From the NCBI RefSeq assembly GCF_001514065.1, contig NZ_KQ948429.1:124001-188000 (forward strand): a DNA stretch of 64,000 nt. The letters run 5' to 3'. A program made the position numbers and the translations under genes. The notes under the pieces were generated by a model. That model ran no database searches and was not told the origin of the DNA. It was given only the letters and a program-made list of their open reading frames with translations. This DNA is from Streptomyces antibioticus. GTDB taxonomy: Bacteria; Actinomycetota; Actinomycetes; Streptomycetales; Streptomycetaceae. Positions 1 to 64,000 of the stretch are shown one piece after another. Position 1 is the first letter of the stretch. Each line of letters opens with the position of its first letter.

Positions 1-947
1 CCAACGGCGCGAACACGCCGCCCGAGGACGACGACCCGTTCGGCTACCTCTACGCCGACGGGCAGGCCAACGGAGCGCAGCCGCCCTCCGGTGGCTACGG
101 CTACCCGAACATCGTCAACCGGACGCGCCCCGTCGGACAGCGCCAGTACGGCCAGCAGCAGACCGCGCCGTACGGACAGGTCCCGCAGCAGCCGGCGCCG
201 CAGCAGGGCGCCTACGGCCAGCCGACCAACGCGCACTACGCCGCGCCGGAGACGTTCCCGGGCGGCGCCCCCACCACGCAGCAGTCGTACGGCGGCCATG
301 GCGGCAACGGCGGCGGGCGCGGCCGCGGACCCAACACCAAGGGCCTGCTGATCGGCGCCATCGCGGTGGTCGCCGCGGTCGTCATCGGCATCGGCGTGGC
401 CATGCTCGGCGGCGACGACGACAAGGACGCGGGCGGCGGCGACGCGTCCGCCTCCCCGTCCGCCCAGCAGAGCAGCGAGCCGAGCCCCTCGAAGACCTCC
501 TCCGAGGTGACCGAGGAGGACCTGCCGAAGATCGACGCGAAGGCGCTCTCGCTGAGCCCCGGCATCACCACCGCGACCGACGTCAAGGGCGCCAAGGCCG
601 ACGGCGGGATCTACCTCAACGGCTTCAACCAGGTCGGCGCCTCGGTCACGTGGAACGTGAGCGGCATCCCGAAGAGCGGCAAGTACACGCTGTACACGGG
701 CTACAGCGTCCCCGGCAAGGACGCCACCGCGACCCTCTCGATCAACGGCACGGCCTCCACGACCCCGGTCGGCATGGACAACTACGCCAAGGGTCCCGAG
801 GGCGACTACGCCAAGGGCTGGACGCAGACGTACAACTACGTCCAGCTCAACAAGGGTTCGAACACCATCAAGATCTCCTGCGAGCAGGGCAACCAGTGCG
901 ACGCCCTCCTCGACCAGCTGTGGCTGGTGAAGGGCTGGGTCAAGTAG
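1..947 (+). CDS. Membrane-anchored protein with extracellular CBM-like domain (5' partial)
   Basis: The gene is open from the window edge (first whole codon at base 3), so its start is missing. The visible N-terminal part, about 110 residues, is rich in Gly, Pro, Gln and Tyr and has low complexity. One membrane segment follows at bases 345-410 (GLLIGAIAVVAAVVIGIGVA). After an acidic Ser/Pro linker comes a beta-rich C-terminal domain of about 140 residues. It contains Trp/Tyr-rich strands and ends in LWLVKGWVK, resembling CBM6/CBM35-type carbohydrate-binding modules. The likely topology is a cytoplasmic disordered tail, a single membrane pass and an outside sugar-binding domain. The domain assignment rests on general pattern only. 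The gene converges on the sugar kinase gene with 7 bp between stops. Confidence 0.7.
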   Translation, partial: NGANTPPEDDDPFGYLYADGQANGAQPPSGGYGYPNIVNRTRPVGQRQYGQQQTAPYGQVPQQPAPQQGAYGQPTNAHYAAPETFPGGAPTTQQSYGGHGGNGGGRGRGPNTKGLLIGAIAVVAAVVIGIGVAMLGGDDDKDAGGGDASASPSAQQSSEPSPSKTSSEVTEEDLPKIDAKALSLSPGITTATDVKGAKADGGIYLNGFNQVGASVTWNVSGIPKSGKYTLYTGYSVPGKDATATLSINGTASTTPVGMDNYAKGPEGDYAKGWTQTYNYVQLNKGSNTIKISCEQGNQCDALLDQLWLVKGWVK

Positions 948-954
948 GAGCGGG

Positions 955-1884
955 CTAGGCCGCGTTGACCCCGCCGGTCACCGCGACCCGCTCCAGCAGA
1001 TCCTCGTAGACCTTCCGGTCGAACTCGCCCGCCACCGGCGCCGCGACCGTCGCCGCCGACAGGGCGACCGCGCGGGCCAGCCGGTCCGGCCACGGCAGGT
1101 GTTCCACCAGCCCCGACAGCAGGCCCGCGACCGCCGAGTCGCCCGCGCCGGTCGGGTTGCCGTGGAAGCGAGTCGGCGGGGTGGCCCGCCAGCGGCCCTC
1201 GGGGGCGGCGGCGAGCAGGCCGCCGGTGCCGAGGGAGGCGACGACCGCGCGGGCGCCCCGGCGCAGCGCGTCCTGCGTGGCCCGCAACGGCTCGTGGGAG
1301 CCGGTCAGTTCGGCGAGTTCGTCGGCGTTCGGCTTGATGAGGTCGGGGCGGGCGGCCACGCCCCGGCGCAGCTGCTCCCCGCTGGTGTCGAGGAGCACCG
1401 GCACCCCGGCCGCCCGAGCCGTCCGCACCAGTCCCGCGTACGCGCCCACCGGCACGCCCGGCGGCAGACTGCCGCACAGGGCCACCGTGTCCGCCGACGC
1501 GAGGAGATCCTCGTACGCCTCCTGGAAGGCCGACCACTCCGCCGGGGTGACCGCGGGGCCGGGCTCGTTGAGCTGGGTCGTGTCGCCGGTCCGCTCGTCG
1601 ACCACGGCGATGGTGCGGCGGGTGGCGCCGGAGACCGGGAGCAGCGCGTCGACCACGCCCGGGGTCGCGGTGAGCCGGTCCTGGATGACGCGGCCGGTGG
1701 CGCCGCCCGTGAAGCCGGTGACCGTCACCTCGTGCCCGAGGGCCGCCAGCACGCGGGCCACGTTCAGGCCCTTGCCGCCGGGGCGTTCCGTGACCTCGGA
1801 GACCCGGTGGGAGGCGTGCGGCTTGAGGGCCGGTACACGGTAGGTGATGTCGAGAGCGGTGTTCAGCGTGACCGTGAGGATCAC
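955..1884 (-). CDS. PfkB-family sugar kinase (1-phosphofructokinase/LacC-like)
   Basis: A 309-residue ribokinase-fold hexose kinase. The N-terminal PfkB signature PGGKGLNVAR lies at about residues 35-44, and the C-terminal GAGDS anion-hole/catalytic motif at 246-250 (catalytic base D249). The opening, ILTVTLNTALDITYRV, is typical of the FruK/LacC/Pfk-2 branch, which phosphorylates fructose-1-P, fructose-6-P or tagatose-6-P. It lies on the same strand as nagK and nagA, about 115 bp downstream of nagA, with its own putative promoter. That context suggests it acts after amino-sugar deamination, for example on fructose-6-P. The substrate cannot be decided from the sequence. Confidence 0.85.
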   Translation of the reverse strand: MILTVTLNTALDITYRVPALKPHASHRVSEVTERPGGKGLNVARVLAALGHEVTVTGFTGGATGRVIQDRLTATPGVVDALLPVSGATRRTIAVVDERTGDTTQLNEPGPAVTPAEWSAFQEAYEDLLASADTVALCGSLPPGVPVGAYAGLVRTARAAGVPVLLDTSGEQLRRGVAARPDLIKPNADELAELTGSHEPLRATQDALRRGARAVVASLGTGGLLAAAPEGRWRATPPTRFHGNPTGAGDSAVAGLLSGLVEHLPWPDRLARAVALSAATVAAPVAGEFDRKVYEDLLERVAVTGGVNAA

Positions 1885-1916
1885 CTGGGCCGACCTCCCC
1901 CGAAGACGTTGCTGAG

Positions 1917-1945
1917 CCGTTTGGTGGGGTGATCATGCCAAACGG
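1917..1945. promoter_or_regulatory. Putative operator upstream of the PfkB-type kinase
   Basis: A perfect 8-bp inverted repeat, CCGTTTGG and CCAAACGG, is separated by 13 bp. It lies 33-61 bp upstream of the kinase start on the minus strand, where a repressor would sit. It does not match the DasR consensus, so a different sugar regulator is implied. No regulator gene is adjacent. Confidence 0.4.
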
Positions 1946-1999
1946 ACGGCGGTCGGCCCAGTCTCCCAGGACAACCGCCGCCCTCAACAGATGGACAGA

Positions 2000-3211
2000 T
2001 CACCCCAGTTGGGGATCGACCACCCATTCACCCCGGCGCATCACGCCCTTGAGCTCGAAGTCGGCGTCGAGAAGGACGAGGTCGGCGTACCTGCCGGGCT
2101 CCAGGGAGCCGATGCTGTCGGACATGCCAAGGAGCCGGGCCGGGTTGGCGGACAGGGCGGCGACGGCGTCCTCCACCGGCAGCCCGTCGACCGTCACCGC
2201 GCGCTGGAAGGCACGGTCGAGGGTGAGCGTGGAGCCCGCGATCGAGCCGCCCTCCACCAGCCGCGCCACGCCCTCACTCACCTCCACCTCCAGCGGGCCG
2301 AGCATGTAGCGGCCGTCACCGAAGCCGGCCGCGTCCATCGCGTCCGTGATGAACGCGACCCGGTCCGCGCCCTTGTGATGGAACGCCAGCTGGAGGGCGG
2401 CCGGGTGCAGATGCGTACCGTCGTTGATCAGCTCGACCGTGATCCGCTCGTCCTCCAGGAGCGCGGCGATCGGGCCGGGGGTGCGGTGGCCGAGGGCGGG
2501 CATCGCGTTGAAGAGGTGGGTCGCGACGGTGGCGCCCGCGTCGATGGCCTCCACCGTCTGCTCGTACGTCGCGTCCGTGTGCCCGATCGCCGCGATGACG
2601 CCGTGCTCGGCGAGCAGCCGTACGGAGTCGACGCCGCCGGGGAGTTCGGTGGCGAGCGTGACCATCCGGGCCTGGCCCCGCGCCGCGTCGATCAGCTTGC
2701 GGACCTCGGCCGGGTCGGGGTCGCGCAGCAGCTCCTCCGAGTGCGCGCCCTTGCGGCACGGGGAGATGAACGGGCCCTCGAAGTGGATGCCGGCGATGTC
2801 GCCCTGCTCGGCGAGTTCGGAGAGCAGGCCGGCGCGTTGGGCGAGGAAGTCCATGTCGCCGGTGACGGTGGAGGCGACGAGGGTGGTGGTGCCGTGGAGG
2901 CGGTGGGTGTGGATGCCGGTGAGTACGTCGTCTGTGGTGCCGGAGGTGAAGCTGGCTCCGCCGCCGCCGTGGTTGTGGATGTCTACGAACCCTGGGATGA
3001 GCCAGTGGCCGGTTACGTCGGTGATCTGGGCGTTCTCCGGTGCGCTGCCGGCGATGCGGGTGCCGTTGATGATCACTCGGCCGTTCTGGACGGTTCCTGT
3101 GGGGAGGACGACCGTGGCGCCGGACAGGATGAGGGGCGCATCGCCGGACGCGGTGTGCGGGTTGAGTGTGGCTGGTCGCGCAGTTCCCCGCGCCCCTTGC
3201 GGCGTTGCCAT
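2000..3211 (-). CDS. nagA: N-acetylglucosamine-6-phosphate deacetylase
   Basis: NagA removes acetate from GlcNAc-6-P to give GlcN-6-P in the cytoplasm. It is an amidohydrolase-fold enzyme. Metal and catalytic motifs are visible: the HNH of DIHNHGGGGASF, FEGPFISPCRKGAHS, GHTDATYEQ, THLFNAMPALGHR and the catalytic Asp in ITDAMDAAG. The ATG at 3211 overlaps the nagK stop (ATGA), which indicates translational coupling. An upstream ATG at 3280 is open but would read far into nagK. The start chosen gives 403 residues, with about 25 more at the N-terminus than I would expect. Those extra codons are largely an interspersed repeat (3168-3198). Expression is probably under DasR, through the dre sites upstream of nagK. 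Confidence 0.93.
   Translation of the reverse strand: MATPQGARGTARPATLNPHTASGDAPLILSGATVVLPTGTVQNGRVIINGTRIAGSAPENAQITDVTGHWLIPGFVDIHNHGGGGASFTSGTTDDVLTGIHTHRLHGTTTLVASTVTGDMDFLAQRAGLLSELAEQGDIAGIHFEGPFISPCRKGAHSEELLRDPDPAEVRKLIDAARGQARMVTLATELPGGVDSVRLLAEHGVIAAIGHTDATYEQTVEAIDAGATVATHLFNAMPALGHRTPGPIAALLEDERITVELINDGTHLHPAALQLAFHHKGADRVAFITDAMDAAGFGDGRYMLGPLEVEVSEGVARLVEGGSIAGSTLTLDRAFQRAVTVDGLPVEDAVAALSANPARLLGMSDSIGSLEPGRYADLVLLDADFELKGVMRRGEWVVDPQLG
3168..3198. repeat. Short interspersed Streptomyces repeat, copy 1 (inside the 5' end of nagA)
   Basis: This 31-bp stretch is identical to 61927-61957, and 30 bp of its reverse complement match 54026-54055. Here it is translated in frame as part of the N-terminal extension of NagA (residues about 5-15). 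Repeats of this type are usually intergenic in Streptomyces, so the coding location is unusual. Confidence 0.8.
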
Positions 3212-4155
3212 CAGGGAGTTACCTCCATACCGGTCGTCGTGTCGAGGAGATCCCAGGCCAGTAGCCCGGCACCCAGGCAACCCGCCGTGTCGCCCAGTGC
3301 CGCCGGGACCACCGACGGCAGCTTCTGGAAAGTGATCCGTTGCCGGATCGCGTCCCGCAGTGGTGTGAACAAGGTTTCCCCCGCCTCCGCCAGGCCGCCA
3401 CCGATGATCAGGGTGCTGGGGTCCAGGAGGGTGAGGGCGGTGACCAGGCCGTCGGCGAGGGCGTCGACGGCGTTCTGCCAGACGTCCCGGGCCCGGGCGT
3501 CACCGGACTCGACCGCTTTCGCGCAGTCCGCCGCGTCCGCCTCCGGGTCCCCGGTCGCCGCCGCCCACGCCTCACTGACCGCCGCCGCCGAGGCATACCG
3601 CTCCAGGCAGCCGACCTGCCCGCACGGACACGGGGTCCCTCCCGGTCGTACGACGATGTGGCCGATCTCGCCCGCGAAGCCGTGGGCGCCCGCCTCCACC
3701 CGGCCGGCGATGCCGATGGCGCCCGCGATGCCGGTGCCGAGGGGGACGAAGAAGAAACGGTCGGCGCCCTGGCCGGCGCCGATGCGGCCCTCGGCGAGGC
3801 CGCCCGTGCGGACGTCATGGCCCAGGGCGACGGGGATGCCGCCGAGCCTCCCGGTGAGCAGCGCGCGCAGCGGGACGTCGCGCCAGCCGAGGTTGGCGGC
3901 GTAGGCGGCGACCCCCCGCTCCGCGTCGACGATGCCGGGGACGGCGACACCGGCGGCGGACGCGGGCTCGCCGAGGTGCTCGGTGCCGTACGCGTGCAGC
4001 TCGGCGGCGAAGTCGAGGATGCCCTCGACGACCGCGTCCGGGCCGCGCTCACGGCCGGTGGCCCGGCGAGCCTGGTGGAGCAGCTCGCCGGAGGGGCCGA
4101 CCAAGGCGGCCTTCATTCCGGTGCCGCCCACGTCGAGGGCGATGACATGTCTCAC
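3211..4155 (-). CDS. nagK: ROK-family N-acetylglucosamine kinase
   Basis: This kinase phosphorylates cytoplasmic GlcNAc (or a related hexose) with ATP. Visible features of the 314-residue ROK protein are the phosphate-binding motif DVGGTGMK (residues 8-15), the catalytic Asp in LGHD (D114), ExGH (163-166) and the zinc-binding CPCGQVGC motif (C176, C178, C183) of ROK kinases. It is the first gene of a nagK-nagA operon with a 4-bp ATGA overlap. Two DasR-type sites lie 28-61 bp upstream of its start and are shared with the divergent lipoprotein gene. In S. coelicolor this pair is the nagKA operon controlled by DasR. That is family knowledge; the sites themselves are seen here. Confidence 0.9.
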   Translation of the reverse strand: MRHVIALDVGGTGMKAALVGPSGELLHQARRATGRERGPDAVVEGILDFAAELHAYGTEHLGEPASAAGVAVPGIVDAERGVAAYAANLGWRDVPLRALLTGRLGGIPVALGHDVRTGGLAEGRIGAGQGADRFFFVPLGTGIAGAIGIAGRVEAGAHGFAGEIGHIVVRPGGTPCPCGQVGCLERYASAAAVSEAWAAATGDPEADAADCAKAVESGDARARDVWQNAVDALADGLVTALTLLDPSTLIIGGGLAEAGETLFTPLRDAIRQRITFQKLPSVVPAALGDTAGCLGAGLLAWDLLDTTTGMEVTP

Positions 4156-4182
4156 GGGGGTAGTGTGGCCCGCCGACCCGTG

Positions 4183-4216
4183 AGAGGTCTAGTCCACTCA
4201 CGTGGTGTAGACCTTA
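4183..4216. promoter_or_regulatory. Two tandem DasR-responsive elements (dre)
   Basis: The known dre consensus is ACTGGTCTAGACCACT. Bases 4183-4198 (AGAGGTCTAGTCCACT) match 13 of 16 positions. Bases 4201-4216 (CGTGGTGTAGACCTTA) match 10 of 16 and keep the TAGACC half. They lie between the divergent nagK and lipoprotein starts. DasR is a GntR/HutC repressor released by GlcN-6-P, the product of NagA, which gives a direct feedback loop. DasR itself is not encoded in this window. Confidence 0.8.
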
Positions 4217-4260
4217 TGTCTGACCTTTCGAAAGTTTCGGAGACCATGAGGGGCTTGGCA

Positions 4261-5526
4261 GTGCAGCGGCGTAGGACAGGAACGATCGCGGTGGTGTCCG
4301 CACTGGGCATGACGGCGGTTCTCGGCGGCTGCGGCCTCGGCGCGGAGTCCGGGGACGTGACCTTGAAGCTGGTCGCCGCCGACTACGGGGACAGCAAGGC
4401 GAACGGCTCCCAGAAGTACTGGGACAAGCTGGTGGCGGACTACGAGTCCGAGCACCCGGGCGTGAAGGTCGACGTCAGCGTCTACTCCTGGAACGACGTC
4501 GACCGCAAGGTCAAGGAGATGGTCGCGGACGGTCACGCGCCCGACATGGCGCAGATCGGCGCGTACGCCGACTACGCCCACGACGACCTCCTCTACTCGG
4601 CGGACGAACTGCTCTCCATCCCCACGCAGGCCGACTTCGTCTCGCAGCTCGCCACGGCGGGCGAGGTGGACTCGACGCAGTACGGGATGCCGTTCGCCTC
4701 CTCCACCCGGCTGCTCTTCTACAACAAGACCCTCTTCGCCAAGGCCGGGCTGACCCCGCCGAAGACCTGGGACGAGCTCGCCGAGGACGCCGCCGCGCTC
4801 AAGGCCGAAGGCGTGAAGTACCCGTACGCCCTGCCGCTCGGTCCCGAGGAGGCGCAGGCCGAGACCATGCAGTGGCTGCTCAGCGGCGGGGGCGGCTACA
4901 CCGAGGACACCGGCACCTACGGCATCGACTCCCCGGCGAACATCGACACCCTCACCTGGCTCAAGGACGACCTGGTCGGCAAGGGGCTGACCGGGCCGGT
5001 CGCGCCGGGGAAGCTGAACCGGGCGGACGCGTTCGCCGCGTTCGCGGACGGCCGGGTCGGCATGCTCAACGGGCATCCGACGCTGATGAAGACGGCCGCG
5101 GCGAAGGGCGTGAAGTTCGGCATGGTCCCCATGCCCGGCGTCGACGGGCCGACCAAGTACTCCATGGGCGTAGCCGACTGGATGACGGCGTTCAAGCAGA
5201 ACGGGCACGCCGAGCAGATCGGGGACTTCCTCGACTTCGTCTACGACGAGAAGAACGTGCTCGCGTTCTCCCGCGAGTACGACCTGCTGCCGGTGACCAT
5301 GTCGGCGTCCGACGCCATGAGCACGGCGAAGCAGGACCAGGACCTCAAGCCCTTCCTGACGGAACTCACCGGCTCCGAGCTCTACCCCGTCGGCAAGGTC
5401 TCCTGGGCGGCGGTGAGCGCGGCGGTCAAGCAGCGGATCGGCAAGGCGGTGACGGCCGGGGGCAGCCCGTCGGCGATCCTCAACGACCTCCAGGCGAAGG
5501 CATCGATGGCGGAGAGCGCGGAGTAG
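4261..5526 (+). CDS. ABC transporter sugar-binding lipoprotein (family 1 SBP)
   Basis: An extracellular solute-binding protein of 421 residues. It starts with a basic n-region, a hydrophobic core and the lipobox LGGC (Cys24), so it should be a lipid-anchored receptor. The mature part looks like a family 1 (maltose/oligosaccharide) binding protein. I chose GTG 4261 because AGGGG lies 7 bases upstream and because ATG 4216 would fall inside the second dre site. ATG 4216 and ATG 4246 are alternatives. Neither permease genes nor an ATPase gene are adjacent, so it must work with a transporter encoded elsewhere. Placement next to nagK and the shared dre sites suggest an amino-sugar or chito-oligosaccharide ligand (inference). 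Confidence 0.85.
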   Translation: MQRRRTGTIAVVSALGMTAVLGGCGLGAESGDVTLKLVAADYGDSKANGSQKYWDKLVADYESEHPGVKVDVSVYSWNDVDRKVKEMVADGHAPDMAQIGAYADYAHDDLLYSADELLSIPTQADFVSQLATAGEVDSTQYGMPFASSTRLLFYNKTLFAKAGLTPPKTWDELAEDAAALKAEGVKYPYALPLGPEEAQAETMQWLLSGGGGYTEDTGTYGIDSPANIDTLTWLKDDLVGKGLTGPVAPGKLNRADAFAAFADGRVGMLNGHPTLMKTAAAKGVKFGMVPMPGVDGPTKYSMGVADWMTAFKQNGHAEQIGDFLDFVYDEKNVLAFSREYDLLPVTMSASDAMSTAKQDQDLKPFLTELTGSELYPVGKVSWAAVSAAVKQRIGKAVTAGGSPSAILNDLQAKASMAESAE

Positions 5527-5559
5527 GGCTTGTCAGTGGTGGGGGCTACGGTCGTCGAC

Positions 5560-5787
5560 ATGAACGACCTGGCCCCCCGAGAACAGGCCATCCTCGCGTT
5601 GGAACGCCGCGGCTTCGCCGGCCCCGGCGCGAAGGAACGTGCGATACGCGAGGAACTGGGCCTGGCCCCGGTCCGCTACTACCAGCTGCTGAACGCACTC
5701 CTGGACGATCCGCGGGCCTTGGCCCACGACCCGGTGACGGTGAACAGGCTGCGCCGGGTGAGAGAGGCGCGCAGATCGGAGCGGTGA
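5560..5787 (+). CDS. DUF3263 family small protein
   Basis: A 75-residue protein beginning MNDLAPREQAILALERR. A helix-rich segment follows, with KERAIREELGLAPVRYYQLLNALLDD, which matches the actinobacterial DUF3263 family. The LGLAPVRYYQLLN part looks like a winged-helix recognition segment, so a DNA-binding role is possible but unproven. In-frame TTG/GTG codons at 5530-5539 could extend it by 7-10 residues. No start has a strong ribosome site. It follows the lipoprotein gene by 33 bp and precedes otsB by 53 bp. Confidence 0.75.
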   Translation: MNDLAPREQAILALERRGFAGPGAKERAIREELGLAPVRYYQLLNALLDDPRALAHDPVTVNRLRRVREARRSER

Positions 5788-5840
5788 CGGCGGGGGCGAG
5801 AAAAAGGCGTGCCGTCCGCCCACGTGGATAGGGTCCCTCT

Positions 5841-6740
5841 ATGGGCAGCCACAAGGACTCCACGGACGACTCCCTGCCGACCCCGAGCCCGATGCCGACG
5901 CCGGTGACCCGGGCCGGACAGGACGGCCTCGCCGCGATGCTCGCGCACCCCGCGAAGACGGTCGTCGCGCTCGACTTCGACGGCACCCTCGCCCCGATCG
6001 TCGCCGACCCGGAGCAGGCGCGGGCCCACCCCGGCGCCGTGCCCGCGCTGGCCGCGCTCGCGCCGAGGATCGCCGCGGTCGCGGTGGTCACCGGCAGGCC
6101 CCCCGGAGTCGCCGTACGCCTCGGCGGCTTCGCCGGTGTCCCCGGCCTCGAACACCTCGTCGTCCTCGGCCACTACGGCGCCGAGCGCTGGGACGCCGTC
6201 AGCGGCGAGGTCACCGCACCCGCCCCGCACCCCGGGGTCGCCGCGGTCCGCGCGGAACTGCCCGGCTTCCTCGACGGCATCGGCGCCTGGCAGGGCACCT
6301 GGATCGAGGAGAAGGGGCGGGCCGTCGCGGTCCACACGCGCAGGGCCGAGGACCCGCAGGCCGCCTTCGACGCGCTGCGCGCCCCGCTCACCGACCTCGC
6401 CACCCGGCACGGCCTGATCGTCGAGCCCGGCCGCCTCGTCCTGGAACTCCGCCCACCGGGCATGGACAAGGGCGTGGCCCTGACGGACTACGTCCGCGAA
6501 CTGGGTGCCGAGGCCGTCCTCTACGCCGGCGACGACCTGGGGGACCTCCCCGCCTTCGCCGCGGTGGAGAAACTCCGCTCCGACGGCGTACCGGGCCTCC
6601 TGGTGTGCAGCACGGGCAGCGAGGAGGTGGCGGAGCTGAAGGAACGGGCCGACCTGGTCGTGGACGGCCCGGCGGGACTGGTACGGCTGCTGGGGCGACT
6701 GGCGGAGGCGCTTCCTCAGGCCCCCAACGCCGCCAGCTGA
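5841..6740 (+). CDS. otsB: Trehalose-6-phosphate phosphatase
   Basis: OtsB dephosphorylates trehalose-6-P to trehalose. The 299-residue HAD-superfamily protein has motif I DFDGTLAPI (nucleophile D45, acid/base D47), a TG motif in VVTGRPP, and late Asp residues in YAGDDLGD. The first 35 residues are Pro/Ser/Thr-rich and probably disordered. It converges with otsA, and the two coding regions overlap by 25 bp at their 3' ends (6716-6740). The two enzymes form the OtsA/OtsB route from UDP- or GDP-glucose plus glucose-6-P. Confidence 0.92.
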   Translation: MGSHKDSTDDSLPTPSPMPTPVTRAGQDGLAAMLAHPAKTVVALDFDGTLAPIVADPEQARAHPGAVPALAALAPRIAAVAVVTGRPPGVAVRLGGFAGVPGLEHLVVLGHYGAERWDAVSGEVTAPAPHPGVAAVRAELPGFLDGIGAWQGTWIEEKGRAVAVHTRRAEDPQAAFDALRAPLTDLATRHGLIVEPGRLVLELRPPGMDKGVALTDYVRELGAEAVLYAGDDLGDLPAFAAVEKLRSDGVPGLLVCSTGSEEVAELKERADLVVDGPAGLVRLLGRLAEALPQAPNAAS

Positions 6741-8113
6741 TCGAGGAACCACTGCGCGGGCGGCAACGCGGTAGCCGCGGCGGCCAGCCGCTTCGTGCGT
6801 TCCGCCCGCTCGCCCGGCGCCATCGTCAGCGCCTCGTGCAGCGCGTCGGCGGTGCCGACCACGTCGTACGGGTTCACCACGATCGCGTCGTCGCCCAGCT
6901 CCTCGTACGCCCCCGCCTCCCGCGACAGCACCAGCGCGCACCCCTCGTCGGAGACGACCGGCACCTCCTTCGCGACGAGGTTCATGCCGTCCCGGATGGG
7001 GTTGACGAGCGCCACGTCGGCGAGCCGGTACGCGGCGAGGGAGCGCGCGAAGTCGTCCTTGACGTGCAGCACCACCGGGGTCCAGCCCGGCGTGCCGTAC
7101 GTCGAGTTGATCTCGTCCGCCAGCCGCTGCACCTCGGCCGTGTAGTCCCGGTAGACGGCCAGGTCCTGCCGGGACGGGTAGGCGAACGCCACGTGCACGA
7201 CCCGCTCCCGCCACTCGGGACGGGTCGCCAGCAGCTGCTCGTACGCGTGCAGGCCCCGCACGATGTTCTTCGACAGCTCGGTGCGGTCGACCCGGACGAT
7301 CGCCCGGCGTCCCTCGCCGATCTCCGCCTTCAGCGCCGTCATCCGTTCGGCCACGTCCGCCTCGTGCGACCGCTTGCGCAGGAAGTCCGCGTCCGCGCCG
7401 AGCCCGTGCACCCCGACCCGGGTGTCGCCGAGCCCGCCGGTGATCTCCGCCGCGCACGCCTCGAACGCCGACGCCCAGCGCCGGGTCAGGAACCCCAGCC
7501 GGTCGGCGCCCAGCATGCCCCGCAGCACCTGCTCGGCCACGTCGTCCGGCAGCATCCGGAAGTACTCCGGCGGCGCCCACGGCGTGTGCGAGAAGTGGCC
7601 GATCCGCAGGTCGGGGCGGAGCTCGCGGAGCATGCCCGGCACCAGGGTGAGGTGATAGTCCTGCACGACGACCGCCGCACCCTGCGCCGCCTCCTGCGCG
7701 AGCGCCTCGGCGAAGGCGCGGTTGTATGTCTCGTACGACGCCCACTGGCGCCGGAACTCCGCGTCGAAGACCGGCTCCAGCGGGGTCTGGTACAGCATGT
7801 GGTGGACGAACCACAGGACCGAGTTGGCGATGCCGTTGTACGCGTCCGCGTGCACGTCGGCCGGGATGTCGAGCATCCGCACCCCGGCCTCTCCCACGCC
7901 GCGCCGCACGGCCTCACGGTCGCCGTCGCTCAGCGCCGAGCACACCCACAGCGCGTCCGCGTCCGACCCGATCGCCGACAGCCCCGAGACCAGCCCGCCG
8001 CCACCGCGCCGCGCGGACAGCGTGCCGTCCGCCTGGACCTCGTACGAGACCGGTCCCCGGTTGGAGGCCACCAGTACCCGCGCAGCACCGAACGTTGAAG
8101 CGATACGAGCCAT
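6716..8113 (-). CDS. otsA: Alpha,alpha-trehalose-phosphate synthase (GT20)
   Basis: OtsA transfers glucose from a nucleotide sugar to glucose-6-P. The GT20 features are visible: VLVASNRGPVSYE at the N-terminus, the glycine-rich RRGGGGLVSGL loop, VVVQDYHLTLVPGML, GHFSHTPW, the RVDRTELSKN donor-binding segment and RDGMNLVAKE near the C-terminus. Length is about 465 residues, normal for the family. ATG 8113 (MARIASTF) and ATG 8122 are equivalent candidate starts. It lies 72 bp upstream of gpgS on the same strand, and gpgS is transcribed towards it, so gpgS-otsA could be one unit. Confidence 0.92.
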   Translation of the reverse strand: MARIASTFGAARVLVASNRGPVSYEVQADGTLSARRGGGGLVSGLSAIGSDADALWVCSALSDGDREAVRRGVGEAGVRMLDIPADVHADAYNGIANSVLWFVHHMLYQTPLEPVFDAEFRRQWASYETYNRAFAEALAQEAAQGAAVVVQDYHLTLVPGMLRELRPDLRIGHFSHTPWAPPEYFRMLPDDVAEQVLRGMLGADRLGFLTRRWASAFEACAAEITGGLGDTRVGVHGLGADADFLRKRSHEADVAERMTALKAEIGEGRRAIVRVDRTELSKNIVRGLHAYEQLLATRPEWRERVVHVAFAYPSRQDLAVYRDYTAEVQRLADEINSTYGTPGWTPVVLHVKDDFARSLAAYRLADVALVNPIRDGMNLVAKEVPVVSDEGCALVLSREAGAYEELGDDAIVVNPYDVVGTADALHEALTMAPGERAERTKRLAAAATALPPAQWFLDQLAALGA

Positions 8114-8185
8114 ACGGATCAACCTAGCCCGGTCACGGATTGCTCAAACGTTCGTCCGGTTCCCCGGGGCACCGGCCCGGCGGGG

Positions 8186-9184
8186 TCAGGCCACCTGTCG
8201 TTCCGCGTACTCCGCGATGTCCGCCATCGGCGGCCGTTCCTCCGTGTCCACGGAGTAGGTGCGCGGTTCGAAACCGGTCTCGCCTCGCTCGAACTGGGTG
8301 AGGGCGGGGCGGATCAGATGGCCGCGGGCCAGCCGGAGCTGGGCCGTGCGGTAGATCGCGGCGGACATCCGGCCGAGGGCCTGGCCGTCCTGGTGGCGGT
8401 GCTTGCGGACGCCCACGTCGACCTGGGCGAGCGCGTCGAGGCCGACCAGATGCAGGGCGTCGACCAGCATGCCGAGCTCGATGCCGTAGCCGACGGGGAA
8501 CGGCAGCTGTTCGAGGAGCGAGCGGCGGGCCGCGTACTCGCCGCCCAGGGGTTGCACGAAGCCCGCCAGCTGCGGCCAGTGCATGTTCAGGAGCGGGCGG
8601 GCCATCAGCTCGGTGACCCGGCCGCCCTGCCCGGCCGCGCCGCCCAGCGGGCGGTCGTACATGGCCTTGACCAGGTCGACCCCGGGCTCGGTGAGCAGCG
8701 GGCCGACGATCCCGGCGACGAAGTCGGAGGAGAACTCCTTCAGGTCGGCGTCGATGAAACAGACGATGTCACCGCTGGTGACCAGCAGCGACCGCCACAG
8801 CACCTCGCCCTTGCCGGGCACGGCGGGGATGCGGGGCAGGATCTCGTCACGGTGCACCACCGTGGCGCCGGCCGCGGCCGCGACCTGGGACGTCCGGTCG
8901 GTCGACCCGGAGTCGACGACGACGATCTCGTCGACGAGCGGGACCTGCTGCATGAGGTCGTGACGGATGATCGCGACGATGTCGCCGACCGTCTCCTCCT
9001 CGTTGAGCGCGGGCAGCACGACGCTGACCGTCTGTTTCGTGCGTTGCTTGGCGGCCAGGAGCTGGTGGAGCGGGCGATCGGTCACGGACCAGGAGCGGGT
9101 GGTCAGCCAGCGCTCGACTTCGTTCAGCACAGTGCGCGGCTCCTCTGCGTTCTCTCGGCGAGTCTGGATCCGGCTGTGATCCAT
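8186..9184 (-). CDS. gpgS: Glucosyl-3-phosphoglycerate synthase
   Basis: GpgS (GT81) transfers glucose to 3-phosphoglycerate, the first step to glucosylglycerate. The 332-residue protein has the GT-A nucleotide-sugar region VSVVLPALNEEETVGDI, then VDSGSTDRT, the donor/metal motif CFIDADLKEF and GGEYAARRSLL, all typical of GpgS. The N-terminal 45 residues before the GT domain are charged, and the true start could be slightly downstream. It points towards otsA, and both enzymes draw on nucleotide-activated glucose. The partner phosphatase (gpgP) is not in the window. Confidence 0.88.
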   Translation of the reverse strand: MDHSRIQTRRENAEEPRTVLNEVERWLTTRSWSVTDRPLHQLLAAKQRTKQTVSVVLPALNEEETVGDIVAIIRHDLMQQVPLVDEIVVVDSGSTDRTSQVAAAAGATVVHRDEILPRIPAVPGKGEVLWRSLLVTSGDIVCFIDADLKEFSSDFVAGIVGPLLTEPGVDLVKAMYDRPLGGAAGQGGRVTELMARPLLNMHWPQLAGFVQPLGGEYAARRSLLEQLPFPVGYGIELGMLVDALHLVGLDALAQVDVGVRKHRHQDGQALGRMSAAIYRTAQLRLARGHLIRPALTQFERGETGFEPRTYSVDTEERPPMADIAEYAERQVA

Positions 9185-9294
9185 CTCGCGGTTCGGACGA
9201 CTATCTCAACTGTCCTGGTCGTCGGTTACAGTCTTGAACAACGCGCATGACCATCGCATGTCCTGGATGGTCAGACGTTCACAACTTCATACCG

Positions 9295-9447
9295 CTCATC
9301 CAGAGGGGCAGAGGGATACGGCCCGATGAAGCCCCGGCAACCCTCCAGCCGGTCTCGTAGTGATCAGAACCGATCGCACCGCGAGGCTCCCGGCTAGGGA
9401 AGGTGCCAAATCCGTCTCACGGCGAGATGCGTCGTGAGGAAGATGAG
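9295..9447 (+). promoter_or_regulatory. SAM-I (S-box) riboswitch
   Basis: The conserved S-box core is easily read: AGAGGGGCAGAGGGA, then GGCCCGATGAAGCC, CGGCAACC, a variable P3 arm, and AAGGTGCCAAATCC before the closing arm. P1 is formed by CTCATC at 9295-9300 and GATGAG at 9442-9447. It sits directly in front of metM (ATG 9468). The 3' strand of P1 runs into a purine-rich GAGGAGAAAGGG stretch, and no U-rich terminator follows. Control of ribosome access is therefore more likely than attenuation (inference). S-box RNAs bind S-adenosylmethionine and normally shut off methionine synthesis genes. Confidence 0.93.
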
Positions 9448-9467
9448 GAGAAAGGGCCTCGCCTCTC

Positions 9468-10754
9468 ATGGCTGCGCAGACTGTTGCAAGCACCACCGAA
9501 ACCACGGTCGACCTTGGCCCCGCCGCCGCGCTGAGCTGCCGCGAATGCGGCCACCGCGTGCCCCTCGGTCCGGTCTTCGCGTGCGAGGAGTGTTTCGGCC
9601 CGCTCGAGATCGCCTACGACTTCTCCGCCTACGACGCCGAGGAGCTCCGCAAGCAGATCGAGGCGGGACCCGCGAACATCTGGCGTTACGCACCGCTGCT
9701 GCCCGTCCCCGCGGACGTGGCCGACAAGCCCAACATCAACCCCGGCTGGACCAAGCTCGTCCAGGCCGACAACCTGGCCCGCGAGCTGGGTGTCGAGGCC
9801 GGCAAGCTCTTCATGAAGGACGACTCCGGCAACCCGACGCACTCCTTCAAGGACCGGGTCGTCGCCCAGGCCATCGAGGCCGCCCGGGTCTTCGGCTTCA
9901 CCACGCTCTCCTGCTCCTCCACCGGCAACCTCGCGGGTGCCGTCGGCGCCGCCGCCGCCCGCGCCGGCTTCCGTTCCTGCGTGTTCATCCCGCACGACCT
10001 GGAGCAGGGCAAGGTCGTCATGGCCGCTGTATACGGCGGTGAACTCGTCGGCATCGAGGGCAATTACGACGACGTGAACCGCTTCTGCTCCGAGCTGATC
10101 GGCGACCCGGCCGGCGAGGGCTGGGGCTTCGTCAACGTCAACCTGCGGCCGTACTACGCGGAGGGGTCCAAGACCCTGGCGTACGAGATCTGCGAGCAGC
10201 TCGGCTGGCAGCTCCCCGACCAGCTCGTGGTGCCCATCGCCTCCGGCTCCCAGCTGACGAAGATCGACAAGGGACTCCAGGAGCTGATCAAGCTCGGGCT
10301 CGTCGAGGACAAGCCGTACAAGATCTTCGGTGCCCAGGCGGAGGGGTGCTCGCCGGTGTCCGTCGCCTACAAGGCGGGCCATGACGTCGTCCGTCCCCAG
10401 AAGCCGAACACCATCGCCAAGTCCCTTGCCATCGGCAACCCGGCCGACGGCCCCTACGTCCTCGACATTGCGCGCCGCACGGGCGGTGCGGTGGAGGACG
10501 TGAACGACGAGCAGATCGTCGACGCGATCAAGCTGCTGGCCCGCACGGAGGGCATCTTCGCGGAGACGGCCGGTGGCGTGACGGTCGGTGTGACCCGCAA
10601 GCTGATCGAGAACGGCGTACTGGACCCGACCCTCACCACCGTCGTGCTGAACACCGGCGACGGCCTCAAGACCCTCGACGCGGTGGCCGGCACCGGCCTC
10701 ACCGCCACCATCCGCCCCAACCTGGACTCCTTCCGAGAGGCTGGCCTCGCATGA
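9468..10754 (+). CDS. metM: Threonine-synthase-family PLP enzyme, probably O-phosphohomoserine-dependent homocysteine synthase (MetM)
   Basis: A 428-residue fold-type II PLP enzyme of the ThrC family. The N-terminal zinc-ribbon-like part has C24-x2-C27 and C39-x2-C42. The PLP lysine is K128 in PTHSFKDR, and the phosphate loop is SSTGNLAGAV. By homology alone it would be called threonine synthase. Context argues otherwise: a SAM-I riboswitch sits upstream and a sulfur carrier gene overlaps its stop by 4 bp. From memory, Streptomyces MetM with the thiocarboxylated carrier MetO converts O-phosphohomoserine to homocysteine, and this locus fits that description. Other threonine synthases should exist elsewhere in the genome. 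Confidence 0.85.
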   Translation: MAAQTVASTTETTVDLGPAAALSCRECGHRVPLGPVFACEECFGPLEIAYDFSAYDAEELRKQIEAGPANIWRYAPLLPVPADVADKPNINPGWTKLVQADNLARELGVEAGKLFMKDDSGNPTHSFKDRVVAQAIEAARVFGFTTLSCSSTGNLAGAVGAAAARAGFRSCVFIPHDLEQGKVVMAAVYGGELVGIEGNYDDVNRFCSELIGDPAGEGWGFVNVNLRPYYAEGSKTLAYEICEQLGWQLPDQLVVPIASGSQLTKIDKGLQELIKLGLVEDKPYKIFGAQAEGCSPVSVAYKAGHDVVRPQKPNTIAKSLAIGNPADGPYVLDIARRTGGAVEDVNDEQIVDAIKLLARTEGIFAETAGGVTVGVTRKLIENGVLDPTLTTVVLNTGDGLKTLDAVAGTGLTATIRPNLDSFREAGLA

Positions 10755-11026
10755 GCGTGACCGTCCGCATCCCCACCATCCTGCGCACCTACACCGGCGG
10801 GCAGGCCGAGGTCGCGGCCGAGGGGGCCACCCTCGCCGACGTCATCGCCGACCTGGAGAAGAACCACACGGGCATCGCCGCCCGCGTCCTCGACGACCAG
10901 GGCAAGCTGCGCCGCTTCGTCAACGTGTACGTCAACGACGACGACGTCCGCTTCGAGCAGGGCCTGGAGACCGCCACCCCGGACGGCGCGGGCGTCTCGA
11001 TCATCCCGGCCGTCGCCGGCGGCTGA
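10751..11026 (+). CDS. metO: MoaD/ThiS-type sulfur carrier protein (MetO)
   Basis: A 91-residue ubiquitin-fold protein that starts MSVTVRIPTILRTYTGG and ends in the diagnostic diglycine (IPAVAGG), the site of C-terminal adenylation and thiocarboxylation. Its ATG overlaps the metM stop (ATGA), so the two proteins are translationally coupled. The likely role is to deliver sulfide as a protein thiocarboxylate to MetM for homocysteine formation. Molybdopterin or thiamine synthesis is less likely given the riboswitch and partner. The activating E1-like enzyme (MoeB/ThiF type) is not in the window. Confidence 0.9.
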   Translation: MSVTVRIPTILRTYTGGQAEVAAEGATLADVIADLEKNHTGIAARVLDDQGKLRRFVNVYVNDDDVRFEQGLETATPDGAGVSIIPAVAGG

Positions 11027-11078
11027 CCGAATGACCGAACATTACCTTCGGTAACGCCCGTTATTGAGAGTTCATCTA

Positions 11079-11115
11079 AATTGCCCCCTCCGCATGAGAA
11101 GCGGAGGGGGCAATT
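11079..11115. terminator. Perfect 15-bp stem-loop terminator after metO
   Basis: AATTGCCCCCTCCGC at 11079-11093 pairs perfectly with 11101-11115 around a 7-base loop. It lies 53 bp beyond the metO stop. There is no long U tract, as is common for Streptomyces terminators. The symmetry would let it act in both directions. Confidence 0.85.
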
Positions 11116-11469
11116 CTCTATGGTTGAGCGCGGTACAGTTGGGGAACCTGCTGCGCTCCGCATGCCATACGCATATGAGTACCCGCTCCACTTGCGACGA
11201 GAAGTAGCCAAAGTGCGCGGTTCTTTTGCGAGTTTTGTGCCTTTTATGGGGCCCGACTTGCCCTGAATCTGGGTGAATTCTTACTACATTCCGGACCCCG
11301 CACGTCCAGAATTCTCGTCCGATTGACCTGTTGCAGACGGCAGTTGGACAGATACATTCAGCCGCGGTCGACGCGTTCCGGCGCACGCCCCCAATCCGTG
11401 GGGGGTGAGGTCTGACCCGGATCCGCGAAGTGTGGATCTGTGCAAGGGCCAGTAATAGGGGAGTTAGGC
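11116..11469 (+). other. 354-bp noncoding leader/promoter region of the cold-shock gene
   Basis: No convincing gene is visible. The stretch is noticeably richer in A and T than its surroundings, and short frames crossing it lack Streptomyces codon bias. It includes the TTGACC/TTGCAG and GATACAT-like sequences around 11323-11360 that could form a promoter, and a small C5/G5 hairpin around 11388-11404. It probably holds the promoter and a long 5' leader for the cold-shock gene at 11470. Confidence 0.5.
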
Positions 11470-11673
11470 ATGGCTCAGGGCACCGTCAAGTGGTTCAACG
11501 CGGAGAAGGGGTACGGCTTCATCGCGGTCGACGGTGGTGCGGATGTTTTCGTCCACTACAGCGCGATCCAGATGGACGGGTACCGCACCCTGGAAGAGGG
11601 CCAGCGGGTGGAGTTCGAGATCTCGCAGGGCCAGAAGGGCCCGCAGGCCGACATGGTTCGCGTCACCGCCTGA
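11470..11673 (+). CDS. CspA-family cold-shock protein
   Basis: A 67-residue single OB-fold cold-shock domain. RNP1 (KGYGFI) and RNP2 (VFVHYSAI) are intact, and the N-terminus [18 protein letters not shown] is canonical. It binds single-stranded RNA and DNA and acts as an RNA chaperone. ATG 11470 is preceded by GGGGAG. Earlier in-frame codons at 11440 are not needed. It is monocistronic between two strong hairpins. Confidence 0.95.
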
Positions 11674-11712
11674 TCGCGCGACCGACCAAACCGCAAGCGA
11701 CGTCTTCTGTTG

Positions 11713-11746
11713 AAGGGCCCGTACCTCGCGAGGGGTACGGGCCCTT
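11713..11746. terminator. Terminator after the cold-shock gene
   Basis: A perfect 13-bp stem (AAGGGCCCGTACC at 11713-11725, with 11734-11746) closes an 8-base loop. It starts 40 bp after the cold-shock stop codon. Confidence 0.85.
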
Positions 11747-11792
11747 CGGCCTGCCCGGGCCCGGTCCGGGGCTGCTCGATCCCCGGGAGGCG

Positions 11793-11819
11793 CTTGCACT
11801 CGACCATGCCGAGTGCTAA
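11793..11819 (+). promoter_or_regulatory. CIRCE element 1 (HrcA operator), overlapping the groEL2 promoter
   Basis: CTTGCACTC-N9-GAGTGCTAA matches the CIRCE consensus TTAGCACTC-N9-GAGTGCTAA at 16 of 18 arm positions. A possible promoter, TTGCAC (11794) with a 17-bp spacer and TAATCA (11817), is embedded in it, so HrcA binding would block RNA polymerase. Confidence 0.88.
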
Positions 11820-11828
11820 TCATTGGCG

Positions 11829-11855
11829 TTAGCACTCTGAAGGTGAGAGTGACAA
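11829..11855 (+). promoter_or_regulatory. CIRCE element 2 (HrcA operator)
   Basis: TTAGCACTC-N9-GAGTGACAA has a perfect left arm and 7 of 9 matches in the right arm. It begins 9 bp after the first CIRCE ends. Tandem CIRCE boxes mark groEL as part of the HrcA heat-shock regulon. Confidence 0.8.
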
Positions 11856-11874
11856 AGAAGGACCGGGTCGGTGA

Positions 11875-13605
<1,731 letters not shown>

Positions 13606-13631
13606 TCCCCGGCGGATCGGACTCGTCCTTG

Positions 13632-13675
13632 CCGAGGGCGGCACCCCCTGTTCCGACAGGGGGTGCCGCCCTCGG
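13632..13675. terminator. Terminator after groEL2
   Basis: A 19-bp perfect stem (13632-13650 with 13657-13675) closes a 6-base loop TTCCGA. It starts 26 bp beyond the groEL2 stop and is the strongest hairpin in the window. Confidence 0.9.
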
Positions 13676-13746
13676 GCGTCTTCCGGGAGCTCCGGTCACG
13701 TTCGCGTGGGCGGGATCACAGGGACCGGAGGAAATGGAAAGGTGTT

Positions 13747-13762
13747 CTGAGCGGTTGCTCAG
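13747..13762. promoter_or_regulatory. Palindromic operator candidate upstream of the OYE gene
   Basis: CTGAGC-GGTT-GCTCAG is a perfect 6-bp inverted repeat about 60 bp upstream of the GTG start at 13822. A second small palindrome, GTATG-CA-CATAC, lies at 13779-13790. Such sites are typical for TetR-type repressors of OYE genes, but no regulator gene is adjacent. Confidence 0.45.
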
Positions 13763-13821
13763 TGCGTAGTGTCCATGCGTATGCACATACCCGCTGGTAC
13801 CCCACCGCTAGGAGCCCCCGC

Positions 13822-14940
13822 GTGACCGCCTCCCCCTCCCGCGCCGCCGAGATTCTCGCCCGGCCGACGACGATCAACGGCCTCACCGTCCCGAACCGGA
13901 TCGTGATGGCGCCGATGACCCGGATGTTCTCCCCGGGCGGCATCCCGGGTGCGGACGTGGCCTCGTACTACTCGCGCCGCGCCGCCGCCGGTGTCGGGCT
14001 GATCGTCACCGAGGGGACGTACGTCGGTCACGACTCGGCCGGCAACAGCGGCCGCGTTCCGCGCTTCCACGGCGAGGAGCAGCTCGCGGGCTGGGCCAAG
14101 GTCGCCGAGGACGTGCACGCGGCGGGCGGCACGATCGTCCCGCAGCTGTGGCACATCGGCATGGTCCGCGAGGAGGGGCAGAACCCCTTTCCCGAGGCCC
14201 CCGCGGTCGGCCCCTCCGGCCTGCGCATCGGCGCGACCGAGGCCACCGGCACGGCCATGACCCAGCGTGACCTCGACGACGTCATCGGCGCCTTCGCCGA
14301 GGCCGCGGCCGCCGCCGAGCGCATCGGCATGGACGGCGTGGAGATCCACGGCGCGCACGGCTACCTCGTCGACCAGTTCCTGTGGGCGGGCACCAACCGC
14401 CGTACCGACGCCTACGGCGGTGACGCGGTCGCCCGTACCAAGTTCGCCGCCGAGATCGTCGCCGCCGTCCGCGAGACCGTCTCCGCCGACTTCCCGGTCA
14501 TCTTCCGCTACTCGCAGTGGAAGCAGGAGGCCTACGACGCCCGGCTCGCCGAGACCCCGGAGGAGCTGGAGGCCATCCTGACCCCGCTCGCCGCGGCCGG
14601 CGTCGACGCCTTCCACGCCTCCACCCGCCGCTACTGGCTCCCGGAGTTCGACGGCGCCGACCTCAACCTCGCGGGCTGGACGAAGAAGCTCACCGGCAAG
14701 CCCACCATCACCGTCGGCTCGGTCGGCCTCGACGGCGACTTCCTCAACGCGTTCGTCGGCGAGGGTTCCCCGCTCAAGGGCCTCGACGACCTCCTCGACC
14801 GCCTGGAGCGCGACGAGTTCGACATGGTCGCCGTCGGCCGTGCCCTGCTCCAGGACCCGGAGTGGGCGGCAAAGGTCCTCGCGGGCCGGCTCGACGAGCT
14901 GAAGCCGTACGACGCGGCGGCGCTCCAGTCGCTGAGCTGA
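13822..14940 (+). CDS. NADH:flavin oxidoreductase (Old Yellow Enzyme family)
   Basis: A 372-residue FMN-dependent TIM-barrel ene-reductase. FMN and substrate motifs are visible: LTVPNRIVMAPMTR, the HIGMV region, GVEIHGAHGYLVDQFL (the paired His of OYEs) and GTNRRTDAYGG, with VAVGRALLQDP near the C-terminus binding the phosphate. GTG 13822 is preceded by AGGAG. A longer frame exists upstream but would cross the groEL2 terminator and the palindrome. The gene is alone, 28 bp before a phosphodiesterase gene. The role is probably reduction of reactive alpha,beta-unsaturated compounds. Confidence 0.9.
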   Translation: MTASPSRAAEILARPTTINGLTVPNRIVMAPMTRMFSPGGIPGADVASYYSRRAAAGVGLIVTEGTYVGHDSAGNSGRVPRFHGEEQLAGWAKVAEDVHAAGGTIVPQLWHIGMVREEGQNPFPEAPAVGPSGLRIGATEATGTAMTQRDLDDVIGAFAEAAAAAERIGMDGVEIHGAHGYLVDQFLWAGTNRRTDAYGGDAVARTKFAAEIVAAVRETVSADFPVIFRYSQWKQEAYDARLAETPEELEAILTPLAAAGVDAFHASTRRYWLPEFDGADLNLAGWTKKLTGKPTITVGSVGLDGDFLNAFVGEGSPLKGLDDLLDRLERDEFDMVAVGRALLQDPEWAAKVLAGRLDELKPYDAAALQSLS

Positions 14941-14968
14941 CCGTCAACTCCTGTGTAGCGTCCGGGAG

Positions 14969-15832
14969 ATGAGGATTCTCCAGCTCTCGGACACACACCT
15001 GGAGCGTGTTGACGCCGTCAACCGGCACGGCGTCAACGCGCATGACTCCCTGCGGCTTCTCCTCGACGAACTCCGGCATCTGCGGGGCATCGACGCCGTC
15101 GTCGTCACCGGCGATCTCGCCGACGACGGTTCCCCGGAGGCGTACACGGCCGTGCGGGCACTGGTGGGCGGGTTCGCACGGGACGTGCTGGGCGGGGTGC
15201 CCGTGCTGTACACGACCGGCAACCATGACGAGCGCGAGGCCTTCGGGAAGGTGCTCGGCAGTGGGCACGACGAGCCGCAGGCGGTGTTCGCGTCGGAGGC
15301 CGGTGAGCGGGCCGCGGTGAGCACCGTGGGCGGATGGCGGTTCGTGACGCTGGACTCGCTGGTGCCCGGCAAGGTGCACGGGCACCTCTCCGCCGGGCAA
15401 CTCGACTGGTTGCGCGGGGTGTTGAGCACCCCGGCCGGGCACGGCACCGTTCTCGCCTTCCATCACCCGCCCATCGCCCTCGACAACCCCCTCCAGCAGG
15501 TCTTCGGCCTGCGCAACCCCGCCGACCTCGCCGACGTCCTGCGCGGCGGCGATGTCCGGGTCGTCCTCACCGGGCACTTCCATCTCCAGCTCTTCGGGCT
15601 GCTGGAGTCGGTGCCGGTGTGGGTGACGCCCGGTGTGGTCAACCGCATCGACCTGACGGCGGCGCCAGGCACCGAGCGGGCGGTACGCGGGGCGTCGGCC
15701 TCCCTCGTGGTGCTCGGCGGGCCCTCCGGTCCGCTCTTCCACACGCTCCACGCCCGCGATCCCCGGGCCCACGAGACGGTCTACGAGCTGGACGCGGACA
15801 GGGTGCGCTCCCTGGTGGAGCAGCACGGCTGA
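14969..15832 (+). CDS. CpdA-like calcineurin-type phosphodiesterase
   Basis: A 287-residue metallophosphoesterase with a complete binuclear metal site: DTH (D8, H10), GDLADDG (D49), GNHDE (85-88), a His in AFHHPP and GHFH near residue 200. Similarity in length and motif spacing to CpdA suggests activity on cyclic nucleotides or another phosphodiester. It sits 28 bp after the OYE stop and may be co-transcribed. The physiological substrate is not evident. Confidence 0.85.
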   Translation: MRILQLSDTHLERVDAVNRHGVNAHDSLRLLLDELRHLRGIDAVVVTGDLADDGSPEAYTAVRALVGGFARDVLGGVPVLYTTGNHDEREAFGKVLGSGHDEPQAVFASEAGERAAVSTVGGWRFVTLDSLVPGKVHGHLSAGQLDWLRGVLSTPAGHGTVLAFHHPPIALDNPLQQVFGLRNPADLADVLRGGDVRVVLTGHFHLQLFGLLESVPVWVTPGVVNRIDLTAAPGTERAVRGASASLVVLGGPSGPLFHTLHARDPRAHETVYELDADRVRSLVEQHG

Positions 15833-15846
15833 CCTGGCTCTCTTTA

Positions 15847-15875
15847 TTAAGTCAGGCAACTGACTTAAGGTTGCC
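15847..15875. promoter_or_regulatory. Overlapping palindromes upstream of the MFS exporter
   Basis: TTAAGTCAG-GCAA-CTGACTTAA (15847-15868) is a perfect 9-bp inverted repeat. A second one, GGCAAC-N9-GTTGCC (15855-15860 with 15870-15875), overlaps it. They lie 34-62 bp before the ATG at 15909, where a TetR- or MarR-type repressor of an efflux gene would bind. No cognate regulator is adjacent. Confidence 0.65.
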
Positions 15876-15908
15876 TCGGTCAATTACCAAGCCGATGGAG
15901 GCCCAGCC

Positions 15909-17366
15909 ATGTCCGACGCCCCTGCCGCGGTACCACGGTCCCCTGCCGTGGTCGCGGTGCTGGCCTTCGCCGGAATCGTGGTCTCGCTGATGCAGACCCT
16001 GGTGATCCCGATCGTCCCCGAGCTGCCGAGGCTCCTGGACGCGCCCGCCTCCGACACCGCCTGGGCCGTCACCGCCACCCTGCTCGCCGCCGCCGTGGCC
16101 ACGCCGGTCACCGGGCGCCTCGGCGACATGTTCGGCAAGCGCCGCATGCTGCTGATCAGCGGCGTCATGCTGATCGTCGGCTCGGTCGTCTGCGCGCTGG
16201 CCGACTCCCTCCTGCCGATGATCATCGGCCGTGCCCTCCAGGGCCTCGCCTCCGGTGTCATCCCGCTCGGCATCAGCATCATGCGCGACGAACTGCCCGC
16301 CGAGCGGCTGGCCTCCGCCACCGCCCTGATGAGCGCCTCCCTCGGCATCGGCGGCGCCCTCGGCCTGCCCGCCGCCGCGCTCATCGCCGACAACTTCAGC
16401 TGGCACGTGCTGTTCTGGACCTCGGCCGTGCTCGGTGCCGTGGCCATCGCCCTGGTCACCGTCTTCGTACCGGAGTCCAAGGTCCGCACCGGCGGCCGGT
16501 TCGACCTCGTCGGCGCCATCGGCATGGCGGCGGGCCTCGTCTGCCTGCTCCTCGCCATCTCCAAGGGCGCGGACTGGGGCTGGGGCAGCGGCACCACGAT
16601 CGGACTGTTCCTCGCGGCCGTCGTGATCCTGCCGGCCTGGGGCCTCTTCGAACTGCGCACCGACCAGCCGCTGGTGGACCTGCGCACCACCGCCCGCCGT
16701 CAGGTGCTGGTCACCAACCTCGCCTCGATCGCGGTCGGCTTCGCCATGTTCGCGATGAGCCTGGTCATCCCGCAGCTCCTCCAGCTCCCGGCCCGGACCG
16801 GCTACGGCCTCGGCCAGTCGATGCTGGCCGCCGGCCTGGTCATGGCCCCCTCCGGCCTGGTCATGATGGCCACGGCCCCGGTCTCCGCCGCCGTCTCCAA
16901 GGCCCGCGGTCCGAAGGTCACGCTGATGATCGGCGCCCTGATCGTCGCCGCCGGGTACGGCCTCAACATCGTCCTGATGAGCGAGGTCTGGCACTTCGTG
17001 CTCGTCTCCTGCGTCATCGGCGCCGGCATCGGCTTCACGTACGGCTCGATGCCCGCGCTCATCATGGGCGCGGTGCCCGCGTCGGAGACGGCCGCGGCGA
17101 ACAGCCTCAACACCCTGATGCGGTCCATCGGCACCTCGTCGGCGAGCGCCATCGCGGGCGTCATCCTGGCCCAGCTGACCACCGACTTCGGCGGCTACGC
17201 GCTGCCGTCCGAGAACGGCTTCAAGGCGGTTCTGGCGGTCGGCGCGGGAGCGGCGTTGCTGGCCTTCGCGGTGGCGTCCTTCATCCCGCGGCAGCGGGTG
17301 GCGGGGGACGGGACGCCGGTGGCGGAGGGACCGGTGGTGTCGCCGGAGGCGGCCGGCAAGCAGTAG
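15909..17366 (+). CDS. MFS drug exporter (DHA2-like)
   Basis: A 485-residue proton-coupled exporter with about 14 membrane helices. The start MSDAPAAVPRSPAVVAVLAFAG leads into helix 1 at about residue 15. Motif A is GRLGDMFGKRR in the first cytoplasmic loop, and an antiporter-like motif C follows around ASLGIGGALGLPAAALI. The size and helix pattern fit DHA2 multidrug exporters. The paired palindromes upstream suggest drug-inducible control. It ends 8 bp from the convergent gene at 17375. Confidence 0.9.
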   Translation: MSDAPAAVPRSPAVVAVLAFAGIVVSLMQTLVIPIVPELPRLLDAPASDTAWAVTATLLAAAVATPVTGRLGDMFGKRRMLLISGVMLIVGSVVCALADSLLPMIIGRALQGLASGVIPLGISIMRDELPAERLASATALMSASLGIGGALGLPAAALIADNFSWHVLFWTSAVLGAVAIALVTVFVPESKVRTGGRFDLVGAIGMAAGLVCLLLAISKGADWGWGSGTTIGLFLAAVVILPAWGLFELRTDQPLVDLRTTARRQVLVTNLASIAVGFAMFAMSLVIPQLLQLPARTGYGLGQSMLAAGLVMAPSGLVMMATAPVSAAVSKARGPKVTLMIGALIVAAGYGLNIVLMSEVWHFVLVSCVIGAGIGFTYGSMPALIMGAVPASETAAANSLNTLMRSIGTSSASAIAGVILAQLTTDFGGYALPSENGFKAVLAVGAGAALLAFAVASFIPRQRVAGDGTPVAEGPVVSPEAAGKQ

Positions 17367-17374
17367 CCGTTACC

Positions 17375-17941
17375 CTACAGATTCCCCAGCGGCTCGATGT
17401 CGACCTTCACCGGGGTGCCCCACACCCGCAGCACCTCGTAGTCGGTGAACTCGTGCACCAGCCGGTACGCCATCGCCGCGCGCGGCCCCCGGCGGGCCGC
17501 CGCGAGATACAGCTCGGCCTCGCGGCGGTCGCGGCGCGGGGTGCCGCACAGCTGCCACTCCTGGCCGTTCCACAGCTCGGGCAGCCAGCGCTGCTGCGGC
17601 TGCGGCCGGTCGTCGCGGACGCCGTAGCGGGACGGGGCGGTGGCGGACGGGCCGGTCTGGGCGGGGCCGTTGATGGAGGCCCGGCGCGCGGCCCGGCGCC
17701 GGGTCTCGCACAGCAGGCACAGGTCGGGGGCGTTCTCGTCCACCGGGCCGCCCGGGTGCTCGGCGCAGCGGGTGCTGGGCGCGGCGCCGGTGACGCTCTC
17801 GTCGAGCAGCTCCAGGGCGCGCTTGAGGTCGGCCTTGACCTCGTGGAGCTTGGCGTCGGGGGTGTCGGAGGAGAGGGCCTCGCCGTGCTCCCCGAGGAGG
17901 CGGAGGGCCCGGCCTAGGGCGGTGAGCTGGGCGTGGTTCAT
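17375..17941 (-). CDS. Conserved hypothetical protein with Cys/His cluster
   Basis: A 188-residue protein starting MNHAQLTALGRALRLLGEHGEAL. The N-terminal half is helical and contains HEVKADLKRALELLDE. A zinc-binding-like RCAEHPGG...LCLLCETRRR cluster follows around residues 65-90. The C-terminal half has WLPELWNGQEWQLCGT and AAMAYRLVHEFTDYEVLRVW. I recognise no named family. The frame stays open upstream to 18424, but codon use and lack of a start signal argue against it. The short spacing to the MFS stop shows convergent transcription. Confidence 0.7.
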   Translation of the reverse strand: MNHAQLTALGRALRLLGEHGEALSSDTPDAKLHEVKADLKRALELLDESVTGAAPSTRCAEHPGGPVDENAPDLCLLCETRRRAARRASINGPAQTGPSATAPSRYGVRDDRPQPQQRWLPELWNGQEWQLCGTPRRDRREAELYLAAARRGPRAAMAYRLVHEFTDYEVLRVWGTPVKVDIEPLGNL

Positions 17942-18033
17942 CAGTCCGCGTAGTCCTTGAGCTTTTCGGTGTCGAGGGAAGCTCGACCGTGTCTCCCCAA
18001 GGGTACGAGGGGCACCCACCGGTCGTGCAGCGG

Positions 18034-18564
18034 TCAGCCCATGCTCTTCGCGCCGTCCAGGGACTCCCGGATGATGTCGGCGTGCCCGGCGTGCTGAGCC
18101 GTCTCGCCCGCGATGTGCAGCAGCACCCTGCGGGCCGACCAGCGAGCCCCGGGCTTGTGCCAAGGAGCCGCGGGCAGCGGGTGGTCGGCGTTCAGGTCGG
18201 GCAGGGACGTGACGATCTCGTCGGTCCGGCGGGCCGCCTCCTCGTAGGCGGCCAGCACACCGGCCAGGGTGTCGCCGGGCAGCATCCGGAACTCGTCGGC
18301 CCGCCGGGCGAAGTCGGCCTCGGTCATGTTGCTGAAGTCGTGCGCCGGCGACGGGCCGTTGAGGATGAAGCTCGCCCAGTTCCGTTCCACCGAGGTGACG
18401 TGCTTGATGAGGCCACCCAGACACAGCTCGCCGGCCGTGGTCCGTTGTCCGGCCTGCTCGTCGGTGAGGCCACGGGTGGTGAAGCGCAGGAAGTGCCGGT
18501 GGTGGGCCAGCACTTCCAGCAGGTCGGTGCGTTCGGTGGCAGTGTCCTGCGTGGTGTCGGTCAT
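18034..18564 (-). CDS. DinB-family (DUF664) protein
   Basis: A 176-residue four-helix-bundle protein. Metal-ligand histidines are visible in the expected order: one in LGGLIKHVTSVERNW, and two in LLHIAGETAQHAGHADIIRE. DinB-like proteins include bacillithiol/mycothiol-dependent transferases and hydrolases, and in actinobacteria mycothiol is the likely cofactor. The specific substrate is unknown. The ATG at 18564 gives a normal family length. Confidence 0.85.
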   Translation of the reverse strand: MTDTTQDTATERTDLLEVLAHHRHFLRFTTRGLTDEQAGQRTTAGELCLGGLIKHVTSVERNWASFILNGPSPAHDFSNMTEADFARRADEFRMLPGDTLAGVLAAYEEAARRTDEIVTSLPDLNADHPLPAAPWHKPGARWSARRVLLHIAGETAQHAGHADIIRESLDGAKSMG

Positions 18565-18604
18565 GGGGGCACGCTAGGAGCCGTATAGGTCAGATCCTGA
18601 CCGC

Positions 18605-18796
18605 TCAGCCTTCGGGACAGGCGTGTGTCGGGGCGGAGGCGAGGTCGTGGAGAACGGGGGCGACGGTGTGTTCCGCCGTGCACAGCACCGGGGCGGCCGT
18701 GCCCCAGTGGTTGCCGTCGTGGGGGTCGGCGTGTGCGGGGGCGGCGAGGGCTACGGCGGAGGAGGCCAGGGCGGCGGCCATCAGCAGGTTCTTCAT
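18605..18796 (-). CDS. Small secreted protein
   Basis: A 63-residue protein with a clear Sec signal peptide, MKNLLMAAALASSAVALAAP, and a probable cleavage after AHA. The mature peptide is only about 40 residues with two cysteines (in VLCTAEH and THACPEG) that could form a disulfide. It lies 35 bp downstream of murP on the same strand and may be read through from the MurNAc operon. The frame is open further upstream, into murP, but the signal peptide fixes this start. Confidence 0.7.
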   Translation of the reverse strand: MKNLLMAAALASSAVALAAPAHADPHDGNHWGTAAPVLCTAEHTVAPVLHDLASAPTHACPEG

Positions 18797-18831
18797 GGTC
18801 GGGAAACGACCGGCCCCCGCCGGAGTCACCG

Positions 18832-20166
18832 TCACCCTTCCTTCGGCAGCCCGAAGGCGTACGTCGCCCCGAACCCGACCGCGTACCCCGTCAGCAGCCC
18901 GCCCGCGTAGATCGCCGCCGCCGTTCCCAGCCCCAGCCCTCCCTCTCCCGCCAGCAGCGGGAACAGGGCCCAGCCCGACGGTCCGATCGCGGTCGCGCCC
19001 ACCCGTTCGCCCAGCATCGCGAACAGCCCCACGAAGGCACCCCCGGCCGCCCCGCCCGCGCAGGCGGTGACGAAGGGGCGGCCCAACGGCAGTGACACCC
19101 CGTAGATCAGCGGTTCGCCCACGCCCAGCAACCCGGCGGGCAGCGCCGACTTGATCGTCGTGCGCAGGGCGGTGTCGTGGCGCAGGCGGACGTAGAGCGC
19201 GGCTGCCGCGCCCACTTGCCCCGCGCCCGCCATGGCCAGCAGGGGGAGGAGGGTCGTGGAGCCCTGCTGTTCGATGAGGGTGGCGTGGAGGGGGATCAGG
19301 GCCTGGTGCAGGCCCAGCATCACCAGGGGGAGGAACAGCCCGCCGAGGACCGCGCCCGCGAAGGGGCCCGTCGTCGACAGCAGCCAGTTCGCCGCCGTGC
19401 CGATCGCCGACGAGACCGTGCCGGCGGCGTACATGAGGACGTACAGGGTCGTCAGGCCGGACACCAGGACCGTCAGGGTCGGGGTGAGCAACACGTCCAG
19501 CGCCCCCGGCACCCGGCCGCGGCACCACTTCTCCACGTACGTCCCGAGCAACGCCGCCGCCAGCGCGCCGAGGACACCGCCCTGCCCGGGGGCCAGCGCC
19601 ACGCCGAAGGCCGTCACCTTGGCGACCCCCGGGTACACGACGACGGCCGCGACCGCCCCGCCCAGCACCGGGGTGCCGCCGAACTCCTTGGCGGTGTTGT
19701 AGCCGACGAAGACCGCGATGAGGGACATGAAGGCGGAGGCGATGGCGGAAAGGGCCGGCGTCAGCCCGGGCAGCCAACCGGCGTTCACCAGAAGCCCGTT
19801 GAGGCCCGCGAGGATGCCGCAGCCGATGAGCGCGGGGATGAGCGGGACGAAGACGTTCGCCACCCGGCGCAGTGCTTGTTTCAGCGGGGTCGCGTTCCGG
19901 GCGCTCCGCGTCTCCTTCCGCAGCAGCGCCTCGAAGTCGGCCGTCACCTGCGCGACCGCCCCCGGCCCGAGCACGATCTGATACGTGTCGTCGTCCTCGA
20001 CCACCCCCAGCACCCCCGGCAGCGCCCGCAACGCCTCCCCGTCCACCAGCGACGGATCGGCCAGGCCCAGCCGCAGCCGGGTCATGCAGTGGGCGACGGA
20101 GGTGACGTTGGCGGGGCCGCCGACCAGGGGGAGGAGCGCTGTCGCGGTGTCGTACGAGGTGGTCAT
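18832..20166 (-). CDS. murP: PTS EIIBC transporter, probably N-acetylmuramic acid specific
   Basis: A membrane permease that imports and phosphorylates its sugar. The N-terminal EIIB domain carries the phosphocysteine C27 in VAHCMTRLRL. The EIIC domain of about 10 helices contains the substrate-loop motif GVGEPLIYGVSLPLG. No EIIA domain is present, so it depends on a separate EIIA. ATG 20166 was chosen over 20211 because the latter adds an Arg-rich lead with no signal. It lies 16 bp after murQ, so the product would be MurNAc-6-P, the MurQ substrate. Confidence 0.85.
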   Translation of the reverse strand: MTTSYDTATALLPLVGGPANVTSVAHCMTRLRLGLADPSLVDGEALRALPGVLGVVEDDDTYQIVLGPGAVAQVTADFEALLRKETRSARNATPLKQALRRVANVFVPLIPALIGCGILAGLNGLLVNAGWLPGLTPALSAIASAFMSLIAVFVGYNTAKEFGGTPVLGGAVAAVVVYPGVAKVTAFGVALAPGQGGVLGALAAALLGTYVEKWCRGRVPGALDVLLTPTLTVLVSGLTTLYVLMYAAGTVSSAIGTAANWLLSTTGPFAGAVLGGLFLPLVMLGLHQALIPLHATLIEQQGSTTLLPLLAMAGAGQVGAAAALYVRLRHDTALRTTIKSALPAGLLGVGEPLIYGVSLPLGRPFVTACAGGAAGGAFVGLFAMLGERVGATAIGPSGWALFPLLAGEGGLGLGTAAAIYAGGLLTGYAVGFGATYAFGLPKEG

Positions 20167-20182
20167 CCGCCGAGCGTGCGGG

Positions 20183-21118
20183 TCAGCCGCCCGCCGCCGC
20201 CAGCGCGGCACGCAGATGCCCGCCGGACTCCTCCAGAAGGCGGGTGGCCGCGGGGCCGTCCACGCCGGTGAGGATCACCAGGATGGCGTTCTTCACCTCG
20301 CCGTCCGTCTCCGCCAGCGCCCGCTCGATCTCCTCGTCCCCGGCGCCCGTGGCGAGCGCGACGATCCGCCGGGAGCGCGCCCGGAGTTTCTCGTTGGAGG
20401 CGCGGACGTCGACCATCAGGTTCCCGTACGTCTTGCCCAGCCGGATCATCGTGATCGTCGACAGCATGTTCAGGAGCAGCTTCTGGGCGGTGCCCGCCTT
20501 GAGCCGGGTGGAGCCGGTGACCAGTTCGGGGCCGACGACCACCTCGATGCCGTGCTCCGCCGCGGCGGCCAGCGCGCTGTGCGCGTTGCAGGACAGCCCG
20601 ATCGTCAACGCGCCCTGCGCGCGGGCGTGTTCGACGGCGCCGAGGGCGTACGGGGTACGACCGGAGGCGGAGACGCCGACCACGGTGTCCAGGGGCGTCA
20701 GCTTCAGGGCGTCCAGGTCGGCTCTCGCCAGTTCCCTGGAGTCCTCGGCGCCCTCGACCGAGGTGACCATGGCATCCCGGCCGCCCGCGATCAGACCGAC
20801 GACCTGCGCGGGGTCGGTGTTGAAGGTCGGCGGGCACTCGGAGGCGTCCAGCACACCGAGGCGCCCGGCGGTGCCTGCACCGGCGTAGACGAGCCGGCCG
20901 CCCTGGGCCATCCGGGCGGCGACGGCGTCGATGGCGGCGGCGATCTCGGGCAACCGCTGGGCGACGGCCGCGGGCACGGTGACGTCCTCACCGTTCATGA
21001 GCCGGGCGATGTCGAGGGTGGGCAGCTGATCGATGTCGGCGAGCTCGGGCCGGAAGGCCTCGGTGGTGAGGGCTTCCAACTCGATGCGGAGATCGCGGGG
21101 GTTGGAGGTCGAAGTCAT
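20183..21118 (-). CDS. murQ: N-acetylmuramic acid 6-phosphate etherase
   Basis: MurQ cleaves the lactyl ether of MurNAc-6-P to GlcNAc-6-P, feeding NagA. The 311-residue SIS-domain protein has GAGTAGRLGVLDASECPPTF with the catalytic Glu, the serine-rich VSASGRTPYALGA phosphosugar loop and the family-specific LLNMLSTITMIRLGKTYGNL. It is the middle gene of the murR-murQ-murP operon (38 bp after the regulator, 16 bp before the transporter). Start ATG 21118 gives the usual length. Confidence 0.95.
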   Translation of the reverse strand: MTSTSNPRDLRIELEALTTEAFRPELADIDQLPTLDIARLMNGEDVTVPAAVAQRLPEIAAAIDAVAARMAQGGRLVYAGAGTAGRLGVLDASECPPTFNTDPAQVVGLIAGGRDAMVTSVEGAEDSRELARADLDALKLTPLDTVVGVSASGRTPYALGAVEHARAQGALTIGLSCNAHSALAAAAEHGIEVVVGPELVTGSTRLKAGTAQKLLLNMLSTITMIRLGKTYGNLMVDVRASNEKLRARSRRIVALATGAGDEEIERALAETDGEVKNAILVILTGVDGPAATRLLEESGGHLRAALAAAGG

Positions 21119-21156
21119 AGGGAGCGGCTCTTTCGACTGACGGTGGGGGGTTCTGC

Positions 21157-22086
21157 CTACGTTCTCCCGCGATGCCGATGCGCCAACGCCTCGTACGACG
21201 AAGCCAGCGCGGGCGCCGCGGTCTCGTACGTCCTTTGCGCCACCCCCACGAAGAGACAGTCCACGACCAGCAGCTGGCTGGTCCGCGACGACATCGCCGC
21301 CGGCCGCAGCTCGCTCTCCCGGGCCGTGGACGTCGTCAGCACATGGTCCGCGTACTGCGTCACCGAACTGTCCGGACGCCCGGTGATCGCGACCGTCGTG
21401 GCGCCGCGCTCGAACGCGACCCGCAGCGGCTCGATGACATCCCCCGTCGCCCCGGAGTGCGTGATCGCGATGGCGACGTCCCCCGCCTTCAGCTGCACGG
21501 CGTTGGTGACGGCGAGATGCGGATCGCTGTGGGCGTGGGCTATCAGCCCTATCCGCAGCAGCTTCTGCACGAGGTCCTGGGCGACCAGTCCGGACGCCCC
21601 GACGCCGTACACGTCGATACGGCGGGCGGTCGCCGCCGCGGCGACGGCCGCCGCCAGTTGCACGGTGTCCAGACCGGCGGCCGTGTCGGCCAGCGTCTGC
21701 TGCTCGTCGTAGGCGAGTTTCGCGACGACGTCGGCGATGGGGTCGTCCACCGCGATGTCCGTCGTGATCGCCGGCGCCCGCCCCGACTGCTGCTGCGCGG
21801 CGAGGCCGGCGAGGGCGAGGCGCAGGTCGCGGTAGCCGGGGTAGCCGAGGATGCGGGCGGTGCGGACGACCGTCGCCTCGCTGGTGCCGGTCAGTTCCGC
21901 GAGGCCGGTGACCGTCAGGGCCGCGCAGCCGGCCGGGTCACCGGCGACGGCCTCGGCGACCCGCTGCATGGAGCGGGTCATGGAAGGGGTGAGGGTGCGC
22001 ACCTTGGCGGCGAGTGCGGCGGGGGCGGGCGGTGTGCCCGGGCCGCCCGAGGCGCTGCCGAAAATTTCCTTCACTTCCTGGGTCAC
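21157..22086 (-). CDS. murR: MurR/RpiR-family transcriptional regulator
   Basis: A 309-residue regulator. The N-terminal RpiR helix-turn-helix is LTVTGLAELTGTSEATVVRTARILGYPGYRDLR. The C-terminal SIS domain has DVYGVGASGLVAQDLVQKL and AITHSGATGDVIEPL, which senses a phosphosugar such as MurNAc-6-P. GTG 22086 begins VTQEVKEIF; the frame extends upstream without a start signal. As first gene of the operon, with palindromes over its start, it is probably an autoregulated repressor. Confidence 0.88.
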   Translation of the reverse strand: MTQEVKEIFGSASGGPGTPPAPAALAAKVRTLTPSMTRSMQRVAEAVAGDPAGCAALTVTGLAELTGTSEATVVRTARILGYPGYRDLRLALAGLAAQQQSGRAPAITTDIAVDDPIADVVAKLAYDEQQTLADTAAGLDTVQLAAAVAAAATARRIDVYGVGASGLVAQDLVQKLLRIGLIAHAHSDPHLAVTNAVQLKAGDVAIAITHSGATGDVIEPLRVAFERGATTVAITGRPDSSVTQYADHVLTTSTARESELRPAAMSSRTSQLLVVDCLFVGVAQRTYETAAPALASSYEALAHRHRGRT

Positions 22087-22103
22087 GTATGAAAGATATT
22101 TTC
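22060..22103. promoter_or_regulatory. Two GAAA/TTTC palindromes at the murR start
   Basis: GAAAATTTC (22060-22068) lies just inside the murR coding start. GAAA-N5-TTTC (22091-22103) lies just upstream of it. RpiR-type regulators commonly use GAAA-spacer-TTTC operators, so these are candidate autoregulatory sites. Confidence 0.5.
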
Positions 22104-22142
22104 GGCTCGGTCCCGTGGTCAAGAGTGCGCACAATGGGGGGC

Positions 22143-22538
22143 ATGGATCCCTCCGGCCTCCCCGTAAGCCCTTTGGAGCAGGCGTTGCACGCGGCACGCG
22201 CCCTGGTGCTCGCCGATCTCGTCGCGGGAGAGGTCGCCGACGCGGACGTGGTGTCACTCGTCGAGGAGTCCGTCGTCCAGCGCCGCTGGTGGGTGGAGCA
22301 GTGGCCGGACGGCGCCGAGTTCGTCGCCGGGCTGGTCGCGCAGGACGTCCAGGACGCGCTCCTGGAACGTTACGGCCGCTGGCCGCTCTGCCCGGTCTGC
22401 GGGGCCGGCGACCCGCACGCGCTGGAGGTCGAGCCGGAGCTCGGGCCCGATCCGCACTGGGTGTGCCACAAGGCGGGCGTGAAGGTCGCGTCCGTGGGCG
22501 CGCTGGGCTCGGCGACCGGCGGGACGCCCTCCTCGTGA
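22143..22538 (+). CDS. Conserved hypothetical protein with CPVC motif
   Basis: A 131-residue protein, MDPSGLPVSPLEQALHAARALV. The N-terminal half is helical. In the C-terminal half RWPLCPVCGAGDPHALEVEPEL, with a later Cys in HWVCHKAG, looks like a zinc knuckle. I do not recognise a function. It is divergent from murR and overlaps the next gene by 4 bp (GTGA), so the two are probably co-translated. Confidence 0.75.
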   Translation: MDPSGLPVSPLEQALHAARALVLADLVAGEVADADVVSLVEESVVQRRWWVEQWPDGAEFVAGLVAQDVQDALLERYGRWPLCPVCGAGDPHALEVEPELGPDPHWVCHKAGVKVASVGALGSATGGTPSS

Positions 22539-22804
22539 CCGTCTACATAGACCCACCCTCCTGGCCGGGACACGGCCGGATGTGGTCCCACCTGGTGAGC
22601 GACGTGTCGTACGACGAACTCCACACGTTCGCCGACGGCTTGGGCGTCCCGCGCCGGGCCTTCGAACGCGACCACTACGACATCCCCGCGCACCGGTACG
22701 CGGACGTGGTCGCCGCCGGCGCGGTGGAGGTCAGCAGCCGCGAGGTGGTGCGCCTGCTGACGGAGTCGGGGCTGCGCCGCCCGAAGGGCCGCCCGGTCGC
22801 CTAG
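22535..22804 (+). CDS. DUF4031 domain protein
   Basis: An 89-residue protein starting VTVYIDPPSWPGHGRMWSHL and containing DELHTFADGLGVPRRAFERDHYD and VEVSSREVVRLL. This is the whole DUF4031 family pattern, with conserved His and Asp/Tyr residues suggesting a small metal-dependent or nuclease-like fold. No activity is known to me. GTG 22535 overlaps the preceding stop. The 3' end overlaps the convergent fusion gene by 4 bp. Confidence 0.8.
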   Translation: MTVYIDPPSWPGHGRMWSHLVSDVSYDELHTFADGLGVPRRAFERDHYDIPAHRYADVVAAGAVEVSSREVVRLLTESGLRRPKGRPVA

Positions 22805-23922
22805 GGCCGCCTGCGCAGGTACAGCCGGAGGTCGGTGTCCTGCTCGTGCGGGGCGTGCTGTTCGTGCGTGTGCGCTTCGTGCTGTTCCTCGACCGTCGCC
22901 CGGGTGTATCCGGCGCGGGTGACCACGGCCTGGGAGGCGTGGTTCGTCTCCTCGATCGTCGCCATCAGCAGCCGTACGTCGTCCCGCGCCAGCGCCCACT
23001 CGCTCAGCGCGCGCAGCGCCTCCGTGGCGTAGCCCTGGCCGCGGGCGGAGGGGGCGAGGTCGTAGCCGACCTCGGCGCGGCCGTCCTCGTCCGGGGCGCC
23101 GTGGAAGCCCATGCCGCCCACCGCCTTGCCGTCCTCGCGGCGTACGAGGACGAAGACGCCCCACTCCGGGCGGTGCACGCCCGCCTCGTACGCCTTGACC
23201 AGCATGCCGGCGGCCTCGCGGGTGCCGTCGTAGGGGCCGTCGGCGACCCAGTCGTAGCCCCCGTCGCCGCCGAGGCGCAGGTCGGCGGCGGCCGCGGGGG
23301 TGAGGCCTTCCAGGGTGAGGCGGTCGGTGGGCAGGACGAGGTTGTTGTACCAGTCCCACCCGGTGACCGGGGCGCGGCCGGGCAGCTCGCCGCGGCCGGT
23401 GGCCCACAGCAGGGTGGGCCAGTGCTCGGGTCCTGGCTGGATGTGCGGGAACATGCGGCTGAGCACGAACTCGGCGAGGTCGGCCGGGGGTTCGTAGGGC
23501 AGGCCGAGGCCCTCGGCGATGTCGTGGGTGTGCAGCAGCACCTCGCCGACGGCGAGCGCGGCGAAGCCCTCGGGGTTGGCGGAGTAGTACGGCCGCGGGT
23601 GATAGGCGCGGGCCCGGGGCGGCGTCACCCGGATCGTCGCGGTGAGCAACACCCCGCCCCCCTCGATGAGTTGGAGGACGCGCGCGTTGTCCGTGCTGTC
23701 GTCGACGACGATGTCGAAGGGCCGGTAGGCGTCCTGCACCCGCCCGGCCAGCCGCCCCGCGTAGACGATCAGGTCCTGCGCGATGTGCTGGGCCGTCTCC
23801 CGGCAGCTCCACTCGCACCGCCCGGCCCGCACGCCGTCCCAGTCCCGCTCGACCGCGCCCCGCAGCACCGCCACGGCTCCCGCGACGGCCTCTTCCACCC
23901 GCTCCGCACCCCTGTTTCCCAT
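22801..23922 (-). CDS. Fusion protein: mycothiol-dependent (MPI/DinB-like) domain plus GNAT acetyltransferase
   Basis: A 373-residue protein with two unrelated halves. Residues 1 to about 215 resemble the maleylpyruvate isomerase N-terminal/DinB fold, with the metal-type histidines CRETAQHIAQDL and LLHTHDIAEGLGLPYEP. Residues from about 225 are a GNAT domain, with the acetyl-CoA loop APSARGQGYATEALRAL and a terminal beta strand. The tail is His-rich (HEAHTHEQHAPHEQD). The combination suggests a thiol-linked detoxification reaction joined to acetylation, but the substrates are unknown. It lies 27 bp downstream of the HD-domain gene on the same strand. Confidence 0.8.
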   Translation of the reverse strand: MGNRGAERVEEAVAGAVAVLRGAVERDWDGVRAGRCEWSCRETAQHIAQDLIVYAGRLAGRVQDAYRPFDIVVDDSTDNARVLQLIEGGGVLLTATIRVTPPRARAYHPRPYYSANPEGFAALAVGEVLLHTHDIAEGLGLPYEPPADLAEFVLSRMFPHIQPGPEHWPTLLWATGRGELPGRAPVTGWDWYNNLVLPTDRLTLEGLTPAAAADLRLGGDGGYDWVADGPYDGTREAAGMLVKAYEAGVHRPEWGVFVLVRREDGKAVGGMGFHGAPDEDGRAEVGYDLAPSARGQGYATEALRALSEWALARDDVRLLMATIEETNHASQAVVTRAGYTRATVEEQHEAHTHEQHAPHEQDTDLRLYLRRRP

Positions 23923-23949
23923 GAGGGGCAGGCTATGAGGCCCGTGCGC

Positions 23950-24594
23950 TCACGGCGACAGCATTTCCAGCTCGGCGGCGAGGTTGTAGCGGGCGGTCGC
24001 CTCCCACTCGGCGGCCCCGTACGGCGTCCGGAACAGCCTGGGCAGATCGAGAAGCTGCCGCAGGATCGCCGAACGCCCCTCCCGGAAGGCCTCGTTGGGG
24101 ACGAAGTGGTACTCCTCGCGCACGGCGGCCGTGTACGCGGCGTACGCGGAGGGCGGGGCGGCGAGAATCGCGAGGTCGGCGTCGCACAGCACCTGCCCGT
24201 CGCGGTCGTCGTCGGCGGGGTCGTGGGTGACGGTGAGCCGCACGAGCCGCGCGACTTCGGCGGTGGTCGTCGAGGGGACGCCGGCCTCGGGAAGGGCCCG
24301 CTCGGCGATCCGCGCCGACCGCTCCTCGTTCTCCGACCGCTCGGGCAGATACACGGCGTCATGGAACCAGGCCGCGAGCCGTACGACGTCCGGGGCGTCC
24401 GCGTACTTCTCCAGCACGTCGACGTGGTCCAGGACCGCGGTGAGGTGCGCGAGCGTGTGATAGCGCCGCTGCGGCTCCTGCCAGCGGGCGAGGAGGTCGT
24501 CGGCATAGGGGGTGGGGTCGGGGCCGTCGCCGGTACCCCTGACCGACCGGAGCGCGTGGGAGAAACGGACGCGGAGGGCATCGAGATCGACCAT
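23950..24594 (-). CDS. HD-superfamily predicted metal-dependent phosphohydrolase
   Basis: A 214-residue HD-like protein. Key residues are RRYHTLAHLTAVLDHV (first His), AAWFHDAVYLP (the HD pair) and LCDADLAILAAP (distal Asp). This is the pattern of the predicted HD hydrolases of about 210 residues found across actinobacteria. The substrate is unknown. It is probably co-transcribed with the fusion gene downstream and diverges from the gene at 24633 with 38 bp between starts. Confidence 0.82.
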   Translation of the reverse strand: MVDLDALRVRFSHALRSVRGTGDGPDPTPYADDLLARWQEPQRRYHTLAHLTAVLDHVDVLEKYADAPDVVRLAAWFHDAVYLPERSENEERSARIAERALPEAGVPSTTTAEVARLVRLTVTHDPADDDRDGQVLCDADLAILAAPPSAYAAYTAAVREEYHFVPNEAFREGRSAILRQLLDLPRLFRTPYGAAEWEATARYNLAAELEMLSP

Positions 24595-24632
24595 GTACCG
24601 ATTGTCGCGCGCGCCCCCTAGCGTGTGGGGAC

Positions 24633-25301
24633 ATGACGACGACTGACGGTGTGCGTGACCCCGAACTCCCCGGCCTCCTCCTCACCACCGAGCGCGACGG
24701 CCTGATCCCGCTCCTGCGATCCCGCCCCGACGCCGACTTCGCCCTGCCCACGGCCGGGTGTCCCGGCTGGACCGTCCGGGACGTGGTGGCGCACTGTTCG
24801 TCCGCGCTGATGCGGATCGTGGAGAGCCGCTTCGAGAAGGACGTCTTCTCGCCGGCGGCGAACGACCGGGACATCGCCGAGCGCGCCGACTGGAGCAACG
24901 CGCAGGTCGTGGACGAGCTGGAGCGCGGGATGACCGAGGCCGGGCCGGTGATCGCCAAGGCGGGCGGGGTGCTGGACCTGGCCGCGGTGGGCGAGTGGGT
25001 GCACGGCGGGGACGTACGCGACGCGCTCGGGGAACCGGGCGCCTACGGGGGCCCCGGCCTGCCGCATGCCCTCCTGCTGCTGTCCCGGATCACCCGGCAC
25101 AAGGGGACCCTCCCCCTGCACGCCGACCTCGACGACGTCGACGAACCGCTCACGCTGGGCGCGGTGTCGGGGGAGCGGACACCGGCCCGGTACATCGGGG
25201 ACGCCGCCACGCTCGTACGGCTGTACGCGGGGCGTCCGGTGGAGGGGCGGGCCTTCGAGCTGGCGGGGGCGGAGCCGGCGGAGCTGAACATCTTCTTCTG
25301 A
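24633..25301 (+). CDS. Maleylpyruvate isomerase-like (TIGR03083) protein
   Basis: A 222-residue protein with the four-helix bundle of mycothiol-dependent enzymes. PGWTVRDVVAHCSSAL gives the first metal-type His, and VGEWVHGGDVRDALG gives the His-x3-Asp pair. The C-terminal part is a small SCP2-like alpha/beta segment. The same kind of fold forms the N-terminal half of the nearby fusion at 22801. The substrate is unknown. Confidence 0.8.
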   Translation: MTTTDGVRDPELPGLLLTTERDGLIPLLRSRPDADFALPTAGCPGWTVRDVVAHCSSALMRIVESRFEKDVFSPAANDRDIAERADWSNAQVVDELERGMTEAGPVIAKAGGVLDLAAVGEWVHGGDVRDALGEPGAYGGPGLPHALLLLSRITRHKGTLPLHADLDDVDEPLTLGAVSGERTPARYIGDAATLVRLYAGRPVEGRAFELAGAEPAELNIFF

Positions 25302-25319
25302 GGGCTGGCGTACTCTGAG

Positions 25320-25335
25320 ATTGGACTAGACCTGT
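25320..25335. promoter_or_regulatory. Possible dre-like site or promoter upstream of cutC
   Basis: ATTGGACTAGACCTGT matches the DasR dre consensus at 12 of 16 positions and keeps the CTAGACC core. The same bases could be a -35 box (TTGGAC) with a TACG-type -10 about 17 bp on. It lies 26 bp before the cutC start, so either reading is compatible. Confidence 0.3.
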
Positions 25336-25360
25336 CGCCTACGCCTACGAACGGGGTCCC

Positions 25361-26053
25361 ATGAGCAAGCGTGCAGTCCTCGAGGTCATCGCCCTCGACG
25401 CCGAGGACGCGATCGCGGCGCAGGCCGGTGGCGCGGACCGGCTGGAGCTGGTGACCGACATGGCGGCCGACGGTCTGACCCCGTCCGTGGCGACCTTCAC
25501 CGCGATCCGGGCCGCCGTCGACATCGACCTGCGCGTGATGCTCCGCCTGACGGACGGCTTCGCGGCGGGGGACGTGGACCGGCTGGTCCGGGTCGCCGGT
25601 GAGCTGCGGGCGGCCGGCGCGGACCAGTTCGTGCTCGGGTTCCTCGACGCGGAGGGCGGGGTGGACCTGACGGCCGTGGAGCGGGTCGTCGCCGAACTGG
25701 ACGGCTGCCCCTGGACCTTCCACCGCGCCATCGACCACACCGCCGACCGGGACGCCCTGCGCAAGCAGCTGGCGGACCTGCCGGGCCTGGACACGTACCT
25801 CACGGCGGGTTCGGCGGAGGGCGTTGAGACCGGCCTCCCCACGCTGCTCGCGGAGGCGGCGAGGGCGGGGGAGCCGGGGTACGAACAGCAGGTGCTGGTG
25901 GGCGGGGGCCTGGCGCTGGAGCACGTCGCGCAGCTGCTGGCGGCGGGGGTCGACGCCTTCCACATCGGGGGTGCGGCGAGGTCGAGGGGCTGGGAAACCC
26001 CGGTATCGGCAAAGGCGGTAGCGGAGTGGCGCCGCGCACTGCAAGGCTTTTAG
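25361..26053 (+). CDS. cutC: CutC family protein (copper homeostasis)
   Basis: A 230-residue TIM-barrel protein with the family features: VLEVIALDAEDAIAAQAGGADRLELV at the start, LRVMLRLTDGF, DQFVLGFLDAEGGVD, TFHRAIDHTADRD, LVGGGLALEHVAQLL and FHIGGAARSRGW. CutC was linked to copper tolerance in E. coli, but its biochemical role is not settled. Start ATG 25361 is preceded by ACGGGGT. The stop codon merges with an interspersed repeat at 26052. Confidence 0.9.
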   Translation: MSKRAVLEVIALDAEDAIAAQAGGADRLELVTDMAADGLTPSVATFTAIRAAVDIDLRVMLRLTDGFAAGDVDRLVRVAGELRAAGADQFVLGFLDAEGGVDLTAVERVVAELDGCPWTFHRAIDHTADRDALRKQLADLPGLDTYLTAGSAEGVETGLPTLLAEAARAGEPGYEQQVLVGGGLALEHVAQLLAAGVDAFHIGGAARSRGWETPVSAKAVAEWRRALQGF

Positions 26054-26106
26054 GGGCGCGGGGCTGTATCAATGTGCGGCTCCGCCGCGCGGGCGCGACC
26101 AGCCAC
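26052..26106. repeat. Interspersed repeat, longer variant (copy 2)
   Basis: The element starts AGGGGCGCGGGGCTG and ends GCGCGACCAGCCAC. Those ends match the two halves of the 30/31-bp repeat at 3168, 54026 and 61927. A GC-rich insert, TGCGGCTCCGCCGCGCG, lies between them. It starts within the cutC stop and fills most of the gap to the helicase gene. It could fold and act as a terminator. Confidence 0.65.
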
Positions 26107-26147
26107 AGTCCACCCGCACCCGGCCCCCGGCACCATGAGGCACCCTC

Positions 26148-28208
26148 TTAGCCGAGCTGAACCGGCAACGGCGCCGCATGGGTCACGATCAACCCCGACA
26201 CCGCACGGGTGAGCGCCACATACAACCGCCGCAACCCCGTCCGCTCATCCGGCTCGCCGTCGACCACCGCCTGCGGCTCGTCCAGGACCACGTAGTCGTA
26301 CTCCAGACCCTTCGCCAGCGACGCCGGCACCAGCGTCAGCCGCGTCTCCTCGGTCGTCTCCTCGCCGGGCGCGAGGTAACCGATCCCGGCCGCGTCGAGC
26401 GCCTCCGCCAGCACCGCGACGCGGGCGTCCGCCGCGATCAGGCCCGTCGAGCCCTCGTTGCGCAGCAACTCCTCGCACGCGGCGACCACTTCGGCCGTAC
26501 CGGTGATCGCGCGGAGGTCGAAGAAGCCGGGGTTCTCACGGACCGACGCCACCGGCGTCAGCCCCGGCGCGATGTGCGGGAGCAGCCGGGAGGCGTACGT
26601 GATGACGTCCGTCGGCACCCGGAAACCGGCCGTCAGCTCCTCGATCACGCCGTCCGCCTTGCCGAGGTGGGCGAGGGCCTCGTCCCAACTCCGCGTCGCC
26701 CAGGGCGTGGTGCCCTGCGCCAGGTCGCCGAGGACGGTCGCGGAGCCGGTGGTGCAGCGGCGGCCGACCGCCCGGTACTGCATGGGGGAGAGGTCCTGCG
26801 CCTCGTCCAGCACCACATGCCCGAGCGAATGCGTGCGCTCGACGACGTCCGTCGCCTCGTCGATCAACACCGCGTCCGCGGCCGACCACTTGGCCGCCTT
26901 CACCGACCGCACGGGCTTTGCCCACAGGATCGTCTTCTGCTCGTCCTCGTCGAGGATCCCGTCCGCGTGCGTGGCGAGGAAGTCCGCGTCCGTCAGCAGC
27001 CGCAGCACCAGCTTCGCCGGGTCGACGGGCGGCCAGATCTGCTTCACGGCCGCCTTCACCGCCGTATTGCGCGCCACCGCGTCCTGCACCCGGTCGTCCG
27101 GTGCCTCGCCCGAGCGCTCCATCTGCACCAGCACGGCGTGCGCGATGCGCTGCGGGAGGGCGTCGCGGGCGGCGCCGTAGCGGATGTCGCGGTCGAGCAA
27201 CTCGCGGACGATGTCCTCCAGTTCGTACGCCGGGACCCGCCACCGGCGCGAGCCGCGCACGACGACGACCGGCTCGGTCGGCAGCGTCACGTGCGAGTAG
27301 ACGGCCCGCCGCAGGACCTCCGCCATCCGCGCGTCGCCCTTGATGACCGCGGCGGCCGCGTCGTCGCCGCCGCGCACCTCGACGCCCTTCGCCACCAGAT
27401 CGTCGACCGTGGCCTGCTGCACGCTCAACTCGCCCAGCGCGGGCAGCACTTGCTCGATGTAGTGCAGGAAGGACCGGTTCGGCCCGATGACGAGGGTGCC
27501 GGTGCGGGCGAGCCGGTCGCGGTGGGCGTACAGCAGATACGCGACCCGGTGCAGACCGACGGCCGTCTTCCCGGTGCCCGGCCCGCCCTGTACGCACACC
27601 GTGCCGCCCAGCCCCGACCGCACGATCTCGTCCTGCTCGGGCTGGATGGTCGCGACGATGTCCCGCATCGGACCCACACGCGGCCGCTCGATCTCCTGCT
27701 GGAGGAGCTTGCTGGTGGTGGCCGCCTCGGCGGGGTCGGACAGGTGCTCGTCCTCGTACGCCGTGATGTCACCGCGCGTGTACCCGAAGCGGCGGCGCAG
27801 GCCGACGTCCATCGGGTCCTTCTTCGACGCCCGGTAGAACGGCTGCGAGACCGGCGCGCGCCAGTCGATGACCATCGGGTCGCCGTCGTGGTCGTGGACG
27901 TGCCGCCGCCCGATGTAGAAGCGCTCGCCGTCCGCGCCTTCGGCCAGGTCCGTGCCGGGCGCGTGCAGATAGTCGAGGCGGCCGAAGAACAGCGGGGTGT
28001 CGCTGAGGTCGGCGAGGGCCGCGATCCGCTCGTTGATCTGGCGTTCCAGGATCTGGGCGTTGACCCAGTTCGCGGTGACGTCCTTGATGTCGAGGGACTC
28101 GGCGTCCTCCCGCATGGCGCGCAGGGCGGCACGGGACGCGGCGAGATGGCCGCGCTCGCGGCCGAGTGGGTCGTCCAGGGGCGCGGGGTCGTCGACGGGC
28201 GTGGACAA
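26148..28208 (-). CDS. HelD-like UvrD-family ATPase (RNA polymerase recycling type)
   Basis: A 686-residue SF1 protein. A coiled-coil N-terminal arm at about 20-70 precedes a domain with RRHVHDHDGDPMVIDWRAP, typical of HelD. Walker A is GGPGTGKT at 208-215, and Walker B is VVLDEAQDLSPMQ. The C-terminal part carries LVPASLAKGLEYDYVVLDEP and RRLYVALTRAV. Actinobacterial HelD proteins bind RNA polymerase and remove it from DNA; some (HelR) protect against rifamycins. I did not see the inverted repeat that marks rifamycin-inducible genes upstream. The ATG at 28208 is the first in frame. Confidence 0.88.
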   Translation of the reverse strand: MSTPVDDPAPLDDPLGRERGHLAASRAALRAMREDAESLDIKDVTANWVNAQILERQINERIAALADLSDTPLFFGRLDYLHAPGTDLAEGADGERFYIGRRHVHDHDGDPMVIDWRAPVSQPFYRASKKDPMDVGLRRRFGYTRGDITAYEDEHLSDPAEAATTSKLLQQEIERPRVGPMRDIVATIQPEQDEIVRSGLGGTVCVQGGPGTGKTAVGLHRVAYLLYAHRDRLARTGTLVIGPNRSFLHYIEQVLPALGELSVQQATVDDLVAKGVEVRGGDDAAAAVIKGDARMAEVLRRAVYSHVTLPTEPVVVVRGSRRWRVPAYELEDIVRELLDRDIRYGAARDALPQRIAHAVLVQMERSGEAPDDRVQDAVARNTAVKAAVKQIWPPVDPAKLVLRLLTDADFLATHADGILDEDEQKTILWAKPVRSVKAAKWSAADAVLIDEATDVVERTHSLGHVVLDEAQDLSPMQYRAVGRRCTTGSATVLGDLAQGTTPWATRSWDEALAHLGKADGVIEELTAGFRVPTDVITYASRLLPHIAPGLTPVASVRENPGFFDLRAITGTAEVVAACEELLRNEGSTGLIAADARVAVLAEALDAAGIGYLAPGEETTEETRLTLVPASLAKGLEYDYVVLDEPQAVVDGEPDERTGLRRLYVALTRAVSGLIVTHAAPLPVQLG

Positions 28209-28436
28209 GGGGGTGCCTCCGAAGGTGCTGCGGGCTGGGTGGCTGCTGCTGCGAGGTACCGACCGGTTTCCGTCCGGACGGCGGCGCTCCGTCGAGGGAG
28301 GCGGGCAAGAGCGGAGATTCTAGGTGAGGGGGCGAGGGGCCGCCAATGCATTTCTGCGGGCAGCCGCCCATGGTTTTCGCGTCCCCCTAGGGGACGGCCC
28401 CCCGGAGCCCCTACGACTCAGGTATCACAGCAAGTC

Positions 28437-28449
28437 GGGACCTTGGGCC
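28437..28449 (+). promoter_or_regulatory. Possible DevR/OsdR-type box
   Basis: GGGACCTTGGGCC resembles the dormancy-regulator consensus (GGGAC, three to four bases, GNCCC). It lies 38 bp before the small gene at 28487. A separate perfect palindrome, GTCCCC-CTA-GGGGAC, lies at 28381-28395. The match is short and could be coincidental at this GC content. Confidence 0.3.
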
Positions 28450-28486
28450 GATGCTCTCCTTATGCCTCGAAAGCCACCATGGAGAC

Positions 28487-28672
28487 ATGAGTGCAGCGAC
28501 CATCACCCCAGCCCCCGGTCGCCCTTCCGGAGCGACCCCCGTGACCGACACCCACCCCACGCACCGCCTCGGCGACGCCCTCCGCGCGATACGCGTCTTC
28601 GCCGGCGCCGCGTTCGAGGTGATCGTCCTCGGCGAGTACGGCGAAGAGGCGGGCGTCCGCCGCAGGCGTTAG
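28487..28672 (+). CDS. Small conserved hypothetical protein
   Basis: A 61-residue protein. After a Pro/Thr-rich lead of about 25 residues comes HRLGDALRAIRVFAGAAFEVIVLGEYGE, then a basic tail. The middle could form one amphipathic or membrane-surface helix. ATG 28487 has GGAGAC immediately upstream, which supports translation. I do not recognise a function. It converges with xpb, with 15 bp between stops. Confidence 0.6.
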   Translation: MSAATITPAPGRPSGATPVTDTHPTHRLGDALRAIRVFAGAAFEVIVLGEYGEEAGVRRRR

Positions 28673-28687
28673 CCCCCCGGGTGGGCC

Positions 28688-30331
28688 TCAGCCCTCCGTC
28701 AGCAGTTCGTCGGCGTCCACGATCCGGTAGGCGTACCCCTGCTCCGCCAGGAACCGCTGCCGGTGCGCGGCGAAGTCCTGGTCGATCGTGTCCCGGGCGA
28801 CCACCGAGTAGAAGTGCGCCTGGTGTCCGTCCGCCTTGGGCCGCAGCACCCGCCCCAGCCGCTGCGCCTCCTCCTGCCGCGACCCGAAGGTGCCCGACAC
28901 CTGGATGGCGACCGTCGCCTCCGGCAGGTCGATGGAGAAGTTCGCGACCTTGGAGACGACGAGGACGCTGATCTCGCCCTCCCGGAAGGCGTCGAAGAGC
29001 TTCTCGCGCTGGGCGTTGGGCGTCTCGCCCTTGATGACCGGCGCCCCGAGGTGCTCCCCGAGCTCGTCGAGCTGGTCGATGTACTGCCCGATCACCAGGA
29101 TCTGCTGCCCGGCGAAGCGGCGTACCAGCGCCTCCGTGACCTTCCGCTTCGTCGCGGTCGTCGCACAGAAGCGGTACTTCTCCTCCTGCTCGGCGGTGGC
29201 GTACGCGAGCCGCTCGGAGTCGGTCAGATTGACCCGGACCTCGACACAGTCGGCGGGCGCGATGTAGCCCTGCGCCTCGATCTCCTTCCAGGGCGCGTCG
29301 AACCGCTTGGGCCCGATGAGGGAGAAGACGTCCGACTCCCGCCCGTCCTCGCGGACGAGGGTGGCCGTGAGGCCCAGCCGCCGCCGCGCCTGGAGATCGG
29401 CGGTGAACTTGAAGACGGGCGCGGGCAGCAGATGCACCTCGTCGTAGACGATCAGCCCCCAGTCCCGGGAGTCGAACAGCTCCAGGTGCGGGTAGACGCC
29501 CTTGCGCCGGGTCGTCAGCACCTGGTAGGTGGCGATGGTGACGGGCCGGATCTCCTTCCTCGTCCCGCTGTACTCGCCGATCTCGTCCTCGGTCAGCGAG
29601 GTCCGCTTCACCAGCTCGTGCTTCCACTGCCGGGCGGAGACGGTGTTGGTGACGAGGATGAGCGTGGTCGACTTGGCCTGCGCCATGGACCCGGCCCCGA
29701 CGAGGGTCTTCCCGGCGCCACAGGGCAGCACCACGACCCCGGACCCGCCGTGCCAGAAGTTCTCCACGGCCTGCTTCTGGTACGGCCGCAGCGCCCACCC
29801 GTCCTCGGCCAGCTCGATCGGGTGCGCCTCGCCGTCGACGTACCCGGCGAGGTCCTCGGCCGGCCAGCCCAGCTTCAGCAGCGTCTGCTTGATCTGTCCC
29901 CGCTCGGACGGATGCACGACGACGGTGTCCGGGTCGAGCCGCGCCCCCACCAGCGGGGCGACCTTCTTCGACCGCAGGATCTCCTCCAGCACCGGCCGGT
30001 CGGTGGTGGTCAGCACGAGCCCGTGCGCCGGGTGCTTGGACAGCGTCAGCCGCCCGTACCGGTCCATGGTCTCGGCGACGTCGACGAGCAGCGCGTGCGG
30101 CACCGGATACCGGCTGTACTGCACGAGTGCGTCGACCACCTGCTCGGCGTCATGCCCGGCCGCGCGCGCGTTCCACAGCCCGAGCGGCGTCACCCGGTAC
30201 GTGTGGATGTGCTCCGGGGCCCGCTCCAGTTCCGCGAACGGCGCGATGGCCCGACGGCACTCGTCGGCCTGCTCGTGGTCGACTTCCAGGAGCAGGGTCT
30301 TGTCCGACTGGACGATCAGCGGTCCGTTCAC
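28688..30331 (-). CDS. XPB-type DNA repair helicase (SF2)
   Basis: A 547-residue bacterial XPB. The N-terminal damage-recognition-like domain (1 to about 175) is followed by the helicase core: RPYQKQAVENFW (Q-like motif), GAGKT (205-209), DEVH (297-300), GLTATLVREDGRESD (motif III and the RED motif) and RLGRVLRPK (motif VI). XPB unwinds DNA 3' to 5' and is implicated in nucleotide excision repair. The start ATG 30331 gives the standard length. A helicase-associated protein gene lies 0.7 kb upstream on the same strand, as in other actinobacteria. Confidence 0.93.
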   Translation of the reverse strand: MNGPLIVQSDKTLLLEVDHEQADECRRAIAPFAELERAPEHIHTYRVTPLGLWNARAAGHDAEQVVDALVQYSRYPVPHALLVDVAETMDRYGRLTLSKHPAHGLVLTTTDRPVLEEILRSKKVAPLVGARLDPDTVVVHPSERGQIKQTLLKLGWPAEDLAGYVDGEAHPIELAEDGWALRPYQKQAVENFWHGGSGVVVLPCGAGKTLVGAGSMAQAKSTTLILVTNTVSARQWKHELVKRTSLTEDEIGEYSGTRKEIRPVTIATYQVLTTRRKGVYPHLELFDSRDWGLIVYDEVHLLPAPVFKFTADLQARRRLGLTATLVREDGRESDVFSLIGPKRFDAPWKEIEAQGYIAPADCVEVRVNLTDSERLAYATAEQEEKYRFCATTATKRKVTEALVRRFAGQQILVIGQYIDQLDELGEHLGAPVIKGETPNAQREKLFDAFREGEISVLVVSKVANFSIDLPEATVAIQVSGTFGSRQEEAQRLGRVLRPKADGHQAHFYSVVARDTIDQDFAAHRQRFLAEQGYAYRIVDADELLTEG

Positions 30332-30466
30332 CTACGCACTTCCCTTCCGCACGGGCCAAACGTCCAGTGTGCCGCATACCGGCGAGAAGCGGTCCGGGCG
30401 CCGATGCAACCTCTGCCCCGTCCCGCCTGTCTAGTCGGGCGGGGACCGGCGGAGTGAGGAGCACGC

Positions 30467-31012
30467 GTGTCGGTGGTCAGGTGGGGGTTCGGGCTCGGGG
30501 CGACGGCAGTGTTCGTGGCCACGGGGGCGTGGGTGGTGTGGCCGCAGGACGTCGACAGCGACCTGTGGCAGGAGATACGGCCGGCGATAGAGGCCCGCCT
30601 CGTCGCCGAGTCGCACGGCACCGGGTACGGCGAGAGCGTCCCGGAGCTCGACGCGCGGTGGTTCTGCCACGCGGAGGCGCTGGAGCTGGACGAGCGCGAC
30701 GGGGTCGTGCGGGTGGGCGTCGACACGCTCTGCATGGAGTACGGCGTCCAGGCGCACGCCCTGGTCGAGTGCTCCGGCGCCCACGTCCCGCAGGTGCTGC
30801 GCCTGGAGCGGGACGCGGACGCGGTCGGCGGCTACCGGATCGTGTCGCAGGAGGAGGCCCCCGAAGGCGCGGGGTACGCGGAGTGGACGCACGCCCACTT
30901 CGGTCACTTCACCCGCGCCGAACTCGACGCCCCTCTCTCGGCCACGCCCCTGGAGGCCGCCGCCCGCACCCACTTCGGCCTCCCCGCGGACGCCCCCGTG
31001 AGCGACTGCTAG
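30467..31012 (+). CDS. Membrane-anchored or exported hypothetical protein
   Basis: A 181-residue protein with an N-terminal hydrophobic helix (VRWGFGLGATAVFVATGAWV) followed by an extracellular-looking acidic domain. That domain has three cysteines (WFCHAEAL, TLCMEYG, VECSGAH) plus a C-terminal DC. No lipobox is present, so it is probably tethered by an uncleaved signal anchor. No family is recognised. GTG 30467 is preceded by GGAG at some distance. It sits between xpb and the helicase-associated gene on the opposite strand. Confidence 0.7.
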   Translation: MSVVRWGFGLGATAVFVATGAWVVWPQDVDSDLWQEIRPAIEARLVAESHGTGYGESVPELDARWFCHAEALELDERDGVVRVGVDTLCMEYGVQAHALVECSGAHVPQVLRLERDADAVGGYRIVSQEEAPEGAGYAEWTHAHFGHFTRAELDAPLSATPLEAAARTHFGLPADAPVSDC

Positions 31013-31031
31013 CCGCCTGGCGCCCAGCCGC

Positions 31032-33605
31032 CTAGTCGTCCGCGAGCTCCGCGACCCCCGTGATCCGGTGCAGCGGGTACGTCCGTACCTCGTCCGCCGT
31101 GTGGTCGTACGCCGTCACGAAGCCGCCCTCCACCCGGACCGGGGCGATGACGCGCTGGCTGGCGGCGCCCTCGGCGTTGACGTAGCCGATCCACAGGGCC
31201 TCGCCGGTGAGGACGGCGGCCTGCATGGTGGCGAGGGTCTCGGCGGAGCTGGTGCGCGGGAGCTCACCGGTCGGGCCCGCCGAGGGGGTCTCCTTGCGCG
31301 GGGTCGTGGAGGCCAGGTCACCGGCCCGGATCGCACGGATCGCCGCCGCCAGCAGCGTGGCGTCCGGCACCGGCGGGCCGTCCGGCACCGGCTCGGGGGC
31401 GGTGCGCGGCGGGGTGCGGTGGGCGTGGGCGCGGGCGATCAGGACGTCGCCCTCGGCGGACTCGGCGGCCGGCGCGAACCCCATCGAGCGCAGCCCCTCC
31501 AGGAGGGCGGCCGGGTCTGCCTGAGAGGCGAGGACCGTGGGCGCCAGCCGCCGTAGCCCCAGCCCCGCGGCCCGCTTGTCGGCGAGGATCTCGTTCAGCA
31601 CGGCGTCGTCGTCGCAGCGGACGTACGCGGAGGCCGCGCCGACCCGGAGATGCCCGTGCTTGCGGGCCACGTCGTCGATCAGATAGGCGAGCGGCTGCGG
31701 CACCGGCGTACGGGAGTGCGCGGTCAGGAAGGCGTGCAGGTCGGAGGCGGACTGCCCGGCGTCCAGCGCCCGCCGTACCGAGCCCGGCGTGAACCGGTAC
31801 ACGGTCGCCCCACCCTTCGACTCCACGTCCGCGAGCACGCCCAGCATGTCGGCGAGCGGCCGCCGCAGCGGCCCGGGCGCCACCGCCGTCAGGTCGGCCT
31901 GGAGCAGCACATGGTCGAGCGGCTCGGGCAACAGCGGCGCGAGCAACCGCCCGGCGGCCGCGACGGCGACGGCCTGCTCGGCGGCGGAGAGAGGTTCAGG
32001 ATGGGGTGCCGGTACGGGGTGATGGTGCACGGGCAGCTTGTCGCCGGCTCCGGCCGGGTCGAGAGCGGCATCGGCCGCGGCCACCGCTGCACCGGCCGCG
32101 TCGGACCGTACAGGTACGGGTCGCGCCGCCCCCGGCGCCGTCGCCCCCAGCAACGCCCGCCCGTGCGCCGACAGCGCCCCGCGCCCCGTGACGCCCAGCA
32201 GTTCCGCGTCGCTGAGCGTCCACTGGGCGAGCCGCGAACGCAGGTCGTCCTCGCGGCGCTGCGGCCGCTCCCACCGCAGCCGCGCCAGTACCGACTCCGC
32301 CGTCGGTGCCGCCCCCTCCGGCAGTCCCGCCAGCAGGGTCAGCACCCGGTGTCGTACCTCCGACGCGGCGCTGCGGTCCAGGCCGGGGCCCAGCGCCGAC
32401 AGGGTCCGCTCCTTCGCGTCCCGGCCGCCGACCAGCCCCGGCGTCCGGGTCGCCGTCAGCCACGCCTCCGCGAGCCGCGCCCAGCGTTCCGCGGGGGGCT
32501 GTTCCAGCCACTCGTCGTACGCCGGGGTCGCCGCGTACCGCTCGTCGGCCTCGCCGTCGGAGGCCAGCAGCCCGGCCGCGTAGGCCAGTTCGACCCAGAA
32601 CGCGGCGGCCGGCTCGGGCACGTCGAGGGCGACCGCCGTCCGCTTCAGGTCCCGCACGCTCAGCCCGCCGGCCCGCAGCACCGCGGGCCCGCCCTCGTCC
32701 CAGTCCTTCAGCAGCTCCTCGACGGTCGCCAGCGCGGTGTACGCCTGCCCGGCCGCCGTCGCGTCCACAACCTGTGGACGGTACGAGGCCGCCGCCTCCA
32801 CGACCGGCGGTACCGGCTCGGTCGCCCGGTGCGCGAGCCCGCCCCGCAGATGCAGCGCGACCTCACGCGGCAGCACGACCGTCCCCGGCGCCGTCGGCAG
32901 CAGCAGCCCGAGGTCCAGCAGCCGCCGCAGCCGAGGCGCCGGATCGGCGGTGACCTGCCCGTACGGCGGCCCCCACATCAGCCGCCGCAGCACGTCGAGG
33001 GACTCCTCCGGCAGCCCGCCCAGCAGCTGCGCCATCCGCTTGCGGTCGGTGAACAGCCCGGTCAGCGCGGCCACCGCCGACACCGAGTCGTGGGTGGACG
33101 GCAGCCCGGCCGCGGCCACGATCTCCTGGATCCGCCCCGGCGACATCCCCGCGGACGCCTCCTGCACGCTCGGCCCGAGCCCGGTCGGCGACGGATGCTG
33201 AGGCGACGGCGCGAGCAGCTCCCGCGCGGTGCGCACCAGCCGCAGCCGGGTGTCCTCGCCCCACACCAGCGCCTGCTCGCGCAGCGTGCCCAGCGCGCGG
33301 GGCAGCGCGGCGGCGACGGTGGGGTCCCCCCCGTCCCCGGCCATCAGCCCGAGCAGTTCCTCGTACGACGCCGGGTCCCCGGCGACGGCCAGCGCCTCCG
33401 CGGTCTGCAACGCGAACCGGTCCAGGCGTTCGAGGGCGCGCACGACCGAGGCACGCGTCCCGGCGCGGGTGGCGAGCTGGGTGAGGTCGGTGGGGACGGG
33501 CGTGATGAGATCGGGACGGGCCCGCAGCAGCTGCGCCAGGGAGGCGTCGTCCCTGGCCCGGAGGGCTTCGGCGAGGGAGCGGGGCGGGGTGGCCGGGGTG
33601 CTCAT
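31032..33605 (-). CDS. Helicase-associated (Helicase_C_3/XPB-Ssl2-like) protein with C-terminal WYL-like domain
   Basis: A large 857-residue protein with no Walker motifs. The middle contains DHVLLQADLTAVAPGPLRRPLADMLG and ESKGGATVYRFTPGSVRRALDAG, the signature of the helicase C-terminal domain protein conserved next to XPB in actinobacteria. The last 60 residues (LWIGYVNAEGAASQRVIAPVR) form a WYL-like ligand-sensing fold. The central part from about 500 to 560 is Ala/Pro-rich. ATG 33605 was chosen over 33614. Gene neighbourhood points to a role with XPB in DNA repair, not proven here. Confidence 0.82.
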   Translation of the reverse strand: MSTPATPPRSLAEALRARDDASLAQLLRARPDLITPVPTDLTQLATRAGTRASVVRALERLDRFALQTAEALAVAGDPASYEELLGLMAGDGGDPTVAAALPRALGTLREQALVWGEDTRLRLVRTARELLAPSPQHPSPTGLGPSVQEASAGMSPGRIQEIVAAAGLPSTHDSVSAVAALTGLFTDRKRMAQLLGGLPEESLDVLRRLMWGPPYGQVTADPAPRLRRLLDLGLLLPTAPGTVVLPREVALHLRGGLAHRATEPVPPVVEAAASYRPQVVDATAAGQAYTALATVEELLKDWDEGGPAVLRAGGLSVRDLKRTAVALDVPEPAAAFWVELAYAAGLLASDGEADERYAATPAYDEWLEQPPAERWARLAEAWLTATRTPGLVGGRDAKERTLSALGPGLDRSAASEVRHRVLTLLAGLPEGAAPTAESVLARLRWERPQRREDDLRSRLAQWTLSDAELLGVTGRGALSAHGRALLGATAPGAARPVPVRSDAAGAAVAAADAALDPAGAGDKLPVHHHPVPAPHPEPLSAAEQAVAVAAAGRLLAPLLPEPLDHVLLQADLTAVAPGPLRRPLADMLGVLADVESKGGATVYRFTPGSVRRALDAGQSASDLHAFLTAHSRTPVPQPLAYLIDDVARKHGHLRVGAASAYVRCDDDAVLNEILADKRAAGLGLRRLAPTVLASQADPAALLEGLRSMGFAPAAESAEGDVLIARAHAHRTPPRTAPEPVPDGPPVPDATLLAAAIRAIRAGDLASTTPRKETPSAGPTGELPRTSSAETLATMQAAVLTGEALWIGYVNAEGAASQRVIAPVRVEGGFVTAYDHTADEVRTYPLHRITGVAELADD

Positions 33606-33757
33606 CCGACCCACGGTATCCGGTCGGTACGACGGTGAGGTGCGGCTCGGTGGGTCGCGGTCCGCCCGGCGGCACGACCGTGCGCGGCTACGTCACCCGC
33701 CCCGCGCGCGATACCGTCACCCCGGGGTTTCAACGCGCCGCCCCCCGGAGGGACTTC

Positions 33758-34723
33758 GTGGGTATCGAGAGCGATCAGGTCGTCTACGAGTATCTGAGCC
33801 GCGTCGGCGACGTCGCGCAGCAGCGGCAGTTGCCGTCCGGCACCCGTATGCGCCTCGTCTCCGAGCTGCGCAACGAGATCGACCGGCGCCGCGCCAAGGC
33901 CCCCGTGGACAGCCCCGCGGCCGTGCGCAGCATCATCGACCGGCTCGGCAGCCCCGACGACGTCGTCACCGCGGCCGGCGGCGCCCCGCAGACCGCGTCG
34001 GTGCCCGCGCCCACCCCCAACGCCGTACCCGTGCAGCGGGACCGGGACGTGGCGGAGCCGCGCCCCAGGGGGCTGCGCCGGATCATCCCCAAGCCCCGCC
34101 CCGCCGCAACGCCCGACGAGGCCCCGGCCCCGCCGCACCTCGCCGGCGCGGCCGAGCTCGGGGACAGCACGCTCCCGCCGGACTGGTGGCGGACGGAGGG
34201 CTCCCCGTTCGGCCCCGGCGAGGGCGTCCCCGGCTTCGTCGGCGGCGTGGAGATCCCCGAGCTGCTCAAGCCCCCGCCGCCGAAGGAGACCCCGAAGCCG
34301 CCGGTCGAGAAGGCGGCGGAGGAAGCAGCAGCGGAAGAGGAGTCCGTGGCCCCGCGCCGCCGGCGCCTCTTCTCCTTGCCGAAGGGCAAGTGGACCAACC
34401 CCCTGCTGCTGCTCGCCGCCGGCTGCCTGGTCGTCGGCGCGGTCATCGGCAACCTCGTCGTGCTGCTCGTCGGCTGGCTCATCGCCTACGCCTCCCGGCG
34501 GCTGACCGACACGGAGACCAAGTGGGCGGTGATGTACCTGCCCGGCCTGGCGCTCACCGCCGGGATCGTGTGGCTGTGGGGCAGGAACGAGGGCCGCTGG
34601 GGCGAGCCCATCGCCGAGGGCCAGATGAACGCGGCGGTCGCCGACACCTGGCCGTGGGTGGTGCGGGGCGCGGCGGTGGCGTCGGCGCTGTTCGTGGTGT
34701 GGCGCTCGCAGCGCCCGCGGTAG
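33758..34723 (+). CDS. Membrane protein with N-terminal HAAS-like domain
   Basis: A 321-residue protein. Residues 1-70 (YEYLSRVGDVAQQ, RLVSELRNEIDRRRA, IIDRLGSPDDVVTAAG) match the HAAS/DUF1700 helical signalling domain. A Pro-rich linker of about 130 residues follows. Four membrane helices fill the C-terminal third, starting NPLLLLAAGCLVVGAVIG. HAAS domains often pair with PadR-type regulators, but none is adjacent. GTG 33758 is preceded by GGAGGGAC, which decides the start over the longer frame from 33635. Confidence 0.8.
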   Translation: MGIESDQVVYEYLSRVGDVAQQRQLPSGTRMRLVSELRNEIDRRRAKAPVDSPAAVRSIIDRLGSPDDVVTAAGGAPQTASVPAPTPNAVPVQRDRDVAEPRPRGLRRIIPKPRPAATPDEAPAPPHLAGAAELGDSTLPPDWWRTEGSPFGPGEGVPGFVGGVEIPELLKPPPPKETPKPPVEKAAEEAAAEEESVAPRRRRLFSLPKGKWTNPLLLLAAGCLVVGAVIGNLVVLLVGWLIAYASRRLTDTETKWAVMYLPGLALTAGIVWLWGRNEGRWGEPIAEGQMNAAVADTWPWVVRGAAVASALFVVWRSQRPR

Positions 34724-34766
34724 GCCGGTTTTATCCGCTGTCCGGCCCTCGTACCGTCCGGGCACA

Positions 34767-35411
34767 ATGACCCATATGGCCTCTGCACCCGTCTCCGCGC
34801 CGACCGTCGGTTTCGACCTCGACATGACCCTCATCGACTCCCGCCCCGGCATCCACGCCTGTTACGTGGCGCTCGCCGAGCGGACGGGGACGTACATCGA
34901 CGCCGACCTTGCGGTCACCCGGCTCGGGCCGCCGCTGGTCGAGGAGATCGCCTACTGGTTCCCGGCGGAGCGGGTGTCCGAAATAGCCGAGCTCTACCGG
35001 TCGATGTACCCGGCGATCGCCGTCGCCGCGACCCCCGCGATGGACGGTGCTCGTGAGGCCATCGCCGCCGTGCGCGCGGCGGGCGGGCGCGCGATCGTCG
35101 TGACCGCGAAGTACGAGCCCAGCGCCAAGCTGCATGTCGAGCACCTCGGGCTCGCCCCCGACGCGGTCATCGGCGACCTGTGGGCCGAGCAGAAGGCGGT
35201 GGCGCTGCGCGAGCACGGGGCGTCGGTGTACGTCGGCGACCACCTCGGCGACGTGCGGGGAGCCCGGACCGCCGAGGCGCTCTCGGTGGCCGTGGCGACC
35301 GGCCCGTGCAGCGTGGCGGAGCTCACCGAGGCCGGCGCGGACGTGGTCCTCAATGACCTCACGGAGTTCCCGGCCTGGTTCGCCGGCTACCTCCCGGCGG
35401 CCCGCGCCTGA
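34767..35411 (+). CDS. HAD-family phosphatase (phosphoglycolate phosphatase-like)
   Basis: A 214-residue haloacid-dehalogenase hydrolase. Motif I is FDLDMTLIDS with the nucleophile and acid/base Asp, motif II is IVVTAKYEP, and the lysine and acidic residues of motifs III/IV are AEQKAVAL and YVGDHLGDVRGA. The cap domain between residues 25 and 90 is of the helical C1 type. Phosphoglycolate or a nucleotide are typical substrates; none can be fixed here. ATG 34767 and 34776 are alternative starts. The 3' end overlaps the next, convergent gene by 25 bp. Confidence 0.85.
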   Translation: MTHMASAPVSAPTVGFDLDMTLIDSRPGIHACYVALAERTGTYIDADLAVTRLGPPLVEEIAYWFPAERVSEIAELYRSMYPAIAVAATPAMDGAREAIAAVRAAGGRAIVVTAKYEPSAKLHVEHLGLAPDAVIGDLWAEQKAVALREHGASVYVGDHLGDVRGARTAEALSVAVATGPCSVAELTEAGADVVLNDLTEFPAWFAGYLPAARA

Positions 35412-35638
35412 CGCCGCCCCGCCGCGACCGACCGCAGCACGCCGGCACCGGCGATCAGGAAGCCGACGCCCATCAGCATGCTCAGTCCGAACATGTACGT
35501 CGGAAAGGGCGTCGTACCGAGAAACAGCGGGGCCACGGTGACGAGTGTGGCCACCGTACCGACGAAGAACACGATGGCACCGGCACGGATCAGTCGGTCA
35601 CCGGGCCCGGCGGAATTCGCTTGGGTTTTGTCACGCAC
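35387..35638 (-). CDS. Small integral membrane protein
   Basis: A protein of about 83 residues with two membrane helices (IRAGAIVFFVGTVATLVTVAPLFL and YMFGLSMLMGVGFLIAGAGVL) and a short Arg-rich cytoplasmic tail. GTG 35638 gives VRDKTQANSAGPGDRL as the start; ATG 35671 would add 11 residues. The function is unknown, although similar short proteins are conserved in Streptomyces. It is convergent with the HAD gene and divergent from the cold-shock gene. Confidence 0.7.
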   Translation of the reverse strand: MRDKTQANSAGPGDRLIRAGAIVFFVGTVATLVTVAPLFLGTTPFPTYMFGLSMLMGVGFLIAGAGVLRSVAAGRRQARAAGR

Positions 35639-35718
35639 CGGACCAGGGTAGTTCCCTGCCCGAAGGAACAACCGGGCGACGTCTTGTCACCGGCCCTAAG
35701 ACCATTAGCCTTGGTACC

Positions 35719-35738
35719 GGCGGGTCCGACGACCCGCC
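35719..35738. promoter_or_regulatory. Hairpin in the leader of the second cold-shock gene
   Basis: GGCGGGTC-CGAC-GACCCGCC forms a perfect 8-bp stem with a 4-base loop, 65 bp before the GTG at 35803. It could be a leader structure of the cold-shock mRNA, or a small operator. Confidence 0.4.
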
Positions 35739-35802
35739 CCAGTGCTATCAAGAGCCGTTTTCAGAAGCAGTTTTCCGACGAGTACGAGGACGAGGAACAG
35801 AC

Positions 35803-36186
35803 GTGCCTACCGGCAAGGTCAAGTGGTTCAACAGCGAGAAGGGCTTCGGCTTTCTCTCCCGCGACGACGGCGGTGACGTCTTCGTCCATTCCTCGGTCCT
35901 CCCCGCCGGAGTCGAGACACTGAAGCCGGGCCAGCGCGTGGAGTTCGGCGTCGTCGCCGGACAACGCGGTGACCAGGCCCTTTCGGTCGTCATCCTGGAC
36001 CCGACCCCGTCGGTCGCGGCCGCCACCCGAAAGAAGCCGGACGAACTGGCCTCCATCGTCCAGGATTTGACGACCCTCCTGGAGAACATCACGCCGATGC
36101 TGGAGCGCGGCCGCTACCCCGACAAGGTCGCCGGAAAGAAGATCGCCGGTCTGCTGCGCGCGGTCGCCGATCAACTCGACGTATAG
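35803..36186 (+). CDS. Cold-shock protein with a C-terminal extension
   Basis: A 127-residue protein. The first 67 residues are a complete cold-shock domain (GKVKWFNSEKGFGFLS, VFVHSSVLPAG). An added tail of about 60 residues is helical and basic (KKPDELASIVQDLTTLLENITPMLERGRYPDKVAGKKIAGLLRAVADQ is its span). The tail is not part of standard CspA proteins. GTG 35803 is preceded by GAGGAAC, which decides the start. The tail may mediate dimerisation or protein contact, since its helix pattern is amphipathic (inference). Confidence 0.9.
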   Translation: MPTGKVKWFNSEKGFGFLSRDDGGDVFVHSSVLPAGVETLKPGQRVEFGVVAGQRGDQALSVVILDPTPSVAAATRKKPDELASIVQDLTTLLENITPMLERGRYPDKVAGKKIAGLLRAVADQLDV

Positions 36187-36221
36187 AGGTCGTACGGAAC
36201 TGGTGGATTTCCAGGACAGGT

Positions 36222-37061
36222 CTAGGGGAATTCCAGCGCGTTCGGGCCGAGGGGCGGTACCAGCCCCTCGGCCGCCGCACGTGTCAGCAGACCCCTGACC
36301 GCCGCGTAGCCGTCCGCGCCGAGATCCGCCGTGAACTCGTTGACGTACAGCCCGATGTGCTGGTCGGCGACGGCCGGGTCCATCTCCTGGGCGTGTTCCA
36401 TGACGTACGGCCGGGACACCTCCGGCTCGTCCCAGGCGGCGCGCACAGAGGTGCGGATGGAGTCGGCGAGCCGCGTCAGCGTCCCGGCGCCCAGCGACCG
36501 CTTCGCGATGATCGCGCCGAGCGGGATGGGCAGCCCGGTGGTGTCCTCCCAGTGCTCGCCCATGTCGGCGAGCTTGTGCAGCCCGTAGTTCTGGTACGTG
36601 AAGCGCGCCTCGTGGATGACGAGTCCGGCGTCGACCTTCCCGTCCCGCACGGCCGGCATGATCTCGTGGAACGGCATGACGACGATCTCGCCGACCCCGC
36701 CCGGCAGCGTGTCCGCCGCCCACAGCCGGAACAGCAGATACGCCGTCGACCGCTCGCTCGGCACCGCGACCGTCCGGCCGGTGAGGTCGGCCCCCGCCTG
36801 CCTGGTCAGCACCAGCGGCCCGCAACCCCGCCCCAGCGCGCCCCCGCAGGGCAGCAGCGCGTACTCGTCGAGGACGTACGGCAGCACGGCGTACGACACC
36901 TTCAGGACGTCGAACTCACCGCGCTCGGCCATGCCGTTGGTGACGTCGATGTCCGCGAACGTGACGTCCAGCGCGGGCGCGTCCGGCACCCGGCCGTGCG
37001 CCAGGGCGTCGAAGACGAAGGTGTCGTTCGGGCAGGGGGAGTAGGCGATGTCGAGGCTCAT
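36222..37061 (-). CDS. mqnD: 1,4-dihydroxy-6-naphthoate synthase (futalosine pathway)
   Basis: A 279-residue periplasmic-binding-fold enzyme that converts cyclic dehypoxanthine futalosine to 1,4-dihydroxy-6-naphthoate in menaquinone synthesis. The signature SLDIAYSPCPNDTFVFDAL opens the protein, with DVLKVSYAVLPYVLDEYALL and VPSERSTAYLLFRLW following. ATG 37061 overlaps the mqnB stop by 4 bp (ATGA), so mqnB-mqnD are translationally coupled. A longer start at 37073 lacks support. Confidence 0.93.
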   Translation of the reverse strand: MSLDIAYSPCPNDTFVFDALAHGRVPDAPALDVTFADIDVTNGMAERGEFDVLKVSYAVLPYVLDEYALLPCGGALGRGCGPLVLTRQAGADLTGRTVAVPSERSTAYLLFRLWAADTLPGGVGEIVVMPFHEIMPAVRDGKVDAGLVIHEARFTYQNYGLHKLADMGEHWEDTTGLPIPLGAIIAKRSLGAGTLTRLADSIRTSVRAAWDEPEVSRPYVMEHAQEMDPAVADQHIGLYVNEFTADLGADGYAAVRGLLTRAAAEGLVPPLGPNALEFP

Positions 37062-37696
37062 ACCGTGTTCCAACTCTCCAGTACGGGTGCGAGCTTCCCG
37101 AAGCCTTCTGTCAGGGCCTCCAGCGCGTCGCCGATCCGCCAGGCGGCGCGGTCGCGCGGGCCGACGGGGTTGGAGACGGCCCGGATCTCCAGCACGGGCA
37201 CGCCGTGCAGCGCGGCGGCCTCGGCGACCCCGAAGCCCTCCATCGCCTCGGCGAGCGCGGTGGGGTGACGGTCCTTCAGGAGGGCGGCGCGGGCGGCGGT
37301 GCCGGTCACCGTGGAGACGGTGAGGACGGCTCCGGGGCGGGCTCCGGTGGCGGTGACGGCATCTCGTACGAGTGGTTCCGGCGGACGGTGGGTGACGGTC
37401 CCGAAGCCGAGTTCGGTGACCGGCAGGAACCCCTCGGCCGTCTCGGCGCCCAGATCGGCCGCGGTGATCTCGTCGGCGACGACGAGCGACCCGACGGGTG
37501 CGTCCGGCTGGAAGCCACCGGCGATCCCCGCGGAGACGACGAGGCCGTAGCGGGCGGCGGCGAGGGCGGTGGCGGTCGCGGCGGCGGCCAGGGCGGGCCC
37601 CACCCCGGCGGCGATCACCTCGATGTCCGTCCCCGCCAACGCGCGAGCCACCGCGTCCCGTTCGACCGGGACCGCGGTGGCTACGAGGATGCGCAT
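37058..37696 (-). CDS. mqnB: Futalosine hydrolase
   Basis: A 212-residue nucleoside-phosphorylase-fold enzyme that removes hypoxanthine from futalosine. The motifs LVATAVPVERDAVARAL, VSAGIAGGF, VVADEITAADLGAE and AEAMEGFGVAEAAALHGVPVLEIRAVSN (purine and ribose binding, catalytic Asp nearby) agree with MqnB. It is co-transcribed with mqnD downstream and sits 13 bp after the DUF2771 lipoprotein gene, so all three may form one unit. Confidence 0.93.
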   Translation of the reverse strand: MRILVATAVPVERDAVARALAGTDIEVIAAGVGPALAAAATATALAAARYGLVVSAGIAGGFQPDAPVGSLVVADEITAADLGAETAEGFLPVTELGFGTVTHRPPEPLVRDAVTATGARPGAVLTVSTVTGTAARAALLKDRHPTALAEAMEGFGVAEAAALHGVPVLEIRAVSNPVGPRDRAAWRIGDALEALTEGFGKLAPVLESWNTV

Positions 37697-37709
37697 GACG
37701 GACGGCGGA

Positions 37710-38213
37710 TCAGGCGTCGCCGTTGACGAGCTTGAAGTTCCAGACGCCCTTGAACTCCTTGCTGGTGCCCGCGCTCTTGGGCTTGTCCTGCTGGACGATG
37801 CTGATGTACAGCGTCTTCGGCGCGGCCTGGCCCTGCTGGTCGGCGAAGAGGTCGACGCCCTGGAACGAGTAGTACGTCTTCTTGTAGACGTTCGTGACCT
37901 GCTGGCCGTTGATCCACAGGGCCCAGCCGGTGTCCGCGATCTTCGGGTCGACGCCGATGCGGAGGGTCTCGCTCTGGGCGACCTCGATCGAGTCGGACGC
38001 CTTCTTCAGGGCGCACTTGGTGGCCTTCGCCTGGCCGAGGTTGTCACCGTCCTCGTAGCAGGTGGCCTCGGAGCTGATGGAGTTCTTGCCGACCGTCACG
38101 GTCGCGCGGGGCGTCGGCTTGTCACAGGCCGCCAGGACGAGCAGTCCGGCGGAAACGGCGCCGGCGACGGCGACGGCGCGGCGGCGTCGCACAGCGGCTT
38201 GCATCGTGGTCAT
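37710..38213 (-). CDS. DUF2771 lipoprotein
   Basis: A 167-residue exported lipoprotein. The signal peptide has RRRR, a hydrophobic core and the lipobox LAAC, with Cys at about residue 30. The mature domain contains a second cysteine pair (TCYEDGD, KCALKKA) and TGWALWINGQQVTNVYKK, which match the actinobacterial DUF2771 family. The function is unknown. It lies immediately upstream of mqnB on the same strand, which may be incidental. Confidence 0.85.
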   Translation of the reverse strand: MTTMQAAVRRRRAVAVAGAVSAGLLVLAACDKPTPRATVTVGKNSISSEATCYEDGDNLGQAKATKCALKKASDSIEVAQSETLRIGVDPKIADTGWALWINGQQVTNVYKKTYYSFQGVDLFADQQGQAAPKTLYISIVQQDKPKSAGTSKEFKGVWNFKLVNGDA

Positions 38214-38275
38214 GGCCGAAGGCTATCGGGCAGGTGCGACAGTCTCTTTATGCGGGGTACGGCGTGCCCTGTTCG

Positions 38276-39682
38276 TTACGCCACGCGCGTGCGCGGAGTG
38301 CCTCCGTGGCGGGCGGACCCGAGCAGTCCCTTCACCGTCGTCAGCCAGCCCACGGCGATGACCGCGGCGGCCACCGCCAGGCCCAGGGTGCCGTTGAGGG
38401 GCATCACGATGCCGACCGCGCCGCCGAACACCCAGGCCATCTGGAGCATCGTCTCCGAGCGGGCGAACGCCGAGGTGCGCACCTGCTCGGGCACGTCCCG
38501 CTGGATCAGCGCGTCCAGGGACAGCTTGGCGAGGGCCAGGGTGAAGCCGGTGACCGCGGTGAGGACGGCGACGAGGAAGGCGCCGAAGAAGATCGCCGCC
38601 GTGATCGCCGTACCGAGGACGACCGCGAGGACGGTCACGATGATGATCTCCGGCGCGCGGGAGCGCAGCCCGGCGCCGACGGCCGTGCCCAGCGCATTGC
38701 CCACGCCGGCCGAGACGGCGACTATCCCGAGGGAGACGGCCGCGCTCTCCCCGGTCAGGGGGTGCTCGCGCAGCAGGAAGGCGAGGAAGAAGGTCAGGAA
38801 GCCGGACAGCCAGCGCAGGGCGGCGTTGGCACCGAGGGCGTGGGTGACGGCGATGCCGACGGTCCGCAGCCCCGGGCGCTTGACGGGCTGCCGGTGGGGG
38901 CCGTGCAGATGCTTCTCGTCGGCGGCGAGCAGGGCGACGTCCTCGCCCTTGGCGGAGTCCACCTTCGGCGGCAGCGTGAAGGACAGGAAGGTCCCCGCGA
39001 CGAAGATCACGAAGGCGCCGTAGAGCGGCCAGCGCGGCCCGATCGCCTGCAACCCGGCGCCGATCGGCGCGGCGATGCCGGTGGCTAGGAGCCCGCCGAG
39101 CGTGACCCGGGAATTGGCCTTGACGAGGGAGAAACGGGGCGGCAGCAGCCGGGGCACGACGGCGCTGCGTACGACGCCGTACGCCTTGGAGGAGACGAGC
39201 ACGCCCAGCGCCGCCGGATACAGCTCCAGGCTGCCGGTGACGACCGCCCCGGACAGCACCAGAGCCAGCAGGGCGCGGGCGAGCATCGCCCCCGCCATGG
39301 CGGCGCGGCGCCCATGGGGCAGCCGGTCGAGGAGCGGGCCGATCACCGGGGCGAGGACCGTGAAGGGCGCCATCGTGATGGCGAGGTAGAGGGCGACACG
39401 CCCGCGCGCCTCGTCGGTGGGGACGGAGAAGAACACGGTCGAGGCGAGCGCGACCGTGATCATCACATCGCCCGCGCCGTTCACACCGTGCAGCTCGATC
39501 AGCTTGCCGAGGCCGGATTCCCCCGCCCCGTGGGCGTGCGTGGCCTTGCGGATGCCGCGGGCGGGCCCGGAAACCGGAAAGTGCAGGGCACGCCCGACGG
39601 AACGCAGAGAACCTCGCGTTCTGCCGTTGCCCTTGATCCCGGTGGCCCCTTGGGGCGTCTTCGCGGCTGCCACGACGTTCAT
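38276..39682 (-). CDS. MFS transporter
   Basis: A 468-residue membrane protein. The first 65 residues are cytoplasmic and basic, and about 12 helices follow. Visible transporter features include GPLLDRLPHGRRAAMAGAM (a motif-A-like loop), RSAVVPRLLPPRFSLVKANSR (MFS_3-type lipid/drug exporter loop) and FARSETMLQMAWVFGGAVG. The substrate is not evident. It is transcribed away from the DUF3027 gene, with 272 bp of shared upstream region holding a palindrome. Confidence 0.82.
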   Translation of the reverse strand: MNVVAAAKTPQGATGIKGNGRTRGSLRSVGRALHFPVSGPARGIRKATHAHGAGESGLGKLIELHGVNGAGDVMITVALASTVFFSVPTDEARGRVALYLAITMAPFTVLAPVIGPLLDRLPHGRRAAMAGAMLARALLALVLSGAVVTGSLELYPAALGVLVSSKAYGVVRSAVVPRLLPPRFSLVKANSRVTLGGLLATGIAAPIGAGLQAIGPRWPLYGAFVIFVAGTFLSFTLPPKVDSAKGEDVALLAADEKHLHGPHRQPVKRPGLRTVGIAVTHALGANAALRWLSGFLTFFLAFLLREHPLTGESAAVSLGIVAVSAGVGNALGTAVGAGLRSRAPEIIIVTVLAVVLGTAITAAIFFGAFLVAVLTAVTGFTLALAKLSLDALIQRDVPEQVRTSAFARSETMLQMAWVFGGAVGIVMPLNGTLGLAVAAAVIAVGWLTTVKGLLGSARHGGTPRTRVA

Positions 39683-39780
39683 AGTGCCCCGAGTCAGGCC
39701 CTCGTAGTGCGGTTACCGCGCGTATGTCCGTGCTTTCGTGGCGGTCGGAAGGACGGTAAACGTCCCGTCGGTGTAGGCCG

Positions 39781-39807
39781 TACGCACGCGAGCAGGTAGC
39801 GTGCGTA
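39781..39807. promoter_or_regulatory. Inverted repeat in the divergent promoter region
   Basis: TACGCACGC-N9-GCGTGCGTA (9-bp perfect arms) lies between the divergent MFS (start 39682) and DUF3027 (start 39956) genes. A second hairpin with GCGCCCG/CGGGCGC arms follows at 39840-39861. Either could be an operator. Confidence 0.5.
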
Positions 39808-39955
39808 TCTCAGCCATCCCGCAGAATGGATGGACAGGTGCGCCCGAGCGTGAGCGGGCGCGGACGTCGACGCGGCCCTTTGGTCCGCTCCGTCCGCCCC
39901 ACCGCGCTTTCAGGCAGGCGCACCAGAGAGACGGCGTAGGAGAGAAGCGATACCT

Positions 39956-40882
39956 GTGAGCGCAGCGACCACGCGAAGCCGCACCCCTGACCGCCTGTGC
40001 GCCGAGGCCGTCGACCTCGCCCGCGCCGCAGCCGAGGAGGCGGCGGCTCCCGGTGTGGTCGGGGAGCACGCGGGTGCGGTCTCCGAAGGCGACCGTGTCG
40101 TCACGCACTTCTTCGAGTGCAAGGAACTCGGCTACCGCGGCTGGCGCTGGGCGGTGACGGTGGCGCGGGCGTCACGCGCGAAGATCGTGACGCTGGACGA
40201 GGTCGTCCTCCTCCCCGGCCCGGACGCCCTCCTCGCCCCCGAATGGGTCCCGTGGAGCGAGCGCCTGCGCCCCGGCGACATGGGCCCCGGCGACCTCCTG
40301 CCCACCGAGGCCGACGATCTGCGCCTGGAGCCCGGCTACTCCGGCGAGGACGAGCCGTTCCCGAACTCGGCGGTCTCGGAGGACATGGCCGAGCTGGTGG
40401 AGGCGGAGGACGCGGAGATGACCGCGGGCACCCCCTCCAACCTCCCGGTCGCCCCCGCCCGGGGCACGATCGCCGCGCTCGCCGAGGAACTCGGCATGCG
40501 CCGGGCCCGTGTCCTGTCCCGCTACGGCCTGCACAGCGCCGCGGACCGCTGGGAGGAGTCGTTCGGCTCCAAGACCCCCATGGCCCAGGCGGCCCCCGCC
40601 ACCTGCGTCAGCTGCGGCTTCCTCACCCCGATCGGCGGCTCCCTCGGCCAGGCCTTCGGCATCTGCGCCAACGAGTTCGCCCCGGCCGACGGCAGGGTGG
40701 TGTCCCTGGCGTACGGCTGCGGCGGCCACTCGGAGGCGGCGATCATGCCGAAGCCGCCCCGCCCGGCGCCCCCGGTGATCGACGAGACAAGGGTCGACGC
40801 CTTCCCGCTCCGCCCGGCGGCTGACTCGGGTTCGGTACCGGATGTGACGGACGAGGACTCGGCGGAGCTGGGGCACTCTTAG
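39956..40882 (+). CDS. DUF3027 family protein
   Basis: A 308-residue cytoplasmic protein. HFFECKELGYRGWRWAVTVAR, VLLPGPDALLAPEWVPWSERLRPGDMGPGDLLPT and the zinc-like CVSCGFLTPIGGSLGQAFGICANEF are the DUF3027 hallmarks. The two C-x2-C/C-type elements near residues 218-240 may bind metal. Conserved in actinobacteria, no role known to me. GTG 39956 is preceded by AGGAGAG. Confidence 0.85.
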   Translation: MSAATTRSRTPDRLCAEAVDLARAAAEEAAAPGVVGEHAGAVSEGDRVVTHFFECKELGYRGWRWAVTVARASRAKIVTLDEVVLLPGPDALLAPEWVPWSERLRPGDMGPGDLLPTEADDLRLEPGYSGEDEPFPNSAVSEDMAELVEAEDAEMTAGTPSNLPVAPARGTIAALAEELGMRRARVLSRYGLHSAADRWEESFGSKTPMAQAAPATCVSCGFLTPIGGSLGQAFGICANEFAPADGRVVSLAYGCGGHSEAAIMPKPPRPAPPVIDETRVDAFPLRPAADSGSVPDVTDEDSAELGHS

Positions 40883-41032
40883 CGGCGTTCCAGTGTGCCC
40901 TCGTCGGCCGAGCGTCCGGGTGAGTTCCTCGACGCGCACCTCAACTGCTCTGCCTGGTCGGTCAGTTGCCGGAGGTCGAGCAGCCGGAGCAGATCCCCGC
41001 GTACTCGGCCGCGGCCGATGCCCGCGCCGTGG

Positions 41033-42427
41033 TCAGACGAGGGTGCGTGAGTGCGCCGGTTCGGTTGCGGTCTTCGCGTGCCGGGCCCGCTGGTTGATCA
41101 GTCCGGCGACAGCGGCGACGGCGGTGACCAGGAGGGTCAGCAGGAGCGATCGCCGGCTTCCGGAGTCGGCTGCCATACCGGCGATGATCGCCACGAGCGC
41201 CGCCAGGACGAGGAGGCTCAGCCAGGGGTAGGCCCACATGCGGACGGTGAGGGCTTCGGGCCGCTCCCGCATGAGCCGGGCACGTCCGCGCAGGTGGGTG
41301 ACCGTGATGCACAGGTAGACGACGACGGCGACGGCGCCCGAGGAGTCGAGCAGGAACTGGTAGACGGCCGTGGTGGGCAGGAAGTAGTTGGCCACGACGG
41401 TGAGCAGTCCGATGCTGGAGGCGGCGAGCACGGCCGCTGCGGGCACGCCGAGCCGGGTGGTGCGGGCGAACAGCGCCGGCGCTTCGCCCCGCTCGGCCAG
41501 GGAGTGGAGCATCCGGGAGGAGGAGTAGATCCCGGAGTTCAGGCAGGACAGGACGGCGGTGAGCACGATGAAGTTCATCGCGGTGTCGGCGAAGGGCACC
41601 CCGAGGTGGCCCAGGACGGCGACGTAGGGGCTGCCGGTGACGGCGGTGGAGTTCCAGGGCAGCAGCATCACCACGACGGTGATCGAGCCGATGTAGAAGA
41701 GCAGGATGCGCCAGACGACGCTGTTGATGCCGCGTCGCACGGCCTGGGCGGGGTCCTTGGCCTCACCGGCGGCGATGGTGACGACTTCGGTGCCGAAGTA
41801 GGAGAAGAAGACGACCAGCGACGCCTGGAGAACGGCCAGCCAGCCGTTGGGGGCGAAGCCGCCGTGGCCGAGGAGGTTGGTGGTGCCGGGGGCGCTGGTG
41901 CCCGGGAGCGCGCCGAGCACGGCGGCGAGTCCGATGAGCAGGAAGGCGATGATCGCCGCCACCTTGATCATGGCGAACCAGAACTCGAAGGTGCCGAAGG
42001 ACTCGACGCGGGCGAAGTTGACCGCGATCAACGCGATCATCAGGACCAGCGCGGCCAGCCAGGTGGGTAGGGCGGGCAGCATGTGGTGGGCGACGGCCGC
42101 ACCGGCGATCGCTTCGAAGCCGACGGTGATGCACCACTGGTAGGCGTAGAGCCAGCCCACCGAGAGCCCGGCCCAGGGGCCCAGCTCGCGGCCGGCGTAG
42201 CTGGAGAAGGAGCCGGTCTCCGGCTGGGCGACCGCCATCTCGGCCAGCATGCGCATCACCAGCACGGCCAGGGCGCCGACGGCGGCGTAGGCCACCAGTA
42301 CGGCCGGCCCGGCCTGGCGGATGGCGCTGCCGCTGCCGACGAAGAGCCCGGCGCCGATGACGCCGCCGATCGCGATCATGGACATCTGCCGGTTGCCCAG
42401 CGCACCGCGCAGTTGTGAAGGGTTCAC
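41033..42427 (-). CDS. Amino-acid permease (APC superfamily)
   Basis: A 464-residue transporter with 12 membrane helices. The consensus start GNRQMSMIAIGGVIGAGLFVGSG is the helix-1 signature of AAT-family permeases (GabP/ProY-like). FFSYFGTEVVTIAAGEAKDP is the conserved helix-6/loop motif. The start ATG 42427 is followed upstream by a divergent promoter carrying two TGCAA-N6 palindromes shared with the C45 enzyme gene. The precise amino acid is not determinable. It is likely the uptake component of the local four-gene group. Confidence 0.88.
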   Translation of the reverse strand: MNPSQLRGALGNRQMSMIAIGGVIGAGLFVGSGSAIRQAGPAVLVAYAAVGALAVLVMRMLAEMAVAQPETGSFSSYAGRELGPWAGLSVGWLYAYQWCITVGFEAIAGAAVAHHMLPALPTWLAALVLMIALIAVNFARVESFGTFEFWFAMIKVAAIIAFLLIGLAAVLGALPGTSAPGTTNLLGHGGFAPNGWLAVLQASLVVFFSYFGTEVVTIAAGEAKDPAQAVRRGINSVVWRILLFYIGSITVVVMLLPWNSTAVTGSPYVAVLGHLGVPFADTAMNFIVLTAVLSCLNSGIYSSSRMLHSLAERGEAPALFARTTRLGVPAAAVLAASSIGLLTVVANYFLPTTAVYQFLLDSSGAVAVVVYLCITVTHLRGRARLMRERPEALTVRMWAYPWLSLLVLAALVAIIAGMAADSGSRRSLLLTLLVTAVAAVAGLINQRARHAKTATEPAHSRTLV

Positions 42428-42468
42428 AGGAGTTCCTGACCTTGGGGAGGGGGACGGAACAGACGTTA

Positions 42469-42514
42469 TGCAAGTAGAGTTGCAAGGCGTAGTGTCGTTG
42501 CAATTAAATTTACG
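42469..42514. promoter_or_regulatory. Two TGCAA-N6-TTGCA-type operators between permease and C45 genes
   Basis: TGCAA-GTAGAG-TTGCA (42469-42484) is a perfect inverted repeat. TGCAA-TTAAAT-TTACG (42499-42514) keeps the left arm and spacing. The same arms and spacing occur at 45964-45979, upstream of the aminotransferase gene. They lie in the divergent promoter between starts at 42427 and 42535. The local RpiR regulator is the obvious candidate binder. Confidence 0.75.
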
Positions 42515-42534
42515 TCACGGCAGGAGGTCGGAAG

Positions 42535-43662
42535 ATGGCGGCAGGCATCCGTGAGCAGGAACTCGCCGGGCTGCGGTGGCTGGTCGTCTCCGGGGAGCGG
42601 ACGGAGGTGTTCCGTGCCCTCGGCCGGGCCGCCCGCGCCGAGGTCCACGCGGTCCAGGACGACCTGCCCGAACGCTCCGCGCTGCACCGTTGGGCGGCGA
42701 CCGAACGAGGACGGACCCGGGTCGGCCGGCTGCTCGACGCCACGGCCGCCGCGTGCGGCCGGGAGCTGGCCGAGCTGCGGGCCCTCGCCGCCGGCGCCGG
42801 CGCGGACTTCCACGACCTGCTCCTGGCCAACCTCCGCGGCGACCTCGGAGTCGAGGACGGCACCGGCTGCACCGACCTCGGCTGGCGAAGGACGCGGTCC
42901 TGCGTCGCGCACAACGAGGACGGGGCGCCCGCACTCGACGGCCGGCTGATGCTGCTCACCCTGCTCGTCGACGGGGATGTGCCGGTGACGGTCCAGTGGT
43001 ACCCGGGCTTCCTGCCCGCCAACACCTTCACGGCCACCGGCAACGGCCTGGTCTGGGGCATCAACCACATCCAGGCCGCGCGTCCCGCCGACGCCCCGGG
43101 ACGGCACTTCGTCGCCCGCGCCCTCCAGCAGGCTCCGAACCTGGACGCCGCCGTCGACCACCTGCGCACCCGTCCCAGCGCCGGAGGCTTCGCCTACACC
43201 CTGGGCGACCGCGCCGAGGGCCGGGTCGTCGTCGTGGAGAGCGTCGCCGGACGGACCGCCGTGGTGGAGGCCGACCCGGTCCACCACCCCCTGCACTGGC
43301 ACACCAACCACCCGCGCCACCTGCCCGAACCGGCCGGCGACGCGCCCGTCACCTCCGCGGTCGCGAACGACGGCGCGCGGGCGGCCCGCAGCCTGGGCCA
43401 GTTCGAGGAGAGCGTCGCCCGTGGCAGGGTTCTGAGCGCTCTGCCGGTCCCGGCCCACGACCCCGGCCCGCAGTGGTTCCTGGACATCCTCACCTCGGCG
43501 CCGCTGCCTCGCGGGGTGCACCGCACGGCCGCGGGCACCGACCCCCTGATGACCCTGTGCTCAGTGGTGGCCGACCTGACCGCCGACCGGGTCACGGTGC
43601 GCGGACCGGCCGGGAAGACCGCCGAGATCGCGCTGTCGGACTTCGCGCGGGGGCGTGCCTGA
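42535..43662 (+). CDS. C45-family Ntn-hydrolase (acyltransferase/amidase-like)
   Basis: A 375-residue protein of the peptidase C45 group, related to isopenicillin N acyltransferase. The proenzyme cleavage point and nucleophile are GTGC (C112), followed by HNEDG (126-130), FTATGNGLVWGINH and later ANDGARAARSLGQF. Such proteins self-cleave to expose Cys as an N-terminal nucleophile, which acts on an acyl-amide. It could deacylate an N-acyl amino acid or peptide (inference). ATG 42535 is preceded by GGAGGTCGGAAG. Shared operators link it to the permease. Confidence 0.83.
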   Translation: MAAGIREQELAGLRWLVVSGERTEVFRALGRAARAEVHAVQDDLPERSALHRWAATERGRTRVGRLLDATAAACGRELAELRALAAGAGADFHDLLLANLRGDLGVEDGTGCTDLGWRRTRSCVAHNEDGAPALDGRLMLLTLLVDGDVPVTVQWYPGFLPANTFTATGNGLVWGINHIQAARPADAPGRHFVARALQQAPNLDAAVDHLRTRPSAGGFAYTLGDRAEGRVVVVESVAGRTAVVEADPVHHPLHWHTNHPRHLPEPAGDAPVTSAVANDGARAARSLGQFEESVARGRVLSALPVPAHDPGPQWFLDILTSAPLPRGVHRTAAGTDPLMTLCSVVADLTADRVTVRGPAGKTAEIALSDFARGRA

Positions 43663-43720
43663 CGCCGCTACCGGGTGACCCGCATCCGCGGCACGGCCGT
43701 TCCGGGAGAGAATTCCTCGC

Positions 43721-44617
43721 ATGGCCACAGCATCGCGGCGACCTCCGCAGACCTACGACGAACTCGTCGCCACGCTCCGCAACCCGGCGACGCCGCTGAC
43801 CCGTTCCCAGCGGCTCCTGGCCGACCGCGTCATGGCCGACCCGGAAGGCGTGGCGTTCATGACCATCTCGGAGCTGGCGTCCGCCGTCGGAGTCAACGAG
43901 GCCACCGTGGTGCGCTTCGCCACGGGCATCGGCCTCGAGGGCTACCCCGGTCTGACCAGACTGTGCCGGGAGTACCTGCGTGAACAGGTGCACCTGCTGC
44001 GCCGCTACGACAACCTGGAGCAGCTGGGTGCCGACGGCGGAAACCTGCTTCAGCAGGCGGCCGCGCAGGAAGGGGCCAACATCGCCCGCACCTTCGCCCG
44101 GATCGACCCCGAAACCTGGGAGGCCGCCGTCACGGCGCTGGCCGAGGCCCCCCGCGTCCACGTCATGGGCCTGCGCAAATGTCACGCTCCGGCCTATCTG
44201 CTGGGCTACCTGCTGCGGATGCTGCGCGAGGACGTCGAAACCGTCACGCTGGGCACGGGAACGCTCACCGACGACCTGCGCCGGGTCCATGAGGGCGACT
44301 GCTTCGTGACCATCGCGATCCGCCGCTACAGCACGGAGACGGTACGGGCCGCGGCCTGGGCCCGGGCGCGCGGTGCCCGCTGCGTGGCCCTGACCGACAA
44401 CCCCTCCTCGCCCCTGGCCGCATCCGCCGAGCAGGTCTTCTTCGTTGACGCCGCCAGCCCGTCGGTGCTGCGGTCGCTGACCGCGTTCACCGCGCTGGTC
44501 CAGGCGCTCGCCACCGGGGTCGCCCAACGGCGCGGGCACCAGGTGCGGTCGACGTTGCTCCAGGAAGAAGAGCTGCTGGAGGAGTTCGGCGCCTATGTCC
44601 CGGAGACGCCCCTGTGA
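43721..44617 (+). CDS. RpiR-family transcriptional regulator
   Basis: A 298-residue regulator. The HTH is TISELASAVGVNEATVVRFATGIGLEGYPGL (about 48-78). The SIS domain begins VHVMGLRKCHAPAYLLGYLLRML and contains CFVTIAIRRYSTETV and ALTDNPSSPLA. The SIS loop has RKCHAP in place of the usual GxGxS, as in RpiR members tied to amino-acid rather than sugar metabolism. ATG 43721 follows the C45 stop by 58 bp. It is the likely binder of the TGCAA-N6-TTGCA sites, none of which lies in front of its own gene. Confidence 0.88.
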   Translation: MATASRRPPQTYDELVATLRNPATPLTRSQRLLADRVMADPEGVAFMTISELASAVGVNEATVVRFATGIGLEGYPGLTRLCREYLREQVHLLRRYDNLEQLGADGGNLLQQAAAQEGANIARTFARIDPETWEAAVTALAEAPRVHVMGLRKCHAPAYLLGYLLRMLREDVETVTLGTGTLTDDLRRVHEGDCFVTIAIRRYSTETVRAAAWARARGARCVALTDNPSSPLAASAEQVFFVDAASPSVLRSLTAFTALVQALATGVAQRRGHQVRSTLLQEEELLEEFGAYVPETPL

Positions 44618-44645
44618 TGAGCCGCCGGGCCGGTGGCCGCACGCC

Positions 44646-45896
44646 TCAGCCCTGAGCCGTCAACGCGGCGAGCGCACCGCGCAGGTGCTCCAGGGAGGCA
44701 GCGATCCACGGCAGCCGCAGCGGGTCGTCGCTGCGCAACGCCGCCCAGCGCTCCGCCTCGGACTCCCCGTACAGCAGGCTTGTCGCCACCCGGGCGCGCA
44801 GTCCGCCGACCGCGTCCCCGAACGCCTCACCGGCGAGCACGCCGACCCCGCTGTCCGCCAGCAGGGTCGCGGCCAGCTCCGCACCCGTGCCGATGCCCCG
44901 GGCGGCGAGGAGCGGCCGCACCGGTTCGAAGTCCGGGTAGAGGTAGAAGCCCGCCTCGGGGCGGCGGCAGACCGCACCGGCCGCCGTGAACTGCTCGTAC
45001 ACCGCCGCCGCGACCGTCGCATGCAGCCGGCGGGCGGCGTCGATGTGGTCCAGCACCTCGGGCGGTTCCTGGAGGATGTACGTGGCGGCGGCCTGCATCG
45101 GTGCCGCCAGGCTGGACCACACCTCACTGGCCACCCCGACAAGGTCGCGCATCAGCCGCTCGCCCCAGGGGCCCGACGGCACCCGGGCGAACCCGATACG
45201 CCAACCGCCCAGAGCCATCGACTTGCTCAACCCACTGGTGACAACGGTGCGTTCGGGCAGGTAGTCGAGCGCGCTGGGTGCCTTCCCGGCGTGGCAGAGC
45301 TCGGCGTAGATCTCGTCGCAGACCACGGCCAGACCGTGCCGCTCGGCGATCTCGCACACGGCACGCAGGTGCTCCGCACGGGCGATCGTCCCCGTGGGGT
45401 TGTCCGGCACCGTCACCACCAGGACACCGGGGTTCGCCCCGGCCGCGCGCGCGTCGGTCAGCGCCTGTTCCAGCAGCTCCGGGTCCGGAACGCCGCCCGC
45501 CTCCGCCGGAACCGGCACGCTGATGGTCTTCTTGCCCACCAGCGCCGTCTGCGCCGCGTAGCTGACCCACGCGGGGCACGGCAGCACCACGTCCCCCGGC
45601 AGTACTGCGAGCAGCGCGAAGAGCAACGCCTTGCTGCCGGGGGCGAACAGCACCTGCTCGGCTTCCGTCGCCACGCCACGCCTGCCGAACCACCCGGCAG
45701 CCGCCTCGCGGGCCTCCCGCGACCCGACGACGGCCCCGTATCCGTTGCGCTTGACCGCCGCCGACAACACCTGGGCGACCGGCTCCGGCACCGGCAGTCC
45801 CGCCTCGCCGAACCCCAGGTGCAAGACCTTCTCTCCGGCCTCCCGGCGGGCCCGCAGTGTCTCGTTGATGGCCAAGGTCGCCGAATGCATGGTCAC
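44646..45896 (-). CDS. Class I/II PLP-dependent aminotransferase
   Basis: A 416-residue fold-type I aminotransferase. The PLP lysine is K225 in SGLSKSMALGGWRIGF. Supporting motifs are NGYGAVVGSREAREA, PDNPTGT (164-170), VCDEIYAELCH and the Arg in GWRIGF. The opening AINETLRARREAGEKVLHLGFGEAGLPVPEPV fits aspartate/aromatic-type enzymes. It converges with the RpiR gene. A perfect TGCAA-N6-TTGCA operator lies 68-83 bp upstream of ATG 45896, so it should be co-regulated with the permease and the C45 enzyme. Confidence 0.9.
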   Translation of the reverse strand: MTMHSATLAINETLRARREAGEKVLHLGFGEAGLPVPEPVAQVLSAAVKRNGYGAVVGSREAREAAAGWFGRRGVATEAEQVLFAPGSKALLFALLAVLPGDVVLPCPAWVSYAAQTALVGKKTISVPVPAEAGGVPDPELLEQALTDARAAGANPGVLVVTVPDNPTGTIARAEHLRAVCEIAERHGLAVVCDEIYAELCHAGKAPSALDYLPERTVVTSGLSKSMALGGWRIGFARVPSGPWGERLMRDLVGVASEVWSSLAAPMQAAATYILQEPPEVLDHIDAARRLHATVAAAVYEQFTAAGAVCRRPEAGFYLYPDFEPVRPLLAARGIGTGAELAATLLADSGVGVLAGEAFGDAVGGLRARVATSLLYGESEAERWAALRSDDPLRLPWIAASLEHLRGALAALTAQG

Positions 45897-45961
45897 GGCG
45901 CCCCACTCTCCTCACAGGGATCGACACGACAGCGCAAGTATGGCTGCATGGATAAGAGTAC

Positions 45962-45979
45962 ATGCAAATCAATTTGCAT
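45962..45979. promoter_or_regulatory. Operator upstream of the aminotransferase gene
   Basis: ATGCAAAT-CA-ATTTGCAT is a perfect 8-bp inverted repeat and contains TGCAA-N6-TTGCA. On the minus strand its TTGCAT lies near a plausible -35 with CATACT as a -10 about 18-19 bp on, so binding would block transcription. Confidence 0.75.
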
Positions 45980-46057
45980 CGAGGGGAGGGGGGCCGGGCG
46001 GCCGGTTTCTGGGTGGGGGTGCGGTACGGCGGTGGTGGGCCGCGGTGAGCAACACGA

Positions 46058-46090
46058 ACGCCGGCCCCGGATGGCTTCCGGGACCGGCGT
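46058..46090. terminator. Terminator downstream of the secreted-protein pair
   Basis: A 12-bp stem with one mismatch (46059-46070 with 46078-46089) closes a 7-base loop; an additional A-T pair extends it. It lies 21 bp beyond the stop of the minus-strand secreted protein gene. Confidence 0.75.
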
Positions 46091-46110
46091 GTGGTGCTGC
46101 TGGGTGGGAC

Positions 46111-46962
46111 TTACTGCACGTCGACGAAGTCACCCGCGGCGGAGACCGCCGGGGTGGTCGAGGTGCCCGCGAAGGAGTAGCGGAAGTAGCCGTCGGTGGC
46201 GGCGGTGACGGTCGTCTTGAGGTCGCCCGTCGAGTTGGACTTGATCGTCTTCACCGTGGTGTAGGTGCTGGTGCCCTTCTTGCGGAACTGCAGCTTCACC
46301 GACTGGTTGGTGTACCCGTGGTACTTGTTGTCCTCCCAGTTGGCGCGGGAGAGCTTGCCGGTGACCGTGATGGTCTTGCCCTTGCGGACCGGCTCCGGCG
46401 AGGCGTTGACCGTCAGCTTGGAGTTGCGCTGGACGAGGGTGGTGCCCAGGTCGCCCTGGAGGGCGGTGTCCTCGGTGGCGTAGTTCAGGGCCAGGGCCCC
46501 GGCCTTCCACGAACCGGCGTCGGAGTTGATCAGGTCGCCGTCGCCGGGGTAGATGTCGATCAGGCCGGCGCAGTTCGCGGTGGTCGCCGAGGTGGCCGTG
46601 CAGGTGGCCGCGTCGTAGCCGAGAAGGACGTTGACCGGCTCTTCGAGGGTGCCCTTGTAGATGAGCGGGCCGTTGGCGAAGTCCGCGGAGTCGATGTCCA
46701 CGTCGGCGCCGTGGGTCAGCGTGTAGGTGACCTTGGTGGAGACGTGGTTGGTGGTGCCGACCTTGACCGCCTTGGCGATCTTCAGGTTGGAGAAGGAGAC
46801 GTCCAGCTGAGCGGCGGCGGACGCGGCGAAGGCGGACTTGCCCGAGAGGGCCTTGGCGGCGGCGTCGTGGTACGAGGAGCCGTCCGCCTGCGCGGCCGGG
46901 ACGGCCAGCGCGGAGAGGGCCAGGGCGCCGGAGACGGCGGCCACGGTGGCGCGAATACGCAT
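46111..46962 (-). CDS. Secreted Ig-like-domain protein, paralogue B
   Basis: A 283-residue exported protein. The signal peptide MRIRATVAAVSGALALSALA ends at about AQA. The N-terminal mature part has a beta-rich region with a CTATSATTANC disulfide-like pair. The C-terminal 102 residues begin KLTVNASPEPVRKGKTITVT and include NQSVKLQFRKKGTSTYTTVK and YFRYSFAGTSTTPAVS. That domain is nearly identical to those of the genes at 47015 and 53169. The family looks like an extracellular Ig-like or adhesion domain. It lies 52 bp after paralogue A and is probably in its operon. Confidence 0.82.
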   Translation of the reverse strand: MRIRATVAAVSGALALSALAVPAAQADGSSYHDAAAKALSGKSAFAASAAAQLDVSFSNLKIAKAVKVGTTNHVSTKVTYTLTHGADVDIDSADFANGPLIYKGTLEEPVNVLLGYDAATCTATSATTANCAGLIDIYPGDGDLINSDAGSWKAGALALNYATEDTALQGDLGTTLVQRNSKLTVNASPEPVRKGKTITVTGKLSRANWEDNKYHGYTNQSVKLQFRKKGTSTYTTVKTIKSNSTGDLKTTVTAATDGYFRYSFAGTSTTPAVSAAGDFVDVQ

Positions 46963-47014
46963 GTGTTTCCTCAGTTGAGAGAGGTAGAGAGTGCGGGTGC
47001 GGGTGTGCGGCTGA

Positions 47015-47794
47015 CTACTGCACGTCGATGTAGTCACCCGTGGCGGAGACCGCCGGGGTGGTCGAGGTGCCCGCGAAGCTGTAGCGGTAGTAGCCGTCGG
47101 CCGACGCGGTGACCGTGGTGCTCAGACCGCCCGTGGAGGTGGTCTTGATGGTCTTCACGGTCGTGTAGGTGCTGGTGCCCTTCTTGCGGAACTGCAGCTT
47201 CACCGACTGGCCGGAGTAGCCGGAGTACTTCGCCGCGTCCCAGTTGGCGCGGGTCAGCTTGCCGGTGACCGTGATGGTCTTGCCCTTCTTCACGGGCTCC
47301 GGGGAGGCGTTGGCCGTCAGCTTGGACAGACGCTGGACCTGGAAGGTCTTCACGTTGTCCTTCTGGACGTAGTCGGCGTCCTTGCCCGAGGCGATGCCCC
47401 AGACCTTCCAGGTGCCGGCGACCGCGTTGACGGCGTTGTACTGCGGCTCGATCTCGTAGCTGGCCTTGCAGTTCGCGGTGGTGGAGCTCGTCGCGGTGCA
47501 GCTGGCGTAGCCGTCGTCGCTGGTGGCCACGGCGCCGCTGTCGGAGTTGTCGAAGTCCGAGCCGTGCCACAGGATGGCCATGGCGTCCTTGACACCCGAG
47601 TCGTCCGTGACCTTGAAGGTCACGGAGATGGTCTTGGTGGTGGTCGCGCCGACGACGACAGCCTTGCCGCCGTTCACGACGACGTTCGAGATCGTGGTGT
47701 CGCCTTCGACGGTGTCGGCCTGGGCGGCCGGAACGGCGAGGGCGGACAGGGCCAGAGCGCCGGTGACGGCAGCCCCGAGGACTCGAATGCGCAT
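47015..47794 (-). CDS. Secreted Ig-like-domain protein, paralogue A
   Basis: A 259-residue exported protein with signal peptide MRIRVLGAAVTGALALSALA and cleavage near AQA. The central region includes ILWHGSDFDNSD and a CTATSSTTANCKASYE pair. The last 102 residues share the KLTANASPEPVKKGKTITVT...YRYSFAGTSTTPAVSATGDY domain with its neighbours. A longer frame starts upstream at 47839, but ATG 47794 with the signal peptide is right. It leads the minus-strand pair and has the shared upstream element at 47868-47925. Confidence 0.82.
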   Translation of the reverse strand: MRIRVLGAAVTGALALSALAVPAAQADTVEGDTTISNVVVNGGKAVVVGATTTKTISVTFKVTDDSGVKDAMAILWHGSDFDNSDSGAVATSDDGYASCTATSSTTANCKASYEIEPQYNAVNAVAGTWKVWGIASGKDADYVQKDNVKTFQVQRLSKLTANASPEPVKKGKTITVTGKLTRANWDAAKYSGYSGQSVKLQFRKKGTSTYTTVKTIKTTSTGGLSTTVTASADGYYRYSFAGTSTTPAVSATGDYIDVQ

Positions 47795-47867
47795 GCGTTC
47801 CCCACGTGAAGAGGGGCCCCGACGGAGATCGTCCCCCACGGTCGTGTCAGCACGTCTGGGCCCAAAG

Positions 47868-47925
47868 TGATCGGTGAATCTGTTGACTCAGCTGATCAGA
47901 TTCGTGACGCATGGGAATGGTTGTA
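47868..47925 (-). promoter_or_regulatory. Shared upstream element, copy 1 (promoter of paralogues A/B)
   Basis: Read on the minus strand: TACAACC, then 17 bp, ATCTGATC, 4 bp, GAGTCAACAGATTC, 3 bp, GATCA. The same blocks with the same spacing occur at 53089-53146 in front of paralogue C. TACAACC may be part of a -10 and the rest a leader or operator. It lies 74-131 bp before the ATG of paralogue A. Confidence 0.7.
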
Positions 47926-47986
47926 CGACCGATCAGAAATTTATTCGAGAATTTTCCAGTCGGCCGTACCGAGCCGTGCCTCCGCC

Positions 47987-50900
47987 TCAGTCGAACCAGC
48001 GATCCCGCGCCAGCTCCTCCGTCCGCGACGGATCCTCCAGCAGCGCCGCCACCTCGAACCGCCGCGGCCACTGGCCCGCCGCCCATGCCAGTCCGGCCGC
48101 GACGCCCTCCAGGGTGGCCGCGTGCAGCACGCCGTCGCCGGTCAGGCGCCAGTCGATCTCCACGCCGTCCACGACGAGCTCCTCGTGTTCCACATACGAC
48201 TCAGGGGTCCGCGCCCCGAGCAGCACCCGCACCGAGTCCGGTACGTCGTGCTCGGTGCCCTCGGAGTCCACCGACCCCGTGACGGACTCGCTCAGGCGCC
48301 GGACCTGGAACAGTTCGGCCAGCTCCGCGGCCCGGGCCGGCCGTACCGGCAGCAGCGGCACACCCTCGGTGAAGGGCAGCAGGTCCGGGGAGTCGACGAC
48401 GACCGCGTCGGCCGCGTCCACGACCTCCACCCGGCCGTCCACCACGGCCCGCAGCTCGTCGGGGAGGGTGACCTGCTCAGGGTCGAGGTCCGCCAACGCT
48501 CCGTAGAGGGCGTGGAGTTGGGCCCCGGTCACCTCCCGCTCGGGGTCTGCCAGGCGGTCCAGGAGTTCCGCCGCGCCGCCCGGCTCGTCGAGCAGCGCGG
48601 CGACGGACGTGCGGACGCCCAGCGCACGCAGCACCTGCTCGTCGTCGAAACCGGTCGCGTCGGCCTCGTCGTACAGGCCCCGGAGGAGGGGGTCCCCACC
48701 GGCCGCCAGTAGTCCCGCCGGGCGGCGGCCGTCCAGGACCGGGTGCCCGCGCAGCCACCATGCGGTGTACGGCCGTACGACTTCGTGGGTGCCGTCCGGG
48801 AGCAGGATGCGCACCTGCTGGGTGAGCGCGTCCCGCAGGGGCGGCTGGGCGAGGAGCGCGAGGGCCTGGGGCCAGCGTTCCTCGTCGACGAGTTCCAGGT
48901 CCCGTACGGCGACCAGCTCGGTGGCGACCGGCGGCACCGGCGAGTCCGGGAAGCGGTCGAGGACGTCCTCGCTCCACACGTCGACGGCGTCCAGCAGTCC
49001 GGCGTCGTCGGGTTCGGCGAAGTCCCCGTCGCGCGGCTCCAGTTCGTCCGGGTCGAGGACGACGTCGGTGGCGCGGACGAGGGCGAAGGTGGCGAGCACG
49101 CCACAGGCGGCGAGGGGCTGTTCGCCCCAGCGGTCCGCCAACTCCGCGTCCACGGTCGCCAGTTCGCCCTCCCGCATCACCTGGTGGAAGGGGCTGCCGG
49201 GGAAGACCAGTTCGCCGGCGGGGGCCGGTTCGCCGTCCTCGTCGGGGAGGGCGAGTGCGCCGAGCCAAGGCTCGTCACCGGGTTCGAGGCCCGCGTCCCG
49301 CACCAACGCCAGGACGGTGTCGGCGAGTTCGTCGGCGTCGAGGGTGTCCTGCTCCCAGTCCAGCCCGCCGTCGTCGTCCAGCGAGGCGGCGACGGCGGCC
49401 CGGACCTGGGGGGTGGTGAGGACGGCCCGAGGGGACGCGGGCAGCGCGCCGAGCTTCTCCAGCAGCGGGTGGGCGCCGTCGGGATGCGCGACCTTCAGCC
49501 CGAGCCGGGCGAGCGTCTCCGGCTCGACCGAGGCGCCCTCGGACGTGGGCAGCAGCACCTGTCGCGGGCCGATGGTGGTCCGCCCGTCGGCGAGCGGCAC
49601 GGGCAGTCCGGACAGCCGGTCCGGGTCGACGCCGGCGAGGCTGTCGTAGAGCCGCCGCCACCAGCCGGGCTCCTTCTCCAGCCCGGCGAGCCGGTCGACC
49701 GCGTCGGTGAGCGGGACCCGGGCGACACCCAACGTCCGCAGTTCCACGCGCCGTTCGAGTCCGGCGGGGAGGAGCGTGGGCAGCACCTCGGCAAGCACCT
49801 GGACGGTGTCCGCCCCCGCGCCCTCGACGACCTCGGCCTCCCGCGGCCGCAGCGCCTCGGGCAGATCGTCCGTGGGCTCCAGGGCGGGGGGCAGGAAGGC
49901 GGTGCGCGGGAGTCGCTCCAGGACGGCGTGGCGCAGCGCGCCGTCCAGCTCGCCCTTGCCCAGCGGTCCGGGCACGAGGTCGATGATCCCGATGCCCACC
50001 GGCCGCCAGGCGGCGAGCAGTTCGGCGTACGCGTCCGCCGCCCGCTGCACGAGGAAGTCGGTCAGCGGGCCGGGAGCCGCGTGCCGCCGGGTGGGGTCGA
50101 GGGGGAAGGAGGCGAGGAGCAGGGCGGGGACGCCGAGGGGCTCGTCGCTGGGGGTCGGGGCGTGCACGACGGGGTTGGTGCGGGGCCGGACGGGCGCGCC
50201 GTCCGCGTCCACCGGCACGGCCCAGGTGACCGACCAGTGGGGCCGCAGCCGCTCCTCGACGGGCCGGTCGGCGAGGAGGTCGGCGGTGAGCGGCCCGTGG
50301 GCGGAGGCGACCCGCCAGGTGGTGGTCCCGGTCTCTCCGTCCCGTACGTCCTCCACGACGAAGAAGTCGCCGTCGGTGCGGCGGCGCAGGGTGCGGGCGT
50401 CGGTGCCCGCCTCGATCACGACCTCCTCCAGGCCGGGCAGGGCGAGGAGCAGGGCGTCGTCGACGGCGCGCAGCAGCCGCTCGGCGAGGTCGGCGGCGGC
50501 CGTGTCGCGCAGCGGGAGGATGACGGCGGTGTCGTAGCCGTCGGGGGCGGTGCCCTCGGCGGCGAAGGGGAGCCGGAGCAGCGGGACGTGCCCGTCGCGC
50601 CGCCGGATCTCGTCGCCGAGCCCTGGGCTGTGCCGGGCGGTCTCGGCCGCGTGGTCACGGGCCTCGGCGAGGGACCAGCGCACGCCACCGTGCCGGCCGA
50701 CGACGGCGGGCTCGTCTGTGACGGCGAGGACGGCCGCGAACCCGACACCGAACCGCCCGACGGAGGGCGTGTCGGCAGCGCTGTCCCGCTTGGCGGAGGC
50801 GCGCAGGGTGGAGAGGGACTCGACACCGGCGGCGTCCAGCGGGGCGCCGGTGTTGGCGGCGACGAGGACGCCGTCGCGCAGGGTCAGCCGCAGCCGCCCG

Positions 50901-51115
50901 GCGACTCCCGCCCGCGCCGCCGCATCGGCGGCGTTCTGGGCGAGCTCGACGACGAGCCGGTCCCGGTAGCCGCCGAGGACGAGGTCCTCCTCGGCGTTGG
51001 CGTCCTCGCGGAACCGGGCGGGGCTGGTCGCCCAGGCGTCGAGCACGCCCCGCCTGAGACGGGCGGTCCCGAACGGGTCGGCTCCCTCGGCTGCGGGCCG
51101 CACGAACTTGCTCAC
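47987..51115 (-). CDS. Sacsin-like HSP90-fold ATPase (large, about 1040 residues)
   Basis: A 1042-residue protein beginning with a GHKL ATPase domain (about 25-250). Key motifs are LVVELAQNAADAAARAG (metal/ATP Asn at about 61), LRDGVLVAANTGAPL (the Asp-x-Gly block) and VGRFGVGFAAVLAV (glycine lid). This is the sacsin N-terminal ATPase-like pattern. The remaining 800 residues have no recognised domain and are acidic, rich in Leu and Asp. GTG 51115 is preceded by GAGGAGAG, so it outranks ATG 51163. HSP90-like function or defence-type signalling are both possible. The ATPase domain call is firm; the role is not. Confidence 0.82.
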   Translation of the reverse strand: MSKFVRPAAEGADPFGTARLRRGVLDAWATSPARFREDANAEEDLVLGGYRDRLVVELAQNAADAAARAGVAGRLRLTLRDGVLVAANTGAPLDAAGVESLSTLRASAKRDSAADTPSVGRFGVGFAAVLAVTDEPAVVGRHGGVRWSLAEARDHAAETARHSPGLGDEIRRRDGHVPLLRLPFAAEGTAPDGYDTAVILPLRDTAAADLAERLLRAVDDALLLALPGLEEVVIEAGTDARTLRRRTDGDFFVVEDVRDGETGTTTWRVASAHGPLTADLLADRPVEERLRPHWSVTWAVPVDADGAPVRPRTNPVVHAPTPSDEPLGVPALLLASFPLDPTRRHAAPGPLTDFLVQRAADAYAELLAAWRPVGIGIIDLVPGPLGKGELDGALRHAVLERLPRTAFLPPALEPTDDLPEALRPREAEVVEGAGADTVQVLAEVLPTLLPAGLERRVELRTLGVARVPLTDAVDRLAGLEKEPGWWRRLYDSLAGVDPDRLSGLPVPLADGRTTIGPRQVLLPTSEGASVEPETLARLGLKVAHPDGAHPLLEKLGALPASPRAVLTTPQVRAAVAASLDDDGGLDWEQDTLDADELADTVLALVRDAGLEPGDEPWLGALALPDEDGEPAPAGELVFPGSPFHQVMREGELATVDAELADRWGEQPLAACGVLATFALVRATDVVLDPDELEPRDGDFAEPDDAGLLDAVDVWSEDVLDRFPDSPVPPVATELVAVRDLELVDEERWPQALALLAQPPLRDALTQQVRILLPDGTHEVVRPYTAWWLRGHPVLDGRRPAGLLAAGGDPLLRGLYDEADATGFDDEQVLRALGVRTSVAALLDEPGGAAELLDRLADPEREVTGAQLHALYGALADLDPEQVTLPDELRAVVDGRVEVVDAADAVVVDSPDLLPFTEGVPLLPVRPARAAELAELFQVRRLSESVTGSVDSEGTEHDVPDSVRVLLGARTPESYVEHEELVVDGVEIDWRLTGDGVLHAATLEGVAAGLAWAAGQWPRRFEVAALLEDPSRTEELARDRWFD

Positions 51116-51185
51116 GATGACTCTCCTCGTCTGCGTGCGACGAAGGTACCGCGAGTTGGTCATCGTCCCCCGACGGGTACCGCCG

Positions 51186-51797
51186 TCAGGCTGCTGGCCG
51201 GCGCAGCCCCGCGACGAGGAGTCCGACCATCCGGCGCGCGTCGTAGCGGGGGTCGGTGTCCGCGCCGATGCAGAGGTTGCCGACGCCGCGCATGAGCTCG
51301 TACGCCGTCAGGTCGGAGTCGATCTCGTCGGCGGCGGCCGCGGCGTCGAGCAGCTCGACGCAGACGGGCACGAGCCGGTCGAGGAAATAGGAGTGCAGGG
51401 CCTCGAAGTCGGCGTTGCCGGGCTGGAGGACGGCGGCGAGGCCGTGCTTGGTGACGAGGAAGTCGACGAACAGGTCGATCCACTGGACCAGTGCGTCGTA
51501 CGGCGCCGGCGCCGCCGCCAGCAGCTCCGGACCCGCCTCCGCGCAGGCCTCGATCTGATGCCGGTAGACGGCGATGACGAGGTCCGCGCGGGTCGGGAAG
51601 TGCCGGTAGATGGTGCCGAGCCCGACCCCGGCCTCGGTGGCGATGTCCCGGACCGGCGCGTCGACGCCCTTGGCGACGAAGACGGCGGCGGCGGCGTCGA
51701 GCAGCGTCTCCTGGTTGCGCCGGGCGTCCTTGCGCCGGGGCGGGGCGGGGGGCCGGGTGGCGGGGTCGCGGTCGTTCACGGGCTCACCGTACGACAT
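51186..51797 (-). CDS. TetR-family transcriptional regulator
   Basis: A 203-residue repressor. The HTH is AAAAVFVAKGVDAPVRDIATEAGVGLGTIYRHFPTRADLVIAV (about 35-76), following an Arg-rich N-terminus. The C-terminal ligand domain contains WIDLFVDFLVTKHGLAAVLQPG. It diverges from the aldo/keto reductase gene, with two GGAAC-type palindromes between them, so it probably represses that gene and itself. Ligand unknown. Confidence 0.9.
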   Translation of the reverse strand: MSYGEPVNDRDPATRPPAPPRRKDARRNQETLLDAAAAVFVAKGVDAPVRDIATEAGVGLGTIYRHFPTRADLVIAVYRHQIEACAEAGPELLAAAPAPYDALVQWIDLFVDFLVTKHGLAAVLQPGNADFEALHSYFLDRLVPVCVELLDAAAAADEIDSDLTAYELMRGVGNLCIGADTDPRYDARRMVGLLVAGLRRPAA

Positions 51798-51819
51798 CTC
51801 GCGGCGACCGCTTGCAAAA

Positions 51820-51873
51820 ACGGAACCGGGTTCCGTATCGTCTTCCGCAGCGGAACCGGAACGTCGTTCCGCT
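51820..51873. promoter_or_regulatory. Two TetR-type operators
   Basis: ACGGAACC-G-GGTTCCGT (51820-51836) is a perfect 17-bp palindrome. AGCGGAAC-N9-GTTCCGCT (51849-51856 with 51866-51873) is a perfect 8-bp inverted repeat with the same CGGAAC half-site. Both lie between tetR (start 51797) and the reductase (start 51896). Confidence 0.8.
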
Positions 51874-51895
51874 TTCCAGTCTCGGAGGAGAGACC

Positions 51896-52918
51896 ATGCA
51901 GTACCGCACCCTGGGTCGCACCGGCGTACAGGTCAGCACGCTGGCGCTCGGCGCCATGAACTTCGGTGCGATCGGACGCACCACGCAGGACGAGGCCACC
52001 GCCCTGGTCGACCGGGCGCTGGAGGCGGGGGTGAACCTGATCGACACCGCCGACTGGTACAGCGGCGGCGAGTCGGAGGAGATGGTCGGCAAGGCGATAG
52101 CGGGCCGCCGCGAGGACCTCGTACTGGCCACGAAGGCGGCCATGCCGATGGCGGAGGACAGGCCCAACCACCGCGGCACGTCCCGTCGCTGGCTGACGAA
52201 GGCCCTGGACGACAGTCTGCGACGCCTGGGCGTGGACCATGTCGATCTCTACCAGGTCCACCGCTGGGACCCGGAGACGAGCGACGAGGAGACGTTGGCG
52301 GCCCTGACCGACCTGCAACGGGCGGGAAAGATCCGCTACTTCGGCTCGTCGACGTTCCCGGCGTACCGGATGGTGCAGGCGCAGTGGGCGTCCCGCGACC
52401 TCCACCTCGCCCGCTACGTCACCGAACAGCCCAGCTACTCGATCCTCCAGCGGGGCATCGAGGCGGACGTCCTGCCGGTGGCGGAGGAGTACGGCCTGGG
52501 GGTGCTGGCGTGGAGCCCGCTGGCGTCGGGCTGGCTGACGGGAGCGGTCCGCGAAGGCCGGGACATCACCACCAACCGCTCGGCCGTCCTGCCGGACCGC
52601 TTCGACCTGAGCCTGCCGTACAACCGGGCGAGGCTGGAGGCGGTGGAGAAGCTGGCGAAGCTCGCGGAGGAGTCGGGCCTGACCCTGATCCAGCTGGCGC
52701 TGGGCTTCGTGACGGCCCACCGGGCGGTGACGAGCGCGCTGATCGGCCCGCGCACGCCGGAGCATCTGGAGTCACAGCTGGCGGCGGCGGAAACGGTGCT
52801 GCCGGCGGACGTGCTGGACGCGATCGACGCGATCGTGCCGCCGGGCACGGACCTGGCCGCCCACGAGAAGTTCGCCACCCCGCCGGCGTTGCTGGATCCG
52901 ACCCTGCGCCGCCGCTGA
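51896..52918 (+). CDS. Aldo/keto reductase
   Basis: A 340-residue NADPH-dependent reductase. The motifs are MQYRTLGRTGVQVSTLALGAMNFG, VNLIDTADWYSGGESEEMVGKAI (catalytic Asp, Tyr), LATKAAMPM (Lys), VDHVDLYQVHRWDPETSDEET (His) and VTSALIGPRTPEHLESQL (C-terminal NADP loop). It is likely induced by an aldehyde or ketone via TetR at 51186. A similar enzyme is encoded at 61980 but shares only family features. ATG 51896 is preceded by GGAGGAGAG. Confidence 0.92.
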   Translation: MQYRTLGRTGVQVSTLALGAMNFGAIGRTTQDEATALVDRALEAGVNLIDTADWYSGGESEEMVGKAIAGRREDLVLATKAAMPMAEDRPNHRGTSRRWLTKALDDSLRRLGVDHVDLYQVHRWDPETSDEETLAALTDLQRAGKIRYFGSSTFPAYRMVQAQWASRDLHLARYVTEQPSYSILQRGIEADVLPVAEEYGLGVLAWSPLASGWLTGAVREGRDITTNRSAVLPDRFDLSLPYNRARLEAVEKLAKLAEESGLTLIQLALGFVTAHRAVTSALIGPRTPEHLESQLAAAETVLPADVLDAIDAIVPPGTDLAAHEKFATPPALLDPTLRRR

Positions 52919-52922
52919 CCCC

Positions 52923-53010
52923 TGGGGCCTGTCCGGCGGATCATGCCGCAGACGCGGGGTCAAAAAGGGACCGCCGATTTCCTGCGACCTGATCCGCCGG
53001 ACAGACCCCA
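52923..53010. mobile_element. MITE-like element with 21-bp terminal inverted repeats
   Basis: The 88-bp element is bounded by TGGGGCCTGTCCGGCGGATC at 52923-52942 and its near-perfect reverse complement ending at 53010 (20 of 21 paired, one mismatch). The internal 46 bp carry no coding frame. There is no transposase. This end sequence resembles termini I associate with Streptomyces IS5-like elements, but I cannot verify that. It could also work as a terminator for the reductase gene. No clear target duplication is visible. Confidence 0.6.
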
Positions 53011-53088
53011 GTTTCGTCATGCGCATCCCATGCGACGATCAAGCAACCCGCATGTAAGAACAAAGTCGGCAAATTCGGCGTAGGGCTC

Positions 53089-53146
53089 TACAACCCGCTC
53101 CCCAGGCCATGGATCTGATCCCACGAGTCAACAGACTCCTAGATCA
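53089..53146 (+). promoter_or_regulatory. Shared upstream element, copy 2 (promoter of paralogue C)
   Basis: TACAACC, 17 bp, ATCTGATC, 4 bp, GAGTCAACAGACTC, 3 bp, GATCA. The same blocks and spacing occur on the minus strand at 47868-47925. GAGTC-AACA-GACTC is a perfect 5-bp inverted repeat here. It ends 22 bp before the ATG at 53169. Confidence 0.7.
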
Positions 53147-53168
53147 ACTCTCCCCCTGGGGAACGCAC

Positions 53169-54017
53169 ATGCGCATCAGAGCCACCGCGGCCGCCGTCTC
53201 CGCCGTCACCGGCGCCCTGGCCCTCACCGGCCTCGCCGTCCCGGCCGCCCAGGCCGCCGACTCCGGCACCCCCTACACGCTGGACGTCAGCTTCTCCAAC
53301 TTCAAGATCGCCTCGTCGCTCAAGGTCGGCGCCACCGCCGTCGTCAGCACGAAGGTCAGCTACACGCTGACCCACGGCTCCGACGTCGACCCCACCGCGT
53401 CGGACTTCTTCACCGACCCGTTCCTCTACCACGGCTCGTTCGACGGCGACGACAGCAGCGGTGAGATCTTCGGCGGCACCCCGGCCACCTGCACCGTCAC
53501 CTCGGCCACCACGGCCAACTGCACCAGCACCCTCGAGATCCACCCGGCCGACGGCGACCTCCGCAACGCCGACGCCGGTACCTGGAAGGGCGCCGCCGAG
53601 GCCGTCGACTTCAACGGCCAGGACCCCGACAGCCCCAACCTCGACCTCAGCAAGGTCGGCTACAAGGACCAGGGCGACCTCGCCACCACCAAGGTGCTGC
53701 GCCTCGGCAAGCTCACCGCCAACGCCTCGCCGGAGCCGGTCCGCAAGGGCAGGACCATCACCGTCACCGGCAAGCTGACCCGCGCCAACTGGGAGACCGG
53801 GAAGTACTCCGGCTACTCCAGCCAGTATGTGAAGCTCCAGTTCCGCAAGAAGGGCTCCAGCACCTACACCACGGTCAAGACCATCAAGTCCAGCTCCACG
53901 GGCGCCCTGAGCACCACGGTCACGGCCTCCGTAGACGGCTACTACCGCTACAGCTTCGCGGGCACGGCGACGACTTCGTCGGTGAACGCCACGGGCGACT
54001 TCATCGACGTCCAGTAA
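53169..54017 (+). CDS. Secreted Ig-like-domain protein, paralogue C
   Basis: A 282-residue exported protein. The signal peptide MRIRATAAAVSAVTGALALT ends at about AQA. DVSFSNFKIASSLKVGATAVVSTKV closely matches the corresponding part of paralogue B, as does CTVTSATTANC. The C-terminal 102 residues (KLTANASPEPVRKGRTITVT to GDFIDVQ) are nearly the same as in A and B. ATG 53169 sits after a GGGGAACGC stretch; ATG 53109 is inside the shared upstream element and is rejected. It faces the A/B pair across the sacsin-like and TetR/reductase genes. Confidence 0.85.
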   Translation: MRIRATAAAVSAVTGALALTGLAVPAAQAADSGTPYTLDVSFSNFKIASSLKVGATAVVSTKVSYTLTHGSDVDPTASDFFTDPFLYHGSFDGDDSSGEIFGGTPATCTVTSATTANCTSTLEIHPADGDLRNADAGTWKGAAEAVDFNGQDPDSPNLDLSKVGYKDQGDLATTKVLRLGKLTANASPEPVRKGRTITVTGKLTRANWETGKYSGYSSQYVKLQFRKKGSSTYTTVKTIKSSSTGALSTTVTASVDGYYRYSFAGTATTSSVNATGDFIDVQ

Positions 54018-54025
54018 ACGCCCCT

Positions 54026-54055
54026 AGGGGCGCGGGGAACTGCGCGACCAGCCAC
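54026..54055. repeat. Interspersed repeat, copy 3
   Basis: Thirty bases, AGGGGCGCGGGGAACTGCGC onwards, are the exact reverse complement of the first 30 bases of the repeats at 3168-3198 and 61927-61957. Here it begins 8 bp after the stop of paralogue C, and a GCCCCTAGGGGC palindrome (54020-54031) overlaps its left end. It may aid termination. Confidence 0.75.
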
Positions 54056-54108
54056 AACGGAACCGCGGTCAACCCACAAGCTCAACCACTCTCGGCTCTA
54101 GCCGAGCG

Positions 54109-56508
54109 CTAAGCGGGAACGCGGCGGTCGACCCACTTCCACGTCACCTCCAGGGCGGCCGCCGCCACCACCGAGATCCCCACCGCTATCCACGGCATCG
54201 TCAGCCCCACCAGCTTCAGCGCGAAGAAGTCCTGCAACCACGGGACCGCCAGGACCAGCAGGAACCCCGCGCCCATCGACGCCACCAGCACCACCCGCCA
54301 CCACGTGTACGGCCGGGCGATGATGGCCAGCACCCACATCGAGATCAGGAACAGGGTGAGCGTCGCGACACTCGTCTCCGCATCCAAGGAGCCTTCGCCC
54401 GTGTAGTGGTGACGGGCGATCAGATACGTCACGAAGGTCGCCACCCCGGCCACCAGCCCGCCCGGGATCGAGTACCGCATCACCCGCCGTACGAAGTGCG
54501 GTTTCGCGCGTTCCTTGTTGGGCGCCAGGGCCAGGAAGAACGCCGGTATGCCGATGGTCAGGGTGGACAGCAGGGTCAAGTGGCGCGGCAGGAACGGGTA
54601 TTCCACCTGCCAGCACACCACCAGCACCGCCAGCAGCACCGAGTACACCGTCTTCACCAGGAACAGCGTCGCCACCCGCGTGATGTTCCCGATGACCCGG
54701 CGTCCCTCCGCCACCACGTCCGGCAGCGTGGCGAAGCTGTTGTTGAGGAGGACGATCTGGGCGACCGCGCGCGTGGCCTCCGAACCCGAGCCCATCGAGA
54801 CGCCGATGTCCGCGTCCTTGAGTGCCAGTACGTCGTTCACGCCGTCGCCGGTCATCGCGACCGTGTGCCCGTGGGACTGCAACGCCCCCACCATGTCCCG
54901 CTTCTGCTGCGGGGTGACCCGCCCGAACACCGTGCCCTCGTCGAGGGCGTCCGCCATCCCGTTCTTGTCCGAGGGGAGCGTACGGGCGTCGACCGTCGCG
55001 CCCTCCAGGCCGAGCTTTCCGGCCACGGCGCCCACCGACACCGCGTTGTCACCGGAGATGACCTTGGCGCGGACGTCCTGCTCGGCGAAGTAGCGCAGGG
55101 TGTCGGCCGCGTCGGGCCGCAGTCGCTGCTCCAGTACGACGAGAGCGGCGGCGGAGGCACCGCGCGCGACCTCCGGATCGTCGAGGTCCCCGGTCACCCG
55201 GGCCAGCAGCAGGACGCGCAGGCCTTGCTCGTTGAGCCGCTCGGTCTCCGTCAGGGCCGGATCATCGGGCGCCAGCAGCACGTCCGGCGCCCCCAGCAGC
55301 CAGGTGCTCGACTCCCCGTTGCCCTCGCTGAACCTCGCCCCGCTGTACTTGCGGGCGGAGGAAAAGGGCAGCGACTCGGTGCAGCGCCAGTCCTCGGCGT
55401 CCGGGTAGGCGTCGATGATGGCCTGGAGGGAGGCGTTCGGGCGCGGGTCGGACTCGCCGAGGGCGCCGAGCACCTTGCGTACGTACGTCTCGTCGCTGCC
55501 GCCCAGGGCGCGCAGCTCGGTGACGTCCATGCCGCCCTCGGTCAGCGTGCCCGTCTTGTCGAGGCAGACGGTGTCGATGCGGGCGAGGCCCTCGATGGCC
55601 GGCAGCTCCTGAACCAGGCACTGTTTTCGGCCAAGCCGGATCACGCCGATCGCGAAGGCGACGGAGGTGAGGAGGACCAGGCCCTCGGGGACCATCGGGA
55701 CGATGCCGCCGACCGTGCGGGCGATGGACTCCTTCAAGTCGTGACTCTTGACGACCAGTTGCGTGATCACCAGGCCGATCGCCGCCGGGATCATCATCCA
55801 GGTCACGTACTTGAGGATCGTGGAGATGCCGGTGCGCAGCTCGGAGTGGACCAGTGTGAAGCGGGAGGCCTCCTCGGCGAGTTGGGCGGCGTACGCCTCG
55901 CGCCCCACCTTGGTGGCCTGGAACGCGCCCCCGCCCGCGACGACGAAACTCCCGGACATGACCGGGTCGCCGGGCTGTTTGACGACCGGGTCGGCCTCAC
56001 CGGTGAGCAGCGACTCGTCGATCTCCAGGCCGTCCGCCTCGACGCACACCCCGTCGACGACGGCCTTGTCGCCGGGCCCGATCTCGATCAGGTCGTCGAG
56101 CACGATCTCCGACGTACTGACCTCGATGGCCTCGCCGTCCCGCCGTACCGTCGGCTTCGCCTCGCCGATCACGGCCAGGGAGTCGAGGGTCTTCTTCGCC
56201 CGCCACTCCTGGATGATGCCGATGCCGGTGTTGGCGATGATCACGTACCCGAACAGGCTGTCCTGGAACGGCGCGACGAACAGCATGACCAGCCAGAGCG
56301 CGCCGATGATCGCGTTGAACCGGGTGAAGACGTTCGCGCGGACGATCTCGCCGAGTGACCGGCTGCTGCGCACCGGTACGTCGTTGACCGCCCCCCGCGC
56401 CACCCGCTCGGCGACCTCGGCGGCGCTCAGCCCGCCGTTCGCCACGGGGGCGGGCATGGGTACGGGATGCACAGGATCGAGTTCGGCGCCCGCGTCGATG
56501 TGCGTCAT
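54109..56508 (-). CDS. Cation-translocating P-type ATPase (P2-like)
   Basis: A 799-residue pump. The phosphorylation motif is CLDKTGT with Asp at about 340. LLTGEADPVVKQ is the actuator TGE motif, PMVPEGL the helix-4 signature of the P2/Mg2+-Ca2+ type, and MTGDGVNDVLALKDADIGVSMG the hinge. There are about 8-10 helices. No N-terminal metal-binding domain with CxxC is seen, so soft-metal transport is unlikely. The ion may be Ca2+ or Mg2+; it is not decided. It starts 107 bp from the DUF2530 gene, on the same strand. Confidence 0.88.
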   Translation of the reverse strand: MTHIDAGAELDPVHPVPMPAPVANGGLSAAEVAERVARGAVNDVPVRSSRSLGEIVRANVFTRFNAIIGALWLVMLFVAPFQDSLFGYVIIANTGIGIIQEWRAKKTLDSLAVIGEAKPTVRRDGEAIEVSTSEIVLDDLIEIGPGDKAVVDGVCVEADGLEIDESLLTGEADPVVKQPGDPVMSGSFVVAGGGAFQATKVGREAYAAQLAEEASRFTLVHSELRTGISTILKYVTWMMIPAAIGLVITQLVVKSHDLKESIARTVGGIVPMVPEGLVLLTSVAFAIGVIRLGRKQCLVQELPAIEGLARIDTVCLDKTGTLTEGGMDVTELRALGGSDETYVRKVLGALGESDPRPNASLQAIIDAYPDAEDWRCTESLPFSSARKYSGARFSEGNGESSTWLLGAPDVLLAPDDPALTETERLNEQGLRVLLLARVTGDLDDPEVARGASAAALVVLEQRLRPDAADTLRYFAEQDVRAKVISGDNAVSVGAVAGKLGLEGATVDARTLPSDKNGMADALDEGTVFGRVTPQQKRDMVGALQSHGHTVAMTGDGVNDVLALKDADIGVSMGSGSEATRAVAQIVLLNNSFATLPDVVAEGRRVIGNITRVATLFLVKTVYSVLLAVLVVCWQVEYPFLPRHLTLLSTLTIGIPAFFLALAPNKERAKPHFVRRVMRYSIPGGLVAGVATFVTYLIARHHYTGEGSLDAETSVATLTLFLISMWVLAIIARPYTWWRVVLVASMGAGFLLVLAVPWLQDFFALKLVGLTMPWIAVGISVVAAAALEVTWKWVDRRVPA

Positions 56509-56615
56509 GCATTCGACGGTACGTGCGGTTTTACGGCTTCACCCGCCGAGTGGACGGAAGTTCCGACCTGGGGAGGAGAGCCGGCCGGGTCGTGTGGTGC
56601 CCTGGTAGTACGGGC

Positions 56616-56876
56616 CTACTCGGCGTCCCGTAGGGCCTCGGCCCGCTTGATGGCCGCGTCGCGGCGGCGGACGTAGTAGATGCCGATCAGTCCGAGCCCC
56701 GCGCCGGCCAGGCAGGTCCACACCCACCAGGCGTGTCCGCGGTCGTCGAACCAGCCGTAGAAGGGGAGCTGGACGAGGAAGAGGACGAACCAGAGGATCG
56801 TGCCGCCGATGATCGTCGGCACGATGGGGCCCTCCAGGGGCTCCGGTGCTTCGTGCTGAGGGGTCCACTTCGCCAT
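56616..56876 (-). CDS. DUF2530 small membrane protein
   Basis: An 86-residue protein starting MAKWTPQHEAPEPLEGPIVPTI with two membrane helices (IIGGTILWFVLFLVQLPF and AWWVWTCLAGAGLGLIGIYYV) and a basic C-terminal tail. The opening and DRGHAWWVW fit actinobacterial DUF2530. Function unknown. ATG 56876 is the internal start; 56882 adds two residues. It is divergent from the NCS2 permease. Confidence 0.8.
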   Translation of the reverse strand: MAKWTPQHEAPEPLEGPIVPTIIGGTILWFVLFLVQLPFYGWFDDRGHAWWVWTCLAGAGLGLIGIYYVRRRDAAIKRAEALRDAE

Positions 56877-57020
56877 GGGCACAGCTTACGAGGCGATCGG
56901 AAGGTGCCTGGAGGCGCGCAGGTGGAGCAGGGGTCTACGCGCGGAGATAGCTAACTCCGGGTTTATATGTTCATACTGAAACGGTTTCCGTCTGTCCACT
57001 TCTGCTCGTAGGAACATCCA

Positions 57021-58472
57021 ATGTCCACCTCGGCCACCGCCAAGGCTCCCGCGCCCGAACAGCCGGGCGGCACGCCCGCGTACGGCGCCCTCGACCGCTA
57101 CTTCAAGATCTCCGAGCGGAGCAGCAGCTTCGCCCGCGAGATCCGCGGCGGTTTCGCCACCTTCTTCGCGATGGCCTACATCATCGTGCTGAACCCGATC
57201 ATCCTGGGCAGCGCGAAGGACATGTACGGGCACCAGCTCGACAACGGCCAGCTCGTCACCGCCACCTGTGTCACCGCGGCCTTCACCACGCTCCTCATGG
57301 GCGTCATCGGCAATGTGCCGATCGCGCTGGCCGCCGGTCTCGGCGTGAACTCGGTCGTCGCCCTCCAGCTGGCGCCCCGGATGTCGTGGCCGGACGCCAT
57401 GGGCATGGTGGTCCTGGCGGGCTTCATCGTGATGCTGCTGGTGGCGACCGGTCTGCGCGAGCGCGTGATGAACGCGGTGCCCTTCGGTCTGCGCAAGGCG
57501 ATCAGCATCGGTATCGGCCTGTTCATCATGCTGATCGGGCTCGTCGACTCCGGCTTCGTCTCCCGCATCCCGGACGCCGCCCACACCACCGTCCCGCTCC
57601 AGCTCGGCATCGACGGTCACCTCAATGGCTGGCCGGTCCTGGTCTTCATCCTGGGTGCCCTGCTGACCCTCGCGCTGATCGTCCGCAAGGTGTCGGGCGC
57701 GATCCTCATCTCGATCGTCGCCATGACCGTCCTGGCGATGATCATCGACGCGGTCGCCACGATCCCGTCCTGGGGCCTGACGACGCCGAAGTGGCCCGGC
57801 AACCCGGTCGCCAGCCCCGACTTCGGGCTGATCGGTGACGTCAGCCTGTTCGGCGGCTTCGACAAGGTCGGTGTGCTGACCGGCATCCTCTTCGTCTTCA
57901 CCGTGCTGCTGTCGTGCTTCTTCGACGCGATGGGCACGATCATGGGCGTCAGCGACGAGGCCAAGCTGACCGACGCCCAGGGCCAGATGCCCGGCATCAA
58001 CAAGGTCCTCTTCGTCGACGGCCTCGCCGTCGCGGCCGGCGGCGCGAGCTCCTCGTCCGCCACCACCGCCTTCGTCGAGTCGACGGCCGGCGTCGGTGAG
58101 GGCGCCCGCACCGGCTTCGCCAACCTCGTCACCGGCGGTCTCTTCACGGTGGCGCTGTTCCTCACGCCGGTCGCCACGATGGTCCCGTCCCAGGCGGCCA
58201 CCCCGGCGCTGCTCGCGGTCGGCTTCATGATCCTGGCCAACTCGGTCAAGGAGATCGACTGGGCCGACTGGACGATCGCGATCCCGGCCTTCATCACGAT
58301 GGTGATGATGCCGTTCACCTACTCCATCACCAACGGCATCGGCATGGGCTTCATCACCTTCGTGGTGCTGCGCCTGGCGGCGGGGCGGGCCAAGGAGATC
58401 CCGGTCGCGATGTACGTCGTCTCCGCCGTGTTCGCCTTCTACTACCTGATGCCGGCCCTGGGGCTGACCTGA
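57021..58472 (+). CDS. NCS2-family purine permease (AzgA-like)
   Basis: A 483-residue permease with about 14 helices. Visible family motifs are REIRGGFATFFAMAYIIVLNP, GNVPIALAAGLGVNSVVALQL, NAVPFGLRKAISIGIGLFIMLIGL, CFFDAMGTIMGVSDEA and SSSATTAFVESTAGVGEGARTG. The AzgA/PbuG type carries adenine, guanine or hypoxanthine with protons. ATG 57021 is near AGGAACATCC. No purine riboswitch is seen in its leader. The upstream hairpin GGAG/CTCC at about 56942-56957 is short. Confidence 0.92.
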   Translation: MSTSATAKAPAPEQPGGTPAYGALDRYFKISERSSSFAREIRGGFATFFAMAYIIVLNPIILGSAKDMYGHQLDNGQLVTATCVTAAFTTLLMGVIGNVPIALAAGLGVNSVVALQLAPRMSWPDAMGMVVLAGFIVMLLVATGLRERVMNAVPFGLRKAISIGIGLFIMLIGLVDSGFVSRIPDAAHTTVPLQLGIDGHLNGWPVLVFILGALLTLALIVRKVSGAILISIVAMTVLAMIIDAVATIPSWGLTTPKWPGNPVASPDFGLIGDVSLFGGFDKVGVLTGILFVFTVLLSCFFDAMGTIMGVSDEAKLTDAQGQMPGINKVLFVDGLAVAAGGASSSSATTAFVESTAGVGEGARTGFANLVTGGLFTVALFLTPVATMVPSQAATPALLAVGFMILANSVKEIDWADWTIAIPAFITMVMMPFTYSITNGIGMGFITFVVLRLAAGRAKEIPVAMYVVSAVFAFYYLMPALGLT

Positions 58473-58482
58473 TCGACCGGCC

Positions 58483-58665
58483 TCATGTGAGGCCGTAGAA
58501 CTTCTCCGTCTCCTCGACGGCGGTCTGGAACCGCTCGTCGAAGTCGTCCCGAATGAGCGTCCGGATCACATAGTCCTGGACGCTCATTCCCCTTTTGGCC
58601 GCATGGTCCCGGAGCCGGTCGAGCAGCTCCCCGTCTATCCGCAGGCTGAGCACGCTGGTCCCCAT
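58483..58665 (-). CDS. Ribbon-helix-helix (CopG-like) DNA-binding protein
   Basis: A 60-residue protein, MGTSVLSLRIDGELLDRLRDHAAKRGMSVQDYVIRTLIRDDFDERF. The beta strand VLSLRI and the two helices fit the RHH fold of CopG/Arc/antitoxin proteins. No toxin-like gene is adjacent. The neighbour NCS2 gene converges on it with 10 bp between stops. An in-frame ATG two codons earlier (58671) is an alternative. Confidence 0.75.
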   Translation of the reverse strand: MGTSVLSLRIDGELLDRLRDHAAKRGMSVQDYVIRTLIRDDFDERFQTAVEETEKFYGLT

Positions 58666-58785
58666 GAACACGAGGGTCGCGGGCCGATCCGGGCACCGTT
58701 CACTTTCCGCTGCCGTCTCACTCGTACGGGTGAAGCTCCGGTTTCAGTGGTCAGGCTCACGGGAATCCTCGCGCGCGCCAGCTTG

Positions 58786-58813
58786 TTTAGCGAGAGTAAT
58801 GAGTTACGCTAAA
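58786..58813. promoter_or_regulatory. Palindromic operator at the marR start
   Basis: TTTAGCG (58786-58792) pairs with CGCTAAA (58807-58813) across 14 bp, and an inner GTAA-TGAG-TTAC repeat is nested within. It ends 3 bp before the ATG at 58817. This is the expected place for MarR autorepression. Confidence 0.6.
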
Positions 58814-58816
58814 GAG

Positions 58817-59254
58817 ATGCCGGACCTTACCCATGGCGACGACGTTGCCGCCGTGAACTCCCTACGCTCCGCCGTGATGCGACTGTCGCGCCGACTCAAG
58901 CACCAGCGGGTCGACGAGTCGCTGAGCCCCACCGAGATGTCGGTCCTGGGCACCCTCTCTCTCTGCGGCAAGGCCACCCCCGGTGAGCTCGCCCGCAAGG
59001 AGCACGTACAGCCGCCGTCGATGACCCGCATCGTGGCGCTGCTGGAGGCCAAGGGACTCGTCCGGCTGGAGCCGCACCCCGAGGACCGCCGCCAGAAGGT
59101 CGTCACGAAGACGGAGCAGGCGGAGGCGATGCTCGCCGAGAGCCGCGCCAAGCGCAACGCCTTCCTGGCGACCCTGGTCGACGGACTCGACGAGGACGAG
59201 TGGGCGAAACTGCGCGCCGCCGCCCCCGTGCTGGAGAAGCTCGCACACCTGTAA
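58817..59254 (+). CDS. MarR-family transcriptional regulator
   Basis: A 145-residue winged-helix regulator. The DNA-recognition region is ATPGELARKEHVQPPSMTRIVALLEAKGLVRL, and the wing is EPHPEDRRQKVVTKTE. The N-terminal dimer helix contains LRSAVMRLSRRLKHQRVDE. ATG 58817 and ATG 58799 are both possible; the palindrome makes the later one more likely. The MFS gene starts 23 bp after its stop, so it is a classic local regulator of efflux. Confidence 0.88.
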   Translation: MPDLTHGDDVAAVNSLRSAVMRLSRRLKHQRVDESLSPTEMSVLGTLSLCGKATPGELARKEHVQPPSMTRIVALLEAKGLVRLEPHPEDRRQKVVTKTEQAEAMLAESRAKRNAFLATLVDGLDEDEWAKLRAAAPVLEKLAHL

Positions 59255-59277
59255 GACGCCATGAGGAGGCGAACCCT

Positions 59278-60630
59278 TTGAGTTCGGGACCCGGAGCAGA
59301 CTCCGCCCCCGCACCGTCCACCCCGACCCCCTTCGAGGACCCTGGCAAGTCCTCGATGTTCAGCTCACTCAGGAACCGCAACTACCGCCTCTTCTTCCTG
59401 GGGCAGGTCGTCTCCAACACCGGCACCTGGATGCAGCGCATCGCCCAGGACTGGCTCGTCCTCAGCCTCACCGGCTCGGCGACCGCCGTCGGTGTCACGA
59501 CGGCACTCCAGTTCCTGCCGATGCTCCTCTTCGGCCTCTACGGCGGCGTCCTCGTCGACCGGCTCCCCAAGCGGCCCACCCTCCTGGTCACCCAGTCCGC
59601 GATGGCCCTCACCGGCCTGGCGCTCGCCTTCCTGACCCTGACCGGCCACGTCGAGGTCTGGCACGTCTACCTGGCCGCCTTCGCCGTCGGCCTCGCCACG
59701 GTCGTCGACAACCCGGCCCGGCAGACCTTCGTCTCCGAGATGGTCGGCCCCGACCAGCTCCAGAACGCCGTCAGCCTCAACTCCGCGAACTTCCAGTCGG
59801 CCCGCCTGATCGGCCCCGCCGTCGCGGGCCTGATGATCACGGGCGTCGGCACGGGCTGGGCGTTCCTGGCGAACGGCCTGAGCTTCATCGCCCCGATCAC
59901 CGGCCTGCTCCTGATGCGCGCCCGCGAGCTGTACGCCGTGCAGCGCGCCCCGCGCGGCAAGGGTCAGCTGCGGGAAGGGTTGCGGTACGTCGCCGGACGC
60001 CCGGATCTGATCTGGACGATCGTGCTGGTGGGCTTTGTCTCGACCTTCGGCTTCAACTTCCCCGTGTACCTGTCGGCCTTCGCCGACGACGTCTTCCACG
60101 CGGGCGCCGGCTCCTACAGCCTCTTCAACACCGTCATGGCGGTCGGCTCCCTCGCGGGCGCCCTGCTCGCCGCCCGCCGCGGCACCGCCCGGATGCGGGT
60201 GCTGGTGGTCGGCGCGGTGGCCTTCGGCGCGCTGGAGATGGTGGCGTCGCTCGCCCCGTCCCTGTGGCTGTTCGCCCTGCTGATGATGCCGATCGGCATG
60301 TTCGGCATGACGGTCAACGTCACCGCCAACAGCAGCGTCCAGCTGAGCACCGACCCGGCCATGCGCGGCCGGGTGATGTCCCTCTACATGATGGTGTTCA
60401 TGGGCGGCGCCCCGCTCGGCGCACCCATCGCCGGCTGGATCACCGACGCGTACGGCGTCCGGGCGGGCCTCGCGGTCGGCGGCGCGATCGCCGCGGGCGC
60501 GGCGGCCGTCATCGGCCTGGTCCTCGCCAGGGTCGGCAACCTGCGGCTGTCGGTCGGCTGGAACCGCGGCCACCCGCATGTCCGCTTCGTGCCGCGGCAG
60601 GCGCAGGAGCAGCTGGCGCCGGCGGCGTAG
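59278..60630 (+). CDS. MFS efflux transporter (MFS_3/enterobactin-exporter type)
   Basis: A 450-residue exporter with 12 helices. SSMFSSLRNRNYRLFFLGQVVSNTGTWMQRIAQDWLVLSLTGSA is the start signature of MFS_3; motif-A-like GGVLVDRLPKRPTLLV, PARQTFVSEMVGPDQLQNAVSLNS and AMRGRVMSLYMMVFMGGAPLGAP follow. TTG 59278 is chosen because AGGAGG lies 8 bases upstream. Earlier ATGs in frame would enter the marR coding region. It is co-transcribed with marR. Confidence 0.9.
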   Translation: MSSGPGADSAPAPSTPTPFEDPGKSSMFSSLRNRNYRLFFLGQVVSNTGTWMQRIAQDWLVLSLTGSATAVGVTTALQFLPMLLFGLYGGVLVDRLPKRPTLLVTQSAMALTGLALAFLTLTGHVEVWHVYLAAFAVGLATVVDNPARQTFVSEMVGPDQLQNAVSLNSANFQSARLIGPAVAGLMITGVGTGWAFLANGLSFIAPITGLLLMRARELYAVQRAPRGKGQLREGLRYVAGRPDLIWTIVLVGFVSTFGFNFPVYLSAFADDVFHAGAGSYSLFNTVMAVGSLAGALLAARRGTARMRVLVVGAVAFGALEMVASLAPSLWLFALLMMPIGMFGMTVNVTANSSVQLSTDPAMRGRVMSLYMMVFMGGAPLGAPIAGWITDAYGVRAGLAVGGAIAAGAAAVIGLVLARVGNLRLSVGWNRGHPHVRFVPRQAQEQLAPAA

Positions 60631-60653
60631 ATGTCGTACCGGCCCGGGGGGTG

Positions 60654-61175
60654 TCAGACCCTCCGGGCCAGCAGCTGCCCGGGCCACTCCTGCTCCCCGA
60701 CCGTGAAGGCCTCGACGCGGCGGAAGCCGTTGTTCTCGTAGTAGCGGACGAGCTTGCCGTCGTCGCCCGCGTAGCAGTCCACGCGGAGCAGCGAGACGCC
60801 CGCCCGCCGGGTCTCCTCGGCCGCGTGTTCGATGAGGGCGCTGCCCACCCCCTGGCCCTTGAAGCGGCGCTCCGAGGCCAGCCAGTGGATGTACCGCTCG
60901 GGCTCGCCGGGCGCGGGGAGATGGGCCAGATAGGCGCCGGGCGCGTCGGTGAGGCTGAGGGTGGCGGCCGGTACGCCGTCGACCTCGGCGATGTAGGTGA
61001 TGCCGTCGTCCATGTACCGGGTGACGGACTCGACCGTCTTCGGGCTCTCCGACAGTGGCTTCGACCCCCACTGCCCGGTACGCCCCTGTGCCACCAGCCA
61101 CTCCACACAGCTGTCCAGCATGCCGAGTATCGCCGGGATGTCGTCGTGGTCGCCGTTCCTGATGGTGATCGCCAT
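60654..61175 (-). CDS. GNAT-family N-acetyltransferase
   Basis: A 173-residue acetyltransferase. MAITIRNGDHDDIPAILGMLD opens the GNAT fold, and LASERRFKGQGVGSALIEHAAEETRRAGVSLLRVDCYAGDDGKLVRYYENNGF gives the acetyl-CoA R/Q-x2-G-x-G/A motif and the C-terminal core. The longer frame up to 61340 reads across the divergent gene and lacks a start. Substrate unknown. Confidence 0.88.
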   Translation of the reverse strand: MAITIRNGDHDDIPAILGMLDSCVEWLVAQGRTGQWGSKPLSESPKTVESVTRYMDDGITYIAEVDGVPAATLSLTDAPGAYLAHLPAPGEPERYIHWLASERRFKGQGVGSALIEHAAEETRRAGVSLLRVDCYAGDDGKLVRYYENNGFRRVEAFTVGEQEWPGQLLARRV

Positions 61176-61209
61176 GACGGCAGCGTAGATCTTTGCCAAG
61201 GTGACGGAC

Positions 61210-61785
61210 ATGAGACTTTTCGCCGCGGTGCTGCCGCCGGAGGACGTGGCCGAGGAACTGGCCGCCGAGCTGGATGCGTTGAAGCGGCTGCCGGGGGCAG
61301 ATGCGCTGCGCTGGACCGGCCGGCCCGGCTGGCACTTCACGCTGGCGTTCTACGGCGAGGTCGAGGACGAGGTCGTCGTGCCGGAACTGTCGGCTCGGCT
61401 GGAGCGGGCGGCGGGGCGTACGAGTCCCTTTGAGCTGGCCCTGCATCGAGGCGGGCAGTTCGGGCGGGGCCGGGCTCTGTGGATCGGGGCGGACGGGGAC
61501 ATGGCCGCCCTGCGGCTGCTGGCCGAGCGGGCGGAGGCGGCGGGGCGCAAGGCGGGCGTCGACATGGGGGAGCACCGGCGGTACAAGGCGCATCTGACCG
61601 TGGCGCGGAGTCGGTCGGAGGTGGATGTGCGGCCGTACGTGGGAGCCCTGGACGGTTTTACGGGGCGGGCGTGGACCGTGGGTGAGCTGGCGCTCGTGCG
61701 CAGCACGCTGCCGAAGGGTGGGGTGCCGGGGGAGCAGCCTCGGTATGAGGTGGTCGGGCGGTGGGGGTTCGGAGGGGCCGGTTAG
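61210..61785 (+). CDS. thpR: RNA 2',3'-cyclic phosphodiesterase (ThpR/LigT)
   Basis: A 191-residue two-histidine phosphoesterase. The catalytic HxTx motifs are HFTLAF (about 42-47) and HLTVAR (about 128-133). MRLFAAVLPPEDV is the usual ThpR start, so ATG 61210 is chosen over GTG 61201. These enzymes open 2',3'-cyclic phosphates on RNA ends, and some ligate tRNA halves. It stands alone, with the divergent GNAT gene 34 bp away. Confidence 0.88.
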   Translation: MRLFAAVLPPEDVAEELAAELDALKRLPGADALRWTGRPGWHFTLAFYGEVEDEVVVPELSARLERAAGRTSPFELALHRGGQFGRGRALWIGADGDMAALRLLAERAEAAGRKAGVDMGEHRRYKAHLTVARSRSEVDVRPYVGALDGFTGRAWTVGELALVRSTLPKGGVPGEQPRYEVVGRWGFGGAG

Positions 61786-61795
61786 GCTCGGGGAC

Positions 61796-61885
61796 GTGGA
61801 CCCGAAGACCCGGAACCGGATCATGGCCGTTGTGCTGGTGCTGATGTTTGGCGTTGTCGCGTTGGCGGCGGCGTTGGGGAAGTAG
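61796..61885 (+). CDS. Very small membrane protein
   Basis: A 29-residue frame with a single membrane helix, reading VDPKTRNRIMAVVLVLMFGV and ending ALAAALGK. GTG 61796 follows GGGGAC and the stop of thpR by 10 bp. The charged N-terminus and hydrophobic rest form a plausible small membrane peptide, and the frame keeps high third-position GC. No homologue is known to me. It could be coupled to thpR. Confidence 0.5.
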   Translation: MDPKTRNRIMAVVLVLMFGVVALAAALGK

Positions 61886-61926
61886 CGCCGGGGAACTGCG
61901 GCCGGTTGGTCGGCTGCGGGCCGGCT

Positions 61927-61957
61927 GTGGCTGGTCGCGCAGTTCCCCGCGCCCCTT
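61927..61957. repeat. Interspersed repeat, copy 4
   Basis: Thirty-one bases identical to 3168-3198. The similarity continues loosely beyond it (GGCGTTGGC here against GGCGTTGCC). It lies in the 94-bp gap between convergent genes, the usual site for this repeat. Confidence 0.8.
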
Positions 61958-61979
61958 CAAGGCGTTGGCCCTACCCGTG

Positions 61980-62972
61980 CTACCAGGCGAAGGCCTCCGG
62001 GGACGGTCCGGGACCCGGGAAGATCTCGTCGAGGCCGGTCAGGAGTTCCTCGCTCAGGTCCAGCTCTGAAGCCCGGATCGCCGATTCGAGCTGCTCCGCC
62101 GTGCGCGGGCCGACGATCGGGCCCGTGACGCCGGGGCGGGTCAGGAGCCAGGCCAGGGCCGCCTCGCCGGGTTCCAGGCCGTGCTTGTCGAGGAGATCCT
62201 CGTACGACTGGATCTTCGCGCGTACGGCCGGATCGGTGAGCGCCTCCGCCGTACGGCCGGAGGTGCGGCGACCGCCCGACACCTCCTTCTTGATGACCCC
62301 GCCCAGCATGCCGCCGTGCAGCGGCGACCAGGGGATCACGCCGAGGCCGTACTCCTGGGCGGCCGGGATGACCTCCATCTCGGCGCGGCGCTCGAAGAGG
62401 TTGTAGAGGCACTGTTCGCTGACGAGGCCGATGGTGCCGCCGCGGCGGGCGGCGATCTCGTTGGCCTGGGCGATCTTGTAGCCGGGGAAGTTCGAGGAAC
62501 CGGCGTACAGGACCTTGCCCTGCTGGACCAGGACGTCGATCGCCTGCCAGATCTCCTCGAAGGGGGTGGCGCGGTCGATGTGGTGGAACTGGTAGACGTC
62601 GATGTGGTCGGTCTGGAGGCGCTTGAGCGACGCGTCGACGGCTCGCCGGATGTTCACGGCGGAGAGCTTGTCGTGGTTGGGCCAGGCCTCGCCGTCGGCG
62701 CCCATGTTGCCGTAGACCTTGGTGGCGAGGACGACCTTGTCGCGATGGGCGGGGTTCTTCGCGAACCAGGTGCCGATGATCTCCTCGGTACGGCCCTTGT
62801 TCTCGCCCCAGCCGTAGACGTTGGCCGTGTCGAAGAAGTTGATGCCCGCGTCCAGCGCCGCGTCCATGATCGCGTGGCTGTCGGCTTCGTCCGTCTGCGG
62901 GCCGAAGTTCATGGTGCCGAGGACGAGCCGGCTGACCTTGAGTCCCGTGCGTCCGAGCTGCGTGTACTTCAT
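61980..62972 (-). CDS. Aldo/keto reductase
   Basis: A 330-residue NADPH-dependent reductase. MKYTQLGRTGLKVSRLVLGTMNFGPQTDE, INFFDTANVYGWGENKGRTEEI (Asp, Tyr), VVLATKVYGNMG (Lys), TDHIDVYQFHHIDRATPFEEIWQAI (His) and VTGPIVGPRTAEQLESAI (cofactor loop) are all visible. This belongs to the AKR group of Tas/YajO-like proteins. It is downstream of the XRE/DUF397 pair on the same strand, but with 30 bp between and no known link. Confidence 0.92.
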   Translation of the reverse strand: MKYTQLGRTGLKVSRLVLGTMNFGPQTDEADSHAIMDAALDAGINFFDTANVYGWGENKGRTEEIIGTWFAKNPAHRDKVVLATKVYGNMGADGEAWPNHDKLSAVNIRRAVDASLKRLQTDHIDVYQFHHIDRATPFEEIWQAIDVLVQQGKVLYAGSSNFPGYKIAQANEIAARRGGTIGLVSEQCLYNLFERRAEMEVIPAAQEYGLGVIPWSPLHGGMLGGVIKKEVSGGRRTSGRTAEALTDPAVRAKIQSYEDLLDKHGLEPGEAALAWLLTRPGVTGPIVGPRTAEQLESAIRASELDLSEELLTGLDEIFPGPGPSPEAFAW

Positions 62973-63002
62973 GGGTTCTTAGCCAACGGCGTGGAGTGCG
63001 CT

Positions 63003-63176
63003 CTAGGCAAGCGACTTCAGGAAGGCGAACCAGGCGGTGGGGGTGAGGTGGAGGGGGGTGGTTTCGGGGGTTTTGGAGTCGCGGATGTGGATGGTGGTGG
63101 GGGTGGGGGCGACCTCCAGGCATTCACCCTCGCCGTCGCTGTAGCTGCTCTTGCTCCAGTGGAGGTCCGTGCTCAT
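63003..63176 (-). CDS. DUF397 small protein
   Basis: A 57-residue protein: MSTDLHWSKSSYSDGEGECL, then EVAPTPTTIHIRDSK and the terminal AWFAFLKSLA. The WSKSSYS...GxCLEVA...IRDSK pattern is the complete DUF397 signature. Its ATG overlaps the stop of the XRE regulator by 4 bp (ATGA), so the two are coupled. In Streptomyces, DUF397 proteins are partners of DUF5753/XRE regulators such as WhiJ/AbaA types, and may act together in development or as an inhibitor pair. Confidence 0.9.
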   Translation of the reverse strand: MSTDLHWSKSSYSDGEGECLEVAPTPTTIHIRDSKTPETTPLHLTPTAWFAFLKSLA

Positions 63177-63982
63177 AGCTCCCGTGCCACCTTCTCGATC
63201 AGCGTTGCGGACTCCTCGGGGCTGAGGGCCTGCGCTCGCAGAATGCCATATTTGCCGAACAGGTCTCCTACGTCGGGCTGTTCACTCACGAAGTAGCCGC
63301 CTCGGTGGCCTTCGACGTAGGCGAGCTGCTGGCGATCGGCGGTCTCCAGCAGGCTCATGCGGCCGGCCAGACCGGCGTGGGTCTCGCGGCTGTGCGGCAT
63401 CACCTGGATCTCGACGTGGCGGAGTTCGGCGATGGCGAGAACGTGGTGCAGCTGCTCCTTGAGAGTGGCTGCGCCGCCCAACGGGCGGGTCAGGACGGCC
63501 TCTTCGAGCACGTAGCTGATCGTGGGGGCGGGCTTGCGGGCGAAGAGCTCCTGCCGCTTGAGGCGGGCGACGACCCGTTTGGCGATCTCCTCCTCGTCCA
63601 GGGTCGGGCAGCGGTTGGAGGTGAACACTGCGCGCGCGTATGCCTCGGTCTGGATCGAACCCGGGATCAAGTGGGTCTGGTACACGTGCAGCGCGGCGGC
63701 CTTCTTCTCCTCCGCCAAGTAGTCCTCGGTCCACGGGCGGAGCCCGCCCTTCCCGAACTCCTTCTCCGCCAGCACCGCCAGTGCACCTTGTGCACCGAGC
63801 ACTTGGTCGGCGGTCTCCACCAACTGCCCCTTGGGCGACCGCTCCCCGCGCTCCACCATCGCCACCTGTGACTTGGAGTACCCGACGTGCTTGCCGAGGG
63901 CTTCCTGGGTCATCGCCGCCCGTTCGCGGAAGAACCTCAACAGGGCCCCGAACGTCTCCGACCCGCGATCACCCGAGTGCAC
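63173..63982 (-). CDS. XRE-family regulator with DUF5753 domain
   Basis: A 269-residue protein. The N-terminal HTH_31 domain is LRFFRERAAMTQEALGKHVGYSKSQVAMVERGERSPKG. The DUF5753 part contains VYQTHLIPGSIQTEAYARAVF, RLKRQELFARKPAPTISYVLEEAVL and LAGRMSLLETADRQQLAYVEG. GTG 63982 is preceded by GGGGAGG, so it is a real start close to the window edge. It forms a unit with the DUF397 gene. It is a WhiJ-like regulator, with many copies in Streptomyces. Confidence 0.9.
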   Translation of the reverse strand: MHSGDRGSETFGALLRFFRERAAMTQEALGKHVGYSKSQVAMVERGERSPKGQLVETADQVLGAQGALAVLAEKEFGKGGLRPWTEDYLAEEKKAAALHVYQTHLIPGSIQTEAYARAVFTSNRCPTLDEEEIAKRVVARLKRQELFARKPAPTISYVLEEAVLTRPLGGAATLKEQLHHVLAIAELRHVEIQVMPHSRETHAGLAGRMSLLETADRQQLAYVEGHRGGYFVSEQPDVGDLFGKYGILRAQALSPEESATLIEKVAREL

Positions 63983-64000
63983 AACCGCCTCCCCAAGTGC

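Follow-up and report, generated by a model that had tools for sequence, protein, structure and literature searches.

A SAM riboswitch upstream of a predicted metM-metO homocysteine synthase operon in Streptomyces, and methionine-type RNA leaders on metM across Actinomycetota

Results

Organization of the locus

The window (the whole stretch of 64,000 nucleotides that we analysed) comes from a Streptomyces genome of 10.1 Mb in 29 contigs. It contains an S-box aptamer followed by two open reading frames that we name metM and metO (Table 1). The preliminary description had reported an S-box, a ThrC-like enzyme and a GG-ended carrier protein joined to it by an ATGA overlap, and each of these was recovered with RF00162, TIGR00260 and PF00291, PF02597 and the sequence itself, in which ATGA at 10751-10754 can be read directly as the end of metM and the start of metO. 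The aptamer and the metM start codon are 18 nt apart. Upstream of the operon is a diverging glycosyltransferase-2 gene, and on its 3' side, on the same strand, are a cold-shock gene (Pfam CSD) and then a GroEL-like open reading frame that was recognised by eye. The inverted repeat that follows metO was not called by a terminator scan that requires a T run.

Table 1. Features of the metM-metO locus (positions in the window)
Feature	Position	Strand	Details
Conserved promoter-like block GGTTACAGTCTTGAACAACGC (putative assignment)	9224-9244	+	about 50 nt before the aptamer
SAM-I (S-box) riboswitch aptamer	9293-9449	+	RF00162, 76.9 bits, full model 1-108
Putative Shine-Dalgarno, AGAAAGG	9449-9455	+	directly 3' of P1
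metM, ThrC-family PLP enzyme, predicted O-phosphohomoserine-dependent homocysteine synthase	9468-10754	+	428 aa
metO, ThiS/CysO-like sulfur carrier protein	10751-11026	+	91 aa, C-terminal GG (...AVAGG)
Perfect 15-nt inverted repeat, possible end-of-operon terminator hairpin	11079-11115	+	

The riboswitch leader

The aptamer, with an E value of 2.6e-16 and a score to be compared with a gathering score of 44.4, was the only Rfam match at gathering score within the window. No second S-box at E <= 0.001 was found elsewhere in the genome among the 150 of 606 first-look candidates that were scored. The arms of its P1 helix lie at 9295-9300 and 9442-9447. The segment from P1 to the start codon, GAGAAAGGGCCUCGCC, can fold as a hairpin covering the putative Shine-Dalgarno sequence and is strongly conserved across 79 Streptomyces leaders (from an analysis of 80 named relatives that left out L130 and L133, where the match does not start from residue 1).

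When these 79 leaders were folded, the mean accessibility of the Shine-Dalgarno sequence was 0.59 with P1 forced and 0.88 with the 5' arm of P1 blocked. Forcing P1 lowered accessibility in 75 leaders, and the effect was absent or reversed in the other 4; overall, occlusion by P1 was modest. The unconstrained fold of the window's leader already has P1 formed. These results fit weakly with translational repression by SAM. Like other SAM-I aptamers, this one gives a full-length Rfam match, and what distinguishes it is the short distance to the start codon, which makes a translational rather than a terminator mechanism likely. Control through transcription termination was considered and is not supported, as the gap is 18 nt and the scan gave no terminator-like site there.

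Within the promoter-like block, TACAGT at 9227-9232 is a possible -10 element, and the core TACAGTCTTGA was present in all 20 printed rows (every fourth) of the 79 leaders; a sigma-70 consensus scan gave no site. The conserved stretch in Streptomyces runs from TACAGTCTTGAACAACGC to TGACCATCGCATG (window 9224-9273) and may comprise a promoter plus an extra leader element. We also considered the inverted repeat TGACCATC/GATGGTCA (9248-9273) as an operator and rejected it, as the repeat occurs in 1 of the 79 leaders (that of the window, by the printed rows).

MetM resembles threonine synthase and differs at conserved positions

MetM matched PF00291 at 217 bits and the NCBIfam thrC model TIGR00260 at 267 bits, above the cut-off of 167.1. 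Because the ThrC of the same genome also exceeds this cut-off (323.9 bits), the model does not separate the two proteins, and the earlier warning that automatic annotation as threonine synthase would mislead was justified. Compared with proteins of the same genome, MetM shares 36% identity with ThrC over 345 aa and 28% with CysM over 113 aa, and its five closest solved relatives are threonine synthases. Of the 80 named relatives among the matches listed, which are 86-97% identical to MetM, 79 carry a Streptomyces title and the remaining one is titled Actinobacteria bacterium.

We examined residue conservation across 131 MetM rows, having left out 4 of 135 rows of 380 aa or less. Many positions conserved in 93% or more of the rows agree with the genome's own ThrC, including the SFKDR motif, whose lysine (position 128) we take to be the PLP lysine. 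MetM has Tyr230 in place of Arg161 of ThrC and Ser234 in place of Gln165, both conserved at 1.00 (rounded) across the 131 rows, whereas all four PDB threonine synthases that we aligned have Arg and Gln at these sites. The ThrC segment NPxRxEGQKT, whose Arg presumably binds the substrate phosphate, reads RPYYAEGSKT in the window's MetM. Further changes from the genome's own ThrC are Ala258-Ser259 for Gly188-Asn189 and Thr367 for Pro289, and MetM has an N-terminal segment, missing from that ThrC, in which cysteines 24, 27, 39 and 42 are conserved. Judged from these replacements, the active site may have been re-tuned so that the thiocarboxylate of MetO reacts instead of water.

MetO and the means of charging it

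MetO matched PF02597 (E 3.6e-17), and its best solved relatives are 3dwg (E 7.3e-31), which we take to be Mycobacterium tuberculosis CysO, and 4n6e, a ThiS/MoaD family protein. It shares 60% identity with the genome's own CysO, a carrier that ends in GGMA where MetO ends in GG. The cysO gene is beside cysM on contig C2, and a Prok-JAB gene lies some 1.4 kb upstream. This separate cysO-cysM pair rules out MetO as the only CysO-like carrier of the genome. A carrier of the CysO/CysM type would be expected next to cysM; the neighbour of metO is metM. A MoeZ homologue with ThiF and rhodanese domains is encoded on contig C3, so parts able to charge MetO exist in the genome.

Other threonine and homocysteine genes of the genome

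The preliminary description had proposed looking for a second thrC near hom and thrB, and had made its reading depend on the genome having another threonine synthase. Among 17 PALP matches in the genome, we found on C3 a 352-aa canonical ThrC encoded between homoserine dehydrogenase (hom) and homoserine kinase (thrB). This hom-thrC-thrB cluster rules out MetM as the sole threonine synthase.

The genes metB, metX and metY had likewise been named as ones to look for, and candidates for each are present. The MetX match scored 454.5 bits against a curated cut-off of 500; at most nine candidates were scored per genome in this search, and neither the window's genome nor any control genome reached the cut-off. 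There are two MetY-like enzymes (the one tested exceeded its NCBIfam cut-off) and a cystathionine-gamma-synthase-like enzyme above the cut-off of model PRK07811. With these genes present, deleting metM by itself may not make this strain auxotrophic, and homocysteine could be reached by two or more routes, of which the riboswitch would control only one. The two metY-like genes (G000:C1:969667-973838, L069) are in opposite orientation and 68% identical, with metX beside one of them.

Distribution in Streptomyces

A MetM match at E <= 1e-80 was present in all 199 sampled Streptomyces genomes, which makes sequence kinship to the assayed MetM of S. albulus likely, and an S-box over the cut-off was present in 197. 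None was found in the other two, G001 (79% complete) and G073 (1140 contigs), a second, looser search included. Among the Streptomyces S-box loci, the 30 with the highest scores all have a MetM match immediately downstream, which argues against a chance arrangement. MetX matched at E <= 1e-60 in 54 of the 199 genomes, the window's among them.

A further S-box match was obtained in three Streptomyces genomes; one of these matches falls short of the cut-off. The two strong ones (L195:8429-9190 in G098 and L196:1548-2270 in G103) are followed at about 0.2 kb by a gene for an IclR-family regulator, as if SAM also controlled a transcription factor there.

Distribution in Actinomycetota

Among 396 Actinomycetota genomes, 199 had an S-box at E <= 0.001 (192 over the cut-off) and 139 had MetM. 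We examined the upstream stretches of 135 of these 139 genes, leaving out G215, G255, G323 and G523, where the match covers part of MetM. An S-box was located upstream of metM and on its strand at 100 of the 135 loci. In an Rfam scan of 113 loci, 78 had an S-box (14/20, 14/20, 11/20, 13/20, 15/20 and 11/13), always upstream on the metM strand, with a median gap of 47 nt and a largest gap of 265 nt. The total also includes ten loci with S-box coordinates beside metM from the genome-wide searches and twelve Streptomyces loci, 11 of which have such coordinates and all 12 the S-box motif upstream. The upstream stretch was short at L240 (4 nt), L335 (5 nt) and L278 (149 nt), and the S-box match of L256 is cut by a contig end.

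A MetO-like open reading frame follows metM at 105 of the 135 loci, at most 160 nt from the end of metM in 103 of the 105; 4 of the 30 loci lacking one have less than 300 nt after metM. S-box and MetO occur together at 86 loci, MetO alone at 19, S-box alone at 14 and neither at 16. The complete MetO-like proteins end exactly in GG in 74 of 104 cases, and most of the other 30 have a few extra residues after GG. In L289, L296 and L315 there is an in-frame stop within the metM match. When presence of the S-box is mapped onto a FastTree phylogeny of 131 MetMs, 9 changes are needed, against 29.5 with shuffled labels. The pairing of metM with methionine-sensing RNAs is found in many families of the phylum.

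Downstream of the 30 best-scoring S-box loci of the phylum, a MetM match was present in 19 and absent from 11. At the loci where the S-box does not precede metM, the downstream genes include metK-like genes and one metX-metY pair; except at L201, the metK-like label is presumptive and comes from a sequence motif. Genes at nine loci were called with a program that misses some genes.

T-box-like leaders on metM

At L257, where metM has no S-box, a T-box leader lies upstream; it scores 102.9 bits, above the gathering score of 93. Its alignment reads GAA and then C AUG, and by the usual T-box layout we take this AUG to be the methionine specifier. The T-box of a threonine synthase gene is expected to carry an ACN specifier. 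AUG in place of ACN independently supports methionine, not threonine, as the product sensed. A pattern search found the T-box core at 3 of the 35 loci that lack an S-box (L257, L261 and L290), each with GAACATG...GAGC upstream of the core; the leaders of L261 and L290 fall below the Rfam threshold and, as pattern matches, are weaker evidence. Because the three are near one another in the MetM tree, they represent one lineage and not independent events.

Discussion

The evidence makes it highly probable that the locus is a metM-metO operon that would form homocysteine from O-phosphohomoserine and MetO-COSH, and whose S-box would lower translation when SAM is bound. In the pathway that we propose, a MoeZ-type activating enzyme would charge MetO as a C-terminal thiocarboxylate (MetO-COSH). 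MetM would take O-phosphohomoserine from the threonine branch and form a PLP intermediate with it; this would then accept sulfur from MetO-COSH, in place of the water used by threonine synthase, to give homocysteine. Binding of SAM would favour formation of P1, making the adjoining Shine-Dalgarno sequence less accessible, so that translation of metM and metO would fall, as sequence and folding suggest. For the window's locus, enzyme activity, SAM binding and the partition of flux are predictions of this kind.

In S. albulus, MetO-COSH is reportedly the sulfur donor for MetM. The MetM/MetO system and its riboswitch are already published for that species: PMC12172450 cites Hasebe et al. 2024 (AEM 90:e01247-24) for the finding that MetM of Streptomyces synthesizes homocysteine, names metO, and describes metM with an upstream SAM riboswitch. 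The locus reproduces all three elements (a ThrC-like homocysteine synthase, a metO carrier gene and the riboswitch); no difference is shown, and the window's strain also has metX and metY. On the basis of genus-wide conservation and gene order, it is very probably orthologous to the S. albulus operon. The identification made in the preliminary description is supported by this published system, by the separate thrC and by the methionine-type RNA control of metM found widely in the phylum.

Could MetM instead be an ordinary second threonine synthase that a SAM riboswitch happens to precede, perhaps as a means of keeping threonine in balance with methionine? Its score above the TIGR00260 cut-off, the conserved SFKDR motif and the threonine synthases among its closest solved relatives (all five) would agree with this, as would a cyanobacterial homologue, which releases some threonine according to PMC12172450. 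Canonical ThrC shares with MetM its sequence family, that motif and the expected substrate, O-phosphohomoserine. ThrC, however, adds water, whereas MetM has the four-cysteine N-terminal segment, a partner carrier encoded by an overlapping gene, and S-box or Met-type T-box-like regulation. The conserved Arg and Gln of ThrC are replaced by Tyr and Ser in the MetM family, and a canonical thrC already stands between hom and thrB. We therefore regard a second threonine synthase as very unlikely.

It is likewise very unlikely that MetM and MetO make a different sulfur compound, such as cysteine from O-phosphoserine in the manner of CysM and CysO. MetO does resemble the genome's CysO (60% identity) and CysM does use O-phosphoserine with CysO-COSH (PMC3227635), yet a separate cysO-cysM pair is present in the genome, the match of MetM to ThrC exceeds that to CysM in both identity and aligned length, metM is under methionine-type RNA control, and the S. 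albulus activity is published, as cited in PMC12172450. The CysM/CysO/Mec+ system of Mycobacterium tuberculosis is comparable: there MoeZ generates a ThiS-like thiocarboxylate, from which a PLP enzyme receives its sulfur (PMC3227635), and MetO lies in the sequence neighbourhood of CysO. It differs in using O-phosphoserine, not O-phosphohomoserine, and the protease Mec+; the window's genome has separate cysO, cysM and Prok-JAB genes.

The metM-metO locus is itself a known system, and the interest lies in the wider regulatory pattern on metM. We think it likely that MetM/MetO is an old actinobacterial homocysteine route, not peculiar to Streptomyces, that is gated by RNA at the threonine branch. 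The RNA, located on metM, would usually be a SAM riboswitch, with a methionyl-tRNA T-box taking its place in at least one lineage, and the route is possibly the sole dedicated one in about three quarters of the sampled Streptomyces. This last proportion comes from the search for MetX alone; in the remaining Streptomyces, the window's strain included, MetM/MetO coexists with metX. Among the papers listed in our searches of the open literature, we recognised none on S-box or T-box control of metM across Actinobacteria, and we found no mention of MetM in passages of PMC12452182 and PMC13257386.

Because a current model library names MetM threonine synthase, methionine routes in actinobacteria have probably been miscounted. 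S-box and T-box-like leaders allow MetM and ThrC to be told apart from sequence, and they indicate in which genomes homocysteine may have no dedicated source other than the MetM route, a matter that bears on methyl-donor supply in antibiotic producers. Some caution is needed in naming all homologues MetM, as a Microcystis homologue 51.6% identical to its Streptomyces counterpart behaves differently (PMC12172450).

Two groups of loci depart from the usual arrangement. At 14 of the 135 (L252, L259, L227, L310 and ten others), metM has an S-box and no MetO-like gene was found downstream; in L332 and L337, which have the same pattern, the locus ends soon after or inside metM. At 16 of the 135 (L253, L261, L262, L265, L270 and eleven others), neither an S-box nor a MetO-like gene is nearby, and these homologues may differ in function; two of them, L261 and L290, have the Met-type T-box-like leader.
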